Shown: positions 1 to 64,000 of the stretch, in pieces
Layout of the letters: every line of letters begins with the position of its first letter
How positions within the stretch are numbered: the stretch's first letter is position 1
NCBI GenBank assembly: GCA_947377285.1
Contig: CANCFT010000001.1
Location: 186,001 to 250,000 of the forward strand
Source of the DNA: Bacteriovoracaceae bacterium
GTDB taxonomy: Bacteria > Bdellovibrionota > Bacteriovoracia > Bacteriovoracales > Bacteriovoracaceae
DNA length: 64,000 bases
Reading direction: 5' to 3'
The notes under the pieces: generated by a model
Seen by the model: the letters and a program-made list of their open reading frames with translations, nothing else
Database searches by the model: none
Told to the model about the DNA's origin: nothing
Made by a program: the position numbers and the translations under genes

Positions 1-1817
<1,817 letters not shown>

Positions 1818-2768
1818 TTATTTTGCCTTCACTTCATTGAGTAAATTATTATTTTTGAAAAATTCATTGATTTGGAATACTGCCATTTCACCAACGCGGA
1901 ATTGGGCTTCTTCTGTAGAGGCTCCAACATGTGGAGACATCACCAAATTTGAAAGTTCTAAAAGTTTTGAATCAGTTGGAAGAGGTTCAACTGCAAAAAC
2001 GTCAAATCCTGCTCCTCTAATTTTCTTTTCTTTTAGAACATTATAAAGTGCATCTTCATCAACAATTCCGCCTCGAGAAGCATTCACTAAAATTGCGTCT
2101 TTTTTCATTAAATTTAAAAGCTCAGCTGTGATCATCCCTTTAGTTTGTGGCATAAGAGGAGTGTGAAGTGTAATGATGTCACAAGTTGAAAAAATTTCTT
2201 TTAAGTCATTTACCTTTTTTGTATTTGGAAGATCAGAGCTCATCATAACTGGATCGAAAAACATGACTTCAGGTTCAAATCCTGAAATTCTCTTGGCTAC
2301 AATCTGTCCGATACGTCCAAATCCCACGATTCCAACTTTTTTCTTCCAAAGTTCAAGTCCCGTTAGTGAATTTTTTTCCCATTTTCCAGCTTTCATTGTG
2401 GCATCTGCCATGGCCGTATTTCTAAGAACAGTCATTATTAAAGCAACAGCTTGTTCAGCTGCTGAATTATTATTTGCCCCAGGAGTGTTGGCTACTTTTA
2501 CACCTCTTTCTGCACATAAAACTTTATCGATATTATCAGTGCCTTCTCCAGCGCGAATTACAATTTTTAACTTTGGAGCTAAATCCAAAAGTTCTTTGTT
2601 CACAGTTGTGGCCGATCTAATAATTAAACCTTCAACTGTCGGAAGTAGAGCTTTGAGTTCATCTTGAGAAACTTTTGAAGTCGGGTGCACATTGAGAGTC
2701 GAAATTTTTTTGAGTTCATCAAATAGTGATTTATCGAAGCCGTCTGGAACGACAATAAAAGGATTCAT
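1818..2768 (-). CDS. serA: D-3-phosphoglycerate dehydrogenase-like 2-hydroxyacid dehydrogenase
   Basis: This is a D-isomer-specific 2-hydroxyacid dehydrogenase, most like SerA, which oxidises 3-phosphoglycerate with NAD to begin serine synthesis. The Rossmann motif VGIVGFGRIGQ lies in the middle. The catalytic set is visible as Arg in NASRGGIVDE, Glu in FAVEPLP and His in SPHVGAST. I chose the ATG at 2768 because AGGAG sits 7 bases upstream; an in-frame start at 2813 would add 15 unconserved residues. At 316 residues it is the short type, without the C-terminal ACT domain of E. coli SerA. Serine as substrate pathway is likely but not proven by sequence. Confidence 0.9.
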   Translation of the reverse strand: MNPFIVVPDGFDKSLFDELKKISTLNVHPTSKVSQDELKALLPTVEGLIIRSATTVNKELLDLAPKLKIVIRAGEGTDNIDKVLCAERGVKVANTPGANNNSAAEQAVALIMTVLRNTAMADATMKAGKWEKNSLTGLELWKKKVGIVGFGRIGQIVAKRISGFEPEVMFFDPVMMSSDLPNTKKVNDLKEIFSTCDIITLHTPLMPQTKGMITAELLNLMKKDAILVNASRGGIVDEDALYNVLKEKKIRGAGFDVFAVEPLPTDSKLLELSNLVMSPHVGASTEEAQFRVGEMAVFQINEFFKNNNLLNEVKAK

Positions 2769-2853
2769 GAGGATTCTCCTGTGTTGGTTTGAAAATGTTG
2801 GGATTCGCCACATTATAGGGGGAGTGGTCTTTATTAGGAAAGCACTATTTTAA

Positions 2854-3408
2854 TTAAATATCGGTTAGGAGATTTTGCAAATGCTCTGTTAAATTTCCTA
2901 AAATTTCTGACCTAAACTCTAGAGATCTAAAACTTACCCCAGAGAGGTCGAAAATTTTTTTAGCGATGCGGTTGGATTCAGTATCTTGATGCTTGTCGGA
3001 AAGAAAAACGACTTCTTTGACTTTAGAAGATGCGATCAATTTTGCACATTCATTACAAGGAAAAAGGGTCACATAGGCCGTGGCCCCTTCAAGGGATCGG
3101 CTTGCATGCAATATAGCATTGGCCTCGCTATGAACCACATACCCATATTTTTGGAATTCGAGCGGAGCAGACTTGTCTTTTCCCCAGGGAACTTTTGATT
3201 CGTCGATTCCGGCCACGAAGCCATTATAGCCCATGGTGATTTGGTGATTATTTTTGTCGACAAATACCGAGCCGACTTTGGTGGCCGGGTCTTTGGATTT
3301 AAAAGCTGCAATCATCGCTTGGAGCATGAAATATTCATCCCAAGAAAGCGCAGATTTTGCGGGGACAAAGTTAATTGTAGGGTCTATTTTGTTATTTTTT
3401 GAATCCAT
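2854..3408 (-). CDS. Deoxycytidylate (dCMP) deaminase family protein
   Basis: A zinc-dependent deaminase of the cytidine/deoxycytidylate family, likely converting dCMP to dUMP for thymidylate synthesis. The zinc and catalytic motifs are complete: HSEANAIL (HxE, with the proton-shuttling Glu) and PCNECAKLI (PCxxC). DPATKVGSVFVD and GYNGFVAGI match the dCMP deaminase type. The length of 184 residues is normal. GGAG lies 7-10 bases upstream of the ATG. A 7-bp inverted repeat (3423-3447) sits just upstream of this ribosome site. The gene heads the minus-strand series leading to the SerA-like gene and purA. Confidence 0.9.
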   Translation of the reverse strand: MDSKNNKIDPTINFVPAKSALSWDEYFMLQAMIAAFKSKDPATKVGSVFVDKNNHQITMGYNGFVAGIDESKVPWGKDKSAPLEFQKYGYVVHSEANAILHASRSLEGATAYVTLFPCNECAKLIASSKVKEVVFLSDKHQDTESNRIAKKIFDLSGVSFRSLEFRSEILGNLTEHLQNLLTDI

Positions 3409-3422
3409 TTGGTCTCCATTCT

Positions 3423-3447
3423 GCCCCTAAAATCCTTTTATAGGGGC
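3423..3447. promoter_or_regulatory. Inverted repeat upstream of the dCMP deaminase gene
   Basis: The arms GCCCCTA and TAGGGGC are perfectly complementary and separated by 11 bases. The structure lies 15 bases upstream of the minus-strand start codon, in the gap between divergent genes, so it is not a terminator of a neighbouring gene. It could be an operator or a 5' UTR hairpin affecting access to the ribosome site. Confidence 0.35.
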
Positions 3448-3476
3448 AAGAAAGTCAAGAAATTTTAAAAGTTTTC

Positions 3477-3505
3477 TTGTCCATTAGAGTTTAACTCGTT
3501 ACACT
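3477..3505 (+). promoter_or_regulatory. Predicted sigma70-type promoter for the 3536 gene
   Basis: The -35 hexamer TTGTCC (3477-3482) and -10 hexamer TACACT (3500-3505) are separated by 17 bases. The start codon lies about 30 bases downstream of the -10, preceded by GAGG. This is a consensus match only. Confidence 0.45.
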
Positions 3506-3535
3506 TAAAGAGAATATTCATTAATTGAGGTTTCG

Positions 3536-3982
3536 ATGAAAACAGATTTTGATACATTGCGCGCCCTCGCTAGTTATACGATCAACAACCTTAAAGAGAA
3601 AAAGTTGATTGAATTCCATGTGACAAAAAGAGAAGAGCTCATCGAAGCTATGGCAACTGAATATGGTGTAAGCTTTGCGACAGATGAAGACGTTCGCGAG
3701 CAAGCAATCGAAGAAGTCGAAGAGAAAATGGGTGTTGATAATCTTCCAGAAGATGTGACTGAATCAGAAATGTTTAACCACGCCAGAAAAGAAATCATTA
3801 AGTCATTTAATGGTGAAAACATTGGTGGGCTTTACTTAGTTGAGTCACTTCATCAAATCGCAATCAGAATGAAAGAGTTTGTTTTAAATTGTGATCTTAT
3901 AGATGACGTATTTGGCTCAGATGAAGATCTTATTTCATTCTTAGTTGCCAAAATTCGTATGTTTTCACCAAAAAAGAACTAA
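3536..3982 (+). CDS. Conserved small protein, possibly DUF507-like
   Basis: An acidic, helical, soluble 148-residue protein with no signal peptide or membrane segment. Two stretches, about residues 5-40 (LASYTINNLKEKKLIEF) and 85-125, resemble the duplicated helical layout of DUF507 proteins, whose function is unknown. That assignment is weak and made by eye. The start codon is preceded by GAGG with 5-base spacing and a good sigma70-like promoter. It is transcribed divergently from the dCMP deaminase gene and convergently towards the chemoreceptor gene. Confidence 0.7.
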   Translation: MKTDFDTLRALASYTINNLKEKKLIEFHVTKREELIEAMATEYGVSFATDEDVREQAIEEVEEKMGVDNLPEDVTESEMFNHARKEIIKSFNGENIGGLYLVESLHQIAIRMKEFVLNCDLIDDVFGSDEDLISFLVAKIRMFSPKKN

Positions 3983-3997
3983 GAAATCCTTAGCTCT

Positions 3998-5416
3998 TTA
4001 TTTGTTTGAATTTAACTTCGAAACAAGTCCGCCTAAATTATTTGATAAGCCTGTGAGATGTTCAGATACATCCACTGATATTTTAAGTGTTTCTTGGTTT
4101 TTATTGTTTGAATTTTCAAGTTGCAAGATGACGGAATTCATTTCCTTGATGCCTTGAGATTGCTCATTTGAAGCTTGTGAAATACCAATAACCCGGCCAT
4201 TTAACTCACTTATAAAATTGCTCAGCTCATTGAATGTCTCTCCACAAGACTTAACTTTTACCTCGCCTTCAGTGATATTGGCCTGCGAAGAAGTAATAAG
4301 TTCTTTTATTTTTACTTCAGTTAGATTGACGATTTGTTGAACATTTTCGGCACTCGCTAAGATAATTTCATTAATCTCTTTAGATGCCGCACCTGAAGTA
4401 GTGGCAAGTTTTCCAATTTCTTCTGCAACTACAGAAAAGCCTTTTCCTTGTTCACCTGCTCTTGCTGCTTCTACTGAAGCATTGAAAGATAATAATTTAG
4501 TTTGAAAAACAATATCGTTAATAATATTAGTTTTACTTTCAATTTGTTTGATCGTTTGGGCGATTTCATTGAGTTGCTTATTGTTGTTGGTTAATTGATC
4601 AATGACTGAATTATTGGACTCTTTGATTTTTAACATGGCGTTGCTGACTTCGCTTACGATCGTGCTTCCTTTTGAAGCGCTACTTTTAGTTTGGTCTGAA
4701 ATAGTCTTCGATTGTGAAGCATTATCTGAAGTCTGATTGGCCATTTCACTTATTTCATGAATGGTTTGAGCTGTCTGAGTAATTGCACTTGATTGAAGAT
4801 TTGAGCTATCTGCTAATCGTTGATTATTAATTGAGAGTTTTTGAATAGACTCATTCATCGTTATATAAATGTCATCAATTTGAGCAATGATGACTCCTTG
4901 TTCAATAATATAACTTCCAAATTTTTGAGCAATCCACAAACATGGAATTGTTTGAAGAATAACAAAGCCGGCATGTGCGACTAAAATAGTAAATGAGGCT
5001 TGATAATTAAAAACACTTGCAGGTAGTAGGAAATAAAAAGCGACATGATGGATAGCTATAGTTCCTGCTGCTGCTAAAATAACAAGTGGGTTCGCAAATA
5101 AAATAAGTACAGCAATTGAAACAAAAATATGGAAATGTGTCTCTATCATTCCTCGAGTTAAATGAATCATTAATCCACTAAAAAACATGAGTGCAATTCC
5201 ATGAGTTACAGCAGCTAATCGATAAGATTGTGTAAAGTAAGTTAAAAATAATGGAACTATACAGATGGCGATAGATCCAATGATTGCCAATGAGAGACCT
5301 GTTTGAAAAATATAAGCTAATATCAGTGACACTGGAATATGTAGAAGCAGAACAAAACAAAATATTTTGTTAATATTAGATAAATGCTTTTTCTCAGTGT
5401 CACTTGAAGAGAACAT
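3998..5416 (-). CDS. Methyl-accepting chemotaxis protein with polytopic N-terminal membrane domain
   Basis: The C-terminal half is a standard chemoreceptor signalling domain. The hairpin tip that contacts CheA/CheW reads [16 protein letters not shown] then [12 protein letters not shown] (around residues 305-335), flanked by long heptad-rich helices with Gln/Glu pairs suited to methylation. The N-terminal ~180 residues form about six membrane helices instead of the usual two helices around a periplasmic domain. Here ETHFHIFV and AIHHVAFYF place several His residues in or near the membrane. No HAMP domain is evident. AAGGA lies 8 bases upstream of the ATG. It follows a thioredoxin-like gene by 12 bp, so that protein may share its signal. 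The ligand is unknown. Confidence 0.92.
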
Positions 5417-5428
5417 AATGATTATCCT

Positions 5429-5995
5429 TTAATATTTAAGACTCATTGGATCCGCAATACGTCTATTTACGCTGCCATTTAAGCAGCCAAAGATTGGTCT
5501 TTCTTGAGTCGTATGATGTTTTATTAATTCTGCTAAAATACTTTGGTCTTCAACTGTTGAGGCCGGACCTCTTTTAGATGTGTATCCTCCACTATAAAGA
5601 AGGTTTTGTTTTTCATCTAATATACTTAATTGAGGAACGGCGTTAATAGAAAAATGTTTTGAAAAATTTTCCATTTCACCATTTTCGACACTATAGCCTT
5701 TAGCTTTTAGTTGCTTAATCCATAAATCATTTTTACCAATGACAAAAATTTGTTCATTAATATCTAGGAGTGGAGATCTATTCATTAAACTATTGAAGAT
5801 ATTTTTTGAGCACTCACAATCAGCACCTAAAAAATGTAATTGGCTCCATTTTTTTTGAGCTGATTGATTTAAAATAAGGTTTTTTATATTGGCATTTTTA
5901 GATGGTATCAATGAAAGCGAATGAATCCCCATCATGTAGCTTAGTGGAACACTAAGCCCAACAAACCAAAGTATAAAAAGGATAATTAATTTCAT
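5429..5995 (-). CDS. Membrane-anchored thioredoxin-like protein
   Basis: A 188-residue protein with one N-terminal hydrophobic segment (about residues 2-22) acting as signal or anchor. It is followed by a probable thioredoxin fold: a beta strand leading into CEC (in GADCECSKNIF), where thioredoxins have CxxC, then NAVPQLSIL, which fits the cis-proline loop. The C-terminal part has GGYTSKRGPAS and FGCLNG, a third Cys. I chose the ATG at 5995 because the following residues form the hydrophobic segment and GAAGAGA precedes it; a longer reading to 6151 adds unconserved residues. It is the first gene of a two-gene unit with the chemoreceptor. A role in redox or metal sensing is inference. Confidence 0.75.
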   Translation of the reverse strand: MKLIILFILWFVGLSVPLSYMMGIHSLSLIPSKNANIKNLILNQSAQKKWSQLHFLGADCECSKNIFNSLMNRSPLLDINEQIFVIGKNDLWIKQLKAKGYSVENGEMENFSKHFSINAVPQLSILDEKQNLLYSGGYTSKRGPASTVEDQSILAELIKHHTTQERPIFGCLNGSVNRRIADPMSLKY

Positions 5996-6128
5996 TTCAT
6001 ATCTCTTCGGAGAAATTTGAAATGAAGTAATTAAATTAATCTTAAATTTAACTAAAGGTTTTATTACAGTTAGATTAAAAGACGGCGTGCAGTAATTCGA
6101 CAAAGTTAAAATTGTCTCGCTTATTGTG

Positions 6129-6146
6129 GACAAAAATACTTTTGTC
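6129..6146. promoter_or_regulatory. Palindromic operator-like site
   Basis: GACAAAA and TTTTGTC are perfect 7-base arms around a 4-base centre (ATAC). The site lies in the 247-bp gap between the thioredoxin-like/chemoreceptor pair and the secreted-protein cluster, so it could control either direction. No protein can be assigned to it from the sequence. Confidence 0.35.
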
Positions 6147-6177
6147 TCCAATTTTTTGCGTTATAAATTATTTTTAA

Positions 6178-6206
6178 TTGAAAAATGAAATGGGCGTGGA
6201 TAAAAA
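6178..6206 (+). promoter_or_regulatory. Possible sigma70 promoter for the secreted-protein gene at 6243
   Basis: TTGAAA (6178-6183), a 17-base spacer and TAAAAA (6201-6206) make a fair match. The gene downstream begins at 6243 behind a strong GGAGG ribosome site, consistent with high expression. Confidence 0.35.
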
Positions 6207-6242
6207 TCTATTAACAAAAAAATTGTTTTATGGAGGTTCCTA

Positions 6243-6701
6243 ATGAAAACTTTATTACTTGCTGCTACTCTTATTTTTTCTGCTAACTCATTCGCAGTTA
6301 CTGTAAACAGCTCATGGTCAGATATCAATGCTGCTTACAACACAGACGTAAAAGCTCCTCAAGTTGCTTTCAAAGCTGGTGAAGCTACAACTTTCTACTC
6401 TATTTTCGAAACTTGTGTTTCTGGAGATAAAGTTTTAACTGCTGAACCAAAAGACGTTTACACTCAAGTTCGTCATGGTAAAAATGATGTTGAATTAGTA
6501 GTTGTTGGACAAGAAGTTCTTTCTCACGCTAAAACTTATACTTCTACAATCCCAGCTGGTAACCACGGACAATCTACAGTAGAAATTACTGTTACAATCC
6601 CTACAGTAAACAAAATCGAAGTTTTCGAAAAATCAGTAAAAAATGGTCAAGAAGGTCGTAAACTTTTCACAAAAACTTTCACAATTCCTGCTTGTAACTA
6701 A
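6243..6701 (+). CDS. Secreted protein of a local three-member family (short, two-Cys form)
   Basis: A 152-residue exported protein with a clear signal peptide (MKTLLLAATLIFSANSFA). Mature positions include ETCVSGDKVLTAEPKDVY and the end FTIPACN. These align with VCVDGSNLKTISPATY and FDLPVCK of the next gene, so the two look homologous; NHG-STVE is also shared. Only two cysteines are present, likely one disulfide. GGAGG lies 6 bases before the ATG. Codon choice is biased to C-ending codons (7 of 8 Phe are TTC; 6 of 9 Asn are AAC), as in rpsA, suggesting abundant expression. No known domain is recognised. It may be periplasmic, surface or released. Confidence 0.85.
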   Translation: MKTLLLAATLIFSANSFAVTVNSSWSDINAAYNTDVKAPQVAFKAGEATTFYSIFETCVSGDKVLTAEPKDVYTQVRHGKNDVELVVVGQEVLSHAKTYTSTIPAGNHGQSTVEITVTIPTVNKIEVFEKSVKNGQEGRKLFTKTFTIPACN

Positions 6702-6712
6702 TTTTATTTTTG

Positions 6713-6744
6713 GGTCGATTCTTTCTTAATTGAGGGAGTCGGCC
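6713..6744 (+). other. Intergenic RNA hairpin between two secreted-protein genes
   Basis: On the plus-strand transcript, 6713-6725 can pair with 6732-6744 over 13 positions, several being G-U pairs, around loop TTAATT. Because the wobble pairs work only in the plus-strand RNA, the structure is likely RNA-borne. It is followed by TATCCC instead of a T run, so it is not a classical terminator. It may stabilise the upstream mRNA or partly attenuate the next gene. Confidence 0.4.
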
Positions 6745-6796
6745 TATCCCTAAATGATAAGTTGTACTGTCCTAAATCTTAATACTTGGAGTATTT

Positions 6797-7360
6797 ATGA
6801 AATTATTATTAGCTCTTGCACTTTTATCAATGACTTCTCTAACTTTCGCAAAAAGATTAGAAACACTTGAAGACTACGATGCTTCAAGATCTTACGTAGT
6901 TCACTGGGCATCTGTTGTATTCTCAAATGTTTCAGTTCCAGTAAAAAATGTTTGTGTTGATGGATCAAACCTTAAAACTATCAGCCCAGCAACTTACTGT
7001 TCAGAATCAGCTGTAGTTGAAGTTTGTACTCGTACAAATCACTCAGAAGAATGTCGTCCAGTTAGAAAAGGCGAAACTCCTAAACAATCACCAAATACTA
7101 GACTTGTTTGGGGATGTGTAGCTCACGCTAGCCAAAACTTCGAAACAACTGTTGCTTACCAAGCAGACGTTTGTGTTAAATGGGAAAGAAATGAAAACAC
7201 TAACCATGGTCAAGCAACTTACAAGTGCGTTGAGATGGGGAAAGTAACTAAAGACTACCCACTTAGCTACGATGTTTCTGTTACATCTAACAATTCTTCG
7301 AACCACGGTTCAACTGTAGAAGTAGCAAACATCCGTTTTGACCTTCCAGTTTGTAAATAA
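6797..7360 (+). CDS. Secreted cysteine-rich protein of the local three-member family
   Basis: A 187-residue exported protein with signal peptide MKLLLALALLSMTSLTFA. The mature part starts KRLETLEDYDAS and has eight cysteines, all conserved in position in the paralogue at 8272, consistent with four disulfides. Shared landmarks are VKN-C-DG, VEVC, CRPVRKGE, a Gly-Cys pair, a Trp/Cys segment, and a final PVCK/PDCK. GGAG precedes the ATG. Like its upstream neighbour it favours AAC, TAC, GAC and TTC, pointing to strong expression. A strong terminator follows at 7376. No enzyme motif is visible, so a structural, binding or inhibitor role is open. Confidence 0.85.
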   Translation: MKLLLALALLSMTSLTFAKRLETLEDYDASRSYVVHWASVVFSNVSVPVKNVCVDGSNLKTISPATYCSESAVVEVCTRTNHSEECRPVRKGETPKQSPNTRLVWGCVAHASQNFETTVAYQADVCVKWERNENTNHGQATYKCVEMGKVTKDYPLSYDVSVTSNNSSNHGSTVEVANIRFDLPVCK

Positions 7361-7375
7361 TTTTAGAAACTTATG

Positions 7376-7404
7376 GCCCTCCCTTTATGGGGAGGGCTTT
7401 TTTT
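7376..7404 (+). terminator. Rho-independent terminator
   Basis: An 8-bp stem GCCCTCCC / GGGAGGGC with loop TTTATG is followed by a run of T. It ends transcription of the two secreted-protein genes ahead of the regulator gene. Confidence 0.85.
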
Positions 7405-7452
7405 TGCTTGTAAAAAATATAATCTGGACCAAAATCTAGAAGATTGTGCTAA

Positions 7453-8265
7453 ATGAATAAAATGGACATTGAAACTTCAATTATTCAAAACCTAGCGGCA
7501 CGAACTAATGCCACATTAGAAAACGAAATCGTTTTGGCCATTGAATCACTCCTCGAACAATACAATGATAAAAAAAAGGGACTTCGAATTCTTTCTAAAA
7601 AAATGGGAATTCACGAAAAGACCCTGACTCGAATCCTTAACTTTGAAAATAAACCTGGTTACCAAACAGTTTTTAAAATATACCGAGTTTTTTATAATGA
7701 ATTTAATGATGCTAAGGTTTTAGATTTAGTACCAGGTATCGTTAAAGAATTTTTAATTAAATCAAACTCACAAGAACTTTCTTTAGAAAAAAAATATTCA
7801 ACCATCGCCGATATAGAGTTGCAAAAAAATCCAATTGTAGCTGAGTTGTATATAATTGCAGCTACTGGGCCGATTCAATTCGATCAAATTCTTAATCGCT
7901 TTGGTAGTTATGGTGTAGAGATTTTAACTAAAATGATTGATAAAGGCTTGCTCCACGAAGCCCATAAAAATACTTTTATTTTAGGTGAAGTTCATCCAGT
8001 TTTTAATGGTGAAACAATAGTTTCAGTTGGAAGCGTAATGATCGCCAATCACGCTAAGCCTTACAAAGGTGATGAATTAGATAAAAATTTTATTTCATTT
8101 TTTGCAGAAGGATTAACTGAATCGGCTTTCCAGCAATGGTTACTAATAGATCAAGAAGCTCATAAGAAAAAAATTGAATTATCCCGTGATCCAAAAAACT
8201 TGGGATCAGAGCGGGCATTTACTTTTATGATTTCAGAAAAAATTGAATTAAATGGAGTGCAATAG
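7453..8265 (+). CDS. HTH regulator-like protein, distantly TIGR02147-like
   Basis: A soluble 270-residue protein. Residues ~38-75 (LRILSKKMGIHEKTLTRILN) form a helix-turn-helix, followed by a long mixed domain with a second winged-helix-like stretch around residues 135-175 (GPIQFDQILNRFGSYGVEIL). This layout resembles TIGR02147 regulators such as the one at 54709, but sequence similarity is low. The start codon has no obvious Shine-Dalgarno sequence; a TATAAT stands about 30 bases upstream. It lies between two paralogous secreted-protein genes, and its stop is only 6 bp before the third. It is a natural candidate to regulate that family, which is inference. Confidence 0.75.
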   Translation: MNKMDIETSIIQNLAARTNATLENEIVLAIESLLEQYNDKKKGLRILSKKMGIHEKTLTRILNFENKPGYQTVFKIYRVFYNEFNDAKVLDLVPGIVKEFLIKSNSQELSLEKKYSTIADIELQKNPIVAELYIIAATGPIQFDQILNRFGSYGVEILTKMIDKGLLHEAHKNTFILGEVHPVFNGETIVSVGSVMIANHAKPYKGDELDKNFISFFAEGLTESAFQQWLLIDQEAHKKKIELSRDPKNLGSERAFTFMISEKIELNGVQ

Positions 8266-8271
8266 TTACAG

Positions 8272-8964
8272 ATGAAATCGTTAATAACCCTAATATTGTC
8301 TATGGTCGTTACATTTACGAGTTTTGCCGGAGTTGGTGGAAATGTGGGAGGCAGTAGTGGAGGAAGTGGGTCTAACTCTAGTAACGGAAGCGAGGGAAGA
8401 AAATTACCTTCAATCTTTAAAGGTAAAAGACTTGAAACTCTAGAAGATTATGATGCTTCGCTATCGTATATAGTTGAATGGCCTACGGTTAAGTTTGCTC
8501 AAAATAATGTACCTGTAAAAAATATTTGTGATGATGGGACTATTTTTAAAACGATTAAGCCTATAAAAATTTGTAAAGAAACTGCCGTTGTAGAAGTGTG
8601 TAATTATGGAAATTCGAAAAATACAACCGATAATTGCCGTCCTGTTCGTAAAGGGGAGGTCCCTAAAGATGGTTATGGTATAAAATTAAATTACGGCTGT
8701 ATTGCGTATGAGTTTGTGCAACTTGAAACATCTCAATTCTATGAAGCACCAGTATGTGATAATTGGAGTAATGCTAATGATAGTAAAAGTAATGGTAGTA
8801 CTTGGAAATGCTTAAAGTATGGAAAAGAAACAAAGGAATATTCAGAAAATTATATAATTCCTGTCATTCAAATTAAGAAAGATCATAGTGGAACTAGGGA
8901 AGAAGTGACTAAGTTAGAATTTGAGATACCTGATTGTAAATTGAGTAGTGAGTTGCCTAAATAA
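8272..8964 (+). CDS. Secreted cysteine-rich paralogue with Gly/Ser-rich N-terminal insert
   Basis: A 230-residue exported protein, paralogous to the 6797 product over its whole mature length. It shares KRLETLEDYDAS and then VKNICDDG, VEVC, CRPVRKGE, a Gly-Cys pair and PDCK, with all eight cysteines kept. Between signal peptide (MKSLITLILSMVVTFTSFA) and the shared domain lies a ~30-residue Gly/Ser/Asn linker absent from the other copy. Codon use is AT-biased (nearly all Asn AAT), unlike the strongly biased upstream copies, suggesting lower expression. It follows the regulator by 6 bp and probably shares its transcript. Its 3' end overlaps the convergent gene by 8 bp. Confidence 0.82.
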   Translation: MKSLITLILSMVVTFTSFAGVGGNVGGSSGGSGSNSSNGSEGRKLPSIFKGKRLETLEDYDASLSYIVEWPTVKFAQNNVPVKNICDDGTIFKTIKPIKICKETAVVEVCNYGNSKNTTDNCRPVRKGEVPKDGYGIKLNYGCIAYEFVQLETSQFYEAPVCDNWSNANDSKSNGSTWKCLKYGKETKEYSENYIIPVIQIKKDHSGTREEVTKLEFEIPDCKLSSELPK

Positions 8965-9526
8965 TTCTCTCTAGTCTTGTCATCACTTCTTCAAAATACG
9001 GGCCTTCAACAAGCCCGTTTAAAATGGAGCTTTTACTTTCAGCATAAAGAAAAGCTCCACTCGATTTCTCTCTAATTAAAAAAGCATCATAATAAAGTCT
9101 TTCTTGGCGATCAGCAGTTGCCGTTCCTTCAAGTCGAACCATTTCATAAAGTCCACTTTTTATGAGTTTTCCTTCTTCAAAATCACTTGGGTTATAGATA
9201 ATACTAGTGTCTTCATCAAAAAGAATTTTACGATCATTTATATGATTTTTGAAAAGTTCAATTATATCTATAGGCTCTACAATCGAGGTCCAGATAAACT
9301 TGGCTTCCCAGTCATAGCGAGTATCGAGTCTTTTAAAGCAGAGCTCGTTTTCATTTTCGCTCGGGACTTCGCCCCACCAACTAGGAACAAAAAGTTTGAA
9401 TTGCTTAAAATGAATTTCACGAGCGTTTTTTATATAAGTTTTGTGCTCATTTTTAATAATCCACATGGTGTAAAAACCAAGAACAATTAATAAAAAAAGA
9501 AAAAACCATTCAAAAACTAATTGCAT
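8957..9526 (-). CDS. Membrane-anchored protein of unknown function
   Basis: A 189-residue protein with one N-terminal membrane helix (about residues 5-25, FEWFFLFLLIVLGFYTMWII). The hydrophilic domain begins KQFKLFVPSWWGEVP and contains alternating strands, perhaps an alpha/beta fold. I recognise no family. It lies 6 bp after the FecR-domain gene on the same strand, so the two are probably one transcript. Its last codons overlap the convergent secreted-protein gene by 8 bp. Confidence 0.75.
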   Translation of the reverse strand: MQLVFEWFFLFLLIVLGFYTMWIIKNEHKTYIKNAREIHFKQFKLFVPSWWGEVPSENENELCFKRLDTRYDWEAKFIWTSIVEPIDIIELFKNHINDRKILFDEDTSIIYNPSDFEEGKLIKSGLYEMVRLEGTATADRQERLYYDAFLIREKSSGAFLYAESKSSILNGLVEGPYFEEVMTRLERII

Positions 9527-9532
9527 CTTTTA

Positions 9533-10129
9533 TTATTCCAATGAAGTTTCTGCAGCGTCGATGATTGCTTTAGGAAGATCTAAAATAGGTGAAATTTTAT
9601 TTCCAAAACGTCCACCAATTCCACCCCATTGTCCTTTTTTGATTTCGGCCGTATTTGATTTGTCAGCACTATTTTCCATTAGAACAACACCGTCGAACAT
9701 AATGATTTCGGTTTCACCCAAAAGAGTATTAGATTTTAATAAAAAATCTGTTCCTCGAACACCCATTGATGAATTTTTAGTAAATATTTTTCCCTTGCTC
9801 TCACTTTTTCCAAAAGATTTCCATCGGCAAGCTCCTTCATCTAAAGTATATTTTTTTTCATCACTAAAATTTAATTGCATGGTTGAGTTTGGTCCAATTG
9901 AAATAGTGTTTTTCCATTTTTCAATTTTAATTTGTAAAAATGATTTGTCTTTGGTTTCAATTTTTCCCATTTTGTTAATGATGTCTCCTTCATTAACAAG
10001 TTTACCTTCAAAGTATACAGTTCCTTTTAATTTAGTGACCACTCCAGAGGGGATTTCAACTTTTGAAACTTCAGCAAACGCCAAGAGTGAGTAACTTAGT
10101 AAAATAAAGTAAAGAATTAGGTTTTTCAT
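9533..10129 (-). CDS. Secreted FecR-domain protein
   Basis: A 198-residue exported protein with signal peptide MKNLILYFILLSYSLLAFA. The mature part matches a FecR-type beta-rich domain: VVTKLKGTVYFEGKLVNEGD, then a DKSFLQIKI strand, SIGPNSTMQLNF, SSMGVRGTDFLL and FDGVVLMEN. Such stand-alone FecR domains in periplasmic proteins are not necessarily linked to iron sigma-factor signalling, and no sigma factor or TonB receptor is next to it. It shares a transcript with the downstream membrane-anchored gene (6-bp gap). Confidence 0.82.
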   Translation of the reverse strand: MKNLILYFILLSYSLLAFAEVSKVEIPSGVVTKLKGTVYFEGKLVNEGDIINKMGKIETKDKSFLQIKIEKWKNTISIGPNSTMQLNFSDEKKYTLDEGACRWKSFGKSESKGKIFTKNSSMGVRGTDFLLKSNTLLGETEIIMFDGVVLMENSADKSNTAEIKKGQWGGIGGRFGNKISPILDLPKAIIDAAETSLE

Positions 10130-10343
10130 GTTTTTTTCGTCCTTTGTAAGAAAACTCAGTATTTGATAAAATAGGTTTTATTTATTGTAAGCGGTAAGTA
10201 TCCTTTAATTCTAGTCTATTATGATTAGACAGGGGGAAAAATCCGCTCGGCATAAAACTCCCTCTAAACTTTTCCCTCATAATTGCCGAAAATAATAATT
10301 GAGTTGAACCTTTTAGCTCTACAAGTAATTTGGAGAAGCGTTT

Positions 10344-12239
10344 ATGAATCGAATTTACAGTCCGAAAATTCTTTTAACATTGTTGTCTGCCACAATGTTG
10401 ATGGACCCACTAGCTCAAGCAGCGAGTACTCTTGATTGCGCAGGGATGAATCACCCGGCCTATCAAGACCAATACACGATGTGTTTGAACACTCAGATTG
10501 CCATTGCGGGCAGCGAGGCGGGAATTGACTGTGTCGCCTGTAACCAGCCTCCTCAGCAAAAAACCAATCCATGGGTGGAAGCTCTAGGAATAGTCGCACA
10601 GCCATTGGCTTTTTTTGGCGCGGCTTATATGGGTGCAAAATACCAATTTAAATCTCAAGAGGCGTGGGCCAATGCCTACTCTCAAGGGAATCAACAATGC
10701 ACGAATCGATTTAACTCATACCTCGATTACAATACACAGGCCGGTGCCAATCCATTACTTCCAGCAGAAGCTCAATCATTTGCAGCTTCATGTAACGGTT
10801 CGGGAATGGGTCAATACGCCGGCTACGGTGGAATGTCCGGGAATGGTTATGGTGGTTTTGGGAATCCGTACTTGAGTGGCGGTTATTCATCGGGAATGCT
10901 TGGTGGGATGATGGGGCCTTACTACGGTGGTGGATACGGTAATGGAATGGGAATTGGAATCGGCGGCGGTATCAATGCTGGTTTTGGTGGTGGATTAGGT
11001 TACGGCCTAGGAAATGGCCTCGCAGGAATGATGGGCTATGGAATGGGTGGCGGTTTAAATATTGGTGGCAGTATCGGTATCGGTGGTGGTTTTCCAGGCA
11101 TGGGCGGTGGATTCGGCGGCGGATATGGTGGCAATGGTGGATTTCCTTCGGGAGTCATGGGCGGCGGATTTGGCGGCGGATTGGGTGGAAATCCATACGG
11201 CGGCGGCATCAACGGCGGATTTGGAGTGGGCACACCAGGCTTTAATGGAAACATTGGATACAATCCATATGGCACGGGTGGAATGAATGGCGGAATGAAT
11301 GGTGGAATTTATGGCCCAGGTATTGGGGTCAGTGGTGGAGTAAATATGGGCGGACCTGGGATGAATTATCCAGGAGGAATCGGCCTTGGAATGGGCGGAA
11401 GTGCTTGCTTATTATGTGTCAGTGGTGGTGTTGGAATCAACGGCGGTGGTGGATTTAATCCCTACGGTGGCGTTGGTATCAATGGCGGTGGCGGATTTAA
11501 TCCATACGGTAATGGTGGAATCAACGGTGGTGGTGGATATAACCCTAACGGAAACGGTGGGATTACCTGGGAAGGTGTTCCAATGAACGGTGGTGGTGGA
11601 TACAATCCATATGGCAATGGTGGAATGAACGGCGGTGGTGGATACAATCCATATGGCAACGGTGGAATGAACGGCGGTGGCGGATATAATCCATACGGCA
11701 ATGGTGGAATCAACGGCGGTGGCGGATATAATCCATACGGCAATGGTGGAAGCAACGGTGGTGGTGGATATAATCCATATGGCAACGGTGGAATCAACGG
11801 CGGTGGTGGATACAACCCATACTTGACTGGTGGCCCAGGAATGAATAACGGAGCAGCTGGAGTGGGTAACGGACCAGGATATCCAAATAACGGTGGATAT
11901 TGGGGAGCAACTGGAGGCTATAACGGCTCTAGTGGGTACGGAGTTGGTGGAATGGGGAATGACTATTACAATCAACAAAATCAACAAATGCAAATGCAAT
12001 TGGCGATGCAAGGTCAGGCCCAAGCAGGTCTTTCTCGCTCACAAGGAAATGCAAGTGTGAATCAAATGGCCAACAATGCTCTTTATCAAAACTTTGCTAA
12101 TGCACGCACGGATCTTTATGGAATGAACGGGGCCGGTCAATTTGGTGGAGCTCCTTACGCAGCTGGAAATCTTGGCGGACAATTTGGGGTCTCAGGGGGA
12201 GTGTCTGGTGGGGTTAGCGCTGGATTTGGTTTTCAATAG
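10344..12239 (+). CDS. Secreted glycine-rich repeat protein
   Basis: A 631-residue exported protein. A signal peptide (MNRIYSPKILLTLLSATMLM... to AQA) precedes a ~130-residue conserved-looking head with several cysteines (LDCAGMNHP, YTMCLN, DCVACNQPP, ASCNGSG) and one hydrophobic stretch (EALGIVAQPLAFFGAAYMGA). From residue ~150 it is dominated by Gly with Asn, Tyr, Met and Pro, then nine copies of a 14-residue unit NGGGGYNPYGNGGM/I (residues ~366-497). A Gln/Asn-rich tail follows. GGAG lies 8 bases before the ATG. It resembles surface-coat or adhesive low-complexity proteins, and function is unknown. A bidirectional terminator lies downstream. Confidence 0.88.
   Translation: MNRIYSPKILLTLLSATMLMDPLAQAASTLDCAGMNHPAYQDQYTMCLNTQIAIAGSEAGIDCVACNQPPQQKTNPWVEALGIVAQPLAFFGAAYMGAKYQFKSQEAWANAYSQGNQQCTNRFNSYLDYNTQAGANPLLPAEAQSFAASCNGSGMGQYAGYGGMSGNGYGGFGNPYLSGGYSSGMLGGMMGPYYGGGYGNGMGIGIGGGINAGFGGGLGYGLGNGLAGMMGYGMGGGLNIGGSIGIGGGFPGMGGGFGGGYGGNGGFPSGVMGGGFGGGLGGNPYGGGINGGFGVGTPGFNGNIGYNPYGTGGMNGGMNGGIYGPGIGVSGGVNMGGPGMNYPGGIGLGMGGSACLLCVSGGVGINGGGGFNPYGGVGINGGGGFNPYGNGGINGGGGYNPNGNGGITWEGVPMNGGGGYNPYGNGGMNGGGGYNPYGNGGMNGGGGYNPYGNGGINGGGGYNPYGNGGSNGGGGYNPYGNGGINGGGGYNPYLTGGPGMNNGAAGVGNGPGYPNNGGYWGATGGYNGSSGYGVGGMGNDYYNQQNQQMQMQLAMQGQAQAGLSRSQGNASVNQMANNALYQNFANARTDLYGMNGAGQFGGAPYAAGNLGGQFGVSGGVSGGVSAGFGFQ
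11439..11832 (+). repeat. In-frame 42-bp tandem repeats in the glycine-rich gene
   Basis: Nine units of about 42 bp encode NGGGGYNPYGNGGM/I/S. The first two have Phe for Tyr. The third has a 7-residue insertion (TWEGVPM and flank). The last decays to YNPYLTGG. Copies differ mainly at third codon positions (GGC/GGT, TAC/TAT), so the protein repeat is maintained while DNA drifts. Copy number may vary between strains. Confidence 0.9.
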
Positions 12240-12271
12240 AAAGTCATTAATTAAAATTTTAGATAAAAAAA

Positions 12272-12289
12272 GGGAGCTTATAAGCTCCC
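12272..12289. terminator. Bidirectional rho-independent terminator
   Basis: A perfect 18-base palindrome (GGGAGCTTA / TAAGCTCCC) is flanked by an A run on the left and a T run on the right, so it can stop transcription of both the glycine-rich gene and the convergent zinc-finger gene. Confidence 0.85.
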
Positions 12290-12297
12290 TTTTTTTA

Positions 12298-12738
12298 TTA
12301 TTTTTTATGCATTAAAGTTCGGTAGTCATCTTGAAAGAGTACTTCGATTTTATTATTGTCGATTAATTTTTCAACAACACCTTGGCCGAAAGTTGGGTGA
12401 TCGATAATATCTCCCATTATGAAAGATCCTTTAATCGTATATGATTTTGTCCCAGTTGTGTTTTTGCCAATTGCTTTAGTCCACAATTCAGCAACAGTTT
12501 CAGTTGATTTTCTAGATCCAGTGCGCGATTTTGCTTTTGCTGATTTAATCACTTTATCAACGGAAGTTTTAGCTTTTGTAGCACTTGGATCTTTAAAGGT
12601 ATGTGTTGCTTTACAAGTCTTACACTGAACTTTGTCTGCTAACTTTGTGTCTTTCATCGTAACGATGATATGTGCTAGGATTAATTTACATTTTGAGCAG
12701 TGAGAGAGAACTTCTTTTCCGACGCTTAATTCGGCCAT
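12298..12738 (-). CDS. Zinc-finger protein with C-terminal Tudor/CarD-like beta motif
   Basis: A 146-residue soluble protein in three parts. Residues ~13-48 hold two CxxC pairs (CSKC and CKTC) that should bind one zinc. Residues ~50-95 are a Lys/Ser/Thr-rich linker (KAKTSVDKVIKSAKAKSRT). The C-terminus GDIIDHPTFGQGVVEKLID through IEVLFQDDYRTLMH matches the small beta domain at the ends of PcrA/UvrD helicases and in CarD-like proteins, which often contacts RNA polymerase. It could be a nucleic-acid or polymerase-associated protein; this is inference. It lies next to uvrC, divergently transcribed. Confidence 0.8.
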   Translation of the reverse strand: MAELSVGKEVLSHCSKCKLILAHIIVTMKDTKLADKVQCKTCKATHTFKDPSATKAKTSVDKVIKSAKAKSRTGSRKSTETVAELWTKAIGKNTTGTKSYTIKGSFIMGDIIDHPTFGQGVVEKLIDNNKIEVLFQDDYRTLMHKK

Positions 12739-12825
12739 GTGGGAACCTTGGATTGAGGGTTTCTTTAGATAACTATTAGATTACTAAACGATAGCTAAAG
12801 CGAGATTCTGACAAGAGTATAAAAA

Positions 12826-14598
12826 GTGAATGATTCTGTAAAGGACAATCAGCTTCCAGCGAGTGAGAAGCGCTCCATTTTAACAGTGAAATGTGAGGAA
12901 AAGGCGCGCCTACTTCCGACCAAGCCTGGCTGTTATTTAATGAAAAATAAAGCCGAACAAATTATCTATGTAGGAAAGGCAAAAAATTTACGCGCGCGCG
13001 TTTTGTCGTATTTTAACAATTCCGCTAAAGGCCCAAAAACTGAAATCTTAGTGAGTCATATTACTGAATTTGATTTCATTATGACTGAAAACGATGCAGA
13101 GAGTTTTGTTCTTGAAAACAATCTCATCAAAAAACATGCACCTAAGTATAATATCCGTTTAAAAGACGATAAATCCTATCCGTATGTGGTTATCAATACC
13201 AATGAGCCATTTCCACGATTAGAATTTATTCGGAGAGTAAAAAGAGGCAAGGGAATTGATGTCCACGGTCCTTTTGTCACGGGTAGTAATATTTGGGATG
13301 TACTTCGTATTTTGACCAAAAGCTTTTCATTGCGCGACTGCAAATTATCCGATTTCAAAACAAGAAAAGAGCCCTGTTTACTTTACCAAATGAAGCAGTG
13401 TTCAGCTCCATGCGTTGGAAAAATTGAACAAAATGAATATGCCCGGGATTTAAGTCTCGCCTCAGATATGTTTTCCGGAAGTGGTGCAAAGACGATCCGC
13501 GAATTAGAAAGAAGAATGATGAGTGCTGCCGAGAATGAAGAATTTGAAAAGGCCGCACAAATCCGAGATTCTTTGGGTGTTTTAGGTGAATTCGCCAATA
13601 ATTTTAAGCAAAGTAATGCTGAGCTCGACAGCGATAGAAATATTGATATCGTAGCTTACTACCTTGGTGAAATTGAAGTTGACCTCTCCATTTATATGAT
13701 GAGAAATGGAATATTGTTGGGGCACAAAAATTTTAGTTTCTCCAATCTAGATATCGAAGAAAATGTTGAAGATTTACTTCTTAATTATTTATTTCAATAT
13801 TATTCTGCCACTTATGATTCACTTCCTCAGTTGATTGTCACTCAAATGAATACTGAAGCCAATGAACTCTTAGAAAGTGGATTGGCGACACTCGAAAAAA
13901 TTGAAAAACCTATCCGAGTGCGACCTCCCTTAAAACAATACGACTCACTTTTAAATTTAACTCGGGATCATGCATTCGAACAACAGCGAGTCCGCATGCT
14001 CCACGAAGATAGTGTCTATGTTGGATTGAATAAATTAAAAGATTTATTAGGCTTAAAAGAGCGTCCTGTCGTACTGGAATGTTATGATATCGCGATTTTC
14101 CAAGGAACAAGTCCAACTGCGGCTCAAATAGTTTTTCATGATGGAAAACCAGATAAAAAAAATTACCGCAATTATCATTTACAAGAGTTGCCTGAAGGAA
14201 ATAATGATTTTGCCATGATGAGGGAATTAATTATTAGGCGATCAGATAACGGTGCTCTTCCCGATGTGTTTATTGTTGATGGTGGCTTGGGACAAGTAAA
14301 TATTTTTAAAGAAGCACTGAAGGAATTGGGCATTGCTATTCCTGTGATTGGAATAGCCAAATCAAAAGTGGTCAAAAGCAAAGATGGTTTTAAACATGAA
14401 GACATAAAGAGATCTGAAGAACGACTGATTATTCCGGGAAGATCGAATCCCTATATGCTCAATCAGAATCGGTCGTTATTTAAAATAATAGTTCAGATGC
14501 GTGATGAGGCCCATCGGTTTTCAAGACGTTTACATCATAAAGAAGAAACGAAAAGAGTGTTTAACACTAAAAAACCAAAGACCTCAAAAAAAAAATAA
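12826..14598 (+). CDS. uvrC: UvrABC excinuclease subunit C, lacking the C-terminal HhH region
   Basis: UvrC makes both incisions in nucleotide excision repair. Visible in order: GIY-YIG nuclease (residues ~33-110, PGCYLMKNKAEQIIYVGKAKN), a UVR helical motif (~225-260, EFEKAAQIRDSL) for UvrB, and the RNase H-like nuclease (~390-560) with Asp in ECYDIA, Asp in VDGGLGQ and His in MRDEAHRF. The protein ends at RRLHHKEETKRV... with a Lys-rich tail, where E. coli UvrC continues into a (HhH)2 DNA-binding region; no remnant is seen before the convergent gene 4 bp on. The start is GTG with a weak ribosome site. Confidence 0.95.
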   Translation: MNDSVKDNQLPASEKRSILTVKCEEKARLLPTKPGCYLMKNKAEQIIYVGKAKNLRARVLSYFNNSAKGPKTEILVSHITEFDFIMTENDAESFVLENNLIKKHAPKYNIRLKDDKSYPYVVINTNEPFPRLEFIRRVKRGKGIDVHGPFVTGSNIWDVLRILTKSFSLRDCKLSDFKTRKEPCLLYQMKQCSAPCVGKIEQNEYARDLSLASDMFSGSGAKTIRELERRMMSAAENEEFEKAAQIRDSLGVLGEFANNFKQSNAELDSDRNIDIVAYYLGEIEVDLSIYMMRNGILLGHKNFSFSNLDIEENVEDLLLNYLFQYYSATYDSLPQLIVTQMNTEANELLESGLATLEKIEKPIRVRPPLKQYDSLLNLTRDHAFEQQRVRMLHEDSVYVGLNKLKDLLGLKERPVVLECYDIAIFQGTSPTAAQIVFHDGKPDKKNYRNYHLQELPEGNNDFAMMRELIIRRSDNGALPDVFIVDGGLGQVNIFKEALKELGIAIPVIGIAKSKVVKSKDGFKHEDIKRSEERLIIPGRSNPYMLNQNRSLFKIIVQMRDEAHRFSRRLHHKEETKRVFNTKKPKTSKKK

Positions 14599-14602
14599 GT
14601 AT

Positions 14603-14815
14603 TTAATTGATCACGTGAATAATTTTTCTACTACCTTGTCCGCAATCTGGGCATCTTGCTGATTCTTGCATGAGAAGATTTTTATAATCAGATAAATGCG
14701 TGATCACTAGTTTAGATCCACAAATATGACATTCGTTGATTATTTTTTTAACATTCTTAATATCGCCATAGTATTCTTGAAAATTTTCAAATTTGTAATC
14801 TGTTTCCATTGACAT
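14603..14815 (-). CDS. Small zinc-ribbon-like protein
   Basis: A 70-residue soluble protein with two Cys pairs, CHIC and CPDC, about 28 residues apart, which fits a zinc ribbon. I chose the ATG at 14815 because AGGAG precedes it by 7 bases; a longer frame to 14839 lacks this. It is convergent with uvrC (4-bp gap). Function is unknown. Confidence 0.65.
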   Translation of the reverse strand: MSMETDYKFENFQEYYGDIKNVKKIINECHICGSKLVITHLSDYKNLLMQESARCPDCGQGSRKIIHVIN

Positions 14816-14913
14816 GCAGTTGCTCCTTTTAAGTGACAATACTTTTTTCGGAAGAAACTTATTGGGTCTTTACACAGGGCCTTGAAAATGAGAGTTTGAG
14901 GATATATTTGCTT

Positions 14914-15546
14914 ATGGAACAACAATTTAAAAAAATTCTTCAAAAAACTAAAGCTCAAAAAGAGCAAAAAGATCCACTCTTCAAGACGTTTGAAGGAGCG
15001 CTCTTTAGTGACTCTTCTTGGTTTTTTCATTTCCAAGACAATCCTATTTTTCTCAGTGAAAATGCACCAACTAAAATTGAAAAAATAGCAGAATTAAAAG
15101 GCTTGGCCCCCCTCATTCAAGTTTTATTTTTAGGGGATTCATTTGATGGCAATGGAGAAGATTTGTTGGGGAAAATGATTGGGGCCATGAAATTATCTTC
15201 AAATGAGTTTTTTCGATTCCCTATGCAAGAAAGTTTAGATGAAGTCACAGATTTAGCAATGAATGCTGAAGTTCCTAATGGTGCGACAAAAGATCTCTAC
15301 GATATAATCCAGTTAAAGCGGCCTACAATAGTCGTGAGTCTTGGTGCAACTGTTACAAATATTCTTCTAGGAAAAAGAGAAAAACTGTCAACCATCCATG
15401 GACAATTTTTTGAAAAAAAAATTGGTGAATGTGTTTACAACCTGATGCCAATCTTTCATCCAGATTTTCTACAAATAAACCCTAATATGAAAAGAACTGC
15501 TTGGATTGATCTCCAAAAAGTGATGGAGCGCATAGGGAAAATTTGA
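14914..15546 (+). CDS. Uracil-DNA glycosylase superfamily-like protein, motif A degenerate
   Basis: The C-terminal half resembles family 4/5 uracil-DNA glycosylases: PTIVVSLGATVTNILLG, then IHGQFF and MPIFHPDFLQINPNMKRTAW, matching the strand and HPxxL loop that grips DNA. The N-terminal half has FLGDSFDGNGEDLLGKMI where active enzymes have GExPGxxED, and it lacks the four Fe-S cysteines of family 4. It may therefore be inactive or altered. The start is uncertain: GTG at 14833 would add 27 residues but leaves 17 bases to the divergent gene. ATG at 14914 has GAGG 12 bases upstream. Confidence 0.7.
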   Translation: MEQQFKKILQKTKAQKEQKDPLFKTFEGALFSDSSWFFHFQDNPIFLSENAPTKIEKIAELKGLAPLIQVLFLGDSFDGNGEDLLGKMIGAMKLSSNEFFRFPMQESLDEVTDLAMNAEVPNGATKDLYDIIQLKRPTIVVSLGATVTNILLGKREKLSTIHGQFFEKKIGECVYNLMPIFHPDFLQINPNMKRTAWIDLQKVMERIGKI

Positions 15547-15641
15547 TCATTCTTGTTCGCAATTCATATCCTTGGATAGAATAGTAGTCTGCACCTAATT
15601 CAAAAGGGGTGAGGCGTTCTACGAGGATAAGAAAAGCGACT

Positions 15642-16799
15642 ATGAAAGTTCTCATTACCATTTTATTTTCAGTTCTCATTTCCCAGTCTTCTAGGGCAAG
15701 TGAGATGCCAATTGTAAGCGTGCGTATTGGTAAATCCTTAAGAAATATTTTGGTAACTGGCCTTGATCTAAAAAGAAATCTTTTGTTCAACAAAGATGTC
15801 AGGACCTATAATGGAAAAAAAACGGTTAAATTTAATTGTGAAACGCTAACAACTTTAAATAAATTTAGAAACACTCCCATCTTACTGGCCACACTTGAAT
15901 CTCCAACGGGATTACTTTCCTACGCTAATAATAAATATTTAGGAATGTTCAAAGTCATCACCTCTCCCAAAGGAGATAGTTGTGACATTATTAACGAGAT
16001 TCCCATGGAATCCTATATCAGCTCTCTCTTGACTAAAGAAATGAATTCAAAGTGGCCCATTGAGGCCTTAAAGGCCCAAGCGGTAGCAGCACGGACCTAT
16101 GCACTTCATAAAATGAGAACTCAGCAAGTTTCCAAAGAACTAGGCAGTGATGCTTATTACGATTTAGAGAGTTCTGAAAAACACCAAGTCGGCGGAAATT
16201 TTTTTGATGCTACAGAATCAACCAATGCTGCCAGCAACCTAACAAGTGGTGAAGTATTAACTACGGCCTCGGGGGAAATTCATCCTATCTTCTTTCATGC
16301 TAAATGTGGAGGCAGAACATTAAGGCCTGATCAAGTTTGGCATAACAAAGAAGAAAGCTACCAGTCAGTTAATTGTCCCTTCTGCCATGATGTTGGTCCG
16401 AAGCCTTGGAATTCTTTTATTACTCGAGAACGTTTAAAAAGTTTTTTTGTATGGGCAAGTCAGCAGCATTATATCAAAGAGAAGTTTTCTGGAGAATTAA
16501 ATTCTATTGTTTTAGTCCCAGACGAAATAGACAAATTTACAGTAAATTTTTATATTAACGACCGCCCATATATTATAGAAAAAGCTGTTCTAAGAAAATT
16601 TTTTGGACGATTCATTTTTCCATCAAATACATTTTCAATTAATAAAGTAGGTGATGGTGTAGCAGTTTCTGGCGAAGGATTGGGCCATGGAGTTGGACTT
16701 TGCCAAATGGGTGCTTTCACCATGGCAATGAAAGGCTGGTCATATAAAAAGATACTTTCTCATTACTTTCCTAGTCACGTTTTGAAAAAGATGTATTAG
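15642..16799 (+). CDS. SpoIID/LytB-domain peptidoglycan enzyme
   Basis: A 385-residue exported protein with signal peptide MKVLITILFSVLISQSSRA. The SpoIID family domain is clear: PMESYISSLLTKEMNSKWP with the catalytic Glu, then EALKAQAVAARTYAL, AKCGGRT and the end GLGHGVGLCQMGAF...YKKILSHYFP. SpoIID proteins are lytic transglycosylases that cut glycan strands stripped of stem peptides, so the amidase immediately downstream is a natural partner. I chose the ATG at 15642 ahead of the hydrophobic core; a GTG at 15609 is possible. Non-sporulating Gram-negatives use such enzymes in cell-wall remodelling. Confidence 0.9.
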   Translation: MKVLITILFSVLISQSSRASEMPIVSVRIGKSLRNILVTGLDLKRNLLFNKDVRTYNGKKTVKFNCETLTTLNKFRNTPILLATLESPTGLLSYANNKYLGMFKVITSPKGDSCDIINEIPMESYISSLLTKEMNSKWPIEALKAQAVAARTYALHKMRTQQVSKELGSDAYYDLESSEKHQVGGNFFDATESTNAASNLTSGEVLTTASGEIHPIFFHAKCGGRTLRPDQVWHNKEESYQSVNCPFCHDVGPKPWNSFITRERLKSFFVWASQQHYIKEKFSGELNSIVLVPDEIDKFTVNFYINDRPYIIEKAVLRKFFGRFIFPSNTFSINKVGDGVAVSGEGLGHGVGLCQMGAFTMAMKGWSYKKILSHYFPSHVLKKMY

Positions 16800-16809
16800 G
16801 CTTAGATTC

Positions 16810-17577
16810 ATGAAAATTTTTATTTCCCTCATTTTTTGTCTACTTACAATTATAAAGTCTGAGGCTTTTACTATCTTAATTGATCCAGGACATGGTGGTG
16901 AAGACGATGGTGCTAAAGTTTTAAGTCACGGAAAAAATCCTGAAGTAATGATAAAAGAAAAAGATATTGCTTTAATGATAGCTGAAAAAATTCATGAATT
17001 ATTACTTGCTAAAAATTATACAGTATTTTTAACAAGAAGTATGGATAGAACAGTTAGCCTTCCAGAAAGAGCGGCCATTGCCGAAAAAACAAAGGCAGAT
17101 CTATTTATTTCAGTCCATATTAATTCGAGCCCAGAATCAAGTGCAGTTGGATTTGAAACTTACTACCTAGATAATCACAATGAAGTTGCTATTAAAAAAG
17201 TTGAAAAAACGGAAAACATTCAAATGAAAGGCGATGAAGTCGTTGTTCAACAAATTTTAGTCGATTTAGTTGTAGAACAAACAGTGAGCACATCTAAACC
17301 ACTTGCACAGAGAATTCATTCGGAAATTAAAAATTCAGTGGGAAGAAAATATGGCATTTCGAGCAGAGGTGTAAAACCTGGACTTTTCTATGTGTTAGCA
17401 CTTTCAAAGCGGCCTGGCGTTCTTTTGGAAGTTGGATTTATTTCGACTCAAAAAGAGAGAGTCCGAATGATGAATCCTGATTTTCAACAGGATTATGCAA
17501 AAGCTGTCGTTAATGGCATTGAAAAATTTATTCAAAGCAGAAAAATGACAAAAATTAAAAAACATCATCGAAAATAA
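16810..17577 (+). CDS. N-acetylmuramoyl-L-alanine amidase (Amidase_3)
   Basis: A 255-residue exported zinc amidase that removes stem peptides from peptidoglycan. After a signal peptide (MKIFISLIFCLLTIIKSEA) come ILIDPGHGGEDDGA (zinc His), KEKDIAL (zinc Glu), FISVHINSSP (zinc His) and VLLEVGFIST (catalytic Glu). A ~35-residue helical insert around residues 125-165 (KVEKTENIQMKGDEV) sits where AmiB/C-type enzymes have an autoinhibitory helix, so activation by a partner is possible. It follows the SpoIID-like gene by 10 bp, so the two are probably co-expressed. It converges on a lipoprotein gene 4 bp away. Confidence 0.93.
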   Translation: MKIFISLIFCLLTIIKSEAFTILIDPGHGGEDDGAKVLSHGKNPEVMIKEKDIALMIAEKIHELLLAKNYTVFLTRSMDRTVSLPERAAIAEKTKADLFISVHINSSPESSAVGFETYYLDNHNEVAIKKVEKTENIQMKGDEVVVQQILVDLVVEQTVSTSKPLAQRIHSEIKNSVGRKYGISSRGVKPGLFYVLALSKRPGVLLEVGFISTQKERVRMMNPDFQQDYAKAVVNGIEKFIQSRKMTKIKKHHRK

Positions 17578-17581
17578 TCAA

Positions 17582-18235
17582 TTATTGGCAATTAGGTTTT
17601 GTAAAAGTTGTCTCAACAAGAAAATCAAAAGTATAAGGATTTGAAAGGACTTTCTGAGAAAGCATTCTTGTATAGGCCGCTGCGATTAAACCGTAACCAC
17701 AAGAAGTGGCGGTGTTGATTGTGATCCCTGAAGGAGCTTGAAAATTAACAAGTGCTCTATCATTTGATACCAGTAATGGAAATGTTGTTGAATATGGATT
17801 TGCGACATCACAATAAGAGAGAGTAACGTTATAACCAGTCACTTGACTGCCATTTGTCACTTTTGTTAAAAACATTAAATCGCGAAATGCACTCACTCCA
17901 ACATACATTGCAGAGACAGTTCCGCTAGACATAAAACCTGGTTGCCAATTTCCACCAATGGTTGTGCCTGAAATAGATCCACCGTTAATAAAATAACTAA
18001 CGTCAGTTCCAAGTCGAGTTCTTCCCGGAAGACATGCCACTGAAGATCTAATACTATTGTATTGTGTAACGATGGCCGATCCACCTGATCCGCTGAATAT
18101 TGGGTTATTAACACTTATGGGTGATGCTCCGTACCCATTAGAATTAACCGTGTTTTCTTTTTTCCCGCATGATGCTATCAGCAGCATAGTGGCCATGATA
18201 GTGATCGAGAGCGTACCGTTCATTCGCAATTTCAT
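17582..18235 (-). CDS. Lipoprotein of unknown function
   Basis: A 217-residue protein with a lipoprotein signal: MKLRMNGTLSITIMATMLLIASCGKK, with lipobox IASC at Cys 23. The mature protein is Gly/Ser/Thr/Asn-rich and probably beta-rich, with three further cysteines. GGAG precedes the ATG by 7 bases. I recognise no family. It is convergent with the amidase gene. Confidence 0.78.
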   Translation of the reverse strand: MKLRMNGTLSITIMATMLLIASCGKKENTVNSNGYGASPISVNNPIFSGSGGSAIVTQYNSIRSSVACLPGRTRLGTDVSYFINGGSISGTTIGGNWQPGFMSSGTVSAMYVGVSAFRDLMFLTKVTNGSQVTGYNVTLSYCDVANPYSTTFPLLVSNDRALVNFQAPSGITINTATSCGYGLIAAAYTRMLSQKVLSNPYTFDFLVETTFTKPNCQ

Positions 18236-18361
18236 CTCATTTCTCCACGAGAGGATTTATGTCTACTGACCATTTCGGATAAAATATCAAATCACTTTAA
18301 TACTAATCACATTGCGACCTAAAATAATCAGGTATTATTAATCTTTTTTGAGGAATTTTAT

Positions 18362-18403
18362 ATGTTTAGACGACTAGTTAAACTTCTATTATACTTTCAA
18401 TAA
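18362..18403 (+). CDS. 13-codon leader ORF overlapping the next start
   Basis: ATG at 18362 is preceded by GAGGAATTTTAT, the only good ribosome site here, and encodes MFRRLVKLLLYFQ. Its TAA stop overlaps the ATG of the membrane protein gene (TAATG). The downstream gene has no ribosome site of its own, so it is probably translated by re-initiation. The peptide sequence itself shows no run of a single amino acid that would suggest classical attenuation. Confidence 0.45.
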   Translation: MFRRLVKLLLYFQ

Positions 18404-19341
18404 TGATGAGATTACCCGGCAAGCTTACAAATATAATAAAAAACGAAGAGTTTCAATTTAAGGTTGATACGGCCCTTAAATTTGTCCTTATTTCAATGGG
18501 ATTTTGTTCTTCAGTATTATTGTTTACCTATTTACTACTAAAGATAGATTTACTTTATTTTGTTGAGAATGGTTACTCGGGGGCCAGTGAATTTCAAGAT
18601 ACTTACTATCAATTTATTTTTTCTTCACTATTAGACGGAGTTCCTTATTTAATAGGATCAATGTTTCTGATATTTTTTTTAGGTTTTCATTTGTCTTCAG
18701 TAATGATTCGACCTTTTAAAAAAATTGGAACTTATTGTGAAGAACGACTTTCAAAAAATCATAAGTCTTTTTATTCGCCAGACTATTTTTCTGATCTAAA
18801 ATTACTGACTTCTTTTTCTGTGTTTTTTTTCACTCATATCGATGATGCAAAAACTAAAGGAAAGTTATTAAGAGTCGAAGTGCCAAATGATTATACAAGG
18901 ATACATAAACCAGTTTTTGAAAAAAATTTCTTTATAAATTATCTTTTTATTATTGTTATTTTTGCCTTACTCGCTTCCGTTGGTATATTTGTTTTGAATA
19001 ATATTATCCGTGAACAAGTTGTTACACTTTCTCAAAAGCTACTTTCCAATGCACATTTGCCAGGTGGAAAAGGGGTACGTTATTTTATTGAAGAGCAGTT
19101 TTCTGTAGCCGATATCGCTGTTTATTTTCTACTTGTTTTACATGTTTTGACATATTTTATATTTGGAATTCATTTGTTTGGTAAAATCTCAGGTCCTGCC
19201 TTTGCTATTTTTGCGACGATGAGATCTTTTCTAAAAGGAAATTATCATAATAGAGTCCATTTAATCGGGTATTCATACTTAAGAGATGATTGTCGAAAGA
19301 TAAATAAGTACTTAGACTCAATTCAAAAAGAATTAACGTGA
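18403..19341 (+). CDS. Four-helix membrane protein with HAMP-like segments
   Basis: A 312-residue inner-membrane protein with hydrophobic segments at about residues 25-48, 78-105, 175-198 and 235-262. After the last pair comes SGPAFAIFATMRSFLKGNY followed by a helix, which resembles a HAMP linker (Gly-Pro, then heptads, then a second helix); a similar Arg-Pro-Phe segment follows the second helix. No output domain is attached. It is translated behind a 13-codon leader ORF. Family unknown. The next gene is a DsbA-like lipoprotein about 107 bases downstream. Confidence 0.78.
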   Translation: MMRLPGKLTNIIKNEEFQFKVDTALKFVLISMGFCSSVLLFTYLLLKIDLLYFVENGYSGASEFQDTYYQFIFSSLLDGVPYLIGSMFLIFFLGFHLSSVMIRPFKKIGTYCEERLSKNHKSFYSPDYFSDLKLLTSFSVFFFTHIDDAKTKGKLLRVEVPNDYTRIHKPVFEKNFFINYLFIIVIFALLASVGIFVLNNIIREQVVTLSQKLLSNAHLPGGKGVRYFIEEQFSVADIAVYFLLVLHVLTYFIFGIHLFGKISGPAFAIFATMRSFLKGNYHNRVHLIGYSYLRDDCRKINKYLDSIQKELT

Positions 19342-19448
19342 GATACTTGACAATAAAACTCCGATGTAAATACTTTGATAAAATTGAAAAATTTGAGAAA
19401 ATAAAAATTCAAAAAATAGATAAAAATTTCACAAACAAAAGGATGAAT

Positions 19449-20246
19449 ATGAAATTTACTAATGTACTAGTTTTCTTAATGAGTGCGATCCTCGTAGTAG
19501 GTTGTACTTCCGAAGAAAAAATGAAGCAACAGATAACTAAAATTTTAAAAGATGATCCTAAAGTTTTAACAGAAGCTATTGAAAAACACCCTGCTGAATT
19601 TATTGAAGCCCTTCAAAAAGCTGCAAAAAATGCTCAAGAAGAAATGGGTAAAAAACGTGAAGATGAAGATAAGAAAAAAATGGAAGAATCTTTTGAGAAG
19701 CCACTTGTGGCAGAAATCAGAAGTGACGAATCTATTCGCGGTCCCAAAAATGCCCAATTAACGTTAGTTGAATATTCAGATTTTGAGTGTCCATTTTGCT
19801 CAAGAGGATACGAGACTGTAGTTGCACTCTTGAAAAAATATGATGGAAATATCCGATTTGTATATAAACACCTTCCATTAAGTTTTCATGAACAAGCAAT
19901 GATCTCAGCTAAGTATTATGAAGCAGTAAGAATGCAAGATGAGAAAAAGGCTTTTGCTTTTCATGATGAGGTTTTCAAAAACCAAAGAAAACTTAAAAAT
20001 GGTGTAGCATTCTTGGAAGCAACAGCGAAACAAGTTGGTGCAGATATGGGTAAGCTTAAAAAAGATCTAAATTCAGATGCTGTTACTAAAAGAATTGAAG
20101 CTGACATGAAAGAGGCCGGTTCATTTGGAATGCAAGGAACTCCAGGTTTTTTACTTAATGGTGTACCTGTTCGTGGAGCTTATCCACCAGAGTATTTTAC
20201 AACGATAGTTGAAGAATTGAAAAAACGTGGAAAAGTAAAAATCTAG
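19449..20246 (+). CDS. DsbA-like thiol oxidoreductase lipoprotein
   Basis: A 265-residue lipoprotein: MKFTNVLVFLMSAILVVGC with lipobox VVGC. A Lys/Glu-rich helical region (~25-85) precedes a DsbA/Thioredoxin_4 domain: LVEYSDFECPFC with active-site CPFC, FVYKHLPLSFH, and GMQGTPGFLLNG with the cis-Pro loop. It should form, isomerise or reduce disulfides in the periplasm, which is relevant to the several cysteine-rich secreted proteins here. I chose ATG at 19449 because AAAAGG precedes it by 6 bases; earlier in-frame starts (19338, 19443) lack support. A strong terminator follows. Confidence 0.9.
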   Translation: MKFTNVLVFLMSAILVVGCTSEEKMKQQITKILKDDPKVLTEAIEKHPAEFIEALQKAAKNAQEEMGKKREDEDKKKMEESFEKPLVAEIRSDESIRGPKNAQLTLVEYSDFECPFCSRGYETVVALLKKYDGNIRFVYKHLPLSFHEQAMISAKYYEAVRMQDEKKAFAFHDEVFKNQRKLKNGVAFLEATAKQVGADMGKLKKDLNSDAVTKRIEADMKEAGSFGMQGTPGFLLNGVPVRGAYPPEYFTTIVEELKKRGKVKI

Positions 20247-20300
20247 ATTAAGATTTTTAATCTAAATTTGTCATTTTTAGATTTCTCATTATAATGAATT

Positions 20301-20336
20301 CAAAAGGATCACATTTTGTGGTCCTTTTGCTTTTTT
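20301..20336 (+). terminator. Rho-independent terminator after the DsbA-like gene
   Basis: A 12-bp stem (CAAAAGGATCAC pairing with GTGGTCCTTTTG, one G-T pair) around loop ATTTT, followed by C and six T. Confidence 0.85.
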
Positions 20337-20358
20337 AACATATTTCATAGAGACGATT

Positions 20359-20787
20359 ATGGACAGATCAGTTTATAGCAATCTTGGATTAAAAATAAAT
20401 CGAACATTTCGTGAAAAGCGTGATGATGAAGTTTTCACTCTCAAGGATTTCCTTGACCATAAGTGGACAATTACTAGTAATGATGAATTAAAAAAAACTT
20501 TTGTGCGTGAGTTAAAATTAATCTTAAAAAAAGAAAATCTTTTCGATTTAATTCACAGCTTCTTTGAACTCGAAAATGACCTGAACCTTGTAGTTGATCA
20601 AGTTGATTTTAAATCAAGTGTGGTTAATTTTGATGAATTTTATAAAAATCTCTCTCCTATTTTAATGAGATCACTTCTTGAAAATGCTCAAGCCCCAGAA
20701 AATGCCCAGCTGTTATTACAATCTATAAAAGAGTCACTTCGAATTGCCTTAGAAGAAGAACTTTACCAGCTAGAAGATCGATTTTAA
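20359..20787 (+). CDS. Small helical protein of unknown function upstream of HU
   Basis: A 142-residue acidic, probably all-helical soluble protein without signal peptide or membrane segment. No family recognised. It lies 15 bp before the HU gene on the same strand and may share its transcript. A glutamate-rich C-terminus (EALEEELYQLEDRF-type) suggests a protein-interaction helix. Confidence 0.72.
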   Translation: MDRSVYSNLGLKINRTFREKRDDEVFTLKDFLDHKWTITSNDELKKTFVRELKLILKKENLFDLIHSFFELENDLNLVVDQVDFKSSVVNFDEFYKNLSPILMRSLLENAQAPENAQLLLQSIKESLRIALEEELYQLEDRF

Positions 20788-20802
20788 CATTTTGGAAATT
20801 CT

Positions 20803-21081
20803 ATGAATCGTAAAGAATTAATTGAAGCACTTCTTAAAGATCGCGACCTTTCAACAATGACAAAAAAACAAGCTAATCAGTTTATTGAAGTAATGCTTGA
20901 AACAATTAAAAAAACTGTAAAAAAAGGGGAAGATGTAACCTTGGTTGGCTTCGGGACTTTTACTAAATCTAGAAAAGCTTCACGGATGGGAGTGAATCCT
21001 TCAACTGGTGAAAGAATTAGGATTCGAGCGCGAGTTGTTCCAAAATTTAAACCAGGGAAACCTTGGAAAGAAAGTTTATAG
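20803..21081 (+). CDS. HU/IHF-family DNA-binding protein
   Basis: A 92-residue nucleoid protein with the full HU fold: MNRKELIEALLKDRDLSTMT, then VTLVGFGTFTKSRKASRMGVNP with the conserved Gly-Phe-Gly-x-Phe turn and the Asn-Pro tip that intercalates into DNA, then VVPKFKPGKPWKESL. It binds and bends DNA as a dimer. Whether it acts as HU or as one IHF subunit cannot be told from sequence alone. A hairpin at 21147 follows. Confidence 0.95.
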   Translation: MNRKELIEALLKDRDLSTMTKKQANQFIEVMLETIKKTVKKGEDVTLVGFGTFTKSRKASRMGVNPSTGERIRIRARVVPKFKPGKPWKESL

Positions 21082-21106
21082 CCAACGTAATATGGTAAAT
21101 TTTACC

Positions 21107-21136
21107 ACTGTCAAAAATTCAACTGTCAAAGATTCA
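21107..21136 (+). repeat. Two adjacent 15-bp direct repeats (ACTGTCAAAAATTCA type)
   Basis: Positions 21107-21121 and 21122-21136 are identical at 14 of 15 bases and abut. The core CTGTCAAA recurs inverted as TTTTTGACAG at 21226-21235, over the predicted start of the flagellar transcript. This suggests binding sites for one regulator. Confidence 0.5.
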
Positions 21137-21146
21137 TCATTAACTA

Positions 21147-21168
21147 GCCCAAACTCAGATGTTTGGGC
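21147..21168 (+). terminator. Possible weak terminator after the HU gene
   Basis: A perfect 8-bp stem GCCCAAAC / GTTTGGGC with loop TCAGAT, followed by ATAATTT, a poor T tract. It may end the HU transcript before the flagellar promoter. Confidence 0.5.
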
Positions 21169-21196
21169 ATAATTTGCCATTTTTAGATAAGATCAC

Positions 21197-21225
21197 TTGA
21201 ACCAAATTGCCTTCCTATGTATAAT
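21197..21225 (+). promoter_or_regulatory. Sigma70-type promoter of the flagellar operon
   Basis: TTGAAC (21197-21202), a 17-base spacer and a perfect TATAAT (21220-21225) place the transcript start near 21232, about 20 bases before the fliL start codon. An inverted copy of the CTGTCAAA motif covers 21226-21235. No sigma54 or sigma28 consensus was seen here. Confidence 0.65.
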
Positions 21226-21250
21226 TTTTGACAGGTACACATAGTTTTCC

Positions 21251-21874
21251 ATGGATGGTAAAAAAATGGCCGAAGAAAAGCACGAGAAGGACGAAGGAGC
21301 AGCTCCACCTTCCGGGAAGAATCCCCTTTTAGTAATATTAGTTTTGGTCAATACGATTGCCGTTGGTGCTGTTGGTTTTTTCCAATTTCAAAATCATAAA
21401 AAATTAAATGCTGTTACTACTGCAGCTGATGTTATGAAGCAAGACCTTGAAGGTGGCGGAGAGCATGCTGCTGCCGCTGGTGGGCATGGCGAAGCAAAGG
21501 CTGAAGGCGGACACGGTGGAGGACACGGTGGAGCTGAAGCAAAAGCAGAAGTTGAAGGAGTGAAAGCTGATGGACTTCTGTATCCATTAGAACCATTTAC
21601 TGCCAACCTCGCTCAAGGTGATGGACCAAGAAGATTTATCCGGATTAGTCTCGTTTTAAAATTTAACAAAGAAACAAAAAAAGAAGAAATTGATGCTCGC
21701 AAACCTCAAATAAGCGACACCATTATTAGTATGTTGAATTCGAAAAAACCTGAAGAACTTTTGAAAAAAGAAGGTAAAGAGTATTTAAAAGAAGAAGTGA
21801 AAACTTCTATCAACAATTTTTTAGTTGATGGGCAAATCACTGATATTTACTATGTTGGTTTTCAAATCAACTAG
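21251..21874 (+). CDS. fliL: Flagellar basal-body-associated protein FliL
   Basis: FliL is an inner-membrane protein around the stator that influences motor torque. This 207-residue copy has a cytoplasmic N-terminus, one membrane helix (~22-42, PLLVILVLVNTIAVGAVGFF), a long Gly/His/Ala/Glu-rich linker (~70-110, with GGHGGGHGG) and the stomatin-like FliL domain ending NFLVDGQITDIYYVGFQIN. The His-rich linker is unusual and could bind metal. The start is ambiguous: ATG at 21251 or 21266 (MAEEKHEKDE). It is the first gene after a strong promoter. Confidence 0.93.
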   Translation: MDGKKMAEEKHEKDEGAAPPSGKNPLLVILVLVNTIAVGAVGFFQFQNHKKLNAVTTAADVMKQDLEGGGEHAAAAGGHGEAKAEGGHGGGHGGAEAKAEVEGVKADGLLYPLEPFTANLAQGDGPRRFIRISLVLKFNKETKKEEIDARKPQISDTIISMLNSKKPEELLKKEGKEYLKEEVKTSINNFLVDGQITDIYYVGFQIN

Positions 21875-21951
21875 AGGAATTAAGTTTTGGTTCTTTGGCT
21901 CTAGCATGATGTTTGAGCTTTTAGCTTTATGAATCCCAGGAGGGGAAGAAT

Positions 21952-22980
21952 ATGGCGCAAGTATTAAGTCAAGATGAAGTAGATGCTTTATTAAACGCTG
22001 TTAATGATGGTGGTGGTGATTCATTCTCTGGAAGTGGAGATAGCGGCAGTGGCGGGTCAGCCGATGACTCAGACGAAAACATACAGACCTATGATCTAAC
22101 AAACCAAGACCGGGTTATTCGCGGAAGAATGCCTATTCTAGAAATTATCTATGAAAGATTTATCAGAAGCTTTCGGGTTTCACTTTCAAACTCATTACGT
22201 AAAATTTCTACCATTTCAATTATCTCGACAGACTTATTAAAGTTTGGAGAGTTTGTTAACACACTACCAATCCCTTCATGTATGTGCATTATGCGATTTA
22301 ATGAACTAAGAGGTCCTGCTCTTTTAGTATTCGAATCAAAATTAGCTTACGCCATAATAGATTCTTATTTTGGTGGAACTGATCGTCCCTTCACAAAAAT
22401 TGAAGGAAAAGAATTTACCATGATCGAATTGTCTTTTATGAGAAAGATAATGGATATGGCGATTAATGATTTAGAAGAAGCTTGGGCTCCGGTTCATAGA
22501 ATTGATGCTCAATATTTAAGAACTGAAATTAACCCACAATTCGTAGGTGTTGTTCCTCCCTCTGATGTAATCATAGCAACTACACTGGAAGTTGAATTTG
22601 AATCAGCATCTGGAACAATTATGATTGTTGTTCCTTATTCAACAATTGAACCAATTAAGCAAAAGCTTTCTTCAAGCTTTCAGACAGATAATGAGATGGC
22701 CGACTCAATCTGGACTCAAGCAATGAACGAGCATATCAAAAATACAAAAGCAACAGTGGTAGTTCGTTTAGGTGAAGCAGAAATGACATTAGGAGATTTA
22801 TTAACACTTGAGCCTGGTGATATTATTCCATTAAACCAAGATGCATCTGGTGAAGTTTCATTAGCGATCGAAGGTGTAGAAAAAATGAAATGTTTAATGG
22901 GTACTTATAAAGGAAATAGGGCCGTGCAAATTACTCATGTGAATTCTGCAATTTCATATGAAGGCTCAGAAGAAGAATAG
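21952..22980 (+). CDS. fliM: Flagellar motor switch protein FliM
   Basis: FliM forms the middle of the C-ring and binds CheY-P. The N-terminus VLSQDEVDALLNAV matches the CheY-binding segment and is followed by a Gly/Ser/Asp linker. The CheC-like middle domain has RISLSNSL-type and GGTDRPF motifs, and the C-terminal SpoA domain has VVRLGEAEMTLGDLLTLEPGD. Length 342 is normal. AGGAGG stands 8 bases before the ATG. Confidence 0.97.
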   Translation: MAQVLSQDEVDALLNAVNDGGGDSFSGSGDSGSGGSADDSDENIQTYDLTNQDRVIRGRMPILEIIYERFIRSFRVSLSNSLRKISTISIISTDLLKFGEFVNTLPIPSCMCIMRFNELRGPALLVFESKLAYAIIDSYFGGTDRPFTKIEGKEFTMIELSFMRKIMDMAINDLEEAWAPVHRIDAQYLRTEINPQFVGVVPPSDVIIATTLEVEFESASGTIMIVVPYSTIEPIKQKLSSSFQTDNEMADSIWTQAMNEHIKNTKATVVVRLGEAEMTLGDLLTLEPGDIIPLNQDASGEVSLAIEGVEKMKCLMGTYKGNRAVQITHVNSAISYEGSEEE

Positions 22981-23035
22981 GAATCTAAAAATATAAAAAA
23001 TGAATCTATAGAAATTGGGTTTTTGGGAGAACGAT

Positions 23036-23368
23036 ATGAATAAAGTAAATGTAGAAAGAATGGCAGATGAGATTAAAGCAGGGGATGACTCCCTTAACAA
23101 ATTAAAAGTCCAAAACTTAGACTTTATTCTTGATATTCCTCTAAAAGTTTCAGTTGAATTGGGGCGCACACAAATCATTGTAAAAGATTTACTGCAGCTT
23201 GGTCAGGGGTCAGTTTTAGAATTAGATAAACTTGCAGGTGAGCCTTTGGAAATTTTAGTTAATGGCAAGTTAGTTGCTAAAGGTGAAGTTGTTGTTGTTA
23301 ACGAAAAATTTGGGATTCGTTTGACAGATATTATTAGTCCAATAGAAAGAATTGAGACTCTAAAGTAA
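23036..23368 (+). CDS. fliN: Flagellar motor switch protein FliN
   Basis: FliN forms the base of the C-ring. The 110-residue protein is mostly one SpoA domain: [38 protein letters not shown] and [15 protein letters not shown] chose ATG at 23036, with GGGAG upstream; an earlier in-frame ATG at 23015 adds seven residues. It lies 55 bp after fliM. Confidence 0.96.
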
Positions 23369-23395
23369 TAATTAGGATTTTTTGAGGGGTATCGA

Positions 23396-24610
23396 GTGAA
23401 AAAATTAACAATATTACTATTATCACTTTTAACTACTTCAGCTTATGCGGCTGACGTAAATATTAAAGGACTTGAGCTCTCAAATGATAAAGCACAAACA
23501 AATCGTTTATCGATCAAGTTAACTGGAAATCTTAATGATAATCCTTTAATTTCAGTCAACGATAAAACTCTTCAAATCATTATTCCAAACGCCCATGTAG
23601 CTTCAAAAATCACTCGAAAATTTAATGATACAACTGTATCAGCAAACCAAGCTGACCGTGATTCAGTAAGTGTTAAAGCAATTCTTCCATATTCCCTTCA
23701 AGGTAAAGAGTCTTTGGTTAACATTACTTTAAAAGAAGGATCTGTTGATATAAGTTTCCCCAAAATATTAGTCTCAACTAAAGTGAATCGATCTCCAGGA
23801 ATTACAGCGGCGAATGCTAAAGAAGTTGAAAAAAACAATGCAGAAGCTGATAAACTAGATGAGAATTATTTATCAACTTTAGTGAAAGAAAATGAAAAAT
23901 TAGCAGCAAATCAACATCCTGAATTAGTAAAATCAAACACTGTAAAAAAAGCTGACCTAACTGATACTGGTCTATCAACTGATAGAGTCAATGTGGCCCA
24001 ATCTTCACTTCAAAAAGAGCCAGTAAAGACAATTTTTAATAAGGAAGAACCAACAAAATCAGGGTTCTCCCTCACTTCATATATCGGCAAATTCGTTGCA
24101 TTTCTAAGTTTAATGATTTTGGGATTCTATGGTGTCCTGACTTTATTTAAAAAAGGAGTCATCAAAAAAGGTAAATTAGGTTTTCTTCATAGTACAAAAT
24201 TAGTCGAAGTTTTAAGCACAACTCATGTGGCACCAAAACGGACGCTAATGATGGTTAAAGCACATAAACAAGTTTTTCTCATTTCAAACTCTGAGTCAGG
24301 CATGCAATTAATTTCTGAAATAAATGATGTGTCCGGATTAATTAAGTCTGGTGAAGAAGAATTAACAGGCTCTAATTTTGATACAAATTTATATAAAGCA
24401 GCTAGAAATGAAAAAGATTTTAAACTTAAAGAGGATTCAGTTGCTCAAGATTATTCTTTAGATGACATGCTCAATGATAATGAAGGAGTCGGTGTTGATA
24501 AGACTGAAACAAATGCTCTAAAGGCAATAGAGAAAACTCCTGTAAAAGATCAAGTGAGATTTTCAGATCAAATTAAAACGAAACTCAAACACATGAAACA
24601 AATTCAATAA
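23396..24610 (+). CDS. fliO: FliO-type flagellar export protein with large periplasmic N-terminal domain
   Basis: FliO helps assemble the FliP/Q/R export core. Position between fliN and fliP, a single membrane helix (~225-245, FVAFLSLMILGFYGVLTLF) and the following TKLVEVLSTTHVAPKRTLMMVKAHKQVFL identify it. At 404 residues it is far longer than typical FliO (~100-150). The extra N-terminus begins with a signal peptide (VKKLTILLLSLLTTSAYAA) and a beta-rich region (~20-130) reminiscent of an AMIN domain, then a helical linker. AMIN domains bind peptidoglycan or outer-membrane components, so wall anchoring is possible. GTG start behind GAGGGG. Confidence 0.85.
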   Translation: MKKLTILLLSLLTTSAYAADVNIKGLELSNDKAQTNRLSIKLTGNLNDNPLISVNDKTLQIIIPNAHVASKITRKFNDTTVSANQADRDSVSVKAILPYSLQGKESLVNITLKEGSVDISFPKILVSTKVNRSPGITAANAKEVEKNNAEADKLDENYLSTLVKENEKLAANQHPELVKSNTVKKADLTDTGLSTDRVNVAQSSLQKEPVKTIFNKEEPTKSGFSLTSYIGKFVAFLSLMILGFYGVLTLFKKGVIKKGKLGFLHSTKLVEVLSTTHVAPKRTLMMVKAHKQVFLISNSESGMQLISEINDVSGLIKSGEEELTGSNFDTNLYKAARNEKDFKLKEDSVAQDYSLDDMLNDNEGVGVDKTETNALKAIEKTPVKDQVRFSDQIKTKLKHMKQIQ

Positions 24611-24624
24611 AGGGAATGGTAACT

Positions 24625-25407
24625 ATGTCTGCATTAAAGTCACTGAACCTTCTCAAATTAACTAAGTTACTATCCGTTTTAGCACTTATGATGTTACCTG
24701 CTTTGGCATTCCCACAAGCCGCTAATCCAAATGGATTGTCTCTTCCTGGGATGGCGATAAATTTTGGACAAGGTGTGAACTTAGTAGATTCAATTGAAGT
24801 TTTATTACTTTTTACAATTATTACACTTGCTCCCTCAATTCTCATTTTGTGTACAAGCTTTACTAGAATCTTGATAGTACTTTCTTTTATGAGACAAGCT
24901 ATTGGTACTCAAAATATGCCACCAAACCAAGTCTTAGTTGGGTTTTCTCTATTTTTATCTTTATTTGTCATGCAACCGACAGGAGAGCGGATTTACAATA
25001 AAGCGATACAACCTTATATGCAAAAGACAATTGCAACAACGGTTGCTATAGATGAAATTACACTTGCCCTTCGCTCTTTTATGCAAAAGCAAGTTCGCAA
25101 AGCAGATATAGGATTATTTTACGATGTAACAGGGAAGACTGCTCCACAAACAATTGACGATGTTCCCATTCATTATTTAATTCCTGCATTTATTATTTCG
25201 GAGTTAAAAACATCATTTCAAATTGGTTTTTTACTCTATATTCCTTTCTTGATTTTAGATATGGTCGTGGCATCAGTTCTGATGGCAATGGGGATGATGA
25301 TGTTACCACCTGTTGTTGTCTCACTTCCATTTAAACTTTTACTTTTTGTATTAGTCGATGGGTGGCAATTAGTAACTGGCTCGATATTGCGATCGTTTAA
25401 TCCTTAA
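24625..25407 (+). CDS. fliP: Flagellar export protein FliP
   Basis: FliP is the main ring component of the export gate. The 260-residue protein has a signal peptide (…MLPALAFPQ), then SIEVLLLFTIITLAPSILI, FTRILIVLSFMRQAIGTQNMPPNQVL and the C-terminal ILDMVVASVLMAMGMMMLPP. I chose ATG at 24625 over 24616 because GGGA is correctly spaced only for the former. Downstream come fliQ and fliR. Confidence 0.97.
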   Translation: MSALKSLNLLKLTKLLSVLALMMLPALAFPQAANPNGLSLPGMAINFGQGVNLVDSIEVLLLFTIITLAPSILILCTSFTRILIVLSFMRQAIGTQNMPPNQVLVGFSLFLSLFVMQPTGERIYNKAIQPYMQKTIATTVAIDEITLALRSFMQKQVRKADIGLFYDVTGKTAPQTIDDVPIHYLIPAFIISELKTSFQIGFLLYIPFLILDMVVASVLMAMGMMMLPPVVVSLPFKLLLFVLVDGWQLVTGSILRSFNP

Positions 25408-25431
25408 GGCTTTTTTAACCAGGTTTGGCTT

Positions 25432-25707
25432 ATGCAATTTGATTCTTATGCAGACATAACTCATCAGGCGATTAAAGTCGCACTTATGGTCTCGGCTCCA
25501 ATGCTTATTGGTGCGTTGATTATGGGGATTTTAGTTTCACTATTTCAGGCAGTCACTCAAATCAATGAACAAACTTTAAGTTTTATACCAAAGATTTTAG
25601 TAATTGTTGCAGCACTAGTTTTTTTTGCACCTTGGATGTCAGATACCATGACTACATTTACTAAAGAATTATTTTTAAGTATTCCTAAAATCGTAATGGA
25701 AAGATAG
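25432..25707 (+). CDS. fliQ: Flagellar export protein FliQ
   Basis: A 91-residue two-helix export-gate protein. The pattern APMLIGALIMGILVSLFQAVTQINEQTL followed by KILVIVAALVFFAPWM is the FliQ family signature. It lies between fliP (24-bp gap) and fliR (12-bp gap). Confidence 0.97.
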   Translation: MQFDSYADITHQAIKVALMVSAPMLIGALIMGILVSLFQAVTQINEQTLSFIPKILVIVAALVFFAPWMSDTMTTFTKELFLSIPKIVMER

Positions 25708-25719
25708 GACTAGCGTAAA

Positions 25720-26499
25720 ATGTTAAATATACAAATTACCGACATGACCGTTATTGTTTCCTTTTGGTTGGCTTTTTCAAGGTGGCTAGCAGTTCTTTTT
25801 CAATTGCCATTATTTGATAACGTCGCCATTCCTGTGATGGTAAAAGTTTTAGCAACACTGATGATTACCTTTGCTTTTTTTCCATTAGTTCAAGACCAAA
25901 TTATGTTGGACATAAAATACGTTGGAGTCGATAGCTTTTGGTATTTAACAATATTTGAAACCATTATTGGATTAGCAATTGGCTTTTTTGTTAAATCTAT
26001 TATGAGCATTTTTGTTTCCGTAGGTGCAATTATCACGCAACAAATTGGATTCAATGCTCTTCATTATTTTGATCCAAGTGCAGGTGGACAAGTTGGTCCA
26101 TTTGAAAGATTAATAGAATGGACTGTCCTGATGATGGTGCTAACTTCTGGGGCACTTATTCCAATGTTTAAAGGTGTTGTCCATTCTTTCTCAACTGTTC
26201 ATATTTACAATCTTGGAAAAATGGCCCACTCAAGTGAATTTTTTATCACGATGTTTAAAGCTTTTTTTATTTCGGCATTAATGCTGTCCACTCCGATGAT
26301 TTTTATCAACGTGGTCATCAATTCAGTTATGGGTATAGTTTCAAGAGCAGTTCCTCAAATGAATGTTATCGCAGTAAGTTTTGCTATTAATATAGGTCTT
26401 GGTCTTTTAGTTTTTGTAGCGGGCTCAGATGAATTTTTTCAAACGTGCTTTAAAATATATACAGAGAAATTAGGACAGTGGTTTCAGTTCATGTCATAG
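25720..26499 (+). CDS. fliR: Flagellar export protein FliR
   Basis: FliR completes the FliP5-Q4-R1 export gate. The 259-residue protein has about six membrane helices, with ARWLAVLFQLPLFDN-like start, GFFVKSIMSIFVSVGAIITQQIGFN and FQTCFKIYTEKL near the end. The gene is immediately upstream of flhB. Confidence 0.95.
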   Translation: MLNIQITDMTVIVSFWLAFSRWLAVLFQLPLFDNVAIPVMVKVLATLMITFAFFPLVQDQIMLDIKYVGVDSFWYLTIFETIIGLAIGFFVKSIMSIFVSVGAIITQQIGFNALHYFDPSAGGQVGPFERLIEWTVLMMVLTSGALIPMFKGVVHSFSTVHIYNLGKMAHSSEFFITMFKAFFISALMLSTPMIFINVVINSVMGIVSRAVPQMNVIAVSFAINIGLGLLVFVAGSDEFFQTCFKIYTEKLGQWFQFMS

Positions 26500-26529
26500 G
26501 ATGTGACATAATTTTAGGAGAAGGCTAGG

Positions 26530-27609
26530 ATGGCCGACGAACAGGACGACGGGGATAAAACCGAAGAACCGTCCCAACATAGGATTGATGAGTTTAGGAA
26601 AAAAGGGGATGTTGCCTCTTCTAAAGAGCTCACGTCTGTATTAGTTTTAGCAGCTTGTTTGCTTACACTTTCTATGTCATTAGTTTACGTTTATGAAGAA
26701 ATGGCCAATTATATTGAATGGCTCTATACACTTGATGTAAATATTGCTTTTACTGATAAAATTCTCAAAACAATAGCGACAAGAACTTTTATAGTTGGTC
26801 TTAAATGTGGCGCTCCTGTTATGTTTACTGCTCTTTGCACAGGGATCATTGCTCAGATAGCTCAAATAGGATTACTTTATTCACCTGATATTTTAGAACT
26901 CAATTTTGATAGAATTAATCCGTTGAACGGAATTAAAAAACTTTTTTCAATGCAATCTATCTTCGAAGCTGTTAAAGGTGTCTTTAAATTTGCATTGATT
27001 TTATCAGTCGTTTATATGTATCTGAAAGATGATATTTCTAGGTATAACGGATTTATGCATCTTGAATTTTTTCAATCTTTTCTCTACGGAAAAGAATTAT
27101 TAATTAAATTATCATTTGCAATCTTAATGGCATTAGGAGTAATTGCCATGTTGGATTTTGCTTACCAGAAATTTACATACCAAAAGAAACTTAGACAAAC
27201 GAAACAACAAATAAAACAAGAAAGTAAAGAGCAAGACGGGAATCCAGAAATTAAGCAACGAATTCGTCAAATGCAGAGAGAGATGTCGAAGAAAAGAATG
27301 ATTAAAGACGTTCAAACTGCTGACGTTATTATTACGAATCCAACTCATATTAGTATCGTATTAAAATATGACCAAGAAAAAATGGTCTCACCTATGATTA
27401 TTGGTAAAGGCCAGGATCATATGGCGATGCAAATTAGAGAGATTGCTAAACTTCACAATATTCCAATTGTCGAAAATGTGATGTTGGCCAGAACACTTTA
27501 TAAAACAGTAAAGGTAGGCTCTCCTGTACCTCGGAATTTATATAAGGCCGTCGCAGAAGTGTTAGCATTCGTTTACAAACTTAAAAAGAAAAAGAAAGCA
27601 CTGGCTTAG
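26530..27609 (+). CDS. flhB: Flagellar export switch protein FlhB
   Basis: FlhB switches the export apparatus from rod/hook to filament substrates by self-cleavage. The N-terminus DKTEEPSQHRIDEFRKKGDV is typical, four membrane helices follow, and the cytoplasmic domain holds the cleavage site NPTH (in ADVIITNPTHISIVLKYD). The length of 359 is normal. AGGAG stands upstream of the ATG. Confidence 0.97.
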   Translation: MADEQDDGDKTEEPSQHRIDEFRKKGDVASSKELTSVLVLAACLLTLSMSLVYVYEEMANYIEWLYTLDVNIAFTDKILKTIATRTFIVGLKCGAPVMFTALCTGIIAQIAQIGLLYSPDILELNFDRINPLNGIKKLFSMQSIFEAVKGVFKFALILSVVYMYLKDDISRYNGFMHLEFFQSFLYGKELLIKLSFAILMALGVIAMLDFAYQKFTYQKKLRQTKQQIKQESKEQDGNPEIKQRIRQMQREMSKKRMIKDVQTADVIITNPTHISIVLKYDQEKMVSPMIIGKGQDHMAMQIREIAKLHNIPIVENVMLARTLYKTVKVGSPVPRNLYKAVAEVLAFVYKLKKKKKALA

Positions 27610-27636
27610 TTTGAAGATAAAAAGAGATGGTAAAAT

Positions 27637-29715
27637 ATGAATGATATGTTGAAAAAAATGAAAATCTTTACACAGGGACCAGATGTACTGGCCGCTGTAG
27701 GGATACTGATGATTTTAGTGGTCATGATTGTCCCAATTCATCCATTTATCCTAGATTTATTGTTGGCACTATCTTTGGCATTTTCAGTAATGATCATGTT
27801 AGTGGCCCTCTATACGAAGCGCCCACTTGATTTCTCTACATTTCCTTCAGTACTTTTGATCTCAACACTTTTTCGTCTGGCCTTAAACGTTGCTTCTACT
27901 CGAAATATATTAATACATGGTCCGGCCGATGGAACTCAAGCTGCAGGAAGTATCATAAAATCATTTGGTGAATTCGTTGTAGAAGGAAATTTTGTCGTTG
28001 GAATTGTTATCTTTATTATTTTAGTCATCATTAACTTTATGGTTGTAACTAAAGGTGCGGGGCGAGTTGCTGAAGTTGCAGCAAGATTTACTTTAGATGC
28101 AATGCCTGGGAAGCAAATGGCGATTGATGCTGATTTAAATGCTGGCCTCATCAATGATGTCGAAGCAAAAAGACGACGTAAAGAAGTTGCAGAGGAAGCT
28201 GATTTTTACGGGTCAATGGATGGTGCTTCCAAATTCGTAAGAGGAGATGCTATCGCCGGTATTCTTATTACGGCGATTAATATCATCGGCGGTATTATTA
28301 TAGGTGTGGCCCAAAATGGAATGGACATTGGAAAAGCTGCTGAAACATTTACACTTTTAACAGTTGGCGATGGTTTAGTTACCCAAATTCCTGCACTTAT
28401 TATTTCTACTGCAGCTGGTATTCTTGTCACGAGAAATACTAATGATGACAATATTGGAACCCAAGTATCTAAACAATTTAAAATTCACCCAAAGGCCATT
28501 TATATAGCAGGTGCTGTTCTTGTCATTTTTGGCTTAATTCCTGGATTGCCAAAACTCCCATTTTTTCTGATGGGGGGGATGCTTGGGTTCGTTGCCTTTA
28601 AAATTGAAAGTGCAAACACAAAAGAAGAAATCGCAGAAAAACAAAAATCAGTTGAAGTTACAAAAAAATCAAATCCTCAAAATTTGGAAGAATTACTCAA
28701 TATGGAGCTTGTTGAACTTGAAGTTGGCTATGGACTTGTTCATTTAGTTGATACCGAACAAAATGGTGATCTGCTAGAGCGTATTACTCATATGAGAAAA
28801 ATATTTGCTCTTGATTGGGGGGTTATTATTCCTTCGGTTAAAATTAAAGATAATCTCGAATTAAAGCCTGGTGGATACTCTGTAAAAATTAAAGGGATTC
28901 AAATCGCTAAAGGTGAATTAATGTCAGATTATTTTTTAGCAATGGATCCAGGAACTGTAATTGAAAAAATGGACGGTGTTGAAACTACAGAACCAGTATT
29001 TGGATTGCGAGCAGTTTGGATTTCTGAAGACCAAAAAGAAGATGCTCAATATAATGGATATACCGTAGTAGATTGCTCGACAATCGTTGCTACCCATTTA
29101 ACGGAATTACTTAAATCAAACCTTCATGAACTTTTTGGGCGCCAAGAACTTGTTCGAGTTGTGGATAACTTTAAAGAAACAAATCCCAAATTGGTTAATG
29201 ATTTAATTCCCGACATATTAAATCTGGGAATCGTTTTAAAGGTCATGAAAAATTTACTAAGAGAAGGTGTTTCAGTACGAGATCTACGCACAATTTTAGA
29301 GACATTATCTGAGTATGGCCCTACAATTAAAGATACAGAAGCGCTTACAGAGTTCGCTCGTCAAGCACTTTTTAGAACGATTACTGAGAAGATTAAAAGT
29401 GATAGTGGAGACATTCCATTGTTTACTCTTGACCGTAATATTGAAGAGTCAATTGCTCAAAATATTATCCAGACAGAACAAGGGCAGCAGCTTTCACTTG
29501 ATCCAAAGGTTACTCAGATCATCCTAGCTTCTCTCAATGAAAAAATTGAAGAGGCAACTAATATGGGTGAAAAAATGGTTGTTCTTTGCTCTCCAGTTAT
29601 TCGCTCGCACTTTAAGCGCTTGACTGAAAAATTTATCCCCAACCTTGTGGTAGTAAGCCACAATGAATTGAGCCCAGATGCTAATATCAGATCACTAGGA
29701 ACGGTGAGGTTGTAA
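27637..29715 (+). CDS. flhA: Flagellar export protein FlhA
   Basis: FlhA is the large export-gate subunit whose cytoplasmic ring receives substrate-chaperone complexes. This 692-residue copy has eight membrane helices (~1-310), including the FHIPEP-family segment with RPLDFSTFPSVLLISTLFRLALNVAST and GKQMAIDADLNAGLI, then a cytoplasmic domain ending in SHNELSPDANIRSLGTVRL. The spacing to flhF is 3 bp. Confidence 0.97.
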   Translation: MNDMLKKMKIFTQGPDVLAAVGILMILVVMIVPIHPFILDLLLALSLAFSVMIMLVALYTKRPLDFSTFPSVLLISTLFRLALNVASTRNILIHGPADGTQAAGSIIKSFGEFVVEGNFVVGIVIFIILVIINFMVVTKGAGRVAEVAARFTLDAMPGKQMAIDADLNAGLINDVEAKRRRKEVAEEADFYGSMDGASKFVRGDAIAGILITAINIIGGIIIGVAQNGMDIGKAAETFTLLTVGDGLVTQIPALIISTAAGILVTRNTNDDNIGTQVSKQFKIHPKAIYIAGAVLVIFGLIPGLPKLPFFLMGGMLGFVAFKIESANTKEEIAEKQKSVEVTKKSNPQNLEELLNMELVELEVGYGLVHLVDTEQNGDLLERITHMRKIFALDWGVIIPSVKIKDNLELKPGGYSVKIKGIQIAKGELMSDYFLAMDPGTVIEKMDGVETTEPVFGLRAVWISEDQKEDAQYNGYTVVDCSTIVATHLTELLKSNLHELFGRQELVRVVDNFKETNPKLVNDLIPDILNLGIVLKVMKNLLREGVSVRDLRTILETLSEYGPTIKDTEALTEFARQALFRTITEKIKSDSGDIPLFTLDRNIEESIAQNIIQTEQGQQLSLDPKVTQIILASLNEKIEEATNMGEKMVVLCSPVIRSHFKRLTEKFIPNLVVVSHNELSPDANIRSLGTVRL

Positions 29716-29718
29716 AAA

Positions 29719-31221
29719 ATGTTTGTCCGAAAATTTGAAGCTGACACTATTGAAGAAGCACTAAAAGACATCAAGCGTGAACTTGGTCCAGATGCGGTTA
29801 TTTTAAAAACAATAACTAATAAAGGATTAAAGGGCGCATTCAAAAAAAAGAAAATCGAAATTACTGCGGCCATTTCTGAAAAGAATTATGGACGTAAAGC
29901 ACAAGTCGATACCGTTTTAAACGAAGATCAAAAAGAAGAATTTTATAACTCTAGCTCTGGGTATATTGCAAATATGATAGATCAACATGACCAATCAAGA
30001 GAAAATAGACGTTCATCATCAGAATCGCCAAGAAGCGGAGCAGGTTATGGAAGTATGGGACTCAATCGAACAGTGGCCCAAACAAAAGGAATAGCTTCGC
30101 AAATTAAATCAGGAATTAGTGCTGGTTTAGATGATTTTTTAAGCCTTGGCGAAAAAGATAATAGGCAAAATCGCAACAATGCAAATTCATTTAATTTTGA
30201 TGATGAAGTTGAAGCGAGCAGACCACTTAGCCAAGCTCCTAAACGCGAAGTTCCTATGGCACAAACAAAAAGAGAGCTACAAGCAGCTCCAGTGCAACAG
30301 CAAAATGTTAATTCTTCAGGTTCTAGATTAATTGGTGAAGAAATGTACGAAAAACAAAAACATAAAATTGATGAATTAGAAAAGAAATTATTTGAACTCA
30401 CAAGAAGTTTTGAACGCATTCATAAAAAAGAGCCTATCGGAATATATCAATTGCGTACAACTCTTAGAAGCTTGGATATCAATGAAGCTTATATTCAACA
30501 ATTAATAAAAAAAGGATTGTTTGAACTAACCGAAACTGATGTTGAAAATTCAGATGTCGTTTTTGAATTTGCTTTGCGAGAAATGATGACTGCCGTGAGT
30601 ACGTCAATGCCACTATTCTCAACATCTATAAATGGTAAAGAAATTCAAAAAAGCCCTGTGATAACAGTTTTCCTATCAGAATCTTCGTGCGGCCAGAGCT
30701 CACTTGTTCAGAAAATTGGAACAATGAAACAAGACTCAGTCATTATTAGAAATATTGTTTCAGTCAATGAAACAAAATCAAATTTTGCTGAAAAAATCTT
30801 TGGGTTAAATGTTTTAAAAGTTGCCAGTATTGCTGAGATTGTTTCTGAGTGTCGTAAAGCTATTGAAAGTGGTAAATGTGTATTTATTGATTACAAATGC
30901 AATGAGACAGAAAGTAATGACACGAAAAAATTTATTGATGGTTTAAGACGTGCATTTTCCAAAGTGGAAGTATTGATCACTCTTTCGGCAATTCATTCTG
31001 AATTATATAATAGAAAAGTCCTTGGAACTTACCGAAGACTTTCTGATGGTGTTGTTGTCTCTCATTTAGATGCATGCTTGAACTTTGGATCTCTATTTAA
31101 TATTACTCAAGATATTAAAGATCTACCTTACAAGTTTTTTGGCACAGGTGAAGTCGTACCAGATGACCTAGAAGTGGCGACTGCAGAAAGAATAATGGCC
31201 GGGATTTTTAAGTTTTCGTAA
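29719..31221 (+). CDS. flhF: FlhF with degenerate GTPase motifs
   Basis: FlhF is an SRP-like GTPase that places polar flagella. The position between flhA and flhG and the N-terminus FVRKFEADTIEEALKDIKRELGPDAVIL are diagnostic. A long low-complexity linker (~95-205) and helical N domain (~205-300) follow. The G domain is badly altered: the P-loop position reads SESSCGQSS (~residues 320-328) where GxxxxGKT is expected, losing the Lys. DTAGR is replaced near CVFIDYKCNETES, and TKLD by SHLD. The end GTGEVVPDDLEVATAERI still matches FlhF (GQxVPEDL). It probably cannot bind or hydrolyse GTP normally. No frameshift is needed; the frame is intact. Confidence 0.9.
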   Translation: MFVRKFEADTIEEALKDIKRELGPDAVILKTITNKGLKGAFKKKKIEITAAISEKNYGRKAQVDTVLNEDQKEEFYNSSSGYIANMIDQHDQSRENRRSSSESPRSGAGYGSMGLNRTVAQTKGIASQIKSGISAGLDDFLSLGEKDNRQNRNNANSFNFDDEVEASRPLSQAPKREVPMAQTKRELQAAPVQQQNVNSSGSRLIGEEMYEKQKHKIDELEKKLFELTRSFERIHKKEPIGIYQLRTTLRSLDINEAYIQQLIKKGLFELTETDVENSDVVFEFALREMMTAVSTSMPLFSTSINGKEIQKSPVITVFLSESSCGQSSLVQKIGTMKQDSVIIRNIVSVNETKSNFAEKIFGLNVLKVASIAEIVSECRKAIESGKCVFIDYKCNETESNDTKKFIDGLRRAFSKVEVLITLSAIHSELYNRKVLGTYRRLSDGVVVSHLDACLNFGSLFNITQDIKDLPYKFFGTGEVVPDDLEVATAERIMAGIFKFS

Positions 31222-31300
31222 ATTAAAAGACATTGAAAAAATAAGTACCATGATGGAACTTATTTAAAGAGTTGCAAGTCTAAGAGGAGACAGGAAGTCC

Positions 31301-32188
31301 ATGCTTAGTTTAAAAAAGCCCAATCCAAGTGATTGGCTCGTTTCTCAGAATAAGTATCAGTCTAAAAAAACAAATCTCAAAGCTAAAACCATTTCAGTAA
31401 CAGCAGGAAAGGGTGGAGTAGGTAAAACATCTGTTGCCGTTAAAATGGCCAAGATTTTAGCCAATACAGGCTATAAAGTATTGCTTATCGATTGTGATAC
31501 CAACCTCTCAAACACAGTCGTAAAGTTAGGTCTTCCAATTAATAATTATTTTTATGAACTTATTTCAGCTCAACGAGAGTTTGAAGATTGTTTGCATAAA
31601 GATGGCAATCTGCACCTATTATCAGGTTGTAATGGCAGTATCGATCTTTTCAATAAAAACCTAGAAGTTGATAGAATTATTATCGATATTTTAGTGAATC
31701 ACGAACGAGAATATGACTATATTATTCTCGATTGTCCTGCTGGTATAACAAAAGAAACTTTAACACTGAATGCCTATAGTGATTATCGTTTTGTCGTAGT
31801 AACTCCAGACAAGTCCTCTGTCACTGATTCATATTCATTAATCAAAATTTTAAATAAAGAATTTGGTGTTAATGATAATCACTTACTTATTAATAAAATT
31901 TCTTCAGAGCCCCAATACCAAAGAATGGTGAAAACCTTGAGTGAAACAGTCGAGACATTTTTAAAATGTCGTTTACATATACTTGGTGGGATAAAAAATG
32001 AAGAAGTGCCAGTTGATCAATTTGATTCGATTTTGCTCAATCAGGAAAATTCTTCCCTGCATAAAAATTTTGTGAAAATCGTAAAGAAATTTACCGAAGA
32101 GATAGAGGGCGCAGCTTTGAGTACGAAGTCTAAATTTGTACCAAAATTCACAACTCGCCTCGAACATGATGTTCGTTTTACAGTTTAA
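31301..32188 (+). CDS. flhG: FlhG (MinD-like ATPase, flagellar number regulator)
   Basis: FlhG (also called FleN/YlxH) is a MinD-type ATPase that limits flagellar number and stimulates FlhF. The deviant Walker A is complete (SVTAGKGGVGKTS, ~residues 33-45), with LLIDCDTNLSNTV and YDYIILDCPAGI as switch regions. A 25-residue N-terminal extension precedes the ATPase, where FlhF-activating residues usually lie. The length of 295 is normal. AGGAG is upstream. Confidence 0.93.
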   Translation: MLSLKKPNPSDWLVSQNKYQSKKTNLKAKTISVTAGKGGVGKTSVAVKMAKILANTGYKVLLIDCDTNLSNTVVKLGLPINNYFYELISAQREFEDCLHKDGNLHLLSGCNGSIDLFNKNLEVDRIIIDILVNHEREYDYIILDCPAGITKETLTLNAYSDYRFVVVTPDKSSVTDSYSLIKILNKEFGVNDNHLLINKISSEPQYQRMVKTLSETVETFLKCRLHILGGIKNEEVPVDQFDSILLNQENSSLHKNFVKIVKKFTEEIEGAALSTKSKFVPKFTTRLEHDVRFTV

Positions 32189-32200
32189 GGGAGGACCCAT

Positions 32201-32986
32201 ATGTCGACTCTATCTAAGAGATTAAAGAATTTAAAAGACTACCGTTCAACAGTAGGTCCTAAAGTTAAAGATGAAATCATTATTGAATATGCACCATTGG
32301 TGAAATACATAGCTCAAAAGATTGCTTCAAGACTTCCATCTAATATTGAATTAGATGATCTCATTTCTTGTGGTGTTATTGGTCTAATGGATGCAATTGA
32401 AAAATTTGATCCAAGTCGCGACAACAAATTTAAAACTTATGCTGAATTTAGAATTCGCGGAGCTATTTTAGATGAACTTCGTGCACAAGATTGGGTTCCT
32501 CGTTCAATCCGTGAAAAAGCCAAAACTGTTGAAAGAGCTTATTCAAAATTAGAAGCTAACTTAGGTCGGCCTGCCACAGACGAAGAAATGTGTGCTGAGC
32601 TTGGAATGAATCAAGAAGAGTTTCATGATTTATTAAATAAAGCTAAATCAATCTCACTTCTCAATATCGATGATTCTGCGAGTTTCAATAAAGGCGATAA
32701 AAAATTAATTTCAGAAGTGATGGAAGATCATCGAGCTTTAAATCCATACACGACTGTAAGCCAAAAAGATTCTCGTGAAAAAATTAAAGATGGAATTATG
32801 GCATTGCCAGAAAAGCAAAGATTAGTACTTTCTTTGTATTACTATGAAGACTTAAACTTAAAAGAAATAGGGCAAGTTTTAGATGTAACAGAGTCACGAG
32901 TTTCACAACTACATACTCAGGCCATCTTAAAGCTAAAAGCTAAATTAAGAACATTATTTGATTCTGTTGAGGATCTTGCAAGCTAA
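32201..32986 (+). CDS. fliA: Flagellar sigma factor sigma28
   Basis: FliA directs late flagellar and chemotaxis genes. Region 2 is seen as IEYAPLVKYIAQKIASRLPSNIELDDLIS and FKTYAEFRIRGAILDELRAQDWVPRS, region 3 follows, and region 4 as LPEKQRLVLSLYYYEDLNLKEIGQVL then VTESRVSQLHTQAILKL. At 261 residues the length is normal. GGGAGGA precedes the ATG. Its stop codon abuts the next start. Confidence 0.96.
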   Translation: MSTLSKRLKNLKDYRSTVGPKVKDEIIIEYAPLVKYIAQKIASRLPSNIELDDLISCGVIGLMDAIEKFDPSRDNKFKTYAEFRIRGAILDELRAQDWVPRSIREKAKTVERAYSKLEANLGRPATDEEMCAELGMNQEEFHDLLNKAKSISLLNIDDSASFNKGDKKLISEVMEDHRALNPYTTVSQKDSREKIKDGIMALPEKQRLVLSLYYYEDLNLKEIGQVLDVTESRVSQLHTQAILKLKAKLRTLFDSVEDLAS

Positions 32987-33940
32987 ATGAATGCAAGAAA
33001 CTATCAATCAGATTTTGACTTAAGCCTTATGACACTGGAAGATATTCAGTTACTCTCTGAATTTTCAATGTCTCCGCTAATAGGACGAGCTTATTTTTAT
33101 TTAACTGAAATGAAAAGAAAAGCTGATGAAGTTAGTCTTGGTGAAGTTTTTCGTTATAATTTAGTCGCCAAGGTTTTAGATGAAAAGTTTGATTCCATTT
33201 TTAATGATTTTTTTAGCAATAAATCAAAATTTAAAAAATTTGAATATTATAAATCAAGTGAAAAAATTGATCTAAAAAAGTGGAATCTGATTCTTGAAAT
33301 CATACCGGAAGTCCTTTCAGTAGTCTCACTATTTAATTTCCATAGCAATATTGAAACAAGATTAGATGAGAACAAGCTCGTTATTTCTGGATTGATTCTT
33401 GAAGATGGAACCCTAGAGTTGAATCGAAAATTTATCTATGTGGTGACACGCAAATTAATTAAACAAAAAGTACTTTTGACTTTTAATTTAGAAAAAACGG
33501 CGAGAACTGGACTATTTAAATTGGATTTAAGAATTGATATATCTCACGATGATTCTCTCGTTTACAAATGCTGCTTTAAAGCTACACCAAATACTAATTA
33601 TATAGTCGGTTTCTCAAATATTTTTGGTCATTACCGGACACAATTAGAAAATGTGAAAAAAATCGGAGAACATCAAGTTATAGAGTTGAACTCAGATCTC
33701 ACATTAAAACATTATCATGGAGTACCAGAGTTAAGCCGTCTGGAATCGGTTAACAAAGAAATTTTGCACTTTTCCTTTTTATTTCATCCTATTTCAATCA
33801 TACTACCAATGAAAGGTAATCTTTCTACTGAATCTTTTTCACGTAGCCTTTCAAGTCATCATGATGATGAAAAAACGGGGGAACAGAATGTTTCAACATA
33901 TTATCGAACCATCGATTTCTTCTCTCTCTTTAATACCTAA
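32987..33940 (+). CDS. Unknown protein directly after fliA
   Basis: A 317-residue soluble protein with no signal peptide or membrane helix. Its ATG immediately follows the fliA stop codon, so it is translationally coupled to the sigma factor. The N-terminal ~100 residues are helical (LEDIQLLSEFSMSPLIGRAYFYL); the rest seems beta-rich. No family is recognised. Such tight coupling suggests a flagellar or sigma28-related role, which is inference. The next gene begins 24 bp downstream. Confidence 0.75.
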   Translation: MNARNYQSDFDLSLMTLEDIQLLSEFSMSPLIGRAYFYLTEMKRKADEVSLGEVFRYNLVAKVLDEKFDSIFNDFFSNKSKFKKFEYYKSSEKIDLKKWNLILEIIPEVLSVVSLFNFHSNIETRLDENKLVISGLILEDGTLELNRKFIYVVTRKLIKQKVLLTFNLEKTARTGLFKLDLRIDISHDDSLVYKCCFKATPNTNYIVGFSNIFGHYRTQLENVKKIGEHQVIELNSDLTLKHYHGVPELSRLESVNKEILHFSFLFHPISIILPMKGNLSTESFSRSLSSHHDDEKTGEQNVSTYYRTIDFFSLFNT

Positions 33941-33964
33941 TTTTTTTTTCTCTGAGGTGTATAT

Positions 33965-36331
33965 ATGCGATTTACTCTAGGACGAGTTATGCATTTTTAT
34001 TACGTCGTTGTACTTTTGTCTTTGACAGGGTTATTTACTTACGGGGCAAAATTTTATTGGGATGCTGGTCTACTCAATATTGATTATGTCAGCAATCTTT
34101 ATGACGGAACTAGCAAGGTTCATGCAGTAAAAGAGCGTGGAGATATTGATGAAATTAAAAAATTTGTTGATGGAGATCGAGTAAAAGATGCCAATAAACT
34201 TTTTAAAAGATTAGAACAAGATATTCGCGATTTAAAATCAATCAAACCAGGTGATAAAAATACTTTTGACGAAAATACGAAAAAAGTAAAATATGCACTA
34301 ACAGAGTTTCAATCAGCACCTGAATTATCTACTATCCTGAACAATATCTCGACAAAAGTTTCAACATTTGAAAGCTTTGTAACTGAAAAAAAATGGCCAA
34401 CATTAACTAAAATGGCCGTCAACTTGCGAATAAAAGCATCACCTGGACGATTGATTCAAGGGGGCTTGTATAATTTTGAAAAAACTCAAAATCTAACTTT
34501 ATCTATTAATAATGATATTGAAGCTATGACTAATTTTACTGAGTCCTCAGGGCTTCCTCCTGAAATAAAGTCGGCAATCATTAATCGACTTCACCCAATA
34601 GTATCGGAAACAGCTCTGTTAGAAACTTATGTAGATAGTCATAAAAAATTTAATCGATCTTATAAAGATTTTGCCACAGACTATCAGGCTTGGTTTAAAT
34701 TTGTTGAACCTGAAATTGCATTGAAAAAAATTCAGTTCGAAAAAAGTTCTCAAACAATTTATTATTCATTAATTATTATTTTTTCAAGCTTAATTACTTC
34801 ATTAGTCATAGGTCTTGGTCTTTATAGTTATACAACTTGGCGTGGTTCCAAAAAAGTGGAACGAACAATTCTTGATACAATTAAAGACAGTCTGCTGCCT
34901 TTAGAAATGAAAGGGAGAGAGTTGTTTTCTATTGAATTTAGAAATGAATTAGATAAATATCGAGATTATATTCACAAGAGAATGAGTTTCGGTTCAATTT
35001 TTCAAGAAGCAATGCCCTTTGCTTCAATTCTACTTGATTCAAATTTAAATTTGGTTTGGGGAAATAGTCATTTTTACGACCAATGGCAATTACAGAATTT
35101 CAATCAAGATGGAGATGATTCACTCACGTGGGATTTCTTACAGCGATTTACAAATCTTGAAGACAATAGTTCAATTCTAAGTGCACTTAGAATGAGCACA
35201 CCGGGAATTTATAAAATCCAAGTACAAAATGCAACCATGGCCAAAGCGATTCCATATGAAATGCATGTTTCACCAGTTGAATACCTTACACAAAAAAGGA
35301 TTATGATTATTTTTTATCCAACTTCTGGGACTGAAGTTCGATTAGAAAGTCAAAAGTCGGCATTACTTTCACCTATAATTCAAGCCATTGATGCACATTT
35401 AAATGAAGAAATGACTTCAGAATTAAAACAAAATTTGAGAATAGAATCCGATCAAGCTGGTTCACCTGAACTTTATTCTAAATTTATCCAGTTTGTTGAA
35501 AAAGTAGAAGCTAGACAGGATGAATTATCTGGTGAAATAGAAAAACTTGAATCTGAATTACAAGGTCAGAAAAATATAGTTAGCGATGTGAGAAAATCTT
35601 TAATTTCTTCATTTGAAACACAGCGAGCTTCTGTTGAAAAATACAATGTCTTTAAATCATCAGTAGCCTCTGTTTTAGAATCGAGAGATCAATTAGAGGA
35701 GCAAGTTAAAAACGTATTAACATCCTCAAGAGATCTTCATAAAGATCAAAATAAAATTTTAGCGATTGCAGAAAATGCAGAGAAAACAGTTGATAATTAT
35801 ATTAAGAGTATAAAAACTATAACTGTTCATAAATTAGAGTTTAAAGATTTGAAGAATAATGTTGAAGAATTTAAATCTCGATTAACTCAAGTCTTAGACC
35901 AGTTACTTGTCTTTCAAAATCATGAAGGTGAATCATTAAGGGTAGATCAGTTCCTAGGCAAAATAAAACTTGAATTAAAAGGTTTTGAAAAAGTTATCAG
36001 TAGTTTTAATAATGTCGTTACACAAATGGATATTACTGTTACTAAGTTAGATATGCTCTTGGAGTCACGTGAAAGAATTGACTTAGAAACAATTCGCTTC
36101 AGACTTGATGGAGTTAAAAACAATTTAGAAAATGCCCAATATGCAGTAGCGAAAATTTCTCAAAATGCCCATTCCAAAGATGATGAGATGGTTACGGTTT
36201 TACGTGCACTCATCCTTAACCTAAAGAGCGAGATGAGAAGAATCGATGAAATGAGCAAACTAACAGGATTAACAGCTGAACATTTAAAAATGATTGCCCA
36301 AGCAGAAATCCCAACAGCAGCAGTTGTCTAA
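33965..36331 (+). CDS. Membrane sensor-like protein with PAS-like domain and coiled coils
   Basis: A 788-residue protein with the outline of a sensor. A membrane helix (~10-28), a ~230-residue periplasmic helical region, a second membrane helix (~262-288, IYYSLIIIFSSLITSLVIGLGLY) and a cytoplasmic part. Within the latter, ~345-455 looks PAS-like (FASILLDSNLNLVWGNSHFYDQW); from ~505 it is predicted coiled coil. There is no chemoreceptor hairpin tip, histidine kinase or GGDEF motif. Being last in the fliL-fliA series it may act on motility. The convergent coaE gene ends 3 bp away. Confidence 0.78.
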   Translation: MRFTLGRVMHFYYVVVLLSLTGLFTYGAKFYWDAGLLNIDYVSNLYDGTSKVHAVKERGDIDEIKKFVDGDRVKDANKLFKRLEQDIRDLKSIKPGDKNTFDENTKKVKYALTEFQSAPELSTILNNISTKVSTFESFVTEKKWPTLTKMAVNLRIKASPGRLIQGGLYNFEKTQNLTLSINNDIEAMTNFTESSGLPPEIKSAIINRLHPIVSETALLETYVDSHKKFNRSYKDFATDYQAWFKFVEPEIALKKIQFEKSSQTIYYSLIIIFSSLITSLVIGLGLYSYTTWRGSKKVERTILDTIKDSLLPLEMKGRELFSIEFRNELDKYRDYIHKRMSFGSIFQEAMPFASILLDSNLNLVWGNSHFYDQWQLQNFNQDGDDSLTWDFLQRFTNLEDNSSILSALRMSTPGIYKIQVQNATMAKAIPYEMHVSPVEYLTQKRIMIIFYPTSGTEVRLESQKSALLSPIIQAIDAHLNEEMTSELKQNLRIESDQAGSPELYSKFIQFVEKVEARQDELSGEIEKLESELQGQKNIVSDVRKSLISSFETQRASVEKYNVFKSSVASVLESRDQLEEQVKNVLTSSRDLHKDQNKILAIAENAEKTVDNYIKSIKTITVHKLEFKDLKNNVEEFKSRLTQVLDQLLVFQNHEGESLRVDQFLGKIKLELKGFEKVISSFNNVVTQMDITVTKLDMLLESRERIDLETIRFRLDGVKNNLENAQYAVAKISQNAHSKDDEMVTVLRALILNLKSEMRRIDEMSKLTGLTAEHLKMIAQAEIPTAAVV

Positions 36332-36333
36332 AC

Positions 36334-36975
36334 TTATGAAGTGATTTTTTTAAAGAATTCGTCTACGGCAATTTTTAAATCTTCTAAACTGCCAGTATTC
36401 TCAATAACGAATTGTGAAAGAGTTTTCTTTATTTCAATATCCATTTGATTGTCTAAAATTTTTGATGCTAATTCTGGCTCAGACTTATCTCGATGTACAA
36501 TTCGCTCTACTTGTTTCGACCTCGGGGCATAAACGCAAACAGTTAAATCAACAAACTGATTTAGTGTTTTTTCAAATAATAATGGAACATCGTAAACGAC
36601 AAATCTAGGATTCAAAAAAACGTCAAAAGCTTTTTTGAATTCTAGTGGCAAATATGAATAGATAAAATCCTCAAGTTGTTTTTTAACAGCTGGATCATTA
36701 AAAGCCATTTTACGTAATTCTTGAAAATCAATTTTTGAACCACAAATAGCATTTGGGTGGTGAGTTGCTATAAACTGAAAGGTTTCAGGGCATGCATAAA
36801 TATTTTTTACTAATTTGTCGGCATCAATAATTGGGATACCGTTTTCTTTTAAGATTTGAGCAACTGTACTTTTTCCAGTACCAATGCCTCCAGTTAGTCC
36901 AATAATAGGAACTGATAGTTGGTAGAGTCTTGTTTCTGGATTTTTAGTAATCCATTTAGTTTTTAATTTTTTCAT
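36334..36975 (-). CDS. coaE: Dephospho-CoA kinase
   Basis: CoaE phosphorylates dephospho-CoA, the last step of CoA synthesis. The P-loop GLTGGIGTGKSTVA and the IPIIDADKL motif with the catalytic Asp are clear, as are YDVPLLFE and RSKQVERIVHRD. The 213-residue frame has ~25 residues before the P-loop, longer than usual, and the start overlaps the mazG end by 20 bp. A later start is possible but no better ribosome site is seen. Confidence 0.94.
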   Translation of the reverse strand: MKKLKTKWITKNPETRLYQLSVPIIGLTGGIGTGKSTVAQILKENGIPIIDADKLVKNIYACPETFQFIATHHPNAICGSKIDFQELRKMAFNDPAVKKQLEDFIYSYLPLEFKKAFDVFLNPRFVVYDVPLLFEKTLNQFVDLTVCVYAPRSKQVERIVHRDKSEPELASKILDNQMDIEIKKTLSQFVIENTGSLEDLKIAVDEFFKKITS

Positions 36976-37771
36976 TTATTTTCGCTTGATTCCAATAAAC
37001 ATCCATCTGATCTTGGTTCATGTCTTCAAGTAAAACGCCAGCGCTTTTCATTAGATCTTCCATTGAATGAAATCGTCTCAAAAATTTTTTGTTGGCCGCT
37101 CTTAGAGCATCATGAGGGTCCATACTCAAGTGGCGCGCAAGTTGAGCTACAGAAAATAATAAGTCACCTAGTTCTTCAAAAGTTGCCTCTCGATTCATTT
37201 CACGGTGAGGAGTAAGCTCTTCTTTTAATTCTTGCCATTCTTCTTCTACTTTATAAACAACTTGGGTATAGTCGGACCAATCAAATTTTAAATCATTTGT
37301 TTTTTTACCGATTTTAATGGCGGCCATTAGAGGTGGGGCATTTAAAACTGAAGAGCTAATGCGGTGATGAGAGATGAGACCTTCAACACGTGCTTTTTCT
37401 TCAAGTTTAATTTTATCCCAATTAATAAGTACTTGATCTGCACTTAATTTGGCATTTTCATTTTTTTCAAAAACATGCGGGTGGCGCCGAATGAGTTTTT
37501 CAGTGAGTTTTGCAGAAACAGATTCAATATCGAAGCTCTTTTTTTCTGACCCAAGCTGAGAGTGAAGTAGAACTTGCATCAGAACATCTCCGATCTCTTC
37601 TTCCATTTTACTTGGATCTTTCTCCTCAACGGCTTCAATAAACTCATAGGATTCTTCAAGTAAATATTTCAGCAATGACTCATGGGTCTGTTTTAAGTCC
37701 CAAGGGCAACCATTTTCAGGGTCACGAAGTTCACTGATGACATCTTTTAGTTTTTCAAAATTACTTTTCAT
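36956..37771 (-). CDS. mazG: Nucleoside triphosphate pyrophosphohydrolase MazG
   Basis: MazG hydrolyses (d)NTPs to monophosphates as a housecleaning enzyme. The first MazG domain is complete: NGCPWDLKQTHESLLKYLLEESYE, then EEIGDVLMQVLLHSQLG with the acidic metal ligands, and RRHPHVFE. The second repeat appears as EEWQELKEEL and FEELGDLLFSVAQLARHL. Length 271 is normal. It is divergent from ybeY, with 17 bp between the two start codons. Confidence 0.95.
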   Translation of the reverse strand: MKSNFEKLKDVISELRDPENGCPWDLKQTHESLLKYLLEESYEFIEAVEEKDPSKMEEEIGDVLMQVLLHSQLGSEKKSFDIESVSAKLTEKLIRRHPHVFEKNENAKLSADQVLINWDKIKLEEKARVEGLISHHRISSSVLNAPPLMAAIKIGKKTNDLKFDWSDYTQVVYKVEEEWQELKEELTPHREMNREATFEELGDLLFSVAQLARHLSMDPHDALRAANKKFLRRFHSMEDLMKSAGVLLEDMNQDQMDVYWNQAKINEKIKN

Positions 37772-37788
37772 GTGCTACCTTTTTAAGG

Positions 37789-38313
37789 ATGAAATTAACT
37801 ATAGCTCTCTATGATAGTGGAATAAAAAAGAATACTAGTAAAGTCTCGACTGAGATTTCCAACTTGATTCCTATTTTAGAGAAGAGCTTTTGTTTGTTTT
37901 TAATTAAAAATCCACATTTTACAGGTGTCAAAAATGTCTCAATTTCATTGACTCTTTGTGGAAAAAGAAAAATACAAACAATGAATTTAAAATACCGGAA
38001 AATGGATAAGGCTACTGATGTCTTGTCATTTCCCGTTTTCGAGAATCTTCGCCCAGACTATAAAAAAACCGATCCAGAGATTCTCACGCAACTTGAACTA
38101 GGCGACTTGGTTATATGTAAGGAAATCGCTAAAGCTCAAGCGCGCGAATTTGGAATTAGTTATTCAGAGGAAGTTATTCATCTTGCTGTCCACGGTTTTT
38201 TACATCTTTTGGGTTTTGATCATGAGATATCTTCAAAAGAAGAAATGATTATGGAAAGATACGAATCTGAATTAGTAAAAAAAATTTATAAAAAAATTAA
38301 AGCAATCAAATAA
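37789..38313 (+). CDS. ybeY: Endoribonuclease YbeY
   Basis: YbeY is a zinc-dependent RNase for 16S rRNA maturation and ribosome quality control. The H3xH5xH signature appears as HLAVHGFLHLLGFDHE, with RKMDKATDVLSFP upstream, both characteristic. The 174-residue protein has a somewhat long N-terminus. AAGG lies directly against the ATG, so the real start may be read without a standard ribosome site. prfB begins 11 bp downstream. Confidence 0.94.
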   Translation: MKLTIALYDSGIKKNTSKVSTEISNLIPILEKSFCLFLIKNPHFTGVKNVSISLTLCGKRKIQTMNLKYRKMDKATDVLSFPVFENLRPDYKKTDPEILTQLELGDLVICKEIAKAQAREFGISYSEEVIHLAVHGFLHLLGFDHEISSKEEMIMERYESELVKKIYKKIKAIK

Positions 38314-38324
38314 GGCATTAAGAA

Positions 38325-39468
38325 ATGAATGAAAATATCAAAATTGAACTTAATGAAAAAAAATTAGACATAAAAAATTATGCTGAAAAACTCGACCTAC
38401 TTCGGAGGTCGCTTTGAGATCGAAAAAAAGCAAAATCGTCTTGAAGAAATAAAACGAATAGAGGGGATGGAAGGATTTTGGGATGATTCGACCAATGCTT
38501 CAAAAGTTCAAAAAGAAAAATCAGTAATCGAAGAAATCGTAAATACTTATACACACCTAAAAGTCTTGTTTGATGATTTTGATATTTTATGTGATTTTGC
38601 ATCTTCTGAAAAAGATGAAACATCTGCCCTTGAAGCTCTTGAAGTTTATAAAAACTTTTTATTAGAATTCTCATTGGCAGAACAAAAAGTTTTACTTTCT
38701 GGAGAGCTAGATCCAAATAATGCCATTATTACAGTTAATGCTGGAGCGGGTGGTACAGAATCTTGTGATTGGGCCTATATGATTATGAGAATGGTCATAA
38801 GATGGGCAGAATCAAAAAAGTTTAAAGTTCAAATTCTTGATACTCAAGAAGGTGATTCAGCAGGTATAAAATCAGCGACGATAACAGTAAGCGGAAATTA
38901 TGCTTACGGTTTGTTAAAATCTGAGTCTGGCGTTCATCGACTAGTTCGCCTCTCTCCTTTTGATTCTGCAGGGAGACGCCACACATCTTTTGCTTCAATT
39001 TTTGTTTCTGCTGAAATTGACGATACAATTGAAATTGAAATACTTGATAAAGATTTGAGAATTGATGTCTATCGTGCAGGGGGATCTGGAGGCCAGGGCG
39101 TTAACACTACCGACTCAGCAGTGCGCTTGACTCATTTACCAACTAATCTTGTTGTTATTTGCCAGAATGAAAGGTCACAACTTCAAAATAAAGCGCAAGC
39201 GATGAAAGTTTTAAGATCTAGATTATATGAATTAGAAATGGATAAACGGCGTGCAAAAATAGCGGAAGTTGAAGCCAATAAAAAAGATATCGCGTTTGGT
39301 GCCCAAATTAGATCATATGTTCTCCATCCTTATAAATTAGTCAAAGATCATCGGACCGATTTCGAATCTTCTCAAGCAGAAAAAGTGCTTGAGGGAGATC
39401 TTGATAGTTTTATCGACGCCTACCTGCGCTGGCTTGTCGAAATGAGCACTCCTCATGGAGAACATTAA
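38325..39468 (+). CDS. prfB: Peptide chain release factor 2, with programmed +1 frameshift
   Basis: RF2 terminates translation at UAA and UGA. The gene is in two frames: 38325-38414 encodes 30 residues ending LLRRSL, then an in-frame TGA at 38415-38417. Reading resumes at 38416 as EIEKKQNRLEEI and runs to 39468, giving 380 residues. The slip site is CTT TGA preceded three bases earlier by GGAGG, the same arrangement as in E. coli prfB. It makes RF2 level self-regulating. SPFDSAGRRHTSF contains the stop-recognition SPF motif, and GGSGGQGVN contains GGQ. A start at 38380 in the second frame would lack the real N-terminus. Confidence 0.95.
38404..38417 (+). promoter_or_regulatory. RF2 recoding site
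   Basis: GGAGG (38404-38408) acts as an internal Shine-Dalgarno element, three bases before CTT (38412-38414) and the TGA stop (38415-38417). When RF2 is scarce the ribosome pauses at TGA, slips from CTT to TTT and continues with GAG. Confidence 0.92.
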
Positions 39469-39471
39469 TCA

Positions 39472-40674
39472 ATGAGAAGTCAGCGATTTAAACTTTTCAT
39501 GACTCTTTTTTTAGACAATGCGACCACTGTCAAATTTGCGGCAGGTGTATTGCTGGGAATGGCTTTTTCTATTGCCGTTATCCTCTCTACAATTGGAATC
39601 ATGGATGGATTTCAACGGGCCTTGAAGATTGGTTTAAAAAAATCAGTTGGAGAAGTGGTTATGAATTCAGAAGGAGGAGGGTTTTTTAAAATGAATCCTT
39701 CTTTGATTAAAAAATTTGAATCTCAAAAAATACAACAATACGCGGCCCTGGTTCAAACTGAGAGTTTTTTGATTTTTGATGAAGATTCAAGAGGTGTATT
39801 GGTAAGGGGAGTCGATGATTCATATGCTAATGTTGTGAACTTACCTCTTCAGTTACATGAAAATGAAGTGGCCATTGGCTCTGAAATTGCCAAAATTAAT
39901 AAAATCAATCTTGGTGATGAAATTGTACTGGCATTTGCAAAGGGAAATTTAAGTTTAAAATCAATGCCTTCACTCGAGCGTTTTCGCGTAAGTCGAATTA
40001 TTAATCACGGAGTTTATCAAAAAGATTCCCGGATGGTTTACGTAAATCTTTCTACTCTTCAAAAAGTTTTGGAGCTGGGGAGTTACGTCAACATGATTTC
40101 ACTCAACCTTCCAAATGACCCAAAGTTCAAGGACGATATTGAAAAAATTGAAAGTAGTATTCCAATACTCAGGAAAAAGTTTGAAGCGGAATTTTATTTT
40201 AAGCCTTATTGGCGCGAATTCGCTCCTCTGCTAGAAGCTGTTAAAATTGAAAAAGTGATGATTAGTTTGATTTTACAAATGGTCGTTGTTATTTCTATTT
40301 TTAATATATTAGCCTTTATCATTTTTATTAATGAGAAAAAATCGAAAGAATTATTTTTGTTTAAAGCGCTTGGGCTCTCAAAAAAAGCGATGAGTGATTT
40401 ATGGTTACAGTTAGTCTTTTTTATTTGGATACTTTCTTGCCTATTTTCACTTGTCTTAGTTCAAATATTTAAATTCTCTCTTTTAAAATTATCCGTTTTT
40501 GAATTACCTTCTGAGGTCTATTACATGCCAAGGATAGAAATCTTTTTATCTTGGACGGACTATCTTTTTGTCTTTAGTTTAACTCTCGTTTGGATCTTGA
40601 TTATTACTTTTTATTTATTAAAAAGATTAAAACAAAAGAGCTTGCTCGCAGGCTTGAGGCAGGAATTTGCATGA
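39472..40674 (+). CDS. Lipoprotein-release ABC transporter permease (LolC/LolE-like)
   Basis: A 400-residue FtsX/LolC/E-type permease. One membrane helix near residues 22-45 precedes a large periplasmic domain, and three further helices follow (~265-290, 315-340, 365-390). Pairing with a LolD-like ATPase by a 4-bp overlap supports extraction of outer-membrane lipoproteins from the inner membrane. Only one permease gene is present, so it may act as a homodimer (LolF-like). It starts 3 bp after prfB. Confidence 0.88.
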   Translation: MRSQRFKLFMTLFLDNATTVKFAAGVLLGMAFSIAVILSTIGIMDGFQRALKIGLKKSVGEVVMNSEGGGFFKMNPSLIKKFESQKIQQYAALVQTESFLIFDEDSRGVLVRGVDDSYANVVNLPLQLHENEVAIGSEIAKINKINLGDEIVLAFAKGNLSLKSMPSLERFRVSRIINHGVYQKDSRMVYVNLSTLQKVLELGSYVNMISLNLPNDPKFKDDIEKIESSIPILRKKFEAEFYFKPYWREFAPLLEAVKIEKVMISLILQMVVVISIFNILAFIIFINEKKSKELFLFKALGLSKKAMSDLWLQLVFFIWILSCLFSLVLVQIFKFSLLKLSVFELPSEVYYMPRIEIFLSWTDYLFVFSLTLVWILIITFYLLKRLKQKSLLAGLRQEFA

Positions 40675-41348
40675 GTAGTCCAATTATTAAAATAGAAAAT
40701 GTAAAAAAATTCTATAAACAATCTCGAGCATTGAATGGAGTGACTTTTACCATGAACGAAGGTGAAGAATATCTTATTCGAGGAGCTTCGGGATCTGGTA
40801 AATCAACGCTCTTGTATCTTCTTGGCGGCCTGGATCGGCCAAGTGAAGGCCAAGTCATCGTCAATCAAAAAAATCTTGCAGACCTCTCAGATGAAGACCT
40901 TGCGATTTATCGCAATCGCTACGTTGGGTTTGTCTTTCAATTCCATTTTTTGTTGCCTTCAATGAATTGTTTAAATAATTTATTACTTCCTGCTCGTCTT
41001 GCTGGGTTAAGTAACGCGGAGACACAACTTGTTCAAGAACGAGTCGTAAAACTTGCTACGACACTTGGAGTAAGTGAATGCTTACAAAAATTTCCCTTTG
41101 AACTCTCTGGTGGTGAACAGCAAAGAGTCAATATTATCCGTGCACTCTCTTTAAAGCCAAAACTCTTACTTTGCGATGAGCCAACAGGAAACCTTGATTC
41201 GGAGAACTCTAATAAGGTTATTCAATTGCTTCGAAAACTTGCTTTTGAAAATAAAGCAACGCTTGTTGTTGTCACCCATGATCCCATCGTCGCAGAGAGC
41301 TTCAGCAATCAAATTTTAATGAAAGATGGAAAGCTGGTCGCCACCTAG
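40671..41348 (+). CDS. lolD: Lipoprotein-release ABC transporter ATPase (LolD-like)
   Basis: A 225-residue ABC ATPase with Walker A GASGSGKST, the Q-loop at VGFVFQFHFLLPSMN, signature LSGGEQQRV, and Walker B LLLCDEPTGNLD, which are typical of the LolD/MacB group. I chose ATG at 40671 (MSSPIIKIENV), overlapping the permease stop as ATGA with AGGA upstream. An upstream in-frame ATG at 40590 lies inside the permease gene. Confidence 0.93.
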   Translation: MSSPIIKIENVKKFYKQSRALNGVTFTMNEGEEYLIRGASGSGKSTLLYLLGGLDRPSEGQVIVNQKNLADLSDEDLAIYRNRYVGFVFQFHFLLPSMNCLNNLLLPARLAGLSNAETQLVQERVVKLATTLGVSECLQKFPFELSGGEQQRVNIIRALSLKPKLLLCDEPTGNLDSENSNKVIQLLRKLAFENKATLVVVTHDPIVAESFSNQILMKDGKLVAT

Positions 41349-41363
41349 AAATTTCTTTGCACA

Positions 41364-41391
41364 TTGAAATGTTCTTGCTACTTTTTAATAC
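41364..41391 (+). promoter_or_regulatory. Possible promoter before bamA
   Basis: TTGAAA (41364-41369), a 16-base spacer and TAATAC (41386-41391) lie in the 71-bp gap before bamA. It could start the outer-membrane biogenesis transcript. Confidence 0.45.
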
Positions 41392-41419
41392 CGTAGTTTT
41401 TTAATCGAGTGTAAGATCT

Positions 41420-43711
41420 ATGTCTCTGAGATTTCTCTCTTTATTCTTTTGGATGGCCATCAGTTTTAATCTGATTGGAAATCTCTATGCGAGCGAAGAC
41501 CTAGGTCCAAGAGTTGATCTTTTTAAAATCGATCAAATCGTATTAAAGGGATTAAAAAAAGTTGAGAAAGAAGCAGTCTTGGAAAAAATTGGCGCCAAAG
41601 TTGATATGGTTCTGGATAATTATCTCTTAAAAAAAGATCTTGAAAAAATTTATTTCATGAAATATTTCGAAGCAGTTTCAGCAGAACACGAAGTGATCGC
41701 TGGAAAAAATGTTTTGGTTTTTAGCATGAAAGAAAAGCCTATCGTCACCAAAATTTCATTTGAAGGAAATGATGGATTAAGTGATGACGATTTAAAAGGC
41801 CAAGTCAAAACTAAAGTCTATTCAATCTTAGACGCTAACTCTGTTAAAAATGATGTCTTGGCTTTGCTTAAGCATTACGAAGAAAAAGGCTATTTCTTAG
41901 CCTCTGTCGATTATAAAGAAAAAAAAATAAATGAAGAAAATATCGAGCTTCAATTTTCAATTAAAGAATTTGATAAAGTAAAAGTTAAAAAAGTTAGTTT
42001 CCTAGGGAATAAAGCTTTTAAAGATGAAGAAATAAAAAGTATTTTGCAAACTCAAGAAGACAGTCTTTTTTCTGCCCTATCTGGCTCAGGGAACTTTAAA
42101 GAAATAAATTTTCAAAATGATATTGAAAGATTGAAATATTTTTACCGAATGAAAGGCTACCTTCAAATCAATATCGGGACTCCTGAAATAACAGTTTCTG
42201 AAGATAAAAAATGGGTCTTCATTACGATGAAATTAACAGAAGGACCTCAGTTCTCAATTAATAAAATTACTTTTCAAGGGGAAATGCTTTTTCCTGAAAG
42301 CGATATTCGTGAAAAACTGACATTGAAAGAACAAGAAACGTACTCGGAAGAATCCCTTCGAAAAGACATCCAACTCTTAACTGAAATGTACCAAGATGAA
42401 GGATACGCATTTGCCAACGTCATTCGAAACTTAAATGTTGTTCCAGGTGAAAATAAAGTAGATGTAGAATTTTCTTTTGAAAAAGGGAAAATTGCCTATT
42501 TCGGACGTTTTAAAATTAAAGGAAATTCAAAATCTCGAGACAAAGTCATTAGACGTGAACTACTTATTAAAGAAGGTCAGAAATTTAACGGAACAGCACT
42601 TCGCCAGTCTAAAGAAAACGTTCAACGATTAGGATTTTTTGAACCCGATTCAATTGTCTTTAATACAGTTTCACCTAAAGAAAAAGAAGATATTTTAGAT
42701 GTTGAAATTGCAGTTAAAGAGAAAAATACTGGACAAATCTCACTTGGAGCAGGGTATTCAACTGCAACGGGCGGATTTTTTCAAGCTTCAATTTCACAGT
42801 CAAATTTTAGAGGATTAGGGCAAAACTTAACATTTAGTTTGAACTTAGCGAAAACTTCTAATACTTTCAGTATAGATTTTACTGAGCCCTATTTCTTAGA
42901 CTCAAAGTGGTCTTTGGGGGGCGGTGTCTTTATTAGTAACGATGATACGTCATCATCTTTTAGTGAAAAAAAGAAAGGGATGAACGTGAGAGTCGGTTAT
43001 CCAATACTAACATTCACTAATCTTTACACGACATATAAATTAGAAGATACAACGATTAAAAAAATTGATGACCCGACTATCGATATAGCTTTAGAAAATG
43101 GTTTAGCTTCTTCAATTCAAACGTCTATTGTCCACGACAGAAGAGACGACCGCTCCGACGCAAGAAAGGGTGTCTTCCTTAGTTATTCAACTGAATATAC
43201 TGGTATCGGTGGCGATAAGAAATGGTTAAAAAATGAAGCAGAAGCTCGTGGCTTTTATCCTGTTTGGGGTGATTTAATTTTTAGGTCGCGTTTTTATGCA
43301 GGCCGATTAGATGAAGTAAATGGACAAAAAATTCCCCGAACCGAGAAATTCACATTAGGTGGATCTAGAAACCTTCGAGGTTATGCATACGAAGCGATAG
43401 GACCTAAACGCCAAGGTTTAAATAGTGCAGGACAATTATTAACATTTAATACAGGTGGAACATTTTCAACTTTTACCAATTTTGAGTTTCAACACCCACT
43501 TTCTAGAGAAGCTGGATTGAAATGGGTAGTCTTTTTCGATGCAGGACATGTTGGATCTTTTGAAAATGTACGAGTTTATACAGATTATGGTTTTGGATTT
43601 AGATGGTTCTCTCCAATCGGAACACTCCGGTTTGAGTTTGGTTACCCATTAACTGGTGAATATAAAACTCAAGGTTCACAATTTCACTTTGATATAGGAC
43701 AATTATTTTAA
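41420..43711 (+). CDS. bamA: Outer membrane protein assembly factor BamA
   Basis: BamA inserts beta-barrel proteins into the outer membrane. A signal peptide (~1-25) precedes five POTRA domains (~30-415); each has the expected strand-helix pattern, for example VKKVSFLGNKAFKDEEIKSIL. The C-terminal barrel (~420-763) contains RNLRGYA (VRGF/Y-like loop 6 motif), GFGFRWFSPIGTLRFEFGYPL and a terminal Phe (IGQLF). Length 763 is normal. It heads the series skp, lpxD, fabZ, lpxA, lpxB, lpxK, as in many Gram-negatives. Confidence 0.96.
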   Translation: MSLRFLSLFFWMAISFNLIGNLYASEDLGPRVDLFKIDQIVLKGLKKVEKEAVLEKIGAKVDMVLDNYLLKKDLEKIYFMKYFEAVSAEHEVIAGKNVLVFSMKEKPIVTKISFEGNDGLSDDDLKGQVKTKVYSILDANSVKNDVLALLKHYEEKGYFLASVDYKEKKINEENIELQFSIKEFDKVKVKKVSFLGNKAFKDEEIKSILQTQEDSLFSALSGSGNFKEINFQNDIERLKYFYRMKGYLQINIGTPEITVSEDKKWVFITMKLTEGPQFSINKITFQGEMLFPESDIREKLTLKEQETYSEESLRKDIQLLTEMYQDEGYAFANVIRNLNVVPGENKVDVEFSFEKGKIAYFGRFKIKGNSKSRDKVIRRELLIKEGQKFNGTALRQSKENVQRLGFFEPDSIVFNTVSPKEKEDILDVEIAVKEKNTGQISLGAGYSTATGGFFQASISQSNFRGLGQNLTFSLNLAKTSNTFSIDFTEPYFLDSKWSLGGGVFISNDDTSSSFSEKKKGMNVRVGYPILTFTNLYTTYKLEDTTIKKIDDPTIDIALENGLASSIQTSIVHDRRDDRSDARKGVFLSYSTEYTGIGGDKKWLKNEAEARGFYPVWGDLIFRSRFYAGRLDEVNGQKIPRTEKFTLGGSRNLRGYAYEAIGPKRQGLNSAGQLLTFNTGGTFSTFTNFEFQHPLSREAGLKWVVFFDAGHVGSFENVRVYTDYGFGFRWFSPIGTLRFEFGYPLTGEYKTQGSQFHFDIGQLF

Positions 43712-43738
43712 GTTATTTCAGTATAAAGGAGACGCTCA

Positions 43739-44248
43739 ATGAAATTATTAATTGCTGTTATTGGCTCACTTCTCTTAACGACTTCAGCTTTCGCTAAAGT
43801 CTCAGTTGGTAAAGTTGATGTTCAAAAAGTTCTTGTTACAGTTAATCAAGGTCAAGCTGTTCGCGATCAATTAAAGAAAGCATTTGATGAAAAACAAAAA
43901 CAATTAAAAGAAGAAGAAGATAAAATTAGAAAACTTCAAGATGACTACCAAAAGAAAGCATCAGTTTTAAATGATAAAGAAAAAGCAAAAAAAGAACGCG
44001 AGATTCAAGAAAAAATCGTAGCTATTCAACAAAAAACTTCAACTTACCAAAAAGATATTCAAGATATGGAGCAAAAACTTAAAACTCCTATTCTAGAAAA
44101 AGTAAAAGCAATCGTAGATGATGTTGCAAAAAATGCAGACGTTGATCTAGTTTACGAAGCAGCTACAGCTCCAATTCTTTATGCTAAAGAAGAAAAAGAT
44201 CTTACAGACGATGTTATTAAGTCTTTTAATAAAAAATTTCCTAAATAG
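43739..44248 (+). CDS. skp: Periplasmic chaperone Skp/OmpH
   Basis: Skp carries unfolded outer-membrane proteins across the periplasm. The 169-residue protein has a signal peptide (MKLLIAVIGSLLLTTSAFA), a short beta part (KVSVGKVDVQKVL) and a long charged coiled coil (~35-110) rich in Lys, Glu and Gln, then a returning strand (ADVDLVYEAATAPILYA). This is the Skp tentacle layout. AAGGAG lies upstream of the ATG and the gene follows bamA by 27 bp. Confidence 0.92.
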   Translation: MKLLIAVIGSLLLTTSAFAKVSVGKVDVQKVLVTVNQGQAVRDQLKKAFDEKQKQLKEEEDKIRKLQDDYQKKASVLNDKEKAKKEREIQEKIVAIQQKTSTYQKDIQDMEQKLKTPILEKVKAIVDDVAKNADVDLVYEAATAPILYAKEEKDLTDDVIKSFNKKFPK

Positions 44249-44277
44249 TCTTAAGTCTTAAAATTAATACCGACATA

Positions 44278-44320
44278 TTAAGGACCCAAGGAGCTAATGC
44301 TTTTTGGGTCCTTAAGTTTT
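44278..44320 (+). terminator. Terminator-like hairpin between skp and lpxD
   Basis: TTAAGGACCCAA (44278-44289) pairs fully with 44304-44315 over 12 bp, with a small inner AGC/GCT stem, followed by GTTTTT. It lies inside a run of co-directional genes, so it may partly terminate to lower lpxD expression relative to bamA-skp. Confidence 0.7.
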
Positions 44321-44335
44321 TAAGAGGATATTCCT

Positions 44336-45364
44336 ATGAAGCTAGGAAATCTAAAAAAAATTGATTCTACATTTCTAACCATTTCAGGTTCTGAAGAACT
44401 TATCGTTTTAGGAATCACTGATAATCATCAACTTTCGTCTAACCATTTTGTTTTTATTAAAAATAAAAATTTTCTAAACGATTGGCTTGAAAAAAATTCA
44501 ACCTCAATATGTACAGGATTGGTTTTTGAAAAGAAATTCTACGAACTCTTAAATGAAGAAAATAAAAATAAAATTTTAGAGACGGCATTATTTGTCGCCA
44601 TCGTTGATGATGTAAATCTTTCAATGTGTTCTCTTTCAAAATATTTTTATGATGAAAAAATTAAAAACTGTAATGATATTGTTGATGGGCGACAGATGGG
44701 AACCACTACAATTGACCCAACATCATTTATTGCTCAAGGTGTTTTTATTGGTGATGGAGTCAATATTGGTGCTGACACCAAAATTCATTCTGGTGTCGTT
44801 ATTATGTCAGGTGCAGAAATAGGTAACGGATCTGAAATATTTCCCAATTCTGTGATTTATAGAAATGTTAGAATTGGGAAAAATGTCCGAATTCACTCTA
44901 ATACAACCATCGGATCTGATGGGTTCGGCTATAATTTCAAAAATGGTGAACATATAAAAGTTTGGCATATGGGCAGTGTTCTAATTGGCGACAATGTTGA
45001 AATTGGAGCAAACTGCAGTATTGATAGCGGAACTTTTTCACCAACTATTATTGGTGCTGGTTCAAAAATAGATAACCTTGTTCAAATTGGACATAACTGT
45101 CGATTGGGAATTGGAGTTGTTATTTGTGGCCAAGGTGGTTTGGCCGGCAGTTGCACTCTCGGTGACTTTACTGTCATGGGGGGGAAATCAGCAGTTGCCC
45201 CAGGTGTCACCATTGGTCGAGGAGCTCAAATTGCAGGAAATGCAGGAGTCATCAGCAATGTTGGAGATGGAGAAACAGTAGGAGGATTTCCTGCTCGAGA
45301 TATCAAAGAGTGGCTTAAAGGAGTTGCTTATGTCCGTAAACTTTCATTACAAGAAAAAAAATAG
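44336..45364 (+). CDS. lpxD: UDP-3-O-acyl-glucosamine N-acyltransferase
   Basis: LpxD adds the N-linked acyl chain in the third step of lipid A synthesis. An N-terminal uridine-binding domain (~1-105) is followed by left-handed beta-helix hexapeptide repeats ([39 protein letters not shown]). The catalytic His lies in [10 protein letters not shown]. The C-terminal helix follows DIKEWLKG. Length 342 is normal. AGAGGA precedes the ATG. Confidence 0.95.
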
Positions 45365-45396
45365 ATAAGTTTCATGTTTTTATCAGGAGTCCGAGA

Positions 45397-45885
45397 ATGC
45401 TAAACACTCAACAAGTTATGAAAATACTTCCTCACCGCGATCCATTTTTATTTATTGATTCGGTTGAATCTGTAACGATTCCTGGTCGCCCACTTGCCGC
45501 TGGAGAAGTTGTCGATGTAAAAGAAATTGAAGGCGCAGAAGTGGTTGCTCACTATCGAACTAAAAAAGACCATGCAATTTTTAAAGGTCATTTTCCAGAC
45601 TATCCAATCTTGCCAGGAGTTGTCCAAGTTGAAATGATGGCCCAAACAACTAGTTTTTTAGTATTCTTAATTCACAAAGATCCAATGTCGATGAAAATGG
45701 ATGTGGCCCTACTTGGAGTTAACGAAGCTCGTTTTAGGAAACCAGTATTACCTGAAATGGATTTAAAAATTGTCATTAAAATATTAAAAGTAAGAGGACC
45801 TATTATTAATAGTGAATGCAAGCTTTATCATAATGACCAATTAATGAGCGAAGCTATTGTTATGGCCTCTCTTAAAATGCAATAA
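45397..45885 (+). CDS. fabZ: 3-hydroxyacyl-ACP dehydratase
   Basis: FabZ dehydrates 3-hydroxyacyl-ACP in fatty acid synthesis, competing with LpxA/LpxD for hydroxyacyl chains. The hot-dog fold motifs are complete: LPHRDPFLFIDSV with the catalytic His, and KGHFPDYPILPGVVQVEMMAQ with the catalytic Glu. Length 162 is slightly long. It lies between lpxD and lpxA, the usual arrangement. Confidence 0.96.
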   Translation: MLNTQQVMKILPHRDPFLFIDSVESVTIPGRPLAAGEVVDVKEIEGAEVVAHYRTKKDHAIFKGHFPDYPILPGVVQVEMMAQTTSFLVFLIHKDPMSMKMDVALLGVNEARFRKPVLPEMDLKIVIKILKVRGPIINSECKLYHNDQLMSEAIVMASLKMQ

Positions 45886-45908
45886 AATTAATAAACAAGG
45901 AGTCGTTT

Positions 45909-46694
45909 ATGATACACGCAAGTTCACTTATAGATCCTTCGGCTAAAATTCATGAATCAGTTAAGATTGGTCCTTTTTGTATTGTAGGACCAAACGTAGA
46001 GATTGGTGCAAACTGCATTTTACATTCTCATGTTGTTATTGAAGGGCATACTACTATTGGCGAAGGAAATATTTTTTATCAAGGCTGCTCAATTGGAGCA
46101 CCTCCTCAAGATACTTCTTATAAAGGTGAACCAACAAAAACAATTATTGGAAATAATAATACTCTACGCGAGTATGTTTCTATTCATCGAGGGACTACTA
46201 AAGAAAATCTTTTCACACAAATTGGTAATAATTGCTTTTTAATGGCCTATGTTCATGTTGGCCATGATGTTATCGTTGGAAATAATTGTACAATTGCAAA
46301 CTCTACCAATTTTGCTGGCCACGTAAAGATTGGCGACCGTGTCGGTATCGGTGGGGGAACACAAATTTCTCAATTTGTTACAGTTGGAAGAGGCGCTTAT
46401 ATTGGTGGTGCAACTGCTATCGACCGAGATATTCCAGTCTTTTGTACAGCGATGGGAAATAGAGTTTACTTAAAAGGAATTAATATTATAGGCCTTAGAC
46501 GTCAAGGGTACTCAAAACAAGAAATTTCAGAAGTCGTCGATTTTTACCGTACGATGGAGTCTTCAGCACTATCTCCTAGAGCTTTCGTTGACCATGCAGA
46601 ATTTATGGCCGAATTTAAAGATAATAGAGTGGTCCTAGAAATGGTGGAACAAATTAAAAAAACAGAAATTGGAATTGCTCCTTTTAATTCATAG
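45909..46694 (+). CDS. lpxA: UDP-N-acetylglucosamine O-acyltransferase
   Basis: LpxA adds the first 3-hydroxyacyl chain to UDP-GlcNAc (or a 3-amino analogue). Hexapeptide repeats run through residues ~1-185 ([18 protein letters not shown]), with REYVSIHRGT and the catalytic His in VHVGHDVIVG. A helical C-terminus follows (IIGLRRQGYSKQEI). Length 261 is normal. The following Gfo/Idh gene raises the question of whether the substrate is the 3-amino sugar, as known for LpxA of Leptospira and Acidithiobacillus. Confidence 0.96.
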   Translation: MIHASSLIDPSAKIHESVKIGPFCIVGPNVEIGANCILHSHVVIEGHTTIGEGNIFYQGCSIGAPPQDTSYKGEPTKTIIGNNNTLREYVSIHRGTTKENLFTQIGNNCFLMAYVHVGHDVIVGNNCTIANSTNFAGHVKIGDRVGIGGGTQISQFVTVGRGAYIGGATAIDRDIPVFCTAMGNRVYLKGINIIGLRRQGYSKQEISEVVDFYRTMESSALSPRAFVDHAEFMAEFKDNRVVLEMVEQIKKTEIGIAPFNS

Positions 46695-46702
46695 GAATAT
46701 TT

Positions 46703-47653
46703 GTGACTAAATTAAAAATTGCAGTGATAGGCTATGGGCATCTTGGTAAATGGCATGCTCAAAAAGCAGAAGCATTTCCTGAACTGGCCGAATTAAAATA
46801 TATAGTAGAAAAATTTCCAGCAGGAATGGATGCGGCTAAAATTGCACATCCAAATGTTCAAGTAATTGATGACATTTCAAAAATCATTCATGATATAGAC
46901 GCGGCTTTTGTCGTCACTCCGACTTCATTTCATTTTGAAATTGTTGAATACTTACTTAAGAATAATAAACACGTTTTTTGTGAAAAGCCGCTTACAGAAA
47001 CGACAGCTCAATCTTTAATTCTTAAAAAATTATTAAGTGATAAAAAACTTGTACTCCAAGTAGGACACTCTGAACGATTTCATCAAGCTTGGGAGAGAAA
47101 AGAAAATTATAAACAATTTTTTCAAGCACCGGCCCATATTACATTAAAAAGAGTAGCTCCTTTTAAAGGTCGAGCAACTGATGTTGATGTCGTCCAAGAC
47201 CTAATGATTCATGATTTAGATCTTTTGGTGTTTCTTTTTGGAGAAACGCCAATAAGTGTAGAGTCGATTGGGTTTAAAATGAGAACGAATCGTTATGATT
47301 ATGTTTCTTCAAATTTTAAATTTAAGTCAGGAAATATTGCAACTATAACAGTTGGTCGTAATCAAACTAAAGAAGTTAGAGAGTTGGAAATTTCAAATAA
47401 ATCGGGAACTCTGCTTGTTGATTTAATGAGAAATGAAATCCAAGAAGCTTTGGGGTCACAATCCGGTCCTGAATTTGTGAGTCTAGATAAGTATGAAAAA
47501 CGTGATCATTTAATGTTAGAGCATAAACATTTTTATGAATCAATACTTATGCACAAGTCACCAATAGTTTCGCTTGAAGATGGACTTTTGGCCGTAAAGC
47601 TTATTGATAAAGTCATAGAAAGTGTTGAGTGCGGACATGAGGTTTTAATTTAA
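46703..47653 (+). CDS. Gfo/Idh/MocA-family oxidoreductase between lpxA and lpxB (possible GnnA)
   Basis: A 316-residue NAD(P)-dependent sugar oxidoreductase. The Rossmann start VIGYGHLGKWHA and the EKP motif (HVFCEKPLTET) with the catalytic Lys are present, along with DLMIHDLDLLVFL. In Acidithiobacillus ferrooxidans gnnA, a gene of this family, lies with gnnB between lpxA and lpxB and makes the 3-keto precursor of 3-amino lipid A sugar. Here the matching transaminase GnnB is not adjacent. Start is GTG, with AGGA 6 bases before. Its stop overlaps the lpxB start (TAATG). Confidence 0.9.
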   Translation: MTKLKIAVIGYGHLGKWHAQKAEAFPELAELKYIVEKFPAGMDAAKIAHPNVQVIDDISKIIHDIDAAFVVTPTSFHFEIVEYLLKNNKHVFCEKPLTETTAQSLILKKLLSDKKLVLQVGHSERFHQAWERKENYKQFFQAPAHITLKRVAPFKGRATDVDVVQDLMIHDLDLLVFLFGETPISVESIGFKMRTNRYDYVSSNFKFKSGNIATITVGRNQTKEVRELEISNKSGTLLVDLMRNEIQEALGSQSGPEFVSLDKYEKRDHLMLEHKHFYESILMHKSPIVSLEDGLLAVKLIDKVIESVECGHEVLI

Positions 47654-48819
47654 TGAATTCTCCTGGCAAGACTTGTTTAATCATAACTGGTGAAAAATCA
47701 GGTGAAGAGCACGCTTTGAGTTTTTTTAAAGAATTAAAATTTCATTCTCCTGATACGAAATTTTTTGGTGTTGGTGGAATTGATTTGCAATCAGCAGGTG
47801 TTGAATTGCTTTATAACCTCAAAGATTTTTCGTCATGGGGCTATAGCGAAGTAATATTCAAAATTCCTTTTTATATGAAGGCCATGTCTCGAATTTTAAA
47901 TGAAGTTGAAAAGCGCAATTGCAAAGTTGCTATTTTAATTGATTATCAATCTTTTAACTTAAAATTAGCAGGTAAATTAAAAGAGCGGGGAGTAGAAGTT
48001 CTTTATTATGTAGCTCCACAGGCTTGGGCCTGGAAAGAGTACCGTGTAAAAAAATTAAGCAAATATGTAAGTACATTATTTACAATTATTCCTTTTGAAA
48101 AAAAATGGTTTGGTGAGCGTGGAGTGAAGAAAGTAGTGAGTATTGATCATCCACTTTTCACCACTTATGAAAAAGACTTATCTAATTTTAAATCAGAATA
48201 CTTTGATATTAATAATTCTAAGCCAATGCGCTTGCTTCTTCTCCCAGGCTCTAGGCACTCTGAAGTCAATTTGCTTTTACCAGAATTTATCGCCAGCGTA
48301 TTACTGTTAAAAAAAGAAATAAACTTAGAAATCTCCATTGTTAAATCTTCGAGTGTCAGGGAAGAACTTTTTGTCCCTTATCAAAAATATTTTGACAAAA
48401 TTTATACTGATGATGAATTAGTCTCTGCTCTAAAGTCTTCAGATTTTGCTCTTGCGGCCAGTGGTACTGTTACGTTGACATGCGCACTTTTTGAAGTGCC
48501 TACCGTTGTTTGTTATAAAACGTCTCTACTTAATCAATTTATTTTCGAAGCCATAGTAAGATACAAATGGTTTATAAGTCTTGCTAATATCGTACAAAAT
48601 CGCGCGGTTTTTCCAGAGCTACTTCAAGATCAAGTCAATAGTTATAATATCGTGTCTCATTTTAAATTTTGGTATTATAATAAACATGAATACCTTGAGG
48701 TAAAAGAGCAGCTTAAACAAACCAAAAAAATGGTCCGAGGTGAGGGAGTTGATATCCCTTTGTTCATATCAAATAGTATTAATTACGCTTATGGAAAAAC
48801 AAAAAATTTCGACAATTAA
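47653..48819 (+). CDS. lpxB: Lipid A disaccharide synthase
   Basis: LpxB condenses UDP-diacyl-glucosamine with lipid X. The 388-residue GT19 glycosyltransferase shows ITGEKSGEEHALSFF near the N-terminus, FFGVGGIDLQSAG, LIDYQSFNLKLA, YYVAPQAWAWKEYRVKKL, LLLPGSRHSEVN and ASGTVTLTCALFEVPTV, all standard. Its start overlaps the preceding stop by one base and its end overlaps lpxK. Confidence 0.96.
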   Translation: MNSPGKTCLIITGEKSGEEHALSFFKELKFHSPDTKFFGVGGIDLQSAGVELLYNLKDFSSWGYSEVIFKIPFYMKAMSRILNEVEKRNCKVAILIDYQSFNLKLAGKLKERGVEVLYYVAPQAWAWKEYRVKKLSKYVSTLFTIIPFEKKWFGERGVKKVVSIDHPLFTTYEKDLSNFKSEYFDINNSKPMRLLLLPGSRHSEVNLLLPEFIASVLLLKKEINLEISIVKSSSVREELFVPYQKYFDKIYTDDELVSALKSSDFALAASGTVTLTCALFEVPTVVCYKTSLLNQFIFEAIVRYKWFISLANIVQNRAVFPELLQDQVNSYNIVSHFKFWYYNKHEYLEVKEQLKQTKKMVRGEGVDIPLFISNSINYAYGKTKNFDN

Positions 48820-49861
48820 AAAAATTATTTTTACTCCACTTTCGTGGATATGGTCGTTTATTTATTACTTACGTCGCATTTTTTATGACTACGGGATGTT
48901 TAAACAACGCTCTTTTCAAGTACCAATTATTTCAGTAGGAAACCTTACGTTTGGTGGTACTGGTAAAACACCATTTACTCTCTGGCTTTCAGAATATCTC
49001 TACACAAAAAATAAAAAAGTCATGATTTTAATGCGTGGATATAAAGGCCGCTTAGAAAACTCGAGTGGACTTTTATATTCAGGTAAAAAAATAAATCCAG
49101 ATGCAAGCGACTACGGTGACGAAGCCCTGTTGTTTGCAAGAAGACTGGAAAATGCCACTGTTGTCGTCGGAAAAAAACGAAGTGAAAATTTAAGTTTTTA
49201 TTTTCCTAAAGTTGAGCCTGATGTTGTGTTGCTTGAAGATGGGCATCAACATATAAAAATCAAAAGAAAACTTAATATTGTTTTATTTGATGCACTTATG
49301 CCGCTTTCTCAGTACAAAGTTGCACCATTAGGTTATATGCGCGAAGGATTTCAAGCACTAAAGGATGCAGATTTGGTAGTCATTGGCCGAGCAGACTTGG
49401 CAAAACCCACTAAGATTATTTCACTTAAAGAATTATTAATTCCGCATTTGCCGAGTGGAATAAAATTTGCAGAAGTGTGTTTTAGACCAAATGGATTTTA
49501 TAATTGCTCATATGATTTAGCTTATACTCTAGACCAAATTAGAAACCGAAAAGTCATTTGTGTCGCAGGTGTAGCCAATCCACAATCTTTTTTTAAATTA
49601 CTAGAAGATTTAGGAGCAGAAATTTTAGTGACAGAATCTTTTCCTGATCACCATTTTTTTAAACCAGATGAGATTAATTCTCTGCTTTCTTATGCTAAAA
49701 GTGAAGATGCATTGATCGTCACTACTGAAAAAGATATCGTGAGAATAAAAAAAATAGTCAATGATGAGAGCATCGTTTTCTTAGAGGTTGATATACATTT
49801 CTTGTCCGGTGAAAAAGAAACAAAAAATATAATAGACTCATGTTTTAATAATATTTATTAA
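48791..49861 (+). CDS. lpxK: Tetraacyldisaccharide 4'-kinase
   Basis: LpxK phosphorylates the lipid A disaccharide at the 4' position at the inner membrane. The N-terminal membrane-binding helix (SFIYYLRRIFYDYGMFK) leads to the P-loop VGNLTFGGTGKTPF. LEDGHQHIKIKRKLNIVLFDA and SFPDHHFF follow. I chose ATG at 48791, 29 bases inside lpxB, because the family N-terminus aligns there; an earlier in-frame ATG at 48740 adds unrelated residues. No clear ribosome site, so coupling to lpxB is likely. Confidence 0.94.
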   Translation: MEKQKISTIKKIIFTPLSWIWSFIYYLRRIFYDYGMFKQRSFQVPIISVGNLTFGGTGKTPFTLWLSEYLYTKNKKVMILMRGYKGRLENSSGLLYSGKKINPDASDYGDEALLFARRLENATVVVGKKRSENLSFYFPKVEPDVVLLEDGHQHIKIKRKLNIVLFDALMPLSQYKVAPLGYMREGFQALKDADLVVIGRADLAKPTKIISLKELLIPHLPSGIKFAEVCFRPNGFYNCSYDLAYTLDQIRNRKVICVAGVANPQSFFKLLEDLGAEILVTESFPDHHFFKPDEINSLLSYAKSEDALIVTTEKDIVRIKKIVNDESIVFLEVDIHFLSGEKETKNIIDSCFNNIY

Positions 49862-49901
49862 ATTTAAAAAAAATGAGCATTGAATAAATGGATTTATAAA
49901 G

Positions 49902-50999
49902 ATGAACTCAACAATATTACAATACGTTCTCATCTCAACACTTTTGACTTCATGTGGTGGTTTTGAAAAAGATAAAAATAGCTTATTAAACAAACCAGAT
50001 CATAAAGACCTTGTGAATAGTTTTGAACTTAGCCGTGACCAAGCTCAACATTTTCAAGAGCAAGTCGTTACTCCTGAGTCCCTTAAAGCTGCCGAAGAAA
50101 AAACTCAAGAAAAAAGTACTAAAAAATCTAAAAAGAAAAAAAATGCAACTATAGAGGCATCAAAGTTAAGTACTGAAACTGCAGCTGCAAAAAGTATTCA
50201 AAATACTCATGCAGGATTTAATTATCCGGCCGATTATCCACAAGATTTAAAAGATTATGACAATGTTTCAAAGAGTATTTGGGAAAAGTTTAAGCCAATG
50301 TTTTTTCAAGGTGAACAGTCTATCATGGCAATTTCCTATTTAGGAGTAACTGCTGGTTATATTACAATCTCATCAAAAAACATTGTAAAAATTAACGACA
50401 AGATGGCCTTTCATTATTACGCACGCTTTAAATCAAAAGAGGCTTATAGTTATTTTTATTGGCTCGATGATACTATTGAAACATTTATTGAAAAATCTGA
50501 TTTTCTCCCAATGAAATATTCTTTAATCCAAAGAGAGAAGAAACAAAATGTAGATGATTTAGAGCTTTTTGATTTTAAAAAATTAAAAACTTTCCATTGG
50601 TATAAGCGAGTGAAGGAAGGAAGTAATAAAGAAGAAAAAATTGAGAATTATATACCTCGGTTTTCTCAAGATTCTTTTTCCGCTTTACAGTTTGTAAGAG
50701 GACTCCCGCTTCACAAAGGTGATCTCTATGATTTTCCTGTTGTAACAAGGGGAAAACCTTGGCTCTTAAAAATTGAAGTGATGGGTGAAGAAACGGTTTC
50801 AATAAATGGAAATGATATGAAAACTTTTAGATTAAAAGCGGAAACACATTTCCCAGGAGTCCTTCAAAAAAGTGGGGATATTAATTTTTGGTATTCTGCA
50901 GACGAATACAGAAACTTGGTTAAATTTCAGGCAAAAGTTAAAATTGGCTCAATTAATGGAGAGCTCGTTGAATTTAAGCCGGGTGTCTTAGTTAAATAA
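49902..50999 (+). CDS. DUF3108-type lipoprotein
   Basis: A 365-residue predicted lipoprotein: MNSTILQYVLISTLLTSCGG with lipobox LTSC. A Lys/Glu-rich linker (~60-100, including KSTKKSKKKKN) precedes a beta-rich domain (~130-365) resembling DUF3108 proteins (ISYLGVTAGYITISSKN, YYARFKSKEAYSYFYWLDD, FWYSADEYRNLVKFQAKV). The family is found near outer-membrane genes and its role is unsettled. It follows lpxK by 40 bp. Confidence 0.82.
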   Translation: MNSTILQYVLISTLLTSCGGFEKDKNSLLNKPDHKDLVNSFELSRDQAQHFQEQVVTPESLKAAEEKTQEKSTKKSKKKKNATIEASKLSTETAAAKSIQNTHAGFNYPADYPQDLKDYDNVSKSIWEKFKPMFFQGEQSIMAISYLGVTAGYITISSKNIVKINDKMAFHYYARFKSKEAYSYFYWLDDTIETFIEKSDFLPMKYSLIQREKKQNVDDLELFDFKKLKTFHWYKRVKEGSNKEEKIENYIPRFSQDSFSALQFVRGLPLHKGDLYDFPVVTRGKPWLLKIEVMGEETVSINGNDMKTFRLKAETHFPGVLQKSGDINFWYSADEYRNLVKFQAKVKIGSINGELVEFKPGVLVK

Positions 51000-51028
51000 A
51001 ACTAAAAAATTTAATAATAAGGAATAAC

Positions 51029-52195
51029 TTGGTTAATAAATATGCGCGCAATATACTTTATCTTCTCCCCACAAGGGACTGGAGTACTAAAGAGCGTTTT
51101 GCTTTTCGCGATATGATGTTAGCTAAAAAACATGGATATAATATATACTTATGTACTTACGAAGATTCATTTTTAGCTAAAATTGCTGCCGATTTAGAAA
51201 TCATAATTGTTCCATTTAAAGAGCATTTTTTTAACCGATTAACTATTTTTCACAAGCATTACTCACTAGCTCAAATTAATAAATTGGCCCATATCGATAT
51301 TGTCCACTGCTATGATTTTAATTTATTATTTTCACTGAGTGTTCAATTAAAAACAGAAAATCTTACGGCATTAGTAATTACTCAAGACCATGTTATCGAC
51401 AAACCCCTGCAGCGTTTTTGGTACCGGGCCTTAATATCAAGGATTGATTCACTCATCATGGTGAATAAAAATTTAAAACAAGATGCTGTAGGGAATTTAG
51501 GTTTACCACTCAAAAAAATTGAATATTTCGGGATGGGCTTAAAGCTTGAAACACCTAGTGAGCCCGAAACTTTGGCCATTAATTTTGAGTTGTACAAAGA
51601 TTATTTCTTAGCTGGAACCTATGTTTCACCTGAAGTTTCAGACCTCTCGACATTAACTCCACTTTTATCGGCGCTAAAAGTACTCAATGAAAAGATACCT
51701 GGTGGTAAAAAAAGCAAATTGGTATTTATTTCGGCAGTTGCTTTTCAAGAAATAGGTATTTTAGCTGAAATTATGCAGCAAGTAAAAGATCAAGAACTCC
51801 AAGAAGATGTTTTATTCGTTACGACTCAGGATATTGTCGGAGTTGTGTCTTGCCTCAGTCTTTGGATCAGTAGCTGCCCTAAAGAGTTAGTTGAAGATTT
51901 TGCCATTTCGGCCCTCATGCAAGAAGTCCCAGCAATCTTTGCTAGAAACTTTTGTACAAAGGATATCATTGAAGAATACGAGGGGGTCGGAGAAACTTAT
52001 AAGCTCTACGATGCTCGTGAACTCCGTGATAAATGGGAAAAAGTCATCCTTGGCAATGCCGTTTTTAAACAAAAAACCAGGCTCTATAAATACTTTATTG
52101 AAAAAGAACATTCCTATAAAACTTACAAGGTTCAGCTCTTAAATCTCTATACTCGCACAGTTCAGCGGCGGGCCCGTCTGTTTCGTAAAGTTTAG
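51029..52195 (+). CDS. Glycosyltransferase-like protein (GT-B fold)
   Basis: A 388-residue soluble protein resembling GT4-type glycosyltransferases: MMLAKKHGYNIYLCT early, then DIVHCYDFNLLFSLSV as an N-terminal Rossmann element, LIMVNKNLKQDAV as the linker region, and a second Rossmann half with VGVVSCLSLWISSCPKELVEDFAISALMQEVPAIFAR. The usual EGxxxxxLEA nucleotide-sugar motif is only loosely kept (ELVEDFAISALM), so it may use an unusual donor or be inactive. Start is TTG with AAGGA 6 bases upstream. It follows the lipid A genes, consistent with envelope glycan synthesis. Confidence 0.75.
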   Translation: MVNKYARNILYLLPTRDWSTKERFAFRDMMLAKKHGYNIYLCTYEDSFLAKIAADLEIIIVPFKEHFFNRLTIFHKHYSLAQINKLAHIDIVHCYDFNLLFSLSVQLKTENLTALVITQDHVIDKPLQRFWYRALISRIDSLIMVNKNLKQDAVGNLGLPLKKIEYFGMGLKLETPSEPETLAINFELYKDYFLAGTYVSPEVSDLSTLTPLLSALKVLNEKIPGGKKSKLVFISAVAFQEIGILAEIMQQVKDQELQEDVLFVTTQDIVGVVSCLSLWISSCPKELVEDFAISALMQEVPAIFARNFCTKDIIEEYEGVGETYKLYDARELRDKWEKVILGNAVFKQKTRLYKYFIEKEHSYKTYKVQLLNLYTRTVQRRARLFRKV

Positions 52196-52205
52196 GCTTT
52201 TAGCC

Positions 52206-52234
52206 TGGACAAAATAGCTAAATTAAAGTATAGT
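52206..52234 (+). promoter_or_regulatory. Predicted sigma70 promoter of rpsA
   Basis: TGGACA (52206-52211), a 17-base spacer and TATAGT (52229-52234). The transcript would have an 80-base leader containing a hairpin. Confidence 0.6.
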
Positions 52235-52278
52235 CCAACCTCAAATCTAGTAACTCTTTTTTAAAGTAGAAGCTGGGG

Positions 52279-52298
52279 CCAACCGGTCAAAGGGTTGG
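52279..52298 (+). promoter_or_regulatory. 5' leader hairpin of rpsA
   Basis: CCAACC and GGTTGG form a 6-bp stem around an 8-base loop, about 20 bases before the rpsA start. rpsA is autoregulated through leader structure in E. coli, so this may serve a similar role; evidence is positional only. Confidence 0.35.
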
Positions 52299-52321
52299 TA
52301 AAAAAATTTCTCGAGGTATTT

Positions 52322-54037
52322 ATGGTACAAAAACAAGAACTAAAACAAAATTGGATGAAGGGTTACGACGTCGTCATTGGTGAAGACGTTGAAACAGTGA
52401 TTACAACGGATTTTAGTGAATTACTGCACTCGTCAGCGTCTAAGAATTTTGAAGAAGGTGAAGTGTTCATGGGAACAATCATCAGCATCGGTCAAGACTA
52501 CGTAACTGTAGACATCGGTTACAAACAAGAAGGACTTGTCTCTGTAAAAGAATTCCAAAACTACGATGGATCACTGAAAATTAAATCAGGTGACCTCATT
52601 GAAGTTTACTTGGAAAAATTAGAATCAAACATGGGGAACCTGATCTTGTCGAAAGACAAAGCAGAAATCCTTAAAGCATGGGACAGAATCTCTCTTGCTT
52701 GCGAATCTGGAGAACCATTAACTGGTACAGTTATCGCAAAAGTTAAGGGTGGTCTCTCTGTTGATATCGGAGTTAAAGCTTTCCTACCAGGATCGCAAAT
52801 TGACATCCGTCCAACGAGATATTTAGATAAATACATTGGTAAAACAATGGAATTCAAAGTTATCAAGTTTAACAAAAAACGTGGGAACATCGTTCTTTCT
52901 CGTCGTGCTATCCTTGCTGAAGAAAGAGGAAAAATGCGCGGTGAAATTCTTTCTCAAATTGAAGAAGGAATGGTTGTTAAAGGGATCGTTAAAAACATTA
53001 CTGACTACGGTGCATTCATTGACCTTGGTGGTATCGACGGTCTTCTTCACATTACAGATATGTCATGGGGAAGAGTTAAACATCCAAGCAATATCCTAAA
53101 CATCGGGGACGAAATCGAAGTTAAGATTCTTAAATTTGATACAGATAAAGAGAGAGTTTCTCTTGGTCTAAAACAAGTTCAAGCTAATCCATGGGAAGAA
53201 GCTAAAACTAAATACATCCCAGGAACTAAAGTTGCTGGTGAAATCGTGTCTGTTAAAGACTACGGTGTGTTCATTGAACTTGACGACGGAATCGAAGGAT
53301 TAATCCACGTTTCTGAAATGTCATGGACTAACAAAATTAAAAACCCAACTAAACACTTCAATGCTGGCGACAGAATCGAAGCTCAAGTATTAGACGTAGA
53401 TGTTGAAAACAAGAGAATTTCTCTTGGCTTAAAACAACTTCAAGCTAATCCTTGGGACGCTCTAGTAGCGAAATACAAAGTTGGCGATAAAGTTAAAGGG
53501 AAAGTTAAATCAATCGTTGATTTCGGCGTATTCGTTGAAGTTGGTGAAGATATGGACGCTCTTATCCACGTTTCAGACGTTTCTTGGACAAGAAAAAATA
53601 TTGTCTTAACTGAAGAATTCAAAGAAGGACAAACTGTTGAAGCAATGGTTATGGCCGTTGATAAAGAAAACCAAAAATTCTCTCTTGGTCTTAAACAACT
53701 AGAAGAAGATCCATGGAAAAAAATTGAATCAAGATTCCCAGTGGGAACAGTTGTAGAAGCAGAAGTTGTTCGTGTAACGGACTTCGGAGCATTCGTAGAA
53801 CTTGAAACTGGTATCGAAGGTTTAATTCATATTTCTGAACTTTCAGAAGACAGAGTTGAAAAACCATCTGACGTAATCAAAAAGGGTGATAAACCTAAAG
53901 CTATGGTTATTTCAGTTGATAAAGAAGCCAAGAAAATCGCTCTTTCAATGAAAGCTGCTGCAGGAAGCGGAGAGTACAAATCTGCTGAGAGAGCTAAATC
54001 AGCGACTCTTGCTGATAAATTCAAAGACTTGAAATAA
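52322..54037 (+). CDS. rpsA: 30S ribosomal protein S1
   Basis: S1 recruits mRNA to the 30S subunit. The 571-residue protein has six S1 RNA-binding repeats, starting near GEVFMGTIISIGQDYV, GEPLTGTVIAKVKGGL, GMVVKGIVKNITDYGAF, GTKVAGEIVSVKDYGVF, GDKVKGKVKSIVDFGVF and GTVVEAEVVRVTDFGAF, the number found in E. coli. I chose ATG at 52322 with GAGG 5 bases upstream. Codon use is strongly biased to C-ending codons, as expected for a highly expressed gene. A strong terminator follows. Confidence 0.97.
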   Translation: MVQKQELKQNWMKGYDVVIGEDVETVITTDFSELLHSSASKNFEEGEVFMGTIISIGQDYVTVDIGYKQEGLVSVKEFQNYDGSLKIKSGDLIEVYLEKLESNMGNLILSKDKAEILKAWDRISLACESGEPLTGTVIAKVKGGLSVDIGVKAFLPGSQIDIRPTRYLDKYIGKTMEFKVIKFNKKRGNIVLSRRAILAEERGKMRGEILSQIEEGMVVKGIVKNITDYGAFIDLGGIDGLLHITDMSWGRVKHPSNILNIGDEIEVKILKFDTDKERVSLGLKQVQANPWEEAKTKYIPGTKVAGEIVSVKDYGVFIELDDGIEGLIHVSEMSWTNKIKNPTKHFNAGDRIEAQVLDVDVENKRISLGLKQLQANPWDALVAKYKVGDKVKGKVKSIVDFGVFVEVGEDMDALIHVSDVSWTRKNIVLTEEFKEGQTVEAMVMAVDKENQKFSLGLKQLEEDPWKKIESRFPVGTVVEAEVVRVTDFGAFVELETGIEGLIHISELSEDRVEKPSDVIKKGDKPKAMVISVDKEAKKIALSMKAAAGSGEYKSAERAKSATLADKFKDLK

Positions 54038-54072
54038 TTATAAAAAGTTATAACCTAACTTAAATTATTAAA

Positions 54073-54100
54073 GGGCCTTCCTATGGAAGGCCCTTTTTTT
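54073..54100 (+). terminator. Rho-independent terminator after rpsA
   Basis: A perfect 9-bp stem GGGCCTTCC / GGAAGGCCC around TAT, followed by seven T. Confidence 0.92.
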
Positions 54101-54178
54101 ATGCCCAATGAAATACCGCAAATTGACTTCATTTCGATGAAAATGTAGAAGATTTATTCATTCAAATGAGAGGTATTC

Positions 54179-54490
54179 ATGAAAAACTTACTGGCCGCAT
54201 TATCTTTTTTTGTTATTTTTTCTGGAGCCGCTAATGCGTTTCAACTCCAAGCTCAATGCCAATTTAACCAATTCCAAGGTGAATGTACGGTGACGAATTT
54301 AACTTTCAACGTAGCAAGCTGCCAGCTTCAAATACAAGGATTAACTCGCTCAGGTGCTTACTTCTACGGCTACGAGAATGTAAATTTATTCCCAGGACAA
54401 ATGGGCTACGCTTACGTCAATGCTAATAATGGATATATTGATCCACTAATTAGTGTAAGTGGATTTGCAAACTGCGTGTCTCCGCAATAA
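54179..54490 (+). CDS. Small secreted protein of unknown function
   Basis: A 103-residue exported protein with signal peptide MKNLLAALSFFVIFSGAANA. The mature ~83 residues are rich in Gln, Asn, Gly and Tyr with four cysteines (QAQC, GEC, ASC, ANC), suggesting two disulfides in a small beta fold. Codons are biased to C-ending forms, suggesting good expression. It has its own terminator (54524). No family is recognised. Confidence 0.78.
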   Translation: MKNLLAALSFFVIFSGAANAFQLQAQCQFNQFQGECTVTNLTFNVASCQLQIQGLTRSGAYFYGYENVNLFPGQMGYAYVNANNGYIDPLISVSGFANCVSPQ

Positions 54491-54523
54491 ATTTCTTTTA
54501 AACAAAAAATTATAACTATTAGC

Positions 54524-54546
54524 GCCCTCGCACTGAGGGCCTTTTT
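54524..54546 (+). terminator. Rho-independent terminator after the small secreted gene
   Basis: A 6-bp stem GCCCTC / GAGGGC around GCACT, followed by C and five T. Confidence 0.8.
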
Positions 54547-54550
54547 GTTT

Positions 54551-54670
54551 CCAGATATTTCTAGTCAGATGTTTCTGATTGGCAACAGATCGTAACCCAA
54601 CTCTTTTAATCAACTCGTATCCAGACATTTTTTATCAGATGTTTCCAAACGGTAACAGATTGTTACCAAA
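54551..54670 (+). repeat. Two ~50-bp imperfect direct repeats, 70 bp apart, upstream of a regulator gene
   Basis: Positions 54551-54600 and 54621-54670 match at about 38 of 50 bases. Both contain CCAGA-ATTT, TCAGATGTTTC and AACAGAT. In the second copy GGTAACA and TGTTACC (54651-54667) form a perfect 7-base palindrome around GAT. The region ends 38 bases before the regulator start codon, so it looks like an operator array, perhaps autoregulatory. Confidence 0.55.
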
Positions 54671-54708
54671 GTTCTTTCTTATTTTTAAAATCAAACGATA
54701 ATAAATTT

Positions 54709-55512
54709 ATGGAAATAAATACTACTGAAAATACTTTTGAAAAAAATACAACTCAGTCTTGGCTTGAAAATTTATTGACGGAAAAAATTAAAAAAAATCC
54801 GCAATTTTCATTGAGGGCATTTTCACGAATGGTGGACGTGAGTCCAGCGGTTCTCTCCAGGATACTTTCTGGGAAACGAAAGCTCACTTTTAATTTAGCA
54901 GTAAGAATTGCAGATGCTCTGATGTTGGGGCCAAGTGAGCGAGAAGTACTTTATTCTTTTTATCTTTTGACTGGAAAGGAAGAAGCACCAACTGCAAAAC
55001 TAAAAAAAGAAAAAGAGTTAAGTATAGATTGCTTCAATGCAATGAAGGAATGGTACCACTACGGTATCACTCAGCTGCTTTATATTGAAAATTTTAAAGA
55101 AGACCATAAGTGGATGGCAAAGATGTTGGGGATTACAGAGTTAGAAGTAAAACTCGCAGTCGAGCGCTTATTAAGACTTGAGATTTTAGATTTTAATGAA
55201 GAGGGAAAACTTTTTAGAACTTCGACTCATATGTCGACCTCTACTGATATAGCTTCGGCCGGTATCAGGCATTTTCAAAAACAGATTTTAGAGAAATCTA
55301 TTTATTCGTTAGAGCACGACGATCTATTAGAGCGCGATATTACTTCCATTACCGTAGCGATTAATGAAGATAAAATTAAAGAAGCAAAAGCTGAAATTAA
55401 AAAATTTAGAAAAAGAATGTCTGAATTCTTGGGGGAAGGAAAAAAAACGAGAGTGTACAATCTCGGGATTCACCTGATTCCGTTGAGTAAATCATCGAAG
55501 GATTTTGAATAA
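54709..55512 (+). CDS. TIGR02147-family transcriptional regulator
   Basis: A 267-residue DNA-binding protein typical of TIGR02147, a family common in Bdellovibrionota and Fibrobacteres. The N-terminal HTH reads FSLRAFSRMVDVSPAVLSRILSGKRKLTF (two halves of the family signature), and a second winged-helix region follows (WMAKMLGITELEVKLAVERLLRL), then a helical C-terminus (RFRKRMSEFL-type). No ribosome site precedes the ATG, and GATAAT lies 12 bases upstream, so the mRNA may be leaderless. A pair of long direct repeats precedes it. The methyltransferase gene follows by 3 bp. Confidence 0.88.
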   Translation: MEINTTENTFEKNTTQSWLENLLTEKIKKNPQFSLRAFSRMVDVSPAVLSRILSGKRKLTFNLAVRIADALMLGPSEREVLYSFYLLTGKEEAPTAKLKKEKELSIDCFNAMKEWYHYGITQLLYIENFKEDHKWMAKMLGITELEVKLAVERLLRLEILDFNEEGKLFRTSTHMSTSTDIASAGIRHFQKQILEKSIYSLEHDDLLERDITSITVAINEDKIKEAKAEIKKFRKRMSEFLGEGKKTRVYNLGIHLIPLSKSSKDFE

Positions 55513-55515
55513 GTT

Positions 55516-56202
55516 ATGATAAGTAACCACGGATTTCATTATCAATTAAAAAAAATGTCAGTTCTCGATTTTGAGATGACGACCATTCGTGATCTTGATG
55601 AAAGCATCGATACTCTTTGTGAATTTTTTGGTGAGGAAGATCAAGATAATTCTCTAGCAGAAGAGTATTGTCCTTACTTCGGTGTTTTGTGGGAAGCAGG
55701 AATAGGGTTGAGCCAGCATCTTGCAAAGTTGGATCTCTTAGGATTAAAAGTTCTTGAGATCGGTTGCGGCCTTGCTCTTCCATCATTTTTAGTCACAAGA
55801 ATGGGGGGAGATATTATTGCGACAGATTTTCATGCTGATGTTCCTTTATTTTTAGAACTTAATCAAAAAAATAACCAAATTGTTTTTCCTTATAAAGCAA
55901 TGAATTGGCGAAATGAAATTGAGCGTACGCGTTCTGATTTAGGTTTGTTTGACTTAGTTATTGGATCGGACATACTTTATGAAAGTCAGCACCCGATGCA
56001 AGTGGCGAAGGCCTTAATTGCTTTTTTAAAACCTGGTGGAAAAATTCTTTTGTCTGACCCGGGGCGTGCCTATATTCAAAAATTTATCACTTCGATGAAT
56101 GAATGTGGTTTTAAAGAAAATTTTACAACACAGGAAATAGCGGCCGAGCTTACTCCAAAGAATAATCGCCGAGATATTTATATTTTTGAATTTTCTAATT
56201 AG
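55516..56202 (+). CDS. SAM-dependent methyltransferase
   Basis: A 228-residue class I methyltransferase. Motif I is VLEIGCGLALPSFLV (~residues 77-91), followed by IIATDFHADV (motif II acid) and LVIGSDILYE (motif IV). The type resembles METTL/nicotinamide N-methyltransferase-like families that modify proteins or small molecules; the substrate is unknown. The start is 3 bp after the TIGR02147 gene, so they form one transcript. Its stop overlaps the convergent protease gene stop by 4 bp. Confidence 0.85.
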   Translation: MISNHGFHYQLKKMSVLDFEMTTIRDLDESIDTLCEFFGEEDQDNSLAEEYCPYFGVLWEAGIGLSQHLAKLDLLGLKVLEIGCGLALPSFLVTRMGGDIIATDFHADVPLFLELNQKNNQIVFPYKAMNWRNEIERTRSDLGLFDLVIGSDILYESQHPMQVAKALIAFLKPGGKILLSDPGRAYIQKFITSMNECGFKENFTTQEIAAELTPKNNRRDIYIFEFSN

Positions 56203-56969
56203 GTGTTTTGATTTTGCTTTCTATTGTTAAATAATTTACCAATGGCAATGATAAGAGCAAAACCAACCAAAAGAGAACCAATAAAATTATTTTTAGAATT
56301 TGAACCGGTATCAATTGTTCCACACGCGCCAGCTAATCCACCTAATTTTTTCTCACTTGGATAAAGATAGCTTATGCCATCAATATCATCTTGAGAAAGT
56401 GAAGTGAAAACTTTTCCACTAGCAGAATAATACATTAATGATGAAATAGCAGAAGAGTGACCTAGTCCCAATGCGTGACCTAATTCATGGGCAAACGTTG
56501 CAATAAGTTTTTCTCTTGAAAGAGTCGCAAGAGATGTTGATGCAGTATCATTTAATAAAACAGCTCCCTGACAGATGCCACTATTACAGGCAATTCCTCC
56601 AACGGCCAATGTCGATGCACTAGAAAACAAAGTTGCATTCGAACTGCAACCAACAACGATTGTATTATCTGATCCCTTTAAAGCGGCCGCAGTTAAGTCA
56701 TCTGCACTCGTATTAATACTAGATTGAACTCCACCAGAGCTAAGTTCAAGAGAAGTTGTAGGCGCTGTACCCCAATAAGTAGTGTTGCTATCATTTGAGA
56801 GAGTTTCGATAGCAGATGAGGTTAAACCAGCATGAGAACAATCATTTCCAGCAATTTTAAAATTAACTTTTGAGCTATTAAACTTGAAACCATTCGAAGT
56901 TCCTAAAGTCCAAGCGTTAACATTAAAAGATAATAATAAAGCTAAAGTACTGATAAAATATTTTTTCAT
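56199..56969 (-). CDS. Matrixin-like zinc metalloprotease with C-terminal membrane anchor
   Basis: A 256-residue exported protease. A signal peptide (MKKYFISTLALLLSFNVNA) precedes an M10-type domain with HELGHALGLGH (HExxHxxGxxH zinc site) and the Met-turn SSLMYYS. Five or six cysteines suggest disulfides. The C-terminus has GACGTID, a hydrophobic helix (FIGSLLVGFALIIAIGKLF) and a basic tail NNRKQ, resembling protein-sorting tails in which a protein is held and processed at the membrane. I chose ATG at 56969; a TTG at 56981 is in frame. It lies 12 bp downstream of the barrel-like gene. Confidence 0.9.
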   Translation of the reverse strand: MKKYFISTLALLLSFNVNAWTLGTSNGFKFNSSKVNFKIAGNDCSHAGLTSSAIETLSNDSNTTYWGTAPTTSLELSSGGVQSSINTSADDLTAAALKGSDNTIVVGCSSNATLFSSASTLAVGGIACNSGICQGAVLLNDTASTSLATLSREKLIATFAHELGHALGLGHSSAISSLMYYSASGKVFTSLSQDDIDGISYLYPSEKKLGGLAGACGTIDTGSNSKNNFIGSLLVGFALIIAIGKLFNNRKQNQNT

Positions 56970-56981
56970 GATTTTTTCCAA

Positions 56982-57548
56982 TTAAAAATAATAATTAATA
57001 GTTACAAAATGCGAAACACGTCTACTTTGACTATTTAAAAATCGATCAACTGAAAATTGCAATCGAGTGCCAAAAGATTGAGTGAAAATAAATTCACCAC
57101 CTAAGTCAAGAGAGGCCATATAAGATGTTTTGGCTGTATCAGGAGTATAGAAAGTAGCAGTTCCTGTTCCATTATTTAAAGAGACAGATCCGCCTTTGCC
57201 ACTTATTCTCGTGAGAGTATTTGAAAGACCATATTGAAGTAAGAAGTACGAAGTGATTTCTTGGCTAATATGATATTGAAGAATAATTTCTGATCTCTTG
57301 GCACTGTCTTGAGTTGAATACTTTGCATAACCGATGGCCGGTGAAAGATATATTCCTGAGAATAAAAAAGGAAATGAGGTGCCCACAAAAACGGTTGGAT
57401 TAAAACTAAACTTCACCGTCTTTCCAGCTTCATCCTTCTGTGCAGTCGAAAAATTTCTGGTGGTACTTCCAAAGCCAACCCATAGAGGCGAAATTGAGTA
57501 GGCATTGAATGACATTACAATCAATAATATACAAAATATTTTTTTCAT
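56982..57548 (-). CDS. Predicted outer-membrane beta-barrel protein
   Basis: A 188-residue exported protein with signal peptide MKKIFCILLIVMSFNAYS. The mature part is made of alternating hydrophobic strands and ends with HFVTINYYF, whose final Phe is the usual outer-membrane barrel signature. An eight-strand barrel is likely. It is upstream of the metalloprotease gene with a 12-bp gap, so the two form a unit. Confidence 0.78.
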   Translation of the reverse strand: MKKIFCILLIVMSFNAYSISPLWVGFGSTTRNFSTAQKDEAGKTVKFSFNPTVFVGTSFPFLFSGIYLSPAIGYAKYSTQDSAKRSEIILQYHISQEITSYFLLQYGLSNTLTRISGKGGSVSLNNGTGTATFYTPDTAKTSYMASLDLGGEFIFTQSFGTRLQFSVDRFLNSQSRRVSHFVTINYYF

Positions 57549-57616
57549 AAAAAATTATTTATTAAATAAATTTTTAAGTCAATGGATTCTAATTGTACAG
57601 ATAGTAGACAAAAAAA

Positions 57617-58267
57617 TTAAATTAAAATATCTTCAAAAAAAGCACCGCGATTTATACTTTCGTCGATCAAATGAATTTCAAGGACCCATAGATTGGGAGA
57701 GGGACAAAGTTCAAATGCACCTAATTTTCCTTTGAAATGGAGTGCGTGTGGAAAATCTCCAAGTCGGTGGCCGTACATATTGGTATTTAATTTCAAATTT
57801 AGCAGAAGTGCTTGATTGGCTGCGAATTCATAAAGCTGAATTCCATTGAGTTTATGCTTTTTCCATTCGGCTTGAGTTTCATAAAATATTTTTTTTGTAG
57901 CTGCTTGAAGGTGTAGTAATTTGGGATCATTTCCAATGACAAAAGTTTCACCGTAATCTCCTTCATGGTCAAAAAAAACTGGGCCAATATCTATAAAAAA
58001 GAGATCTTCATTTTTAAGTACAACTTCAATATCTGAAATATCTCGGAAGCTTTTTGTTGTGTTGCTATTAATCCGAAATTTAGTTGGATGCCAAAATTTT
58101 TCAACTCCTGCAAGTTCTAGGTTTTGATTTAAAAGTTTTATGGCTTGAGCTTCTGTCATTCCTGGCAGGATTTTTAGAGCAGTTGCTTGAACAATTTGAA
58201 TAGTTTTAGAACGAGCTTTTAAATAAAGTTCAAGATTAAAAGTTGCCCCACAATTTTCTGATATCAT
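57617..58267 (-). CDS. M24-family (Xaa-Pro aminopeptidase-like) protein
   Basis: A 216-residue protein with the pita-bread fold of M24 metallopeptidases. Metal ligands are visible as Asp in FIDIGPVF, Asp in GDYGETFVIG, His in GHRLGDFPH and Glu in WVLEIHL; the last Glu would fall in the final FFEDILI. Length is the short methionine-aminopeptidase size without an N-terminal domain. I chose ATG at 58267, overlapping the preceding stop as ATGA. The substrate is unknown; a peptidase or binding role is possible. Confidence 0.82.
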   Translation of the reverse strand: MISENCGATFNLELYLKARSKTIQIVQATALKILPGMTEAQAIKLLNQNLELAGVEKFWHPTKFRINSNTTKSFRDISDIEVVLKNEDLFFIDIGPVFFDHEGDYGETFVIGNDPKLLHLQAATKKIFYETQAEWKKHKLNGIQLYEFAANQALLLNLKLNTNMYGHRLGDFPHALHFKGKLGAFELCPSPNLWVLEIHLIDESINRGAFFEDILI

Positions 58268-58545
58268 TTGCTTATTTTGGATGGAGGGCACATGGCACAT
58301 CCGGAATCGAATTCATGGTCAAGGAGTTCATCATCCATGCTTACTTTGTAATTTGCAATTTCACTTTCGTTAGCACCAAGGGATTGGATAAGAGTTTCCG
58401 TTAAGCCGGGAGCATCTATTTTAATATCTAAGCCAGCTTCTTCCATCATGGTGGCAAAGGAATAGGCATCGGCTATTTTCTCCAACGAAGTCAGAAAAAG
58501 AGTAGAACCTGAAAGGTTATCGATAACGCGTACTTGGTTTGACAT
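58264..58545 (-). CDS. Small protein of unknown function upstream of the M24-like gene
   Basis: A 93-residue acidic soluble protein. The C-terminus has CAMCPP, a possible metal or redox pair. No signal peptide and no family recognised. Its stop overlaps the M24-like start by 4 bp, so the two are co-translated. Its start is 59 bp from the divergent receiver-domain gene. Confidence 0.7.
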   Translation of the reverse strand: MSNQVRVIDNLSGSTLFLTSLEKIADAYSFATMMEEAGLDIKIDAPGLTETLIQSLGANESEIANYKVSMDDELLDHEFDSGCAMCPPSKISK

Positions 58546-58604
58546 TCGATAAGACTAACAAGAAAATGGTCCTATGTTAAGTCTAGTCGCAAAAAGGGAT
58601 TGAA

Positions 58605-58940
58605 TTGAAAAAAGTATTTTATATTGAAAAAAGTGATTTTTTGCGTTCTATGATGGAATTTGCACTTAAAGCAAAAGGTGCTGAGATCTACACAGTTGAA
58701 ACAATCGAGAATAATTTCTATCTGTTAGATGATTTAACGCCTGATTTAATACTTTTTGACGTCGAAACTGTCGCATTAAACCTAGCTCAACTGGCCGAAT
58801 ATTCATCTAAGGCAATTTTAGTCGGGTTAGGAAGCTTAGAGGATAAATCGAGAGTTGAAGCAATGGTAAAATCATTTATGACTAAACCTCTTGAGGCTAA
58901 AAATATTGCTGATAGAATCTTGGGCATACTTGACCAATAA
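58605..58940 (+). CDS. Single-domain response-regulator-like protein
   Basis: A 111-residue receiver-type domain without output domain. The phospho-acceptor Asp is in LILFDVET, and the conserved Lys in FMTKPLEA. The acidic pair is partly altered (EKSD in FYIEKSDFLR). Start is TTG with GGG 6 bases before. Possibly a stand-alone signalling adaptor; no kinase is nearby. Confidence 0.7.
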   Translation: MKKVFYIEKSDFLRSMMEFALKAKGAEIYTVETIENNFYLLDDLTPDLILFDVETVALNLAQLAEYSSKAILVGLGSLEDKSRVEAMVKSFMTKPLEAKNIADRILGILDQ

Positions 58941-58997
58941 CCAAAGAAAAAAAACTTCCTCCTTTTGCTATTCATGAACTCAATCTAAAATAAGAGT

Positions 58998-60227
58998 ATG
59001 AGTTTTATCAATATAGATGTTCTTAGAGATAAGAATTCACAAATTATTTTCCTATCCCAACTTGTATCGGCCGTCTGTGAAAAAATGATGTCGATTGGGC
59101 TCATTTGGTTTTTAACCAAAGAATATTCTATCAATATTGTCCCATGGTTTTTAGCATTAAGTTTTTTTCCTCATTTGTTAATGGCTTTTTATTCAACTCC
59201 AATAATTAATCGCATAGGCCCAATGAAGACGGTGATTTCTGCCGAATTTTTCCGAGGGTTTATTTTATTAGTTTTATTTTTTGGGCTTCATTTTTTTCGT
59301 TTGGGAGGAGAGAGTTTTTTAACAGCTTTATTTCTTTCAAGTTTTCTAATTGGATTTGGATCAAGTCTATTCAATCCGGCCATTTTATCATTGCCACCTA
59401 AACTCGTAAATGAAGACAAGATTGTGGGACTTAATGCCCTAATTGATTCAAGCATGTCAATCTCAACTATCTTGGGTGCAACTTTTGCAATTATTATTTT
59501 AAATATTGTAGATTTGAAAATACTTATTTTACTAAATGCCCTTAGCTTTTTTTGGGCAGGCTTTTTACAATTAGGACTGACTCCTTTAAAGGAAATAAGT
59601 GAAACGAGCCAGCAGGAAATCCCACTTGCCATGAGCCCAGTTTCAGTTTTAAAAAAATATCCAGAGATAGCAAGAATGTTGGGAAGTTTTTTATTTTTAA
59701 ACTTAGTCTTTACACCTATTCTTGTCATGATTCCTTGGTATGTTCAAAAAATTTATGGAGGGGACTCGCGAAGTCTTGCCATAATAGAAGGATCAATGGG
59801 GCTCGGGGCTTTTTTAACAGGACTCTATTTATCACTTTCAAGTTTTCAAGTTAGAGATGAGAAAAGAATATCGATGATTGCTATCGTTTCTTTTTTCTTT
59901 GGAGTTTTATTTCTTCTTTTTACGTACTCAAGTTTCACTTGGGAAGGGGCGGTTGTTCTTTTTTTAATAGGCACAATAAGCACTTTTTTAAATATTCAAG
60001 TTCTCACTTATTTTCAAACAGCACTTCATATTGATGAAATTCCGGCCATAATGACGGCAGTGAATATCATCAGTGCCGCGAGTGTTCCTCTGTCTTTGAC
60101 ATTTTCAGGGTTGATTTTCCCTTATGTGTCGATTCCTCAGTTTGCTAAATCTATTGGTATTCTTATTGTTATAATAGCTTTTGTAATGCCTACATTTTTA
60201 AAAGGAAAAATATGGAAGTTGGAATAG
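58998..60227 (+). CDS. MFS transporter
   Basis: A 409-residue inner-membrane protein with about 10-12 hydrophobic segments in two halves, typical of the major facilitator superfamily (MFS_3-type permeases, related to macrolide/enterobactin exporters). Segments such as LFLSSFLIGFGSSLFNPAILSLPPKLV are characteristic. It overlaps the GNAT gene by 16 bp, starting a probable four-gene unit with LuxE- and LuxC-like genes. It may export the product of this cluster. Confidence 0.85.
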   Translation: MSFINIDVLRDKNSQIIFLSQLVSAVCEKMMSIGLIWFLTKEYSINIVPWFLALSFFPHLLMAFYSTPIINRIGPMKTVISAEFFRGFILLVLFFGLHFFRLGGESFLTALFLSSFLIGFGSSLFNPAILSLPPKLVNEDKIVGLNALIDSSMSISTILGATFAIIILNIVDLKILILLNALSFFWAGFLQLGLTPLKEISETSQQEIPLAMSPVSVLKKYPEIARMLGSFLFLNLVFTPILVMIPWYVQKIYGGDSRSLAIIEGSMGLGAFLTGLYLSLSSFQVRDEKRISMIAIVSFFFGVLFLLFTYSSFTWEGAVVLFLIGTISTFLNIQVLTYFQTALHIDEIPAIMTAVNIISAASVPLSLTFSGLIFPYVSIPQFAKSIGILIVIIAFVMPTFLKGKIWKLE

Positions 60228-61375
60228 ACATTAAAATTCAGGAAGCAGATGTTGATGATGTAGATGAAATTATCAACTTATACCGGGCCGTTTATGGAAA
60301 AAAATATCCTATTTCATATGGAAATGATCCAGAGCTATTAAAGAGATCAATTGAAGCTAAAGATTCCCATATGTGTTTAGTTGCCCGTGACGTAATGAAT
60401 AGAATCATTGGTGGGGTACTCATAATTGAAATAGATGCTTTTAATAAAATTGGTAAAATGCTTGGTTTAGTCGTTCACCCTACATATCGGCGGCACAAAA
60501 TTGGAAATAGTTTGGTCGAATATGTGAGCGAGTTTTTTTTGGTCAAAGACCAACGGCTTAATTCTCTGTATGCAACAACTAGGACTTTAACAGTTGGTCC
60601 TCAAATGATTTTTGTGAAAAACAATTATCTTCCGCTTGGAATTTTTCCCAATGCTCACCGTTTAACTCAATATGAATCCTTAACAATGTTTGCAAAATTC
60701 CGAGAAGGCATTTTGGAAAAACGAATACCTGAAAAAAGAGTGTCTACTAAACTTATTCCCCTTTTTAATATTTTAAAAGACCTTGTTCCCAAAATTAAAA
60801 TACCGAATCCAAGTCTTGAACTTGTCCCAGGAACTGAGGCTAGTGAAGAAGAATGGGAATTTGAAATTATTAGAGCGCCAAATTATGTGCTACGAAAATT
60901 TTATGAACGATTTCCAGATCCAAGTGATCGCTTTTTCCCCTTTCATATACCTAATATGATCATTGCTGATAAAAAAGGACGTATTGAAATTTTTGCTTAT
61001 TTTAGTAAGCGAGATGGATATTGCACTTTAATCAAATCGACCAGACCGATTACAGAACTCAATGGACGTTTATCGAGTCTCTATATGTTACTTGATGATA
61101 TTGGAGTTTCGTATCTAGAAGTTTTAGTAAATGTAAAACATATGCCTTTAATAGACACACTTTTAAATGGCCAATTTCTTCCTTCAGCGATCTATCCCGC
61201 CATGAGAGAAGTGAATAATAATTTTGAAGATTATATAGTTATGAGCAGGACGATGGAGCCATTAAACTTTCGTGGCATGGCCGTCATTGCTTCCTTTAAA
61301 CCGTTTATTGATCAATATGTAGATGCTTGGAAAAAAGGAAATTTAGATACGATTGAGGTGATTTATGGACCGTAA
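60212..61375 (+). CDS. GNAT-fold N-acetyltransferase-like protein
   Basis: A 387-residue protein whose N-terminal ~150 residues form a GNAT domain: EIINLYRAVYG early, then MLGLVVHPTYRRHKIGNSLVEYV with the acetyl-CoA-binding R-x-x-G/K-x-G/N-like loop (YRRHKIGNSL). The C-terminal ~230 residues are of unknown fold. It overlaps the MFS gene by 16 bp and the LuxE-like gene by 11 bp, so all act together. The acyl donor and substrate are unknown. Confidence 0.82.
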   Translation: MEVGIDIKIQEADVDDVDEIINLYRAVYGKKYPISYGNDPELLKRSIEAKDSHMCLVARDVMNRIIGGVLIIEIDAFNKIGKMLGLVVHPTYRRHKIGNSLVEYVSEFFLVKDQRLNSLYATTRTLTVGPQMIFVKNNYLPLGIFPNAHRLTQYESLTMFAKFREGILEKRIPEKRVSTKLIPLFNILKDLVPKIKIPNPSLELVPGTEASEEEWEFEIIRAPNYVLRKFYERFPDPSDRFFPFHIPNMIIADKKGRIEIFAYFSKRDGYCTLIKSTRPITELNGRLSSLYMLLDDIGVSYLEVLVNVKHMPLIDTLLNGQFLPSAIYPAMREVNNNFEDYIVMSRTMEPLNFRGMAVIASFKPFIDQYVDAWKKGNLDTIEVIYGP

Positions 61376-62534
61376 ATTAAAAGTACCTAATATTGAAAAA
61401 TTAAAAAATGTTCAACATGTTTGTGAACAAATCTCTCCTTATGAAGACTTTTCAAAAAGCAATGATTACTTTGTGGCGGCGATGAAAGAGATTACCACTT
61501 GGCATATAGATCAATGCGATTTCTATAAAAAACTTTCTGAGTCTCAAAATTTTTCAGTTCAGAGTTTAAAAAACCTAGATGATTGTTTAAAAATCCCTCA
61601 TTTATGGGCCCATTTTTTTAAGGCCCACGAAGTATTATCCGTCTCCCAAAAAGATATTTTACTTCACTTAACGTCTTCGGGAACAACGGGACAAAAATCA
61701 CAAATATTTTTTGATGACTGGACGATTGGTTCAGCACAAGGAATGGTCGATTCAATTTTTGAAACATATGGATGGGTCACACCTAATCAAAAATGTAATT
61801 ATATTCTTTTTAGTTATGAAACAGAAAGTTCTTCAAAGCTGGGGACGGCCTACACCGATAATTTTCTCTGCAAATATGCTCCAATTAATGAAGTCTTCTA
61901 TGCTCTAAAACTTACTGGCGATGGTGGACATGAGTTTGATAGTTTCGGAACTATTGAAGCATTTCAAAAATTCGCAAAAGAGGGATTGCCTGTAAGACTT
62001 TTTGGGTTTCCTGCCTTTTTATACTTTGCACTTCAAAGAATGAAAAAATTAGGAATTCCACCAATAAAAATGCATCCAGACTCATTAGTTTTTCTAGGAG
62101 GAGGATGGAAAGGGAATGCAGATAAGGCCATCTCTAAACAAGAGCTTTATTCCCTGGCCGAAGAAATGTTAGGAATTCCAAATGCTAGACTCCGTGATGG
62201 TTTTGGATCAGTTGAACATTGTGTTCCATACGTGGAATGTAATAATCATGAATTTCATATTCCAGTATGGTCTAGAGTTTTTATCCGAGATGTTGAAACC
62301 CTAAGACCTTTAGGCTTTAACGAGCCTGGCTTTTTACATTTTGTTTCTCCCTATATAACTTCTATGCCGGCCCACTCTGTCATTATGGGCGATATGGCAT
62401 CATTGCATGAAGGAAAAAATTGTGGCTGTGGACTTCCTACTCCCTATTTTAGAATTTTAGGTAGGGCCGGGCTATCGAAGAATAAAAGTTGTGCGTTAGC
62501 TGCAAGTGAATTGTTAAAAGGAAAATCATCATGA
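61365..62534 (+). CDS. LuxE-like acyl-protein synthetase
   Basis: A 389-residue ANL-type enzyme of the LuxE family, which activates a fatty acid with ATP and hands it to LuxC. The phosphate-binding loop is LTSSGTTGQKSQIFF (~103-117), and RDGFGSVEHCVPYVEC and LGRAGLSKNKS are further family features. A Cys lies 14 residues from the C-terminus (KSCALAASELL), matching the acyl-accepting Cys near the end of LuxE. It overlaps the LuxC-like start as ATGA. Confidence 0.9.
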   Translation: MDRKLKVPNIEKLKNVQHVCEQISPYEDFSKSNDYFVAAMKEITTWHIDQCDFYKKLSESQNFSVQSLKNLDDCLKIPHLWAHFFKAHEVLSVSQKDILLHLTSSGTTGQKSQIFFDDWTIGSAQGMVDSIFETYGWVTPNQKCNYILFSYETESSSKLGTAYTDNFLCKYAPINEVFYALKLTGDGGHEFDSFGTIEAFQKFAKEGLPVRLFGFPAFLYFALQRMKKLGIPPIKMHPDSLVFLGGGWKGNADKAISKQELYSLAEEMLGIPNARLRDGFGSVEHCVPYVECNNHEFHIPVWSRVFIRDVETLRPLGFNEPGFLHFVSPYITSMPAHSVIMGDMASLHEGKNCGCGLPTPYFRILGRAGLSKNKSCALAASELLKGKSS

Positions 62535-64000
62535 ATCAACTCAATAATCTATGGCTTGGAAAAAGAGTGTCTGATGAAGAGTTTAAGCAAAATTTTTACC
62601 AATATAAAGAAGAAACTCAATTTTGGAACCAAGCTCCACTATCGACTTCGCTTCTCTTTCATTTAGTTGAATTAGCAGCAGATGAATTAAGGACTAAGGG
62701 AGCATTTTATCAATCTTTAGTTAATGATTTATTATCGCGAAGAGATATCAGCAACGAAGAGATTGAACTTTCAATGTCGGGGCTTCTTGATTTTTTATCT
62801 ATTGATAATCTTCGAGTGAAACTCGCAAGAGAATTAGGAAGTGAATTTCCATTTGAATTAAAACGAATTAATTTCAGAGAAGATATTTTTGAATCTTGGT
62901 TTCCATTAGGTGTGCTAATTCATATCACACCTAATAATTCTCCGTTACTCGGAGTGTTAGGCGTAATTGAAGGACTATTAAGTGGCAACGTCAATGTTCT
63001 TAAACTTGCGAGAAAAGACAGCTCTTTTGCAGTTATTTTTTATGAGGAACTTTGCAGACTTGATTCCACTCAAACCTTTAAACACTATATAACAATCGGA
63101 AAAATTTCCTCTAGTGATAAAATTTTTTTGAAAGACTTTCTCTCAATAGCTGATGCCGTTTCTGCCTGGGGAAATGAAGAAAGTATTAAAAGTCTAAGAG
63201 AATTAGCCCCTGGACATGCTCGCATTGTAGAATGGGGACATAAAATTTCTTTTGGTTATGTCAGCAAATCTTGTATAGACAACGAACAAATGTTTAAGGC
63301 ATTGGCTTTTGAAATTTGTAATAATGAACAATTGGCTTGTTCTAGCCCACAATGTGTTTTTGTTGAAGACGCTACTTTTCTTGATCTCCAAAACTTTTCA
63401 AAAAAATTAGGTAAGGCCCTTGATCATATTTCACCAACAATTAAAAGAGTATTGCCTGGTCCTCAAGAAAGTGCTGAGTTAACTGTAACAAGAGAGCAAG
63501 TAAGATTGAATTCCATTTATGGCCAGAGCGCTTTAGTCATTTCAGAAAAAAATGAATGGAGAATTTATATTGAAAACTCGGCCAGTCTTTCTACTTCTCC
63601 ACTTTTTCGTACAATTTGGGTCAAACCGATGCCAAAATTGGATATTATTAAACACCTTAGACCTTTAAAAATATATCTCCAAACTGTCGGTGTATTTGCT
63701 CATAAAAATGAAATTGAAGAGCTCACATGTTCTTTTTTTCAGGCCGGAGTGCAAAGGGTTCGTGCCCTTGGAGAAATGACAGATTCTTATTTGGGTGAAC
63801 CTCACGATGGAGTTTTTGCACTTGAACGCTATTGTCAAAAAATTTCATATGCAGACTCCGCGAATTTAAAATTGATGTCAAAGAAGAGTTCATTTGAAGT
63901 AATTGCTAAACCAGCTTTTGCTTCCAAAAATAAAATTATGGAAAAAGCTGATTTTCAATCCCAAATCGTAGGCTCAGCTTACGCAGATTTATATTTTTAT
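62531..64000 (+). CDS. LuxC-like acyl-CoA/acyl-protein reductase (partial, 3' end outside window)
   Basis: LuxC reduces activated fatty acyl groups to aldehydes with NADPH. The open frame of 490 codons reaches the right edge without a stop. Motifs are FPLGVLIHITPNNSPLLGVL, NEQLACSSPQCVFVED with the catalytic Cys at residue ~270, and VQRVRALGEM near the end, all typical of LuxC and related aldehyde dehydrogenases. Its ATG overlaps the LuxE-like stop (ATGA). No luxA, luxB or luxD is seen in the window. Confidence 0.92.
   Translation, partial: MNQLNNLWLGKRVSDEEFKQNFYQYKEETQFWNQAPLSTSLLFHLVELAADELRTKGAFYQSLVNDLLSRRDISNEEIELSMSGLLDFLSIDNLRVKLARELGSEFPFELKRINFREDIFESWFPLGVLIHITPNNSPLLGVLGVIEGLLSGNVNVLKLARKDSSFAVIFYEELCRLDSTQTFKHYITIGKISSSDKIFLKDFLSIADAVSAWGNEESIKSLRELAPGHARIVEWGHKISFGYVSKSCIDNEQMFKALAFEICNNEQLACSSPQCVFVEDATFLDLQNFSKKLGKALDHISPTIKRVLPGPQESAELTVTREQVRLNSIYGQSALVISEKNEWRIYIENSASLSTSPLFRTIWVKPMPKLDIIKHLRPLKIYLQTVGVFAHKNEIEELTCSFFQAGVQRVRALGEMTDSYLGEPHDGVFALERYCQKISYADSANLKLMSKKSSFEVIAKPAFASKNKIMEKADFQSQIVGSAYADLYFY

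Follow-up and report, generated by a model that had tools for sequence, protein, structure and literature searches.

One-component membrane regulators such as ToxR and CadC combine an HTH domain, a transmembrane segment, and a periplasmic domain in a single chain. In PilS-PilA pilin feedback, an exported product reports its own level to its regulator through a two-component kinase. The locus described here lies in a 64,000-nucleotide stretch of a Bacteriovoracaceae bacterium genome (the window) and encodes two exported proteins, A1 and A2, an HTH regulator, and a third exported protein, B. How does it compare? Fused homologues of its regulator consist of HTH, one hydrophobic segment, and exported domain, and the sequences of 12 such homologues suggest a ToxR/CadC-like single chain. 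However, the HTH is Cro/C1-like by Pfam rather than OmpR-like, the hydrophobic segment resembles a cleavable signal sequence, and the halves are separate ORFs in the window. The likeness to PilS-PilA is that an exported product would report its own level to a regulator, as we propose below, although PilS-PilA employs a two-component kinase and no look-alike of the product.

Two described groups come closest to the regulator itself. TIGR02147/DUF4423 (Fsuc_second) accounts, where scanned, for a second HTH type found in these cassettes, and the window's type (R type) aligns with TIGR02147 by profile (hhalign, 156 columns, 89%, E 2.5e-6); the window HTH nevertheless has no match to the family, and its downstream partner is different. 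Our literature search did not find a function for the TIGR02147 family; a table in a paper retrieved for DUF4423 places Bd3700 among the proteins raised during growth within prey. The HigA and dnstrm_HI1420 antitoxins show weak, sub-threshold HTH similarity to the window HTH, but the scores fall far under the cut-offs. A type II toxin-antitoxin module was rejected, with dnstrm_HI1420 scoring 16 and 15.4 bits against cut-offs of 27 and 53.7 and a partner that is exported and matches no toxin family.

Organization of the locus

The sequence-only reading had located four ORFs, and they lie where it put them, all on the forward strand (Table 1). It erred in having the HTH gene run 6 bp into the third exported gene: with the HTH stop codon finishing at 8265 and the following gene starting with an ATG at 8272, the two are 6 bp apart. 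Signal-peptide-like starts can be read in A1, A2, and B (that of B at about 8272-8328, judged by eye), and the predicted export of the whole family rests on such readings. The C-terminal part of the HTH protein reads as winged-helix-like.

Table 1. Features of the A-HTH-B cassette and its upstream region, in window coordinates
Feature	Position	Strand	Source
First candidate operator of tandem, GACAAAGTTAAAATTGTC, 1 mismatch to GACAAA-N6-TTTGTC	6099..6116	+	
Second candidate operator, a perfect GACAAA-N6-TTTGTC spaced 30 bp from the first	6129..6146	+	
A1, exported S-family protein, 152 aa, codon bias 0.791	6243..6701	+	ORF list, profile search, codon bias
A2, exported S-family protein, 187 aa, 8 Cys, codon bias 0.778	6797..7360	+	
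Stem-loop resembling a terminator, T tail included, in the gap before the HTH gene	7375..7398	+	
R-type HTH regulator, 270 aa, remote kin of TIGR02147	7453..8265	+	
B, exported S-family protein, 230 aa, 8 Cys, codon bias 0.626 (ordinary)	8272..8964	+	
Gly-rich tag GVGGNVGGSSGGSGS, presumed mature N-terminus of B	8329..8373	+	

Comparison across loci shows that the order A, HTH, B recurs as a cassette, as does the position of the stem-loop in the gap between A2 and the HTH gene. A predicted terminator separates A from the HTH gene in 20/25 R loci and 25/32 loci of the second type (T type), compared with 22/250 and 14/320 shuffles, respectively; positions 5900-9100 of the window hold three terminator-like sites against a shuffle mean of 1.4. 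Four A genes have a codon bias (0.72-0.79) within or above that of ten listed genes of the ribosomal contig (0.68-0.75), and three HTH and three B genes lie at 0.54-0.66. By this comparison the A genes look strongly expressed.

A family of exported proteins

Are A1, A2, and B related? A2 and B are 44% identical over 179 columns (pairwise BLAST, E 4e-54), and the eight cysteines said to be kept in the two larger copies indeed align between them. A1 shows no similarity to the other two detectable by pairwise BLAST (E 0.055 and 0.65), so the motifs on which the sequence-only reading had united the three are insufficient on their own to establish its kinship. Moreover, T-x-x-P-x-x-x-Y is exact in A1 alone, being T-x-x-P-x-x-Y in A2 and T-x-x-P without the Tyr in B; the final P-x-C-K/N does occur at or near the end of all three. 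A family (S) profile built without members from the same genome (Z = 3500) places all three mature proteins in one family, with matches at 1.4e-24, 5.8e-22, and 1.9e-20. When A1 and the paralogue closest to it were left out of the model, none of 20 composition-shuffled A1 sequences did better than E 2.6. The structural model of A2 is mostly beta (pLDDT 82.9), and that of A1, from an alignment led by A1, is poor (pLDDT 55.8).

Of 368 genomes from the phylum Bdellovibrionota, 84 contain the S family. Among 173 distinct members, counted without one protein identical to another and without an edge fragment (L031 11722-12001, a piece of L074 4492-5112), 92 neighbor an HTH protein from one of two families or form a single chain with it. 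The remaining 81 are solo by our adjacency rule, A1 among them because A2 stands between it and the HTH gene. This recurrence of the HTH neighbor supports a regulator that belongs to the family.

The sequence-only reading recognized no known family, and S proteins had no match above cut-off in Pfam, NCBIfam, or PDB. Pfam and NCBIfam matches of A1, A2, the HTH, and B all fell under the curated cut-offs and were mutually unrelated, and the three exported proteins were not assigned to different known families by either library. PHROGs and PADLOC gave no match for the same four proteins, nor did Pfam for six further S proteins above its cut-off. An S-profile sequence search of PDB returned no match, and a fold search nothing significant (best E 0.056, TM 0.08). 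Twenty-five candidate stretches from viral contigs included no relatives; the search of genome contigs matched three loci. Judged by titles, the literature search found nothing on these proteins or this system. What stands of the suggested new secreted system is an exported, unmatched family, a regulator that appears to belong to it, and a Bdellovibrionota host related to predatory bacteria, in keeping with the Bdellovibrio-type organism proposed; any direction of the proteins toward prey or surfaces would be speculative.

Two regulator types and their candidate operators

The window HTH has no match at E 1 to TIGR02147 in NCBIfam (membership cut-off 50 bits) or to DUF4423 (PF14394) in Pfam. 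By comparison, the T-type HTH of locus L005 scores 129 bits with TIGR02147 (cut-off 50) and 126.9 bits with DUF4423 (cut-off 30; 8.7e-37), and that of L009 scores 30.1 with DUF4423 (cut-off 30) and merely 28.8 with TIGR02147 (cut-off 50). The window HTH reaches 15.6 bits with Pfam HTH_3, below the cut-off of 23, which the fused homologues L010 (30.9) and L114 (26.8) pass; it is therefore at most a divergent member of the Cro/C1 type. A PDB sequence search gave weak HTH matches alone (E 0.16 and 0.22). Behind T-type HTH genes the coupled protein is usually no look-alike of A; it is instead an exported HExxH protein for 34 of 49 T genes, a point against our best reading.

Each regulator type has its own candidate operator. 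The tandem GACAAA-N6-TTTGTC found 5' of A1 (6099-6146) is found ahead of A genes in a distant family as well, and stands before 7/27 R-linked A genes, 0/37 T-linked A genes, and 0/3480 shuffles. TTCACA-N3-TGTGAA, allowing one mismatch or fewer, precedes 14/37 A genes linked to the TIGR02147-type HTH and 0/27 of the R type. Candidate operator type, then, follows HTH type. The 3.45-Mb assembly holds two perfect GACAAA-N6-TTTGTC sites, one being 6129..6146 and the other inside an ORF read as ribosomal protein L13. Across 13 genomes, 6 of 15 perfect R sites lie just 5' of an R-linked A gene and the other nine inside ORFs; across nine genomes, 9 of 13 perfect T sites lie just 5' of a T-linked A gene. 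Counting against our best reading, 20/27 R-linked and 23/37 T-linked A genes fall short of the operator cut-offs, and cassettes L021 and L022 of the same genome carry no clear operator copy. Conservation and placement, both seen by comparison, support control of A by the linked HTH through the candidate operator; we infer that the HTH binds it, and the sign of that control.

B is coupled to the regulator and resembles A

In the 24 B genes found under a coupling rule of -60 to +60 bp, the start lies between -23 and +14 bp relative to the HTH stop, and at exactly -4 in eight. A Gly tag follows the signal peptide in 23/24 B proteins and 5/5 fused ones compared with 1/144 A or solo members, by a motif composed after the sequences had been viewed. 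The closest A of B is that of its own cassette in 12/15 cassettes, a count uncorrected for relatedness, and silent sites between B and its own A are near chance. The tree, which omits the weak pairs L021, L022, and L136, does not support B as one ancient lineage: the B proteins form no separate lineage. In the same tree the B proteins of L155 and L164 are starred sisters, not paired with their own A. Repeated old duplication or conversion could also yield a likeness between B and its own A.

In some cassettes the two proteins are one. Fused HTH genes, taken as frames longer than 330 aa, group in a single clade of the tree (12 of 52 rows, support 100/100), and the fused and unfused HTH types are homologous (hhalign, 95%, E 2e-8, 217 columns). 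A fused chain comprises the HTH, one hydrophobic segment or internal signal sequence, and the exported domain. All five distinct fusions with an S domain have [A/S]-x-A after the hydrophobic segment and, no more than about 20 residues on, a stretch rich in Gly. The n-region contains no ATG, GTG, or TTG in 4/5, so that in these the HTH must reach the membrane threaded with B; as artefacts of an internal start, fused frames were ruled out for the same proportion. A possible internal ATG is present in L131 and in the fusions of L027/L032.

Why couple a regulator to a look-alike of its proposed target?

We propose that the cassette is an export module with a built-in sensor, in which B, resembling A, sets the activity of a local regulator of A; we consider this reading evenly poised between right and wrong. 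A1 and A2 would be small, beta-rich, Cys-bearing exported proteins, seemingly strongly expressed, whose transcription the linked HTH would control at the tandem operator 5' of A1. The terminator would part A from the HTH-B unit, and the regulator would therefore stay scarce. The HTH and B would be translated as a coupled pair, or as a single chain in one HTH clade. B, which is exported, Gly-tagged, and close in sequence to its own A, would report the envelope state of A (its amount, folding, assembly, or binding partner) to the HTH, and might signal by tethering the HTH to the membrane or setting it free. More specifically, and only tentatively, this may be a class of envelope regulation: a transcription factor would be made together with, or joined in one chain to, an exported Gly-tagged mimic of its own target, re-matched to that target in evolution, and homotypic contact across the membrane would let the regulator measure a secreted product. 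Both the sensing of A by B and a signal path in unfused cassettes are steps we infer. In these cassettes, and counted against our best reading, the signal peptide of B looks cleavable, and contact between B and a cytosolic HTH is for that reason unexplained.

Could the HTH simply control A via the operator, with B a mere paralogue in the transcript and the fusions neutral accidents? The operator data require the HTH and A alone, and many S members are solo. We nonetheless find this rather unlikely, given that the Gly tag is nearly confined to the coupled position, the HTH-B coupling is tight, the fusion clade retains an exported domain, and most B proteins match their own A best.

That last match, together with the apparent strong expression of A, would also suit a secreted effector or bacteriocin-like protein A whose sequence-matched protective copy, B, is made with the regulator. 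Such a role seems improbable: A and B have no Pfam, NCBIfam, or PADLOC match over cut-off and no significant PDB match, and the HTH fusions and the different coupled protein of the T type would be left unexplained. Equally improbable is a monitor of export independent of A, in which the internal signal sequence tethers the HTH during export of B and failed export frees it. The [A/S]-x-A motif and Gly-rich stretch of all five S-domain fusions, and the missing n-region start codon of four, fit this, but it has no need of the resemblance of B to A, and most HTH genes are unfused.

A Bdellovibrionota exported family unmatched in the searched libraries gains a candidate regulator and a testable circuit. 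The two candidate operator sequences are rare enough to be located in whole genomes. Furthermore, the TIGR02147 branch ties that regulator family to a candidate operator and to exported HExxH proteins. If B senses A, the look-alike would be a compact gauge of a secreted product, and the natural fusions would offer one-gene versions of the circuit to test. The locus suggests that export of a protein may be gauged and tuned by the cell that makes it.

Genomic arrangement of the exported family

The window carries two exported proteins, A1 and A2, ahead of an HTH gene and a third, B, behind it; below, A and B denote members of the exported family (S) in these two positions. The sequence-only reading had the HTH gene running 6 bp into the third gene; instead, the two are separated by a 6-bp gap (8266-8271). 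The eight cysteines that it saw kept in both larger copies all align between A2 and B, which are 44% identical (E 4e-54). Its three-member family stands by profile but not by BLAST: A1 showed no similarity to A2 or B by BLAST, while mature A1, A2 and B were matched at 1.4e-24, 5.8e-22 and 1.9e-20 by a profile of S members from other genomes. Recruitment of those members was not wholly independent, because the first profile included the window proteins; the scoring model was built without them and is independent.

Features of the window
Feature	Position	Strand	Remarks
Putative operator GACAAA-N6-TTTGTC, one mismatch	6099-6116		5' of A1
Putative operator GACAAA-N6-TTTGTC, perfect	6129-6146		5' of A1; 30 bp from first
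A1	6243-6701	+	152 aa
A2	6797-7360	+	187 aa
Terminator-like stem between A2 and HTH gene	7375-7398
HTH gene (R type)	7453-8265	+	270 aa
B	8272-8964	+	230 aa
Mechanical ORF, divergent neighbour of A1	5429-6151	-	TTG start; likelier start 5995 (MKLIILF...)
Exported-looking repeat protein	10344-12239	+	631 aa
TIGR02147-type regulator	54709-55512	+	114 bits
Methyltransferase-like protein	55516-56202	+	3 bp behind regulator

None of A1, A2, the HTH protein and B scored over a Pfam or NCBIfam cut-off, and the S profile found no relative in the PDB by sequence. An AlphaFold model of A2 from six sequences (mean pLDDT 82.9, pTM 0.59) is mostly beta and retrieved nothing significant among PDB folds (best E 0.056, TM 0.08). 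A literature search found no description of an A-HTH-B system. With a 14-row profile, the S family was detected in 48 of the order's 129 genomes, all 129 belonging to one family, and across the phylum in at least 84 of 368 genomes, spread over 36 of 181 genera; the phylum count is a lower bound because no more than nine candidates were scored in each genome. The window's own assembly (3.45 Mb, 68 contigs) holds three A-HTH-B cassettes, namely that of the window and those at loci L021 and L022.

The survey took in 94 stretches of the window and its order plus 60 others, drawn from elsewhere in the phylum and from the own genome; of these 60, 56 surround S matches (a subset of the places found) and four surround own TIGR02147 genes. 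Among the 94, L138 has no member at 1e-4 and L023 was taken for its HTH and lacks an S member. The 175 S proteins, less one identical copy and one edge fragment, left 173, with close relatives tallied as separate entries. Of these, 92 are HTH-adjacent or fused: five are fused to an HTH, 24 lie directly behind a window-like (R-type) HTH as B, and 26 and 37 precede R-type and TIGR02147-type (T-type) HTHs, respectively. The other 81 are solo; they include A1 by rule, because A2 lies between, and counting it gives 27 R-linked A genes. B was accepted from -60 to 60 bp and A as far as 400 bp away; the observed B starts fall -23 to +14 bp from the stop codon of the HTH gene (exactly -4 in 8 of 24), and A sits 4-311 bp ahead of R-type and -19 to 163 bp ahead of T-type HTH genes. 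Where the A-HTH gap is at least 25 bp, a terminator-like stem occupies it at 20/25 R and 25/32 T loci (shuffles, 22/250 and 14/320).

The T-type HTH of L005 is a member of TIGR02147/DUF4423 and that of L009 borderline, while the window's R-type HTH is remote kin, not a member by score. Behind T-type HTHs there is often an exported-looking protein, different from S, with GNGGG-like letters and HE-x-G-H; HExxH occurs in the coupled frame of 34 of 49 T genes. At L025, L064-L123 and other loci this protein directly follows the HTH and has GNG[GA]G-like letters; behind its HE-x-G-H a Q-x-G-x3-H often comes next, a pattern that hints at a zinc metallopeptidase, and the example at L211 (3351-4397) has no Pfam match. 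The methyltransferase-like protein of the window has no obvious signal peptide and is tightly coupled to a TIGR02147-type HTH.

Elsewhere in the window, long repeats rich in Gly, Asn and Tyr characterise the 631-aa protein, which matches nothing in Pfam and coincides with a local G+C peak of 47%. On own contig C6, the R-type HTH gene of L023 (6085-7313, -) is divergent, and a gene for a 106-aa exported-looking protein lacking the S domain overlaps it by 4 bp.

Putative operators

Does each HTH type have its own operator? Patterns and spacing were taken from alignments before counting. R-linked A genes of f3, a distant family that includes several one-contig genomes and is probably Bdellovibrionaceae, are preceded by two GACAAA-N6-TTTGTC sites spaced 31-32 bp apart. 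Such a pair, with at most four mismatches in total, precedes seven of the 27 R-linked A genes, one in the window and the others at six f3 loci, and 1 of 80 solo members, the first of two A genes ahead of an R-type HTH at L153; it was found at 0/37 T-linked, 0/24 B and 0/5 fused members and in 0/3480 shuffles. The L021 and L022 cassettes have no clear copy of the operator. Perfect single sites number 15 in 13 whole genomes, no commoner than the reversed control (20), and sites with at most two mismatches show no excess over the whole window (7 versus a chance mean of 8.2); placement is the special feature, six of the 15 lying 5' of an A gene in an R cassette and nine within ORFs. The window pair falls inside the divergent mechanical ORF, but the TTG start of that frame is less likely than one at 5995. 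The product of this ORF matches DUF6436 just below the cut-off (24.8 versus 27.3).

An alignment of ten T-type loci gave TTCACA-N3-TGTGAA upstream of A. A perfect copy precedes 11 of 37 T-linked A genes, and 14 of the 37 have one with no more than a single mismatch, against 0/27 R-linked (with A1), 0/80 solo, 0/24 B, 0/5 fused and 0/740 shuffled T-linked regions. Nine genomes, eight picked for carrying a T cassette, contain 13 occurrences (reversed control, 3), nine just 5' of A, three within ORFs and one outside listed ORFs; the own genome has none. Operator type thus follows HTH type, and we therefore assign each predicted operator to its linked HTH.

Likeness and expression of A and B

Measured against 24 genes from the own ribosomal-protein contig, A1 and A2 have codon adaptation values of 0.791 and 0.778, and the A genes in the other two own cassettes reach 0.724 and 0.777; ten of the reference genes span 0.68-0.75. 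The range is 0.539-0.664 for HTH genes and 0.626-0.638 for B, and the 62 mechanical ORFs of the window have a median of 0.626. Therefore, A looks like a strongly expressed gene, and HTH and B do not.

Among 15 complete A-R-B cassettes, B finds its best A match within its own cassette in 12, and in seven it is closer to its own A than to any other B (raw local scores uncorrected for relatedness). On a tree of 12 of these cassettes, with the weakly matching pairs at L021, L022 and L136 omitted, the B label needs eight changes, about as many as after shuffling of the labels (mean 8.4). Four A-B pairs are starred sisters, the window's included (99/99), as are the B proteins of L155 and L164 with each other. 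Of 280 fourfold sites in identical residues, 119 agree between A and B (~104 expected from composition), which makes a recent duplication or conversion unlikely; either may have happened repeatedly in the more distant past.

A Gly motif such as GVGGNVGG, defined after the sequences had been seen, directly follows the presumed signal peptide in 23 of 24 B proteins and occurs in all five fusions, versus 1 of 144 A and solo members (the solo member L101 2478-2936; Fisher 5e-26); the remaining B reads GTGSIGGG. By these comparisons, the match of B to its own A recurs without being universal, and B keeps its tag and place.

A possible local circuit

Twelve distinct R-type genes have an HTH frame of more than 330 aa that continues via a hydrophobic segment into a further domain, the S domain in five. 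These frames form one clade (100/100) on a long branch for which the tree program warns; a profile comparison shows homology between fused and unfused HTH parts (95%, E 2e-8, 217 columns). All five S-domain fusions have [A/S]-x-A after the hydrophobic part and a Gly-rich stretch within ~20 residues, and in four the n-region lacks ATG, GTG or TTG. The fusions, reminiscent of ToxR/CadC in architecture, suggest that an HTH and an exported domain are able to work together as a single unit across the membrane.

How might the separate proteins work together? An HTH protein that is a plain local regulator, with B passive, is the leading alternative, though we think it rather unlikely. That B is a protective copy strikes us as improbable, and we are just as doubtful that HTH and B form an export monitor. 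The simplest account, about as likely as not, is a local circuit of HTH, A and B, in which the HTH protein would act at the predicted operator to control A, and B, produced in step with the HTH protein, would report on A from outside the membrane, a feedback that would resemble PilS-PilA.
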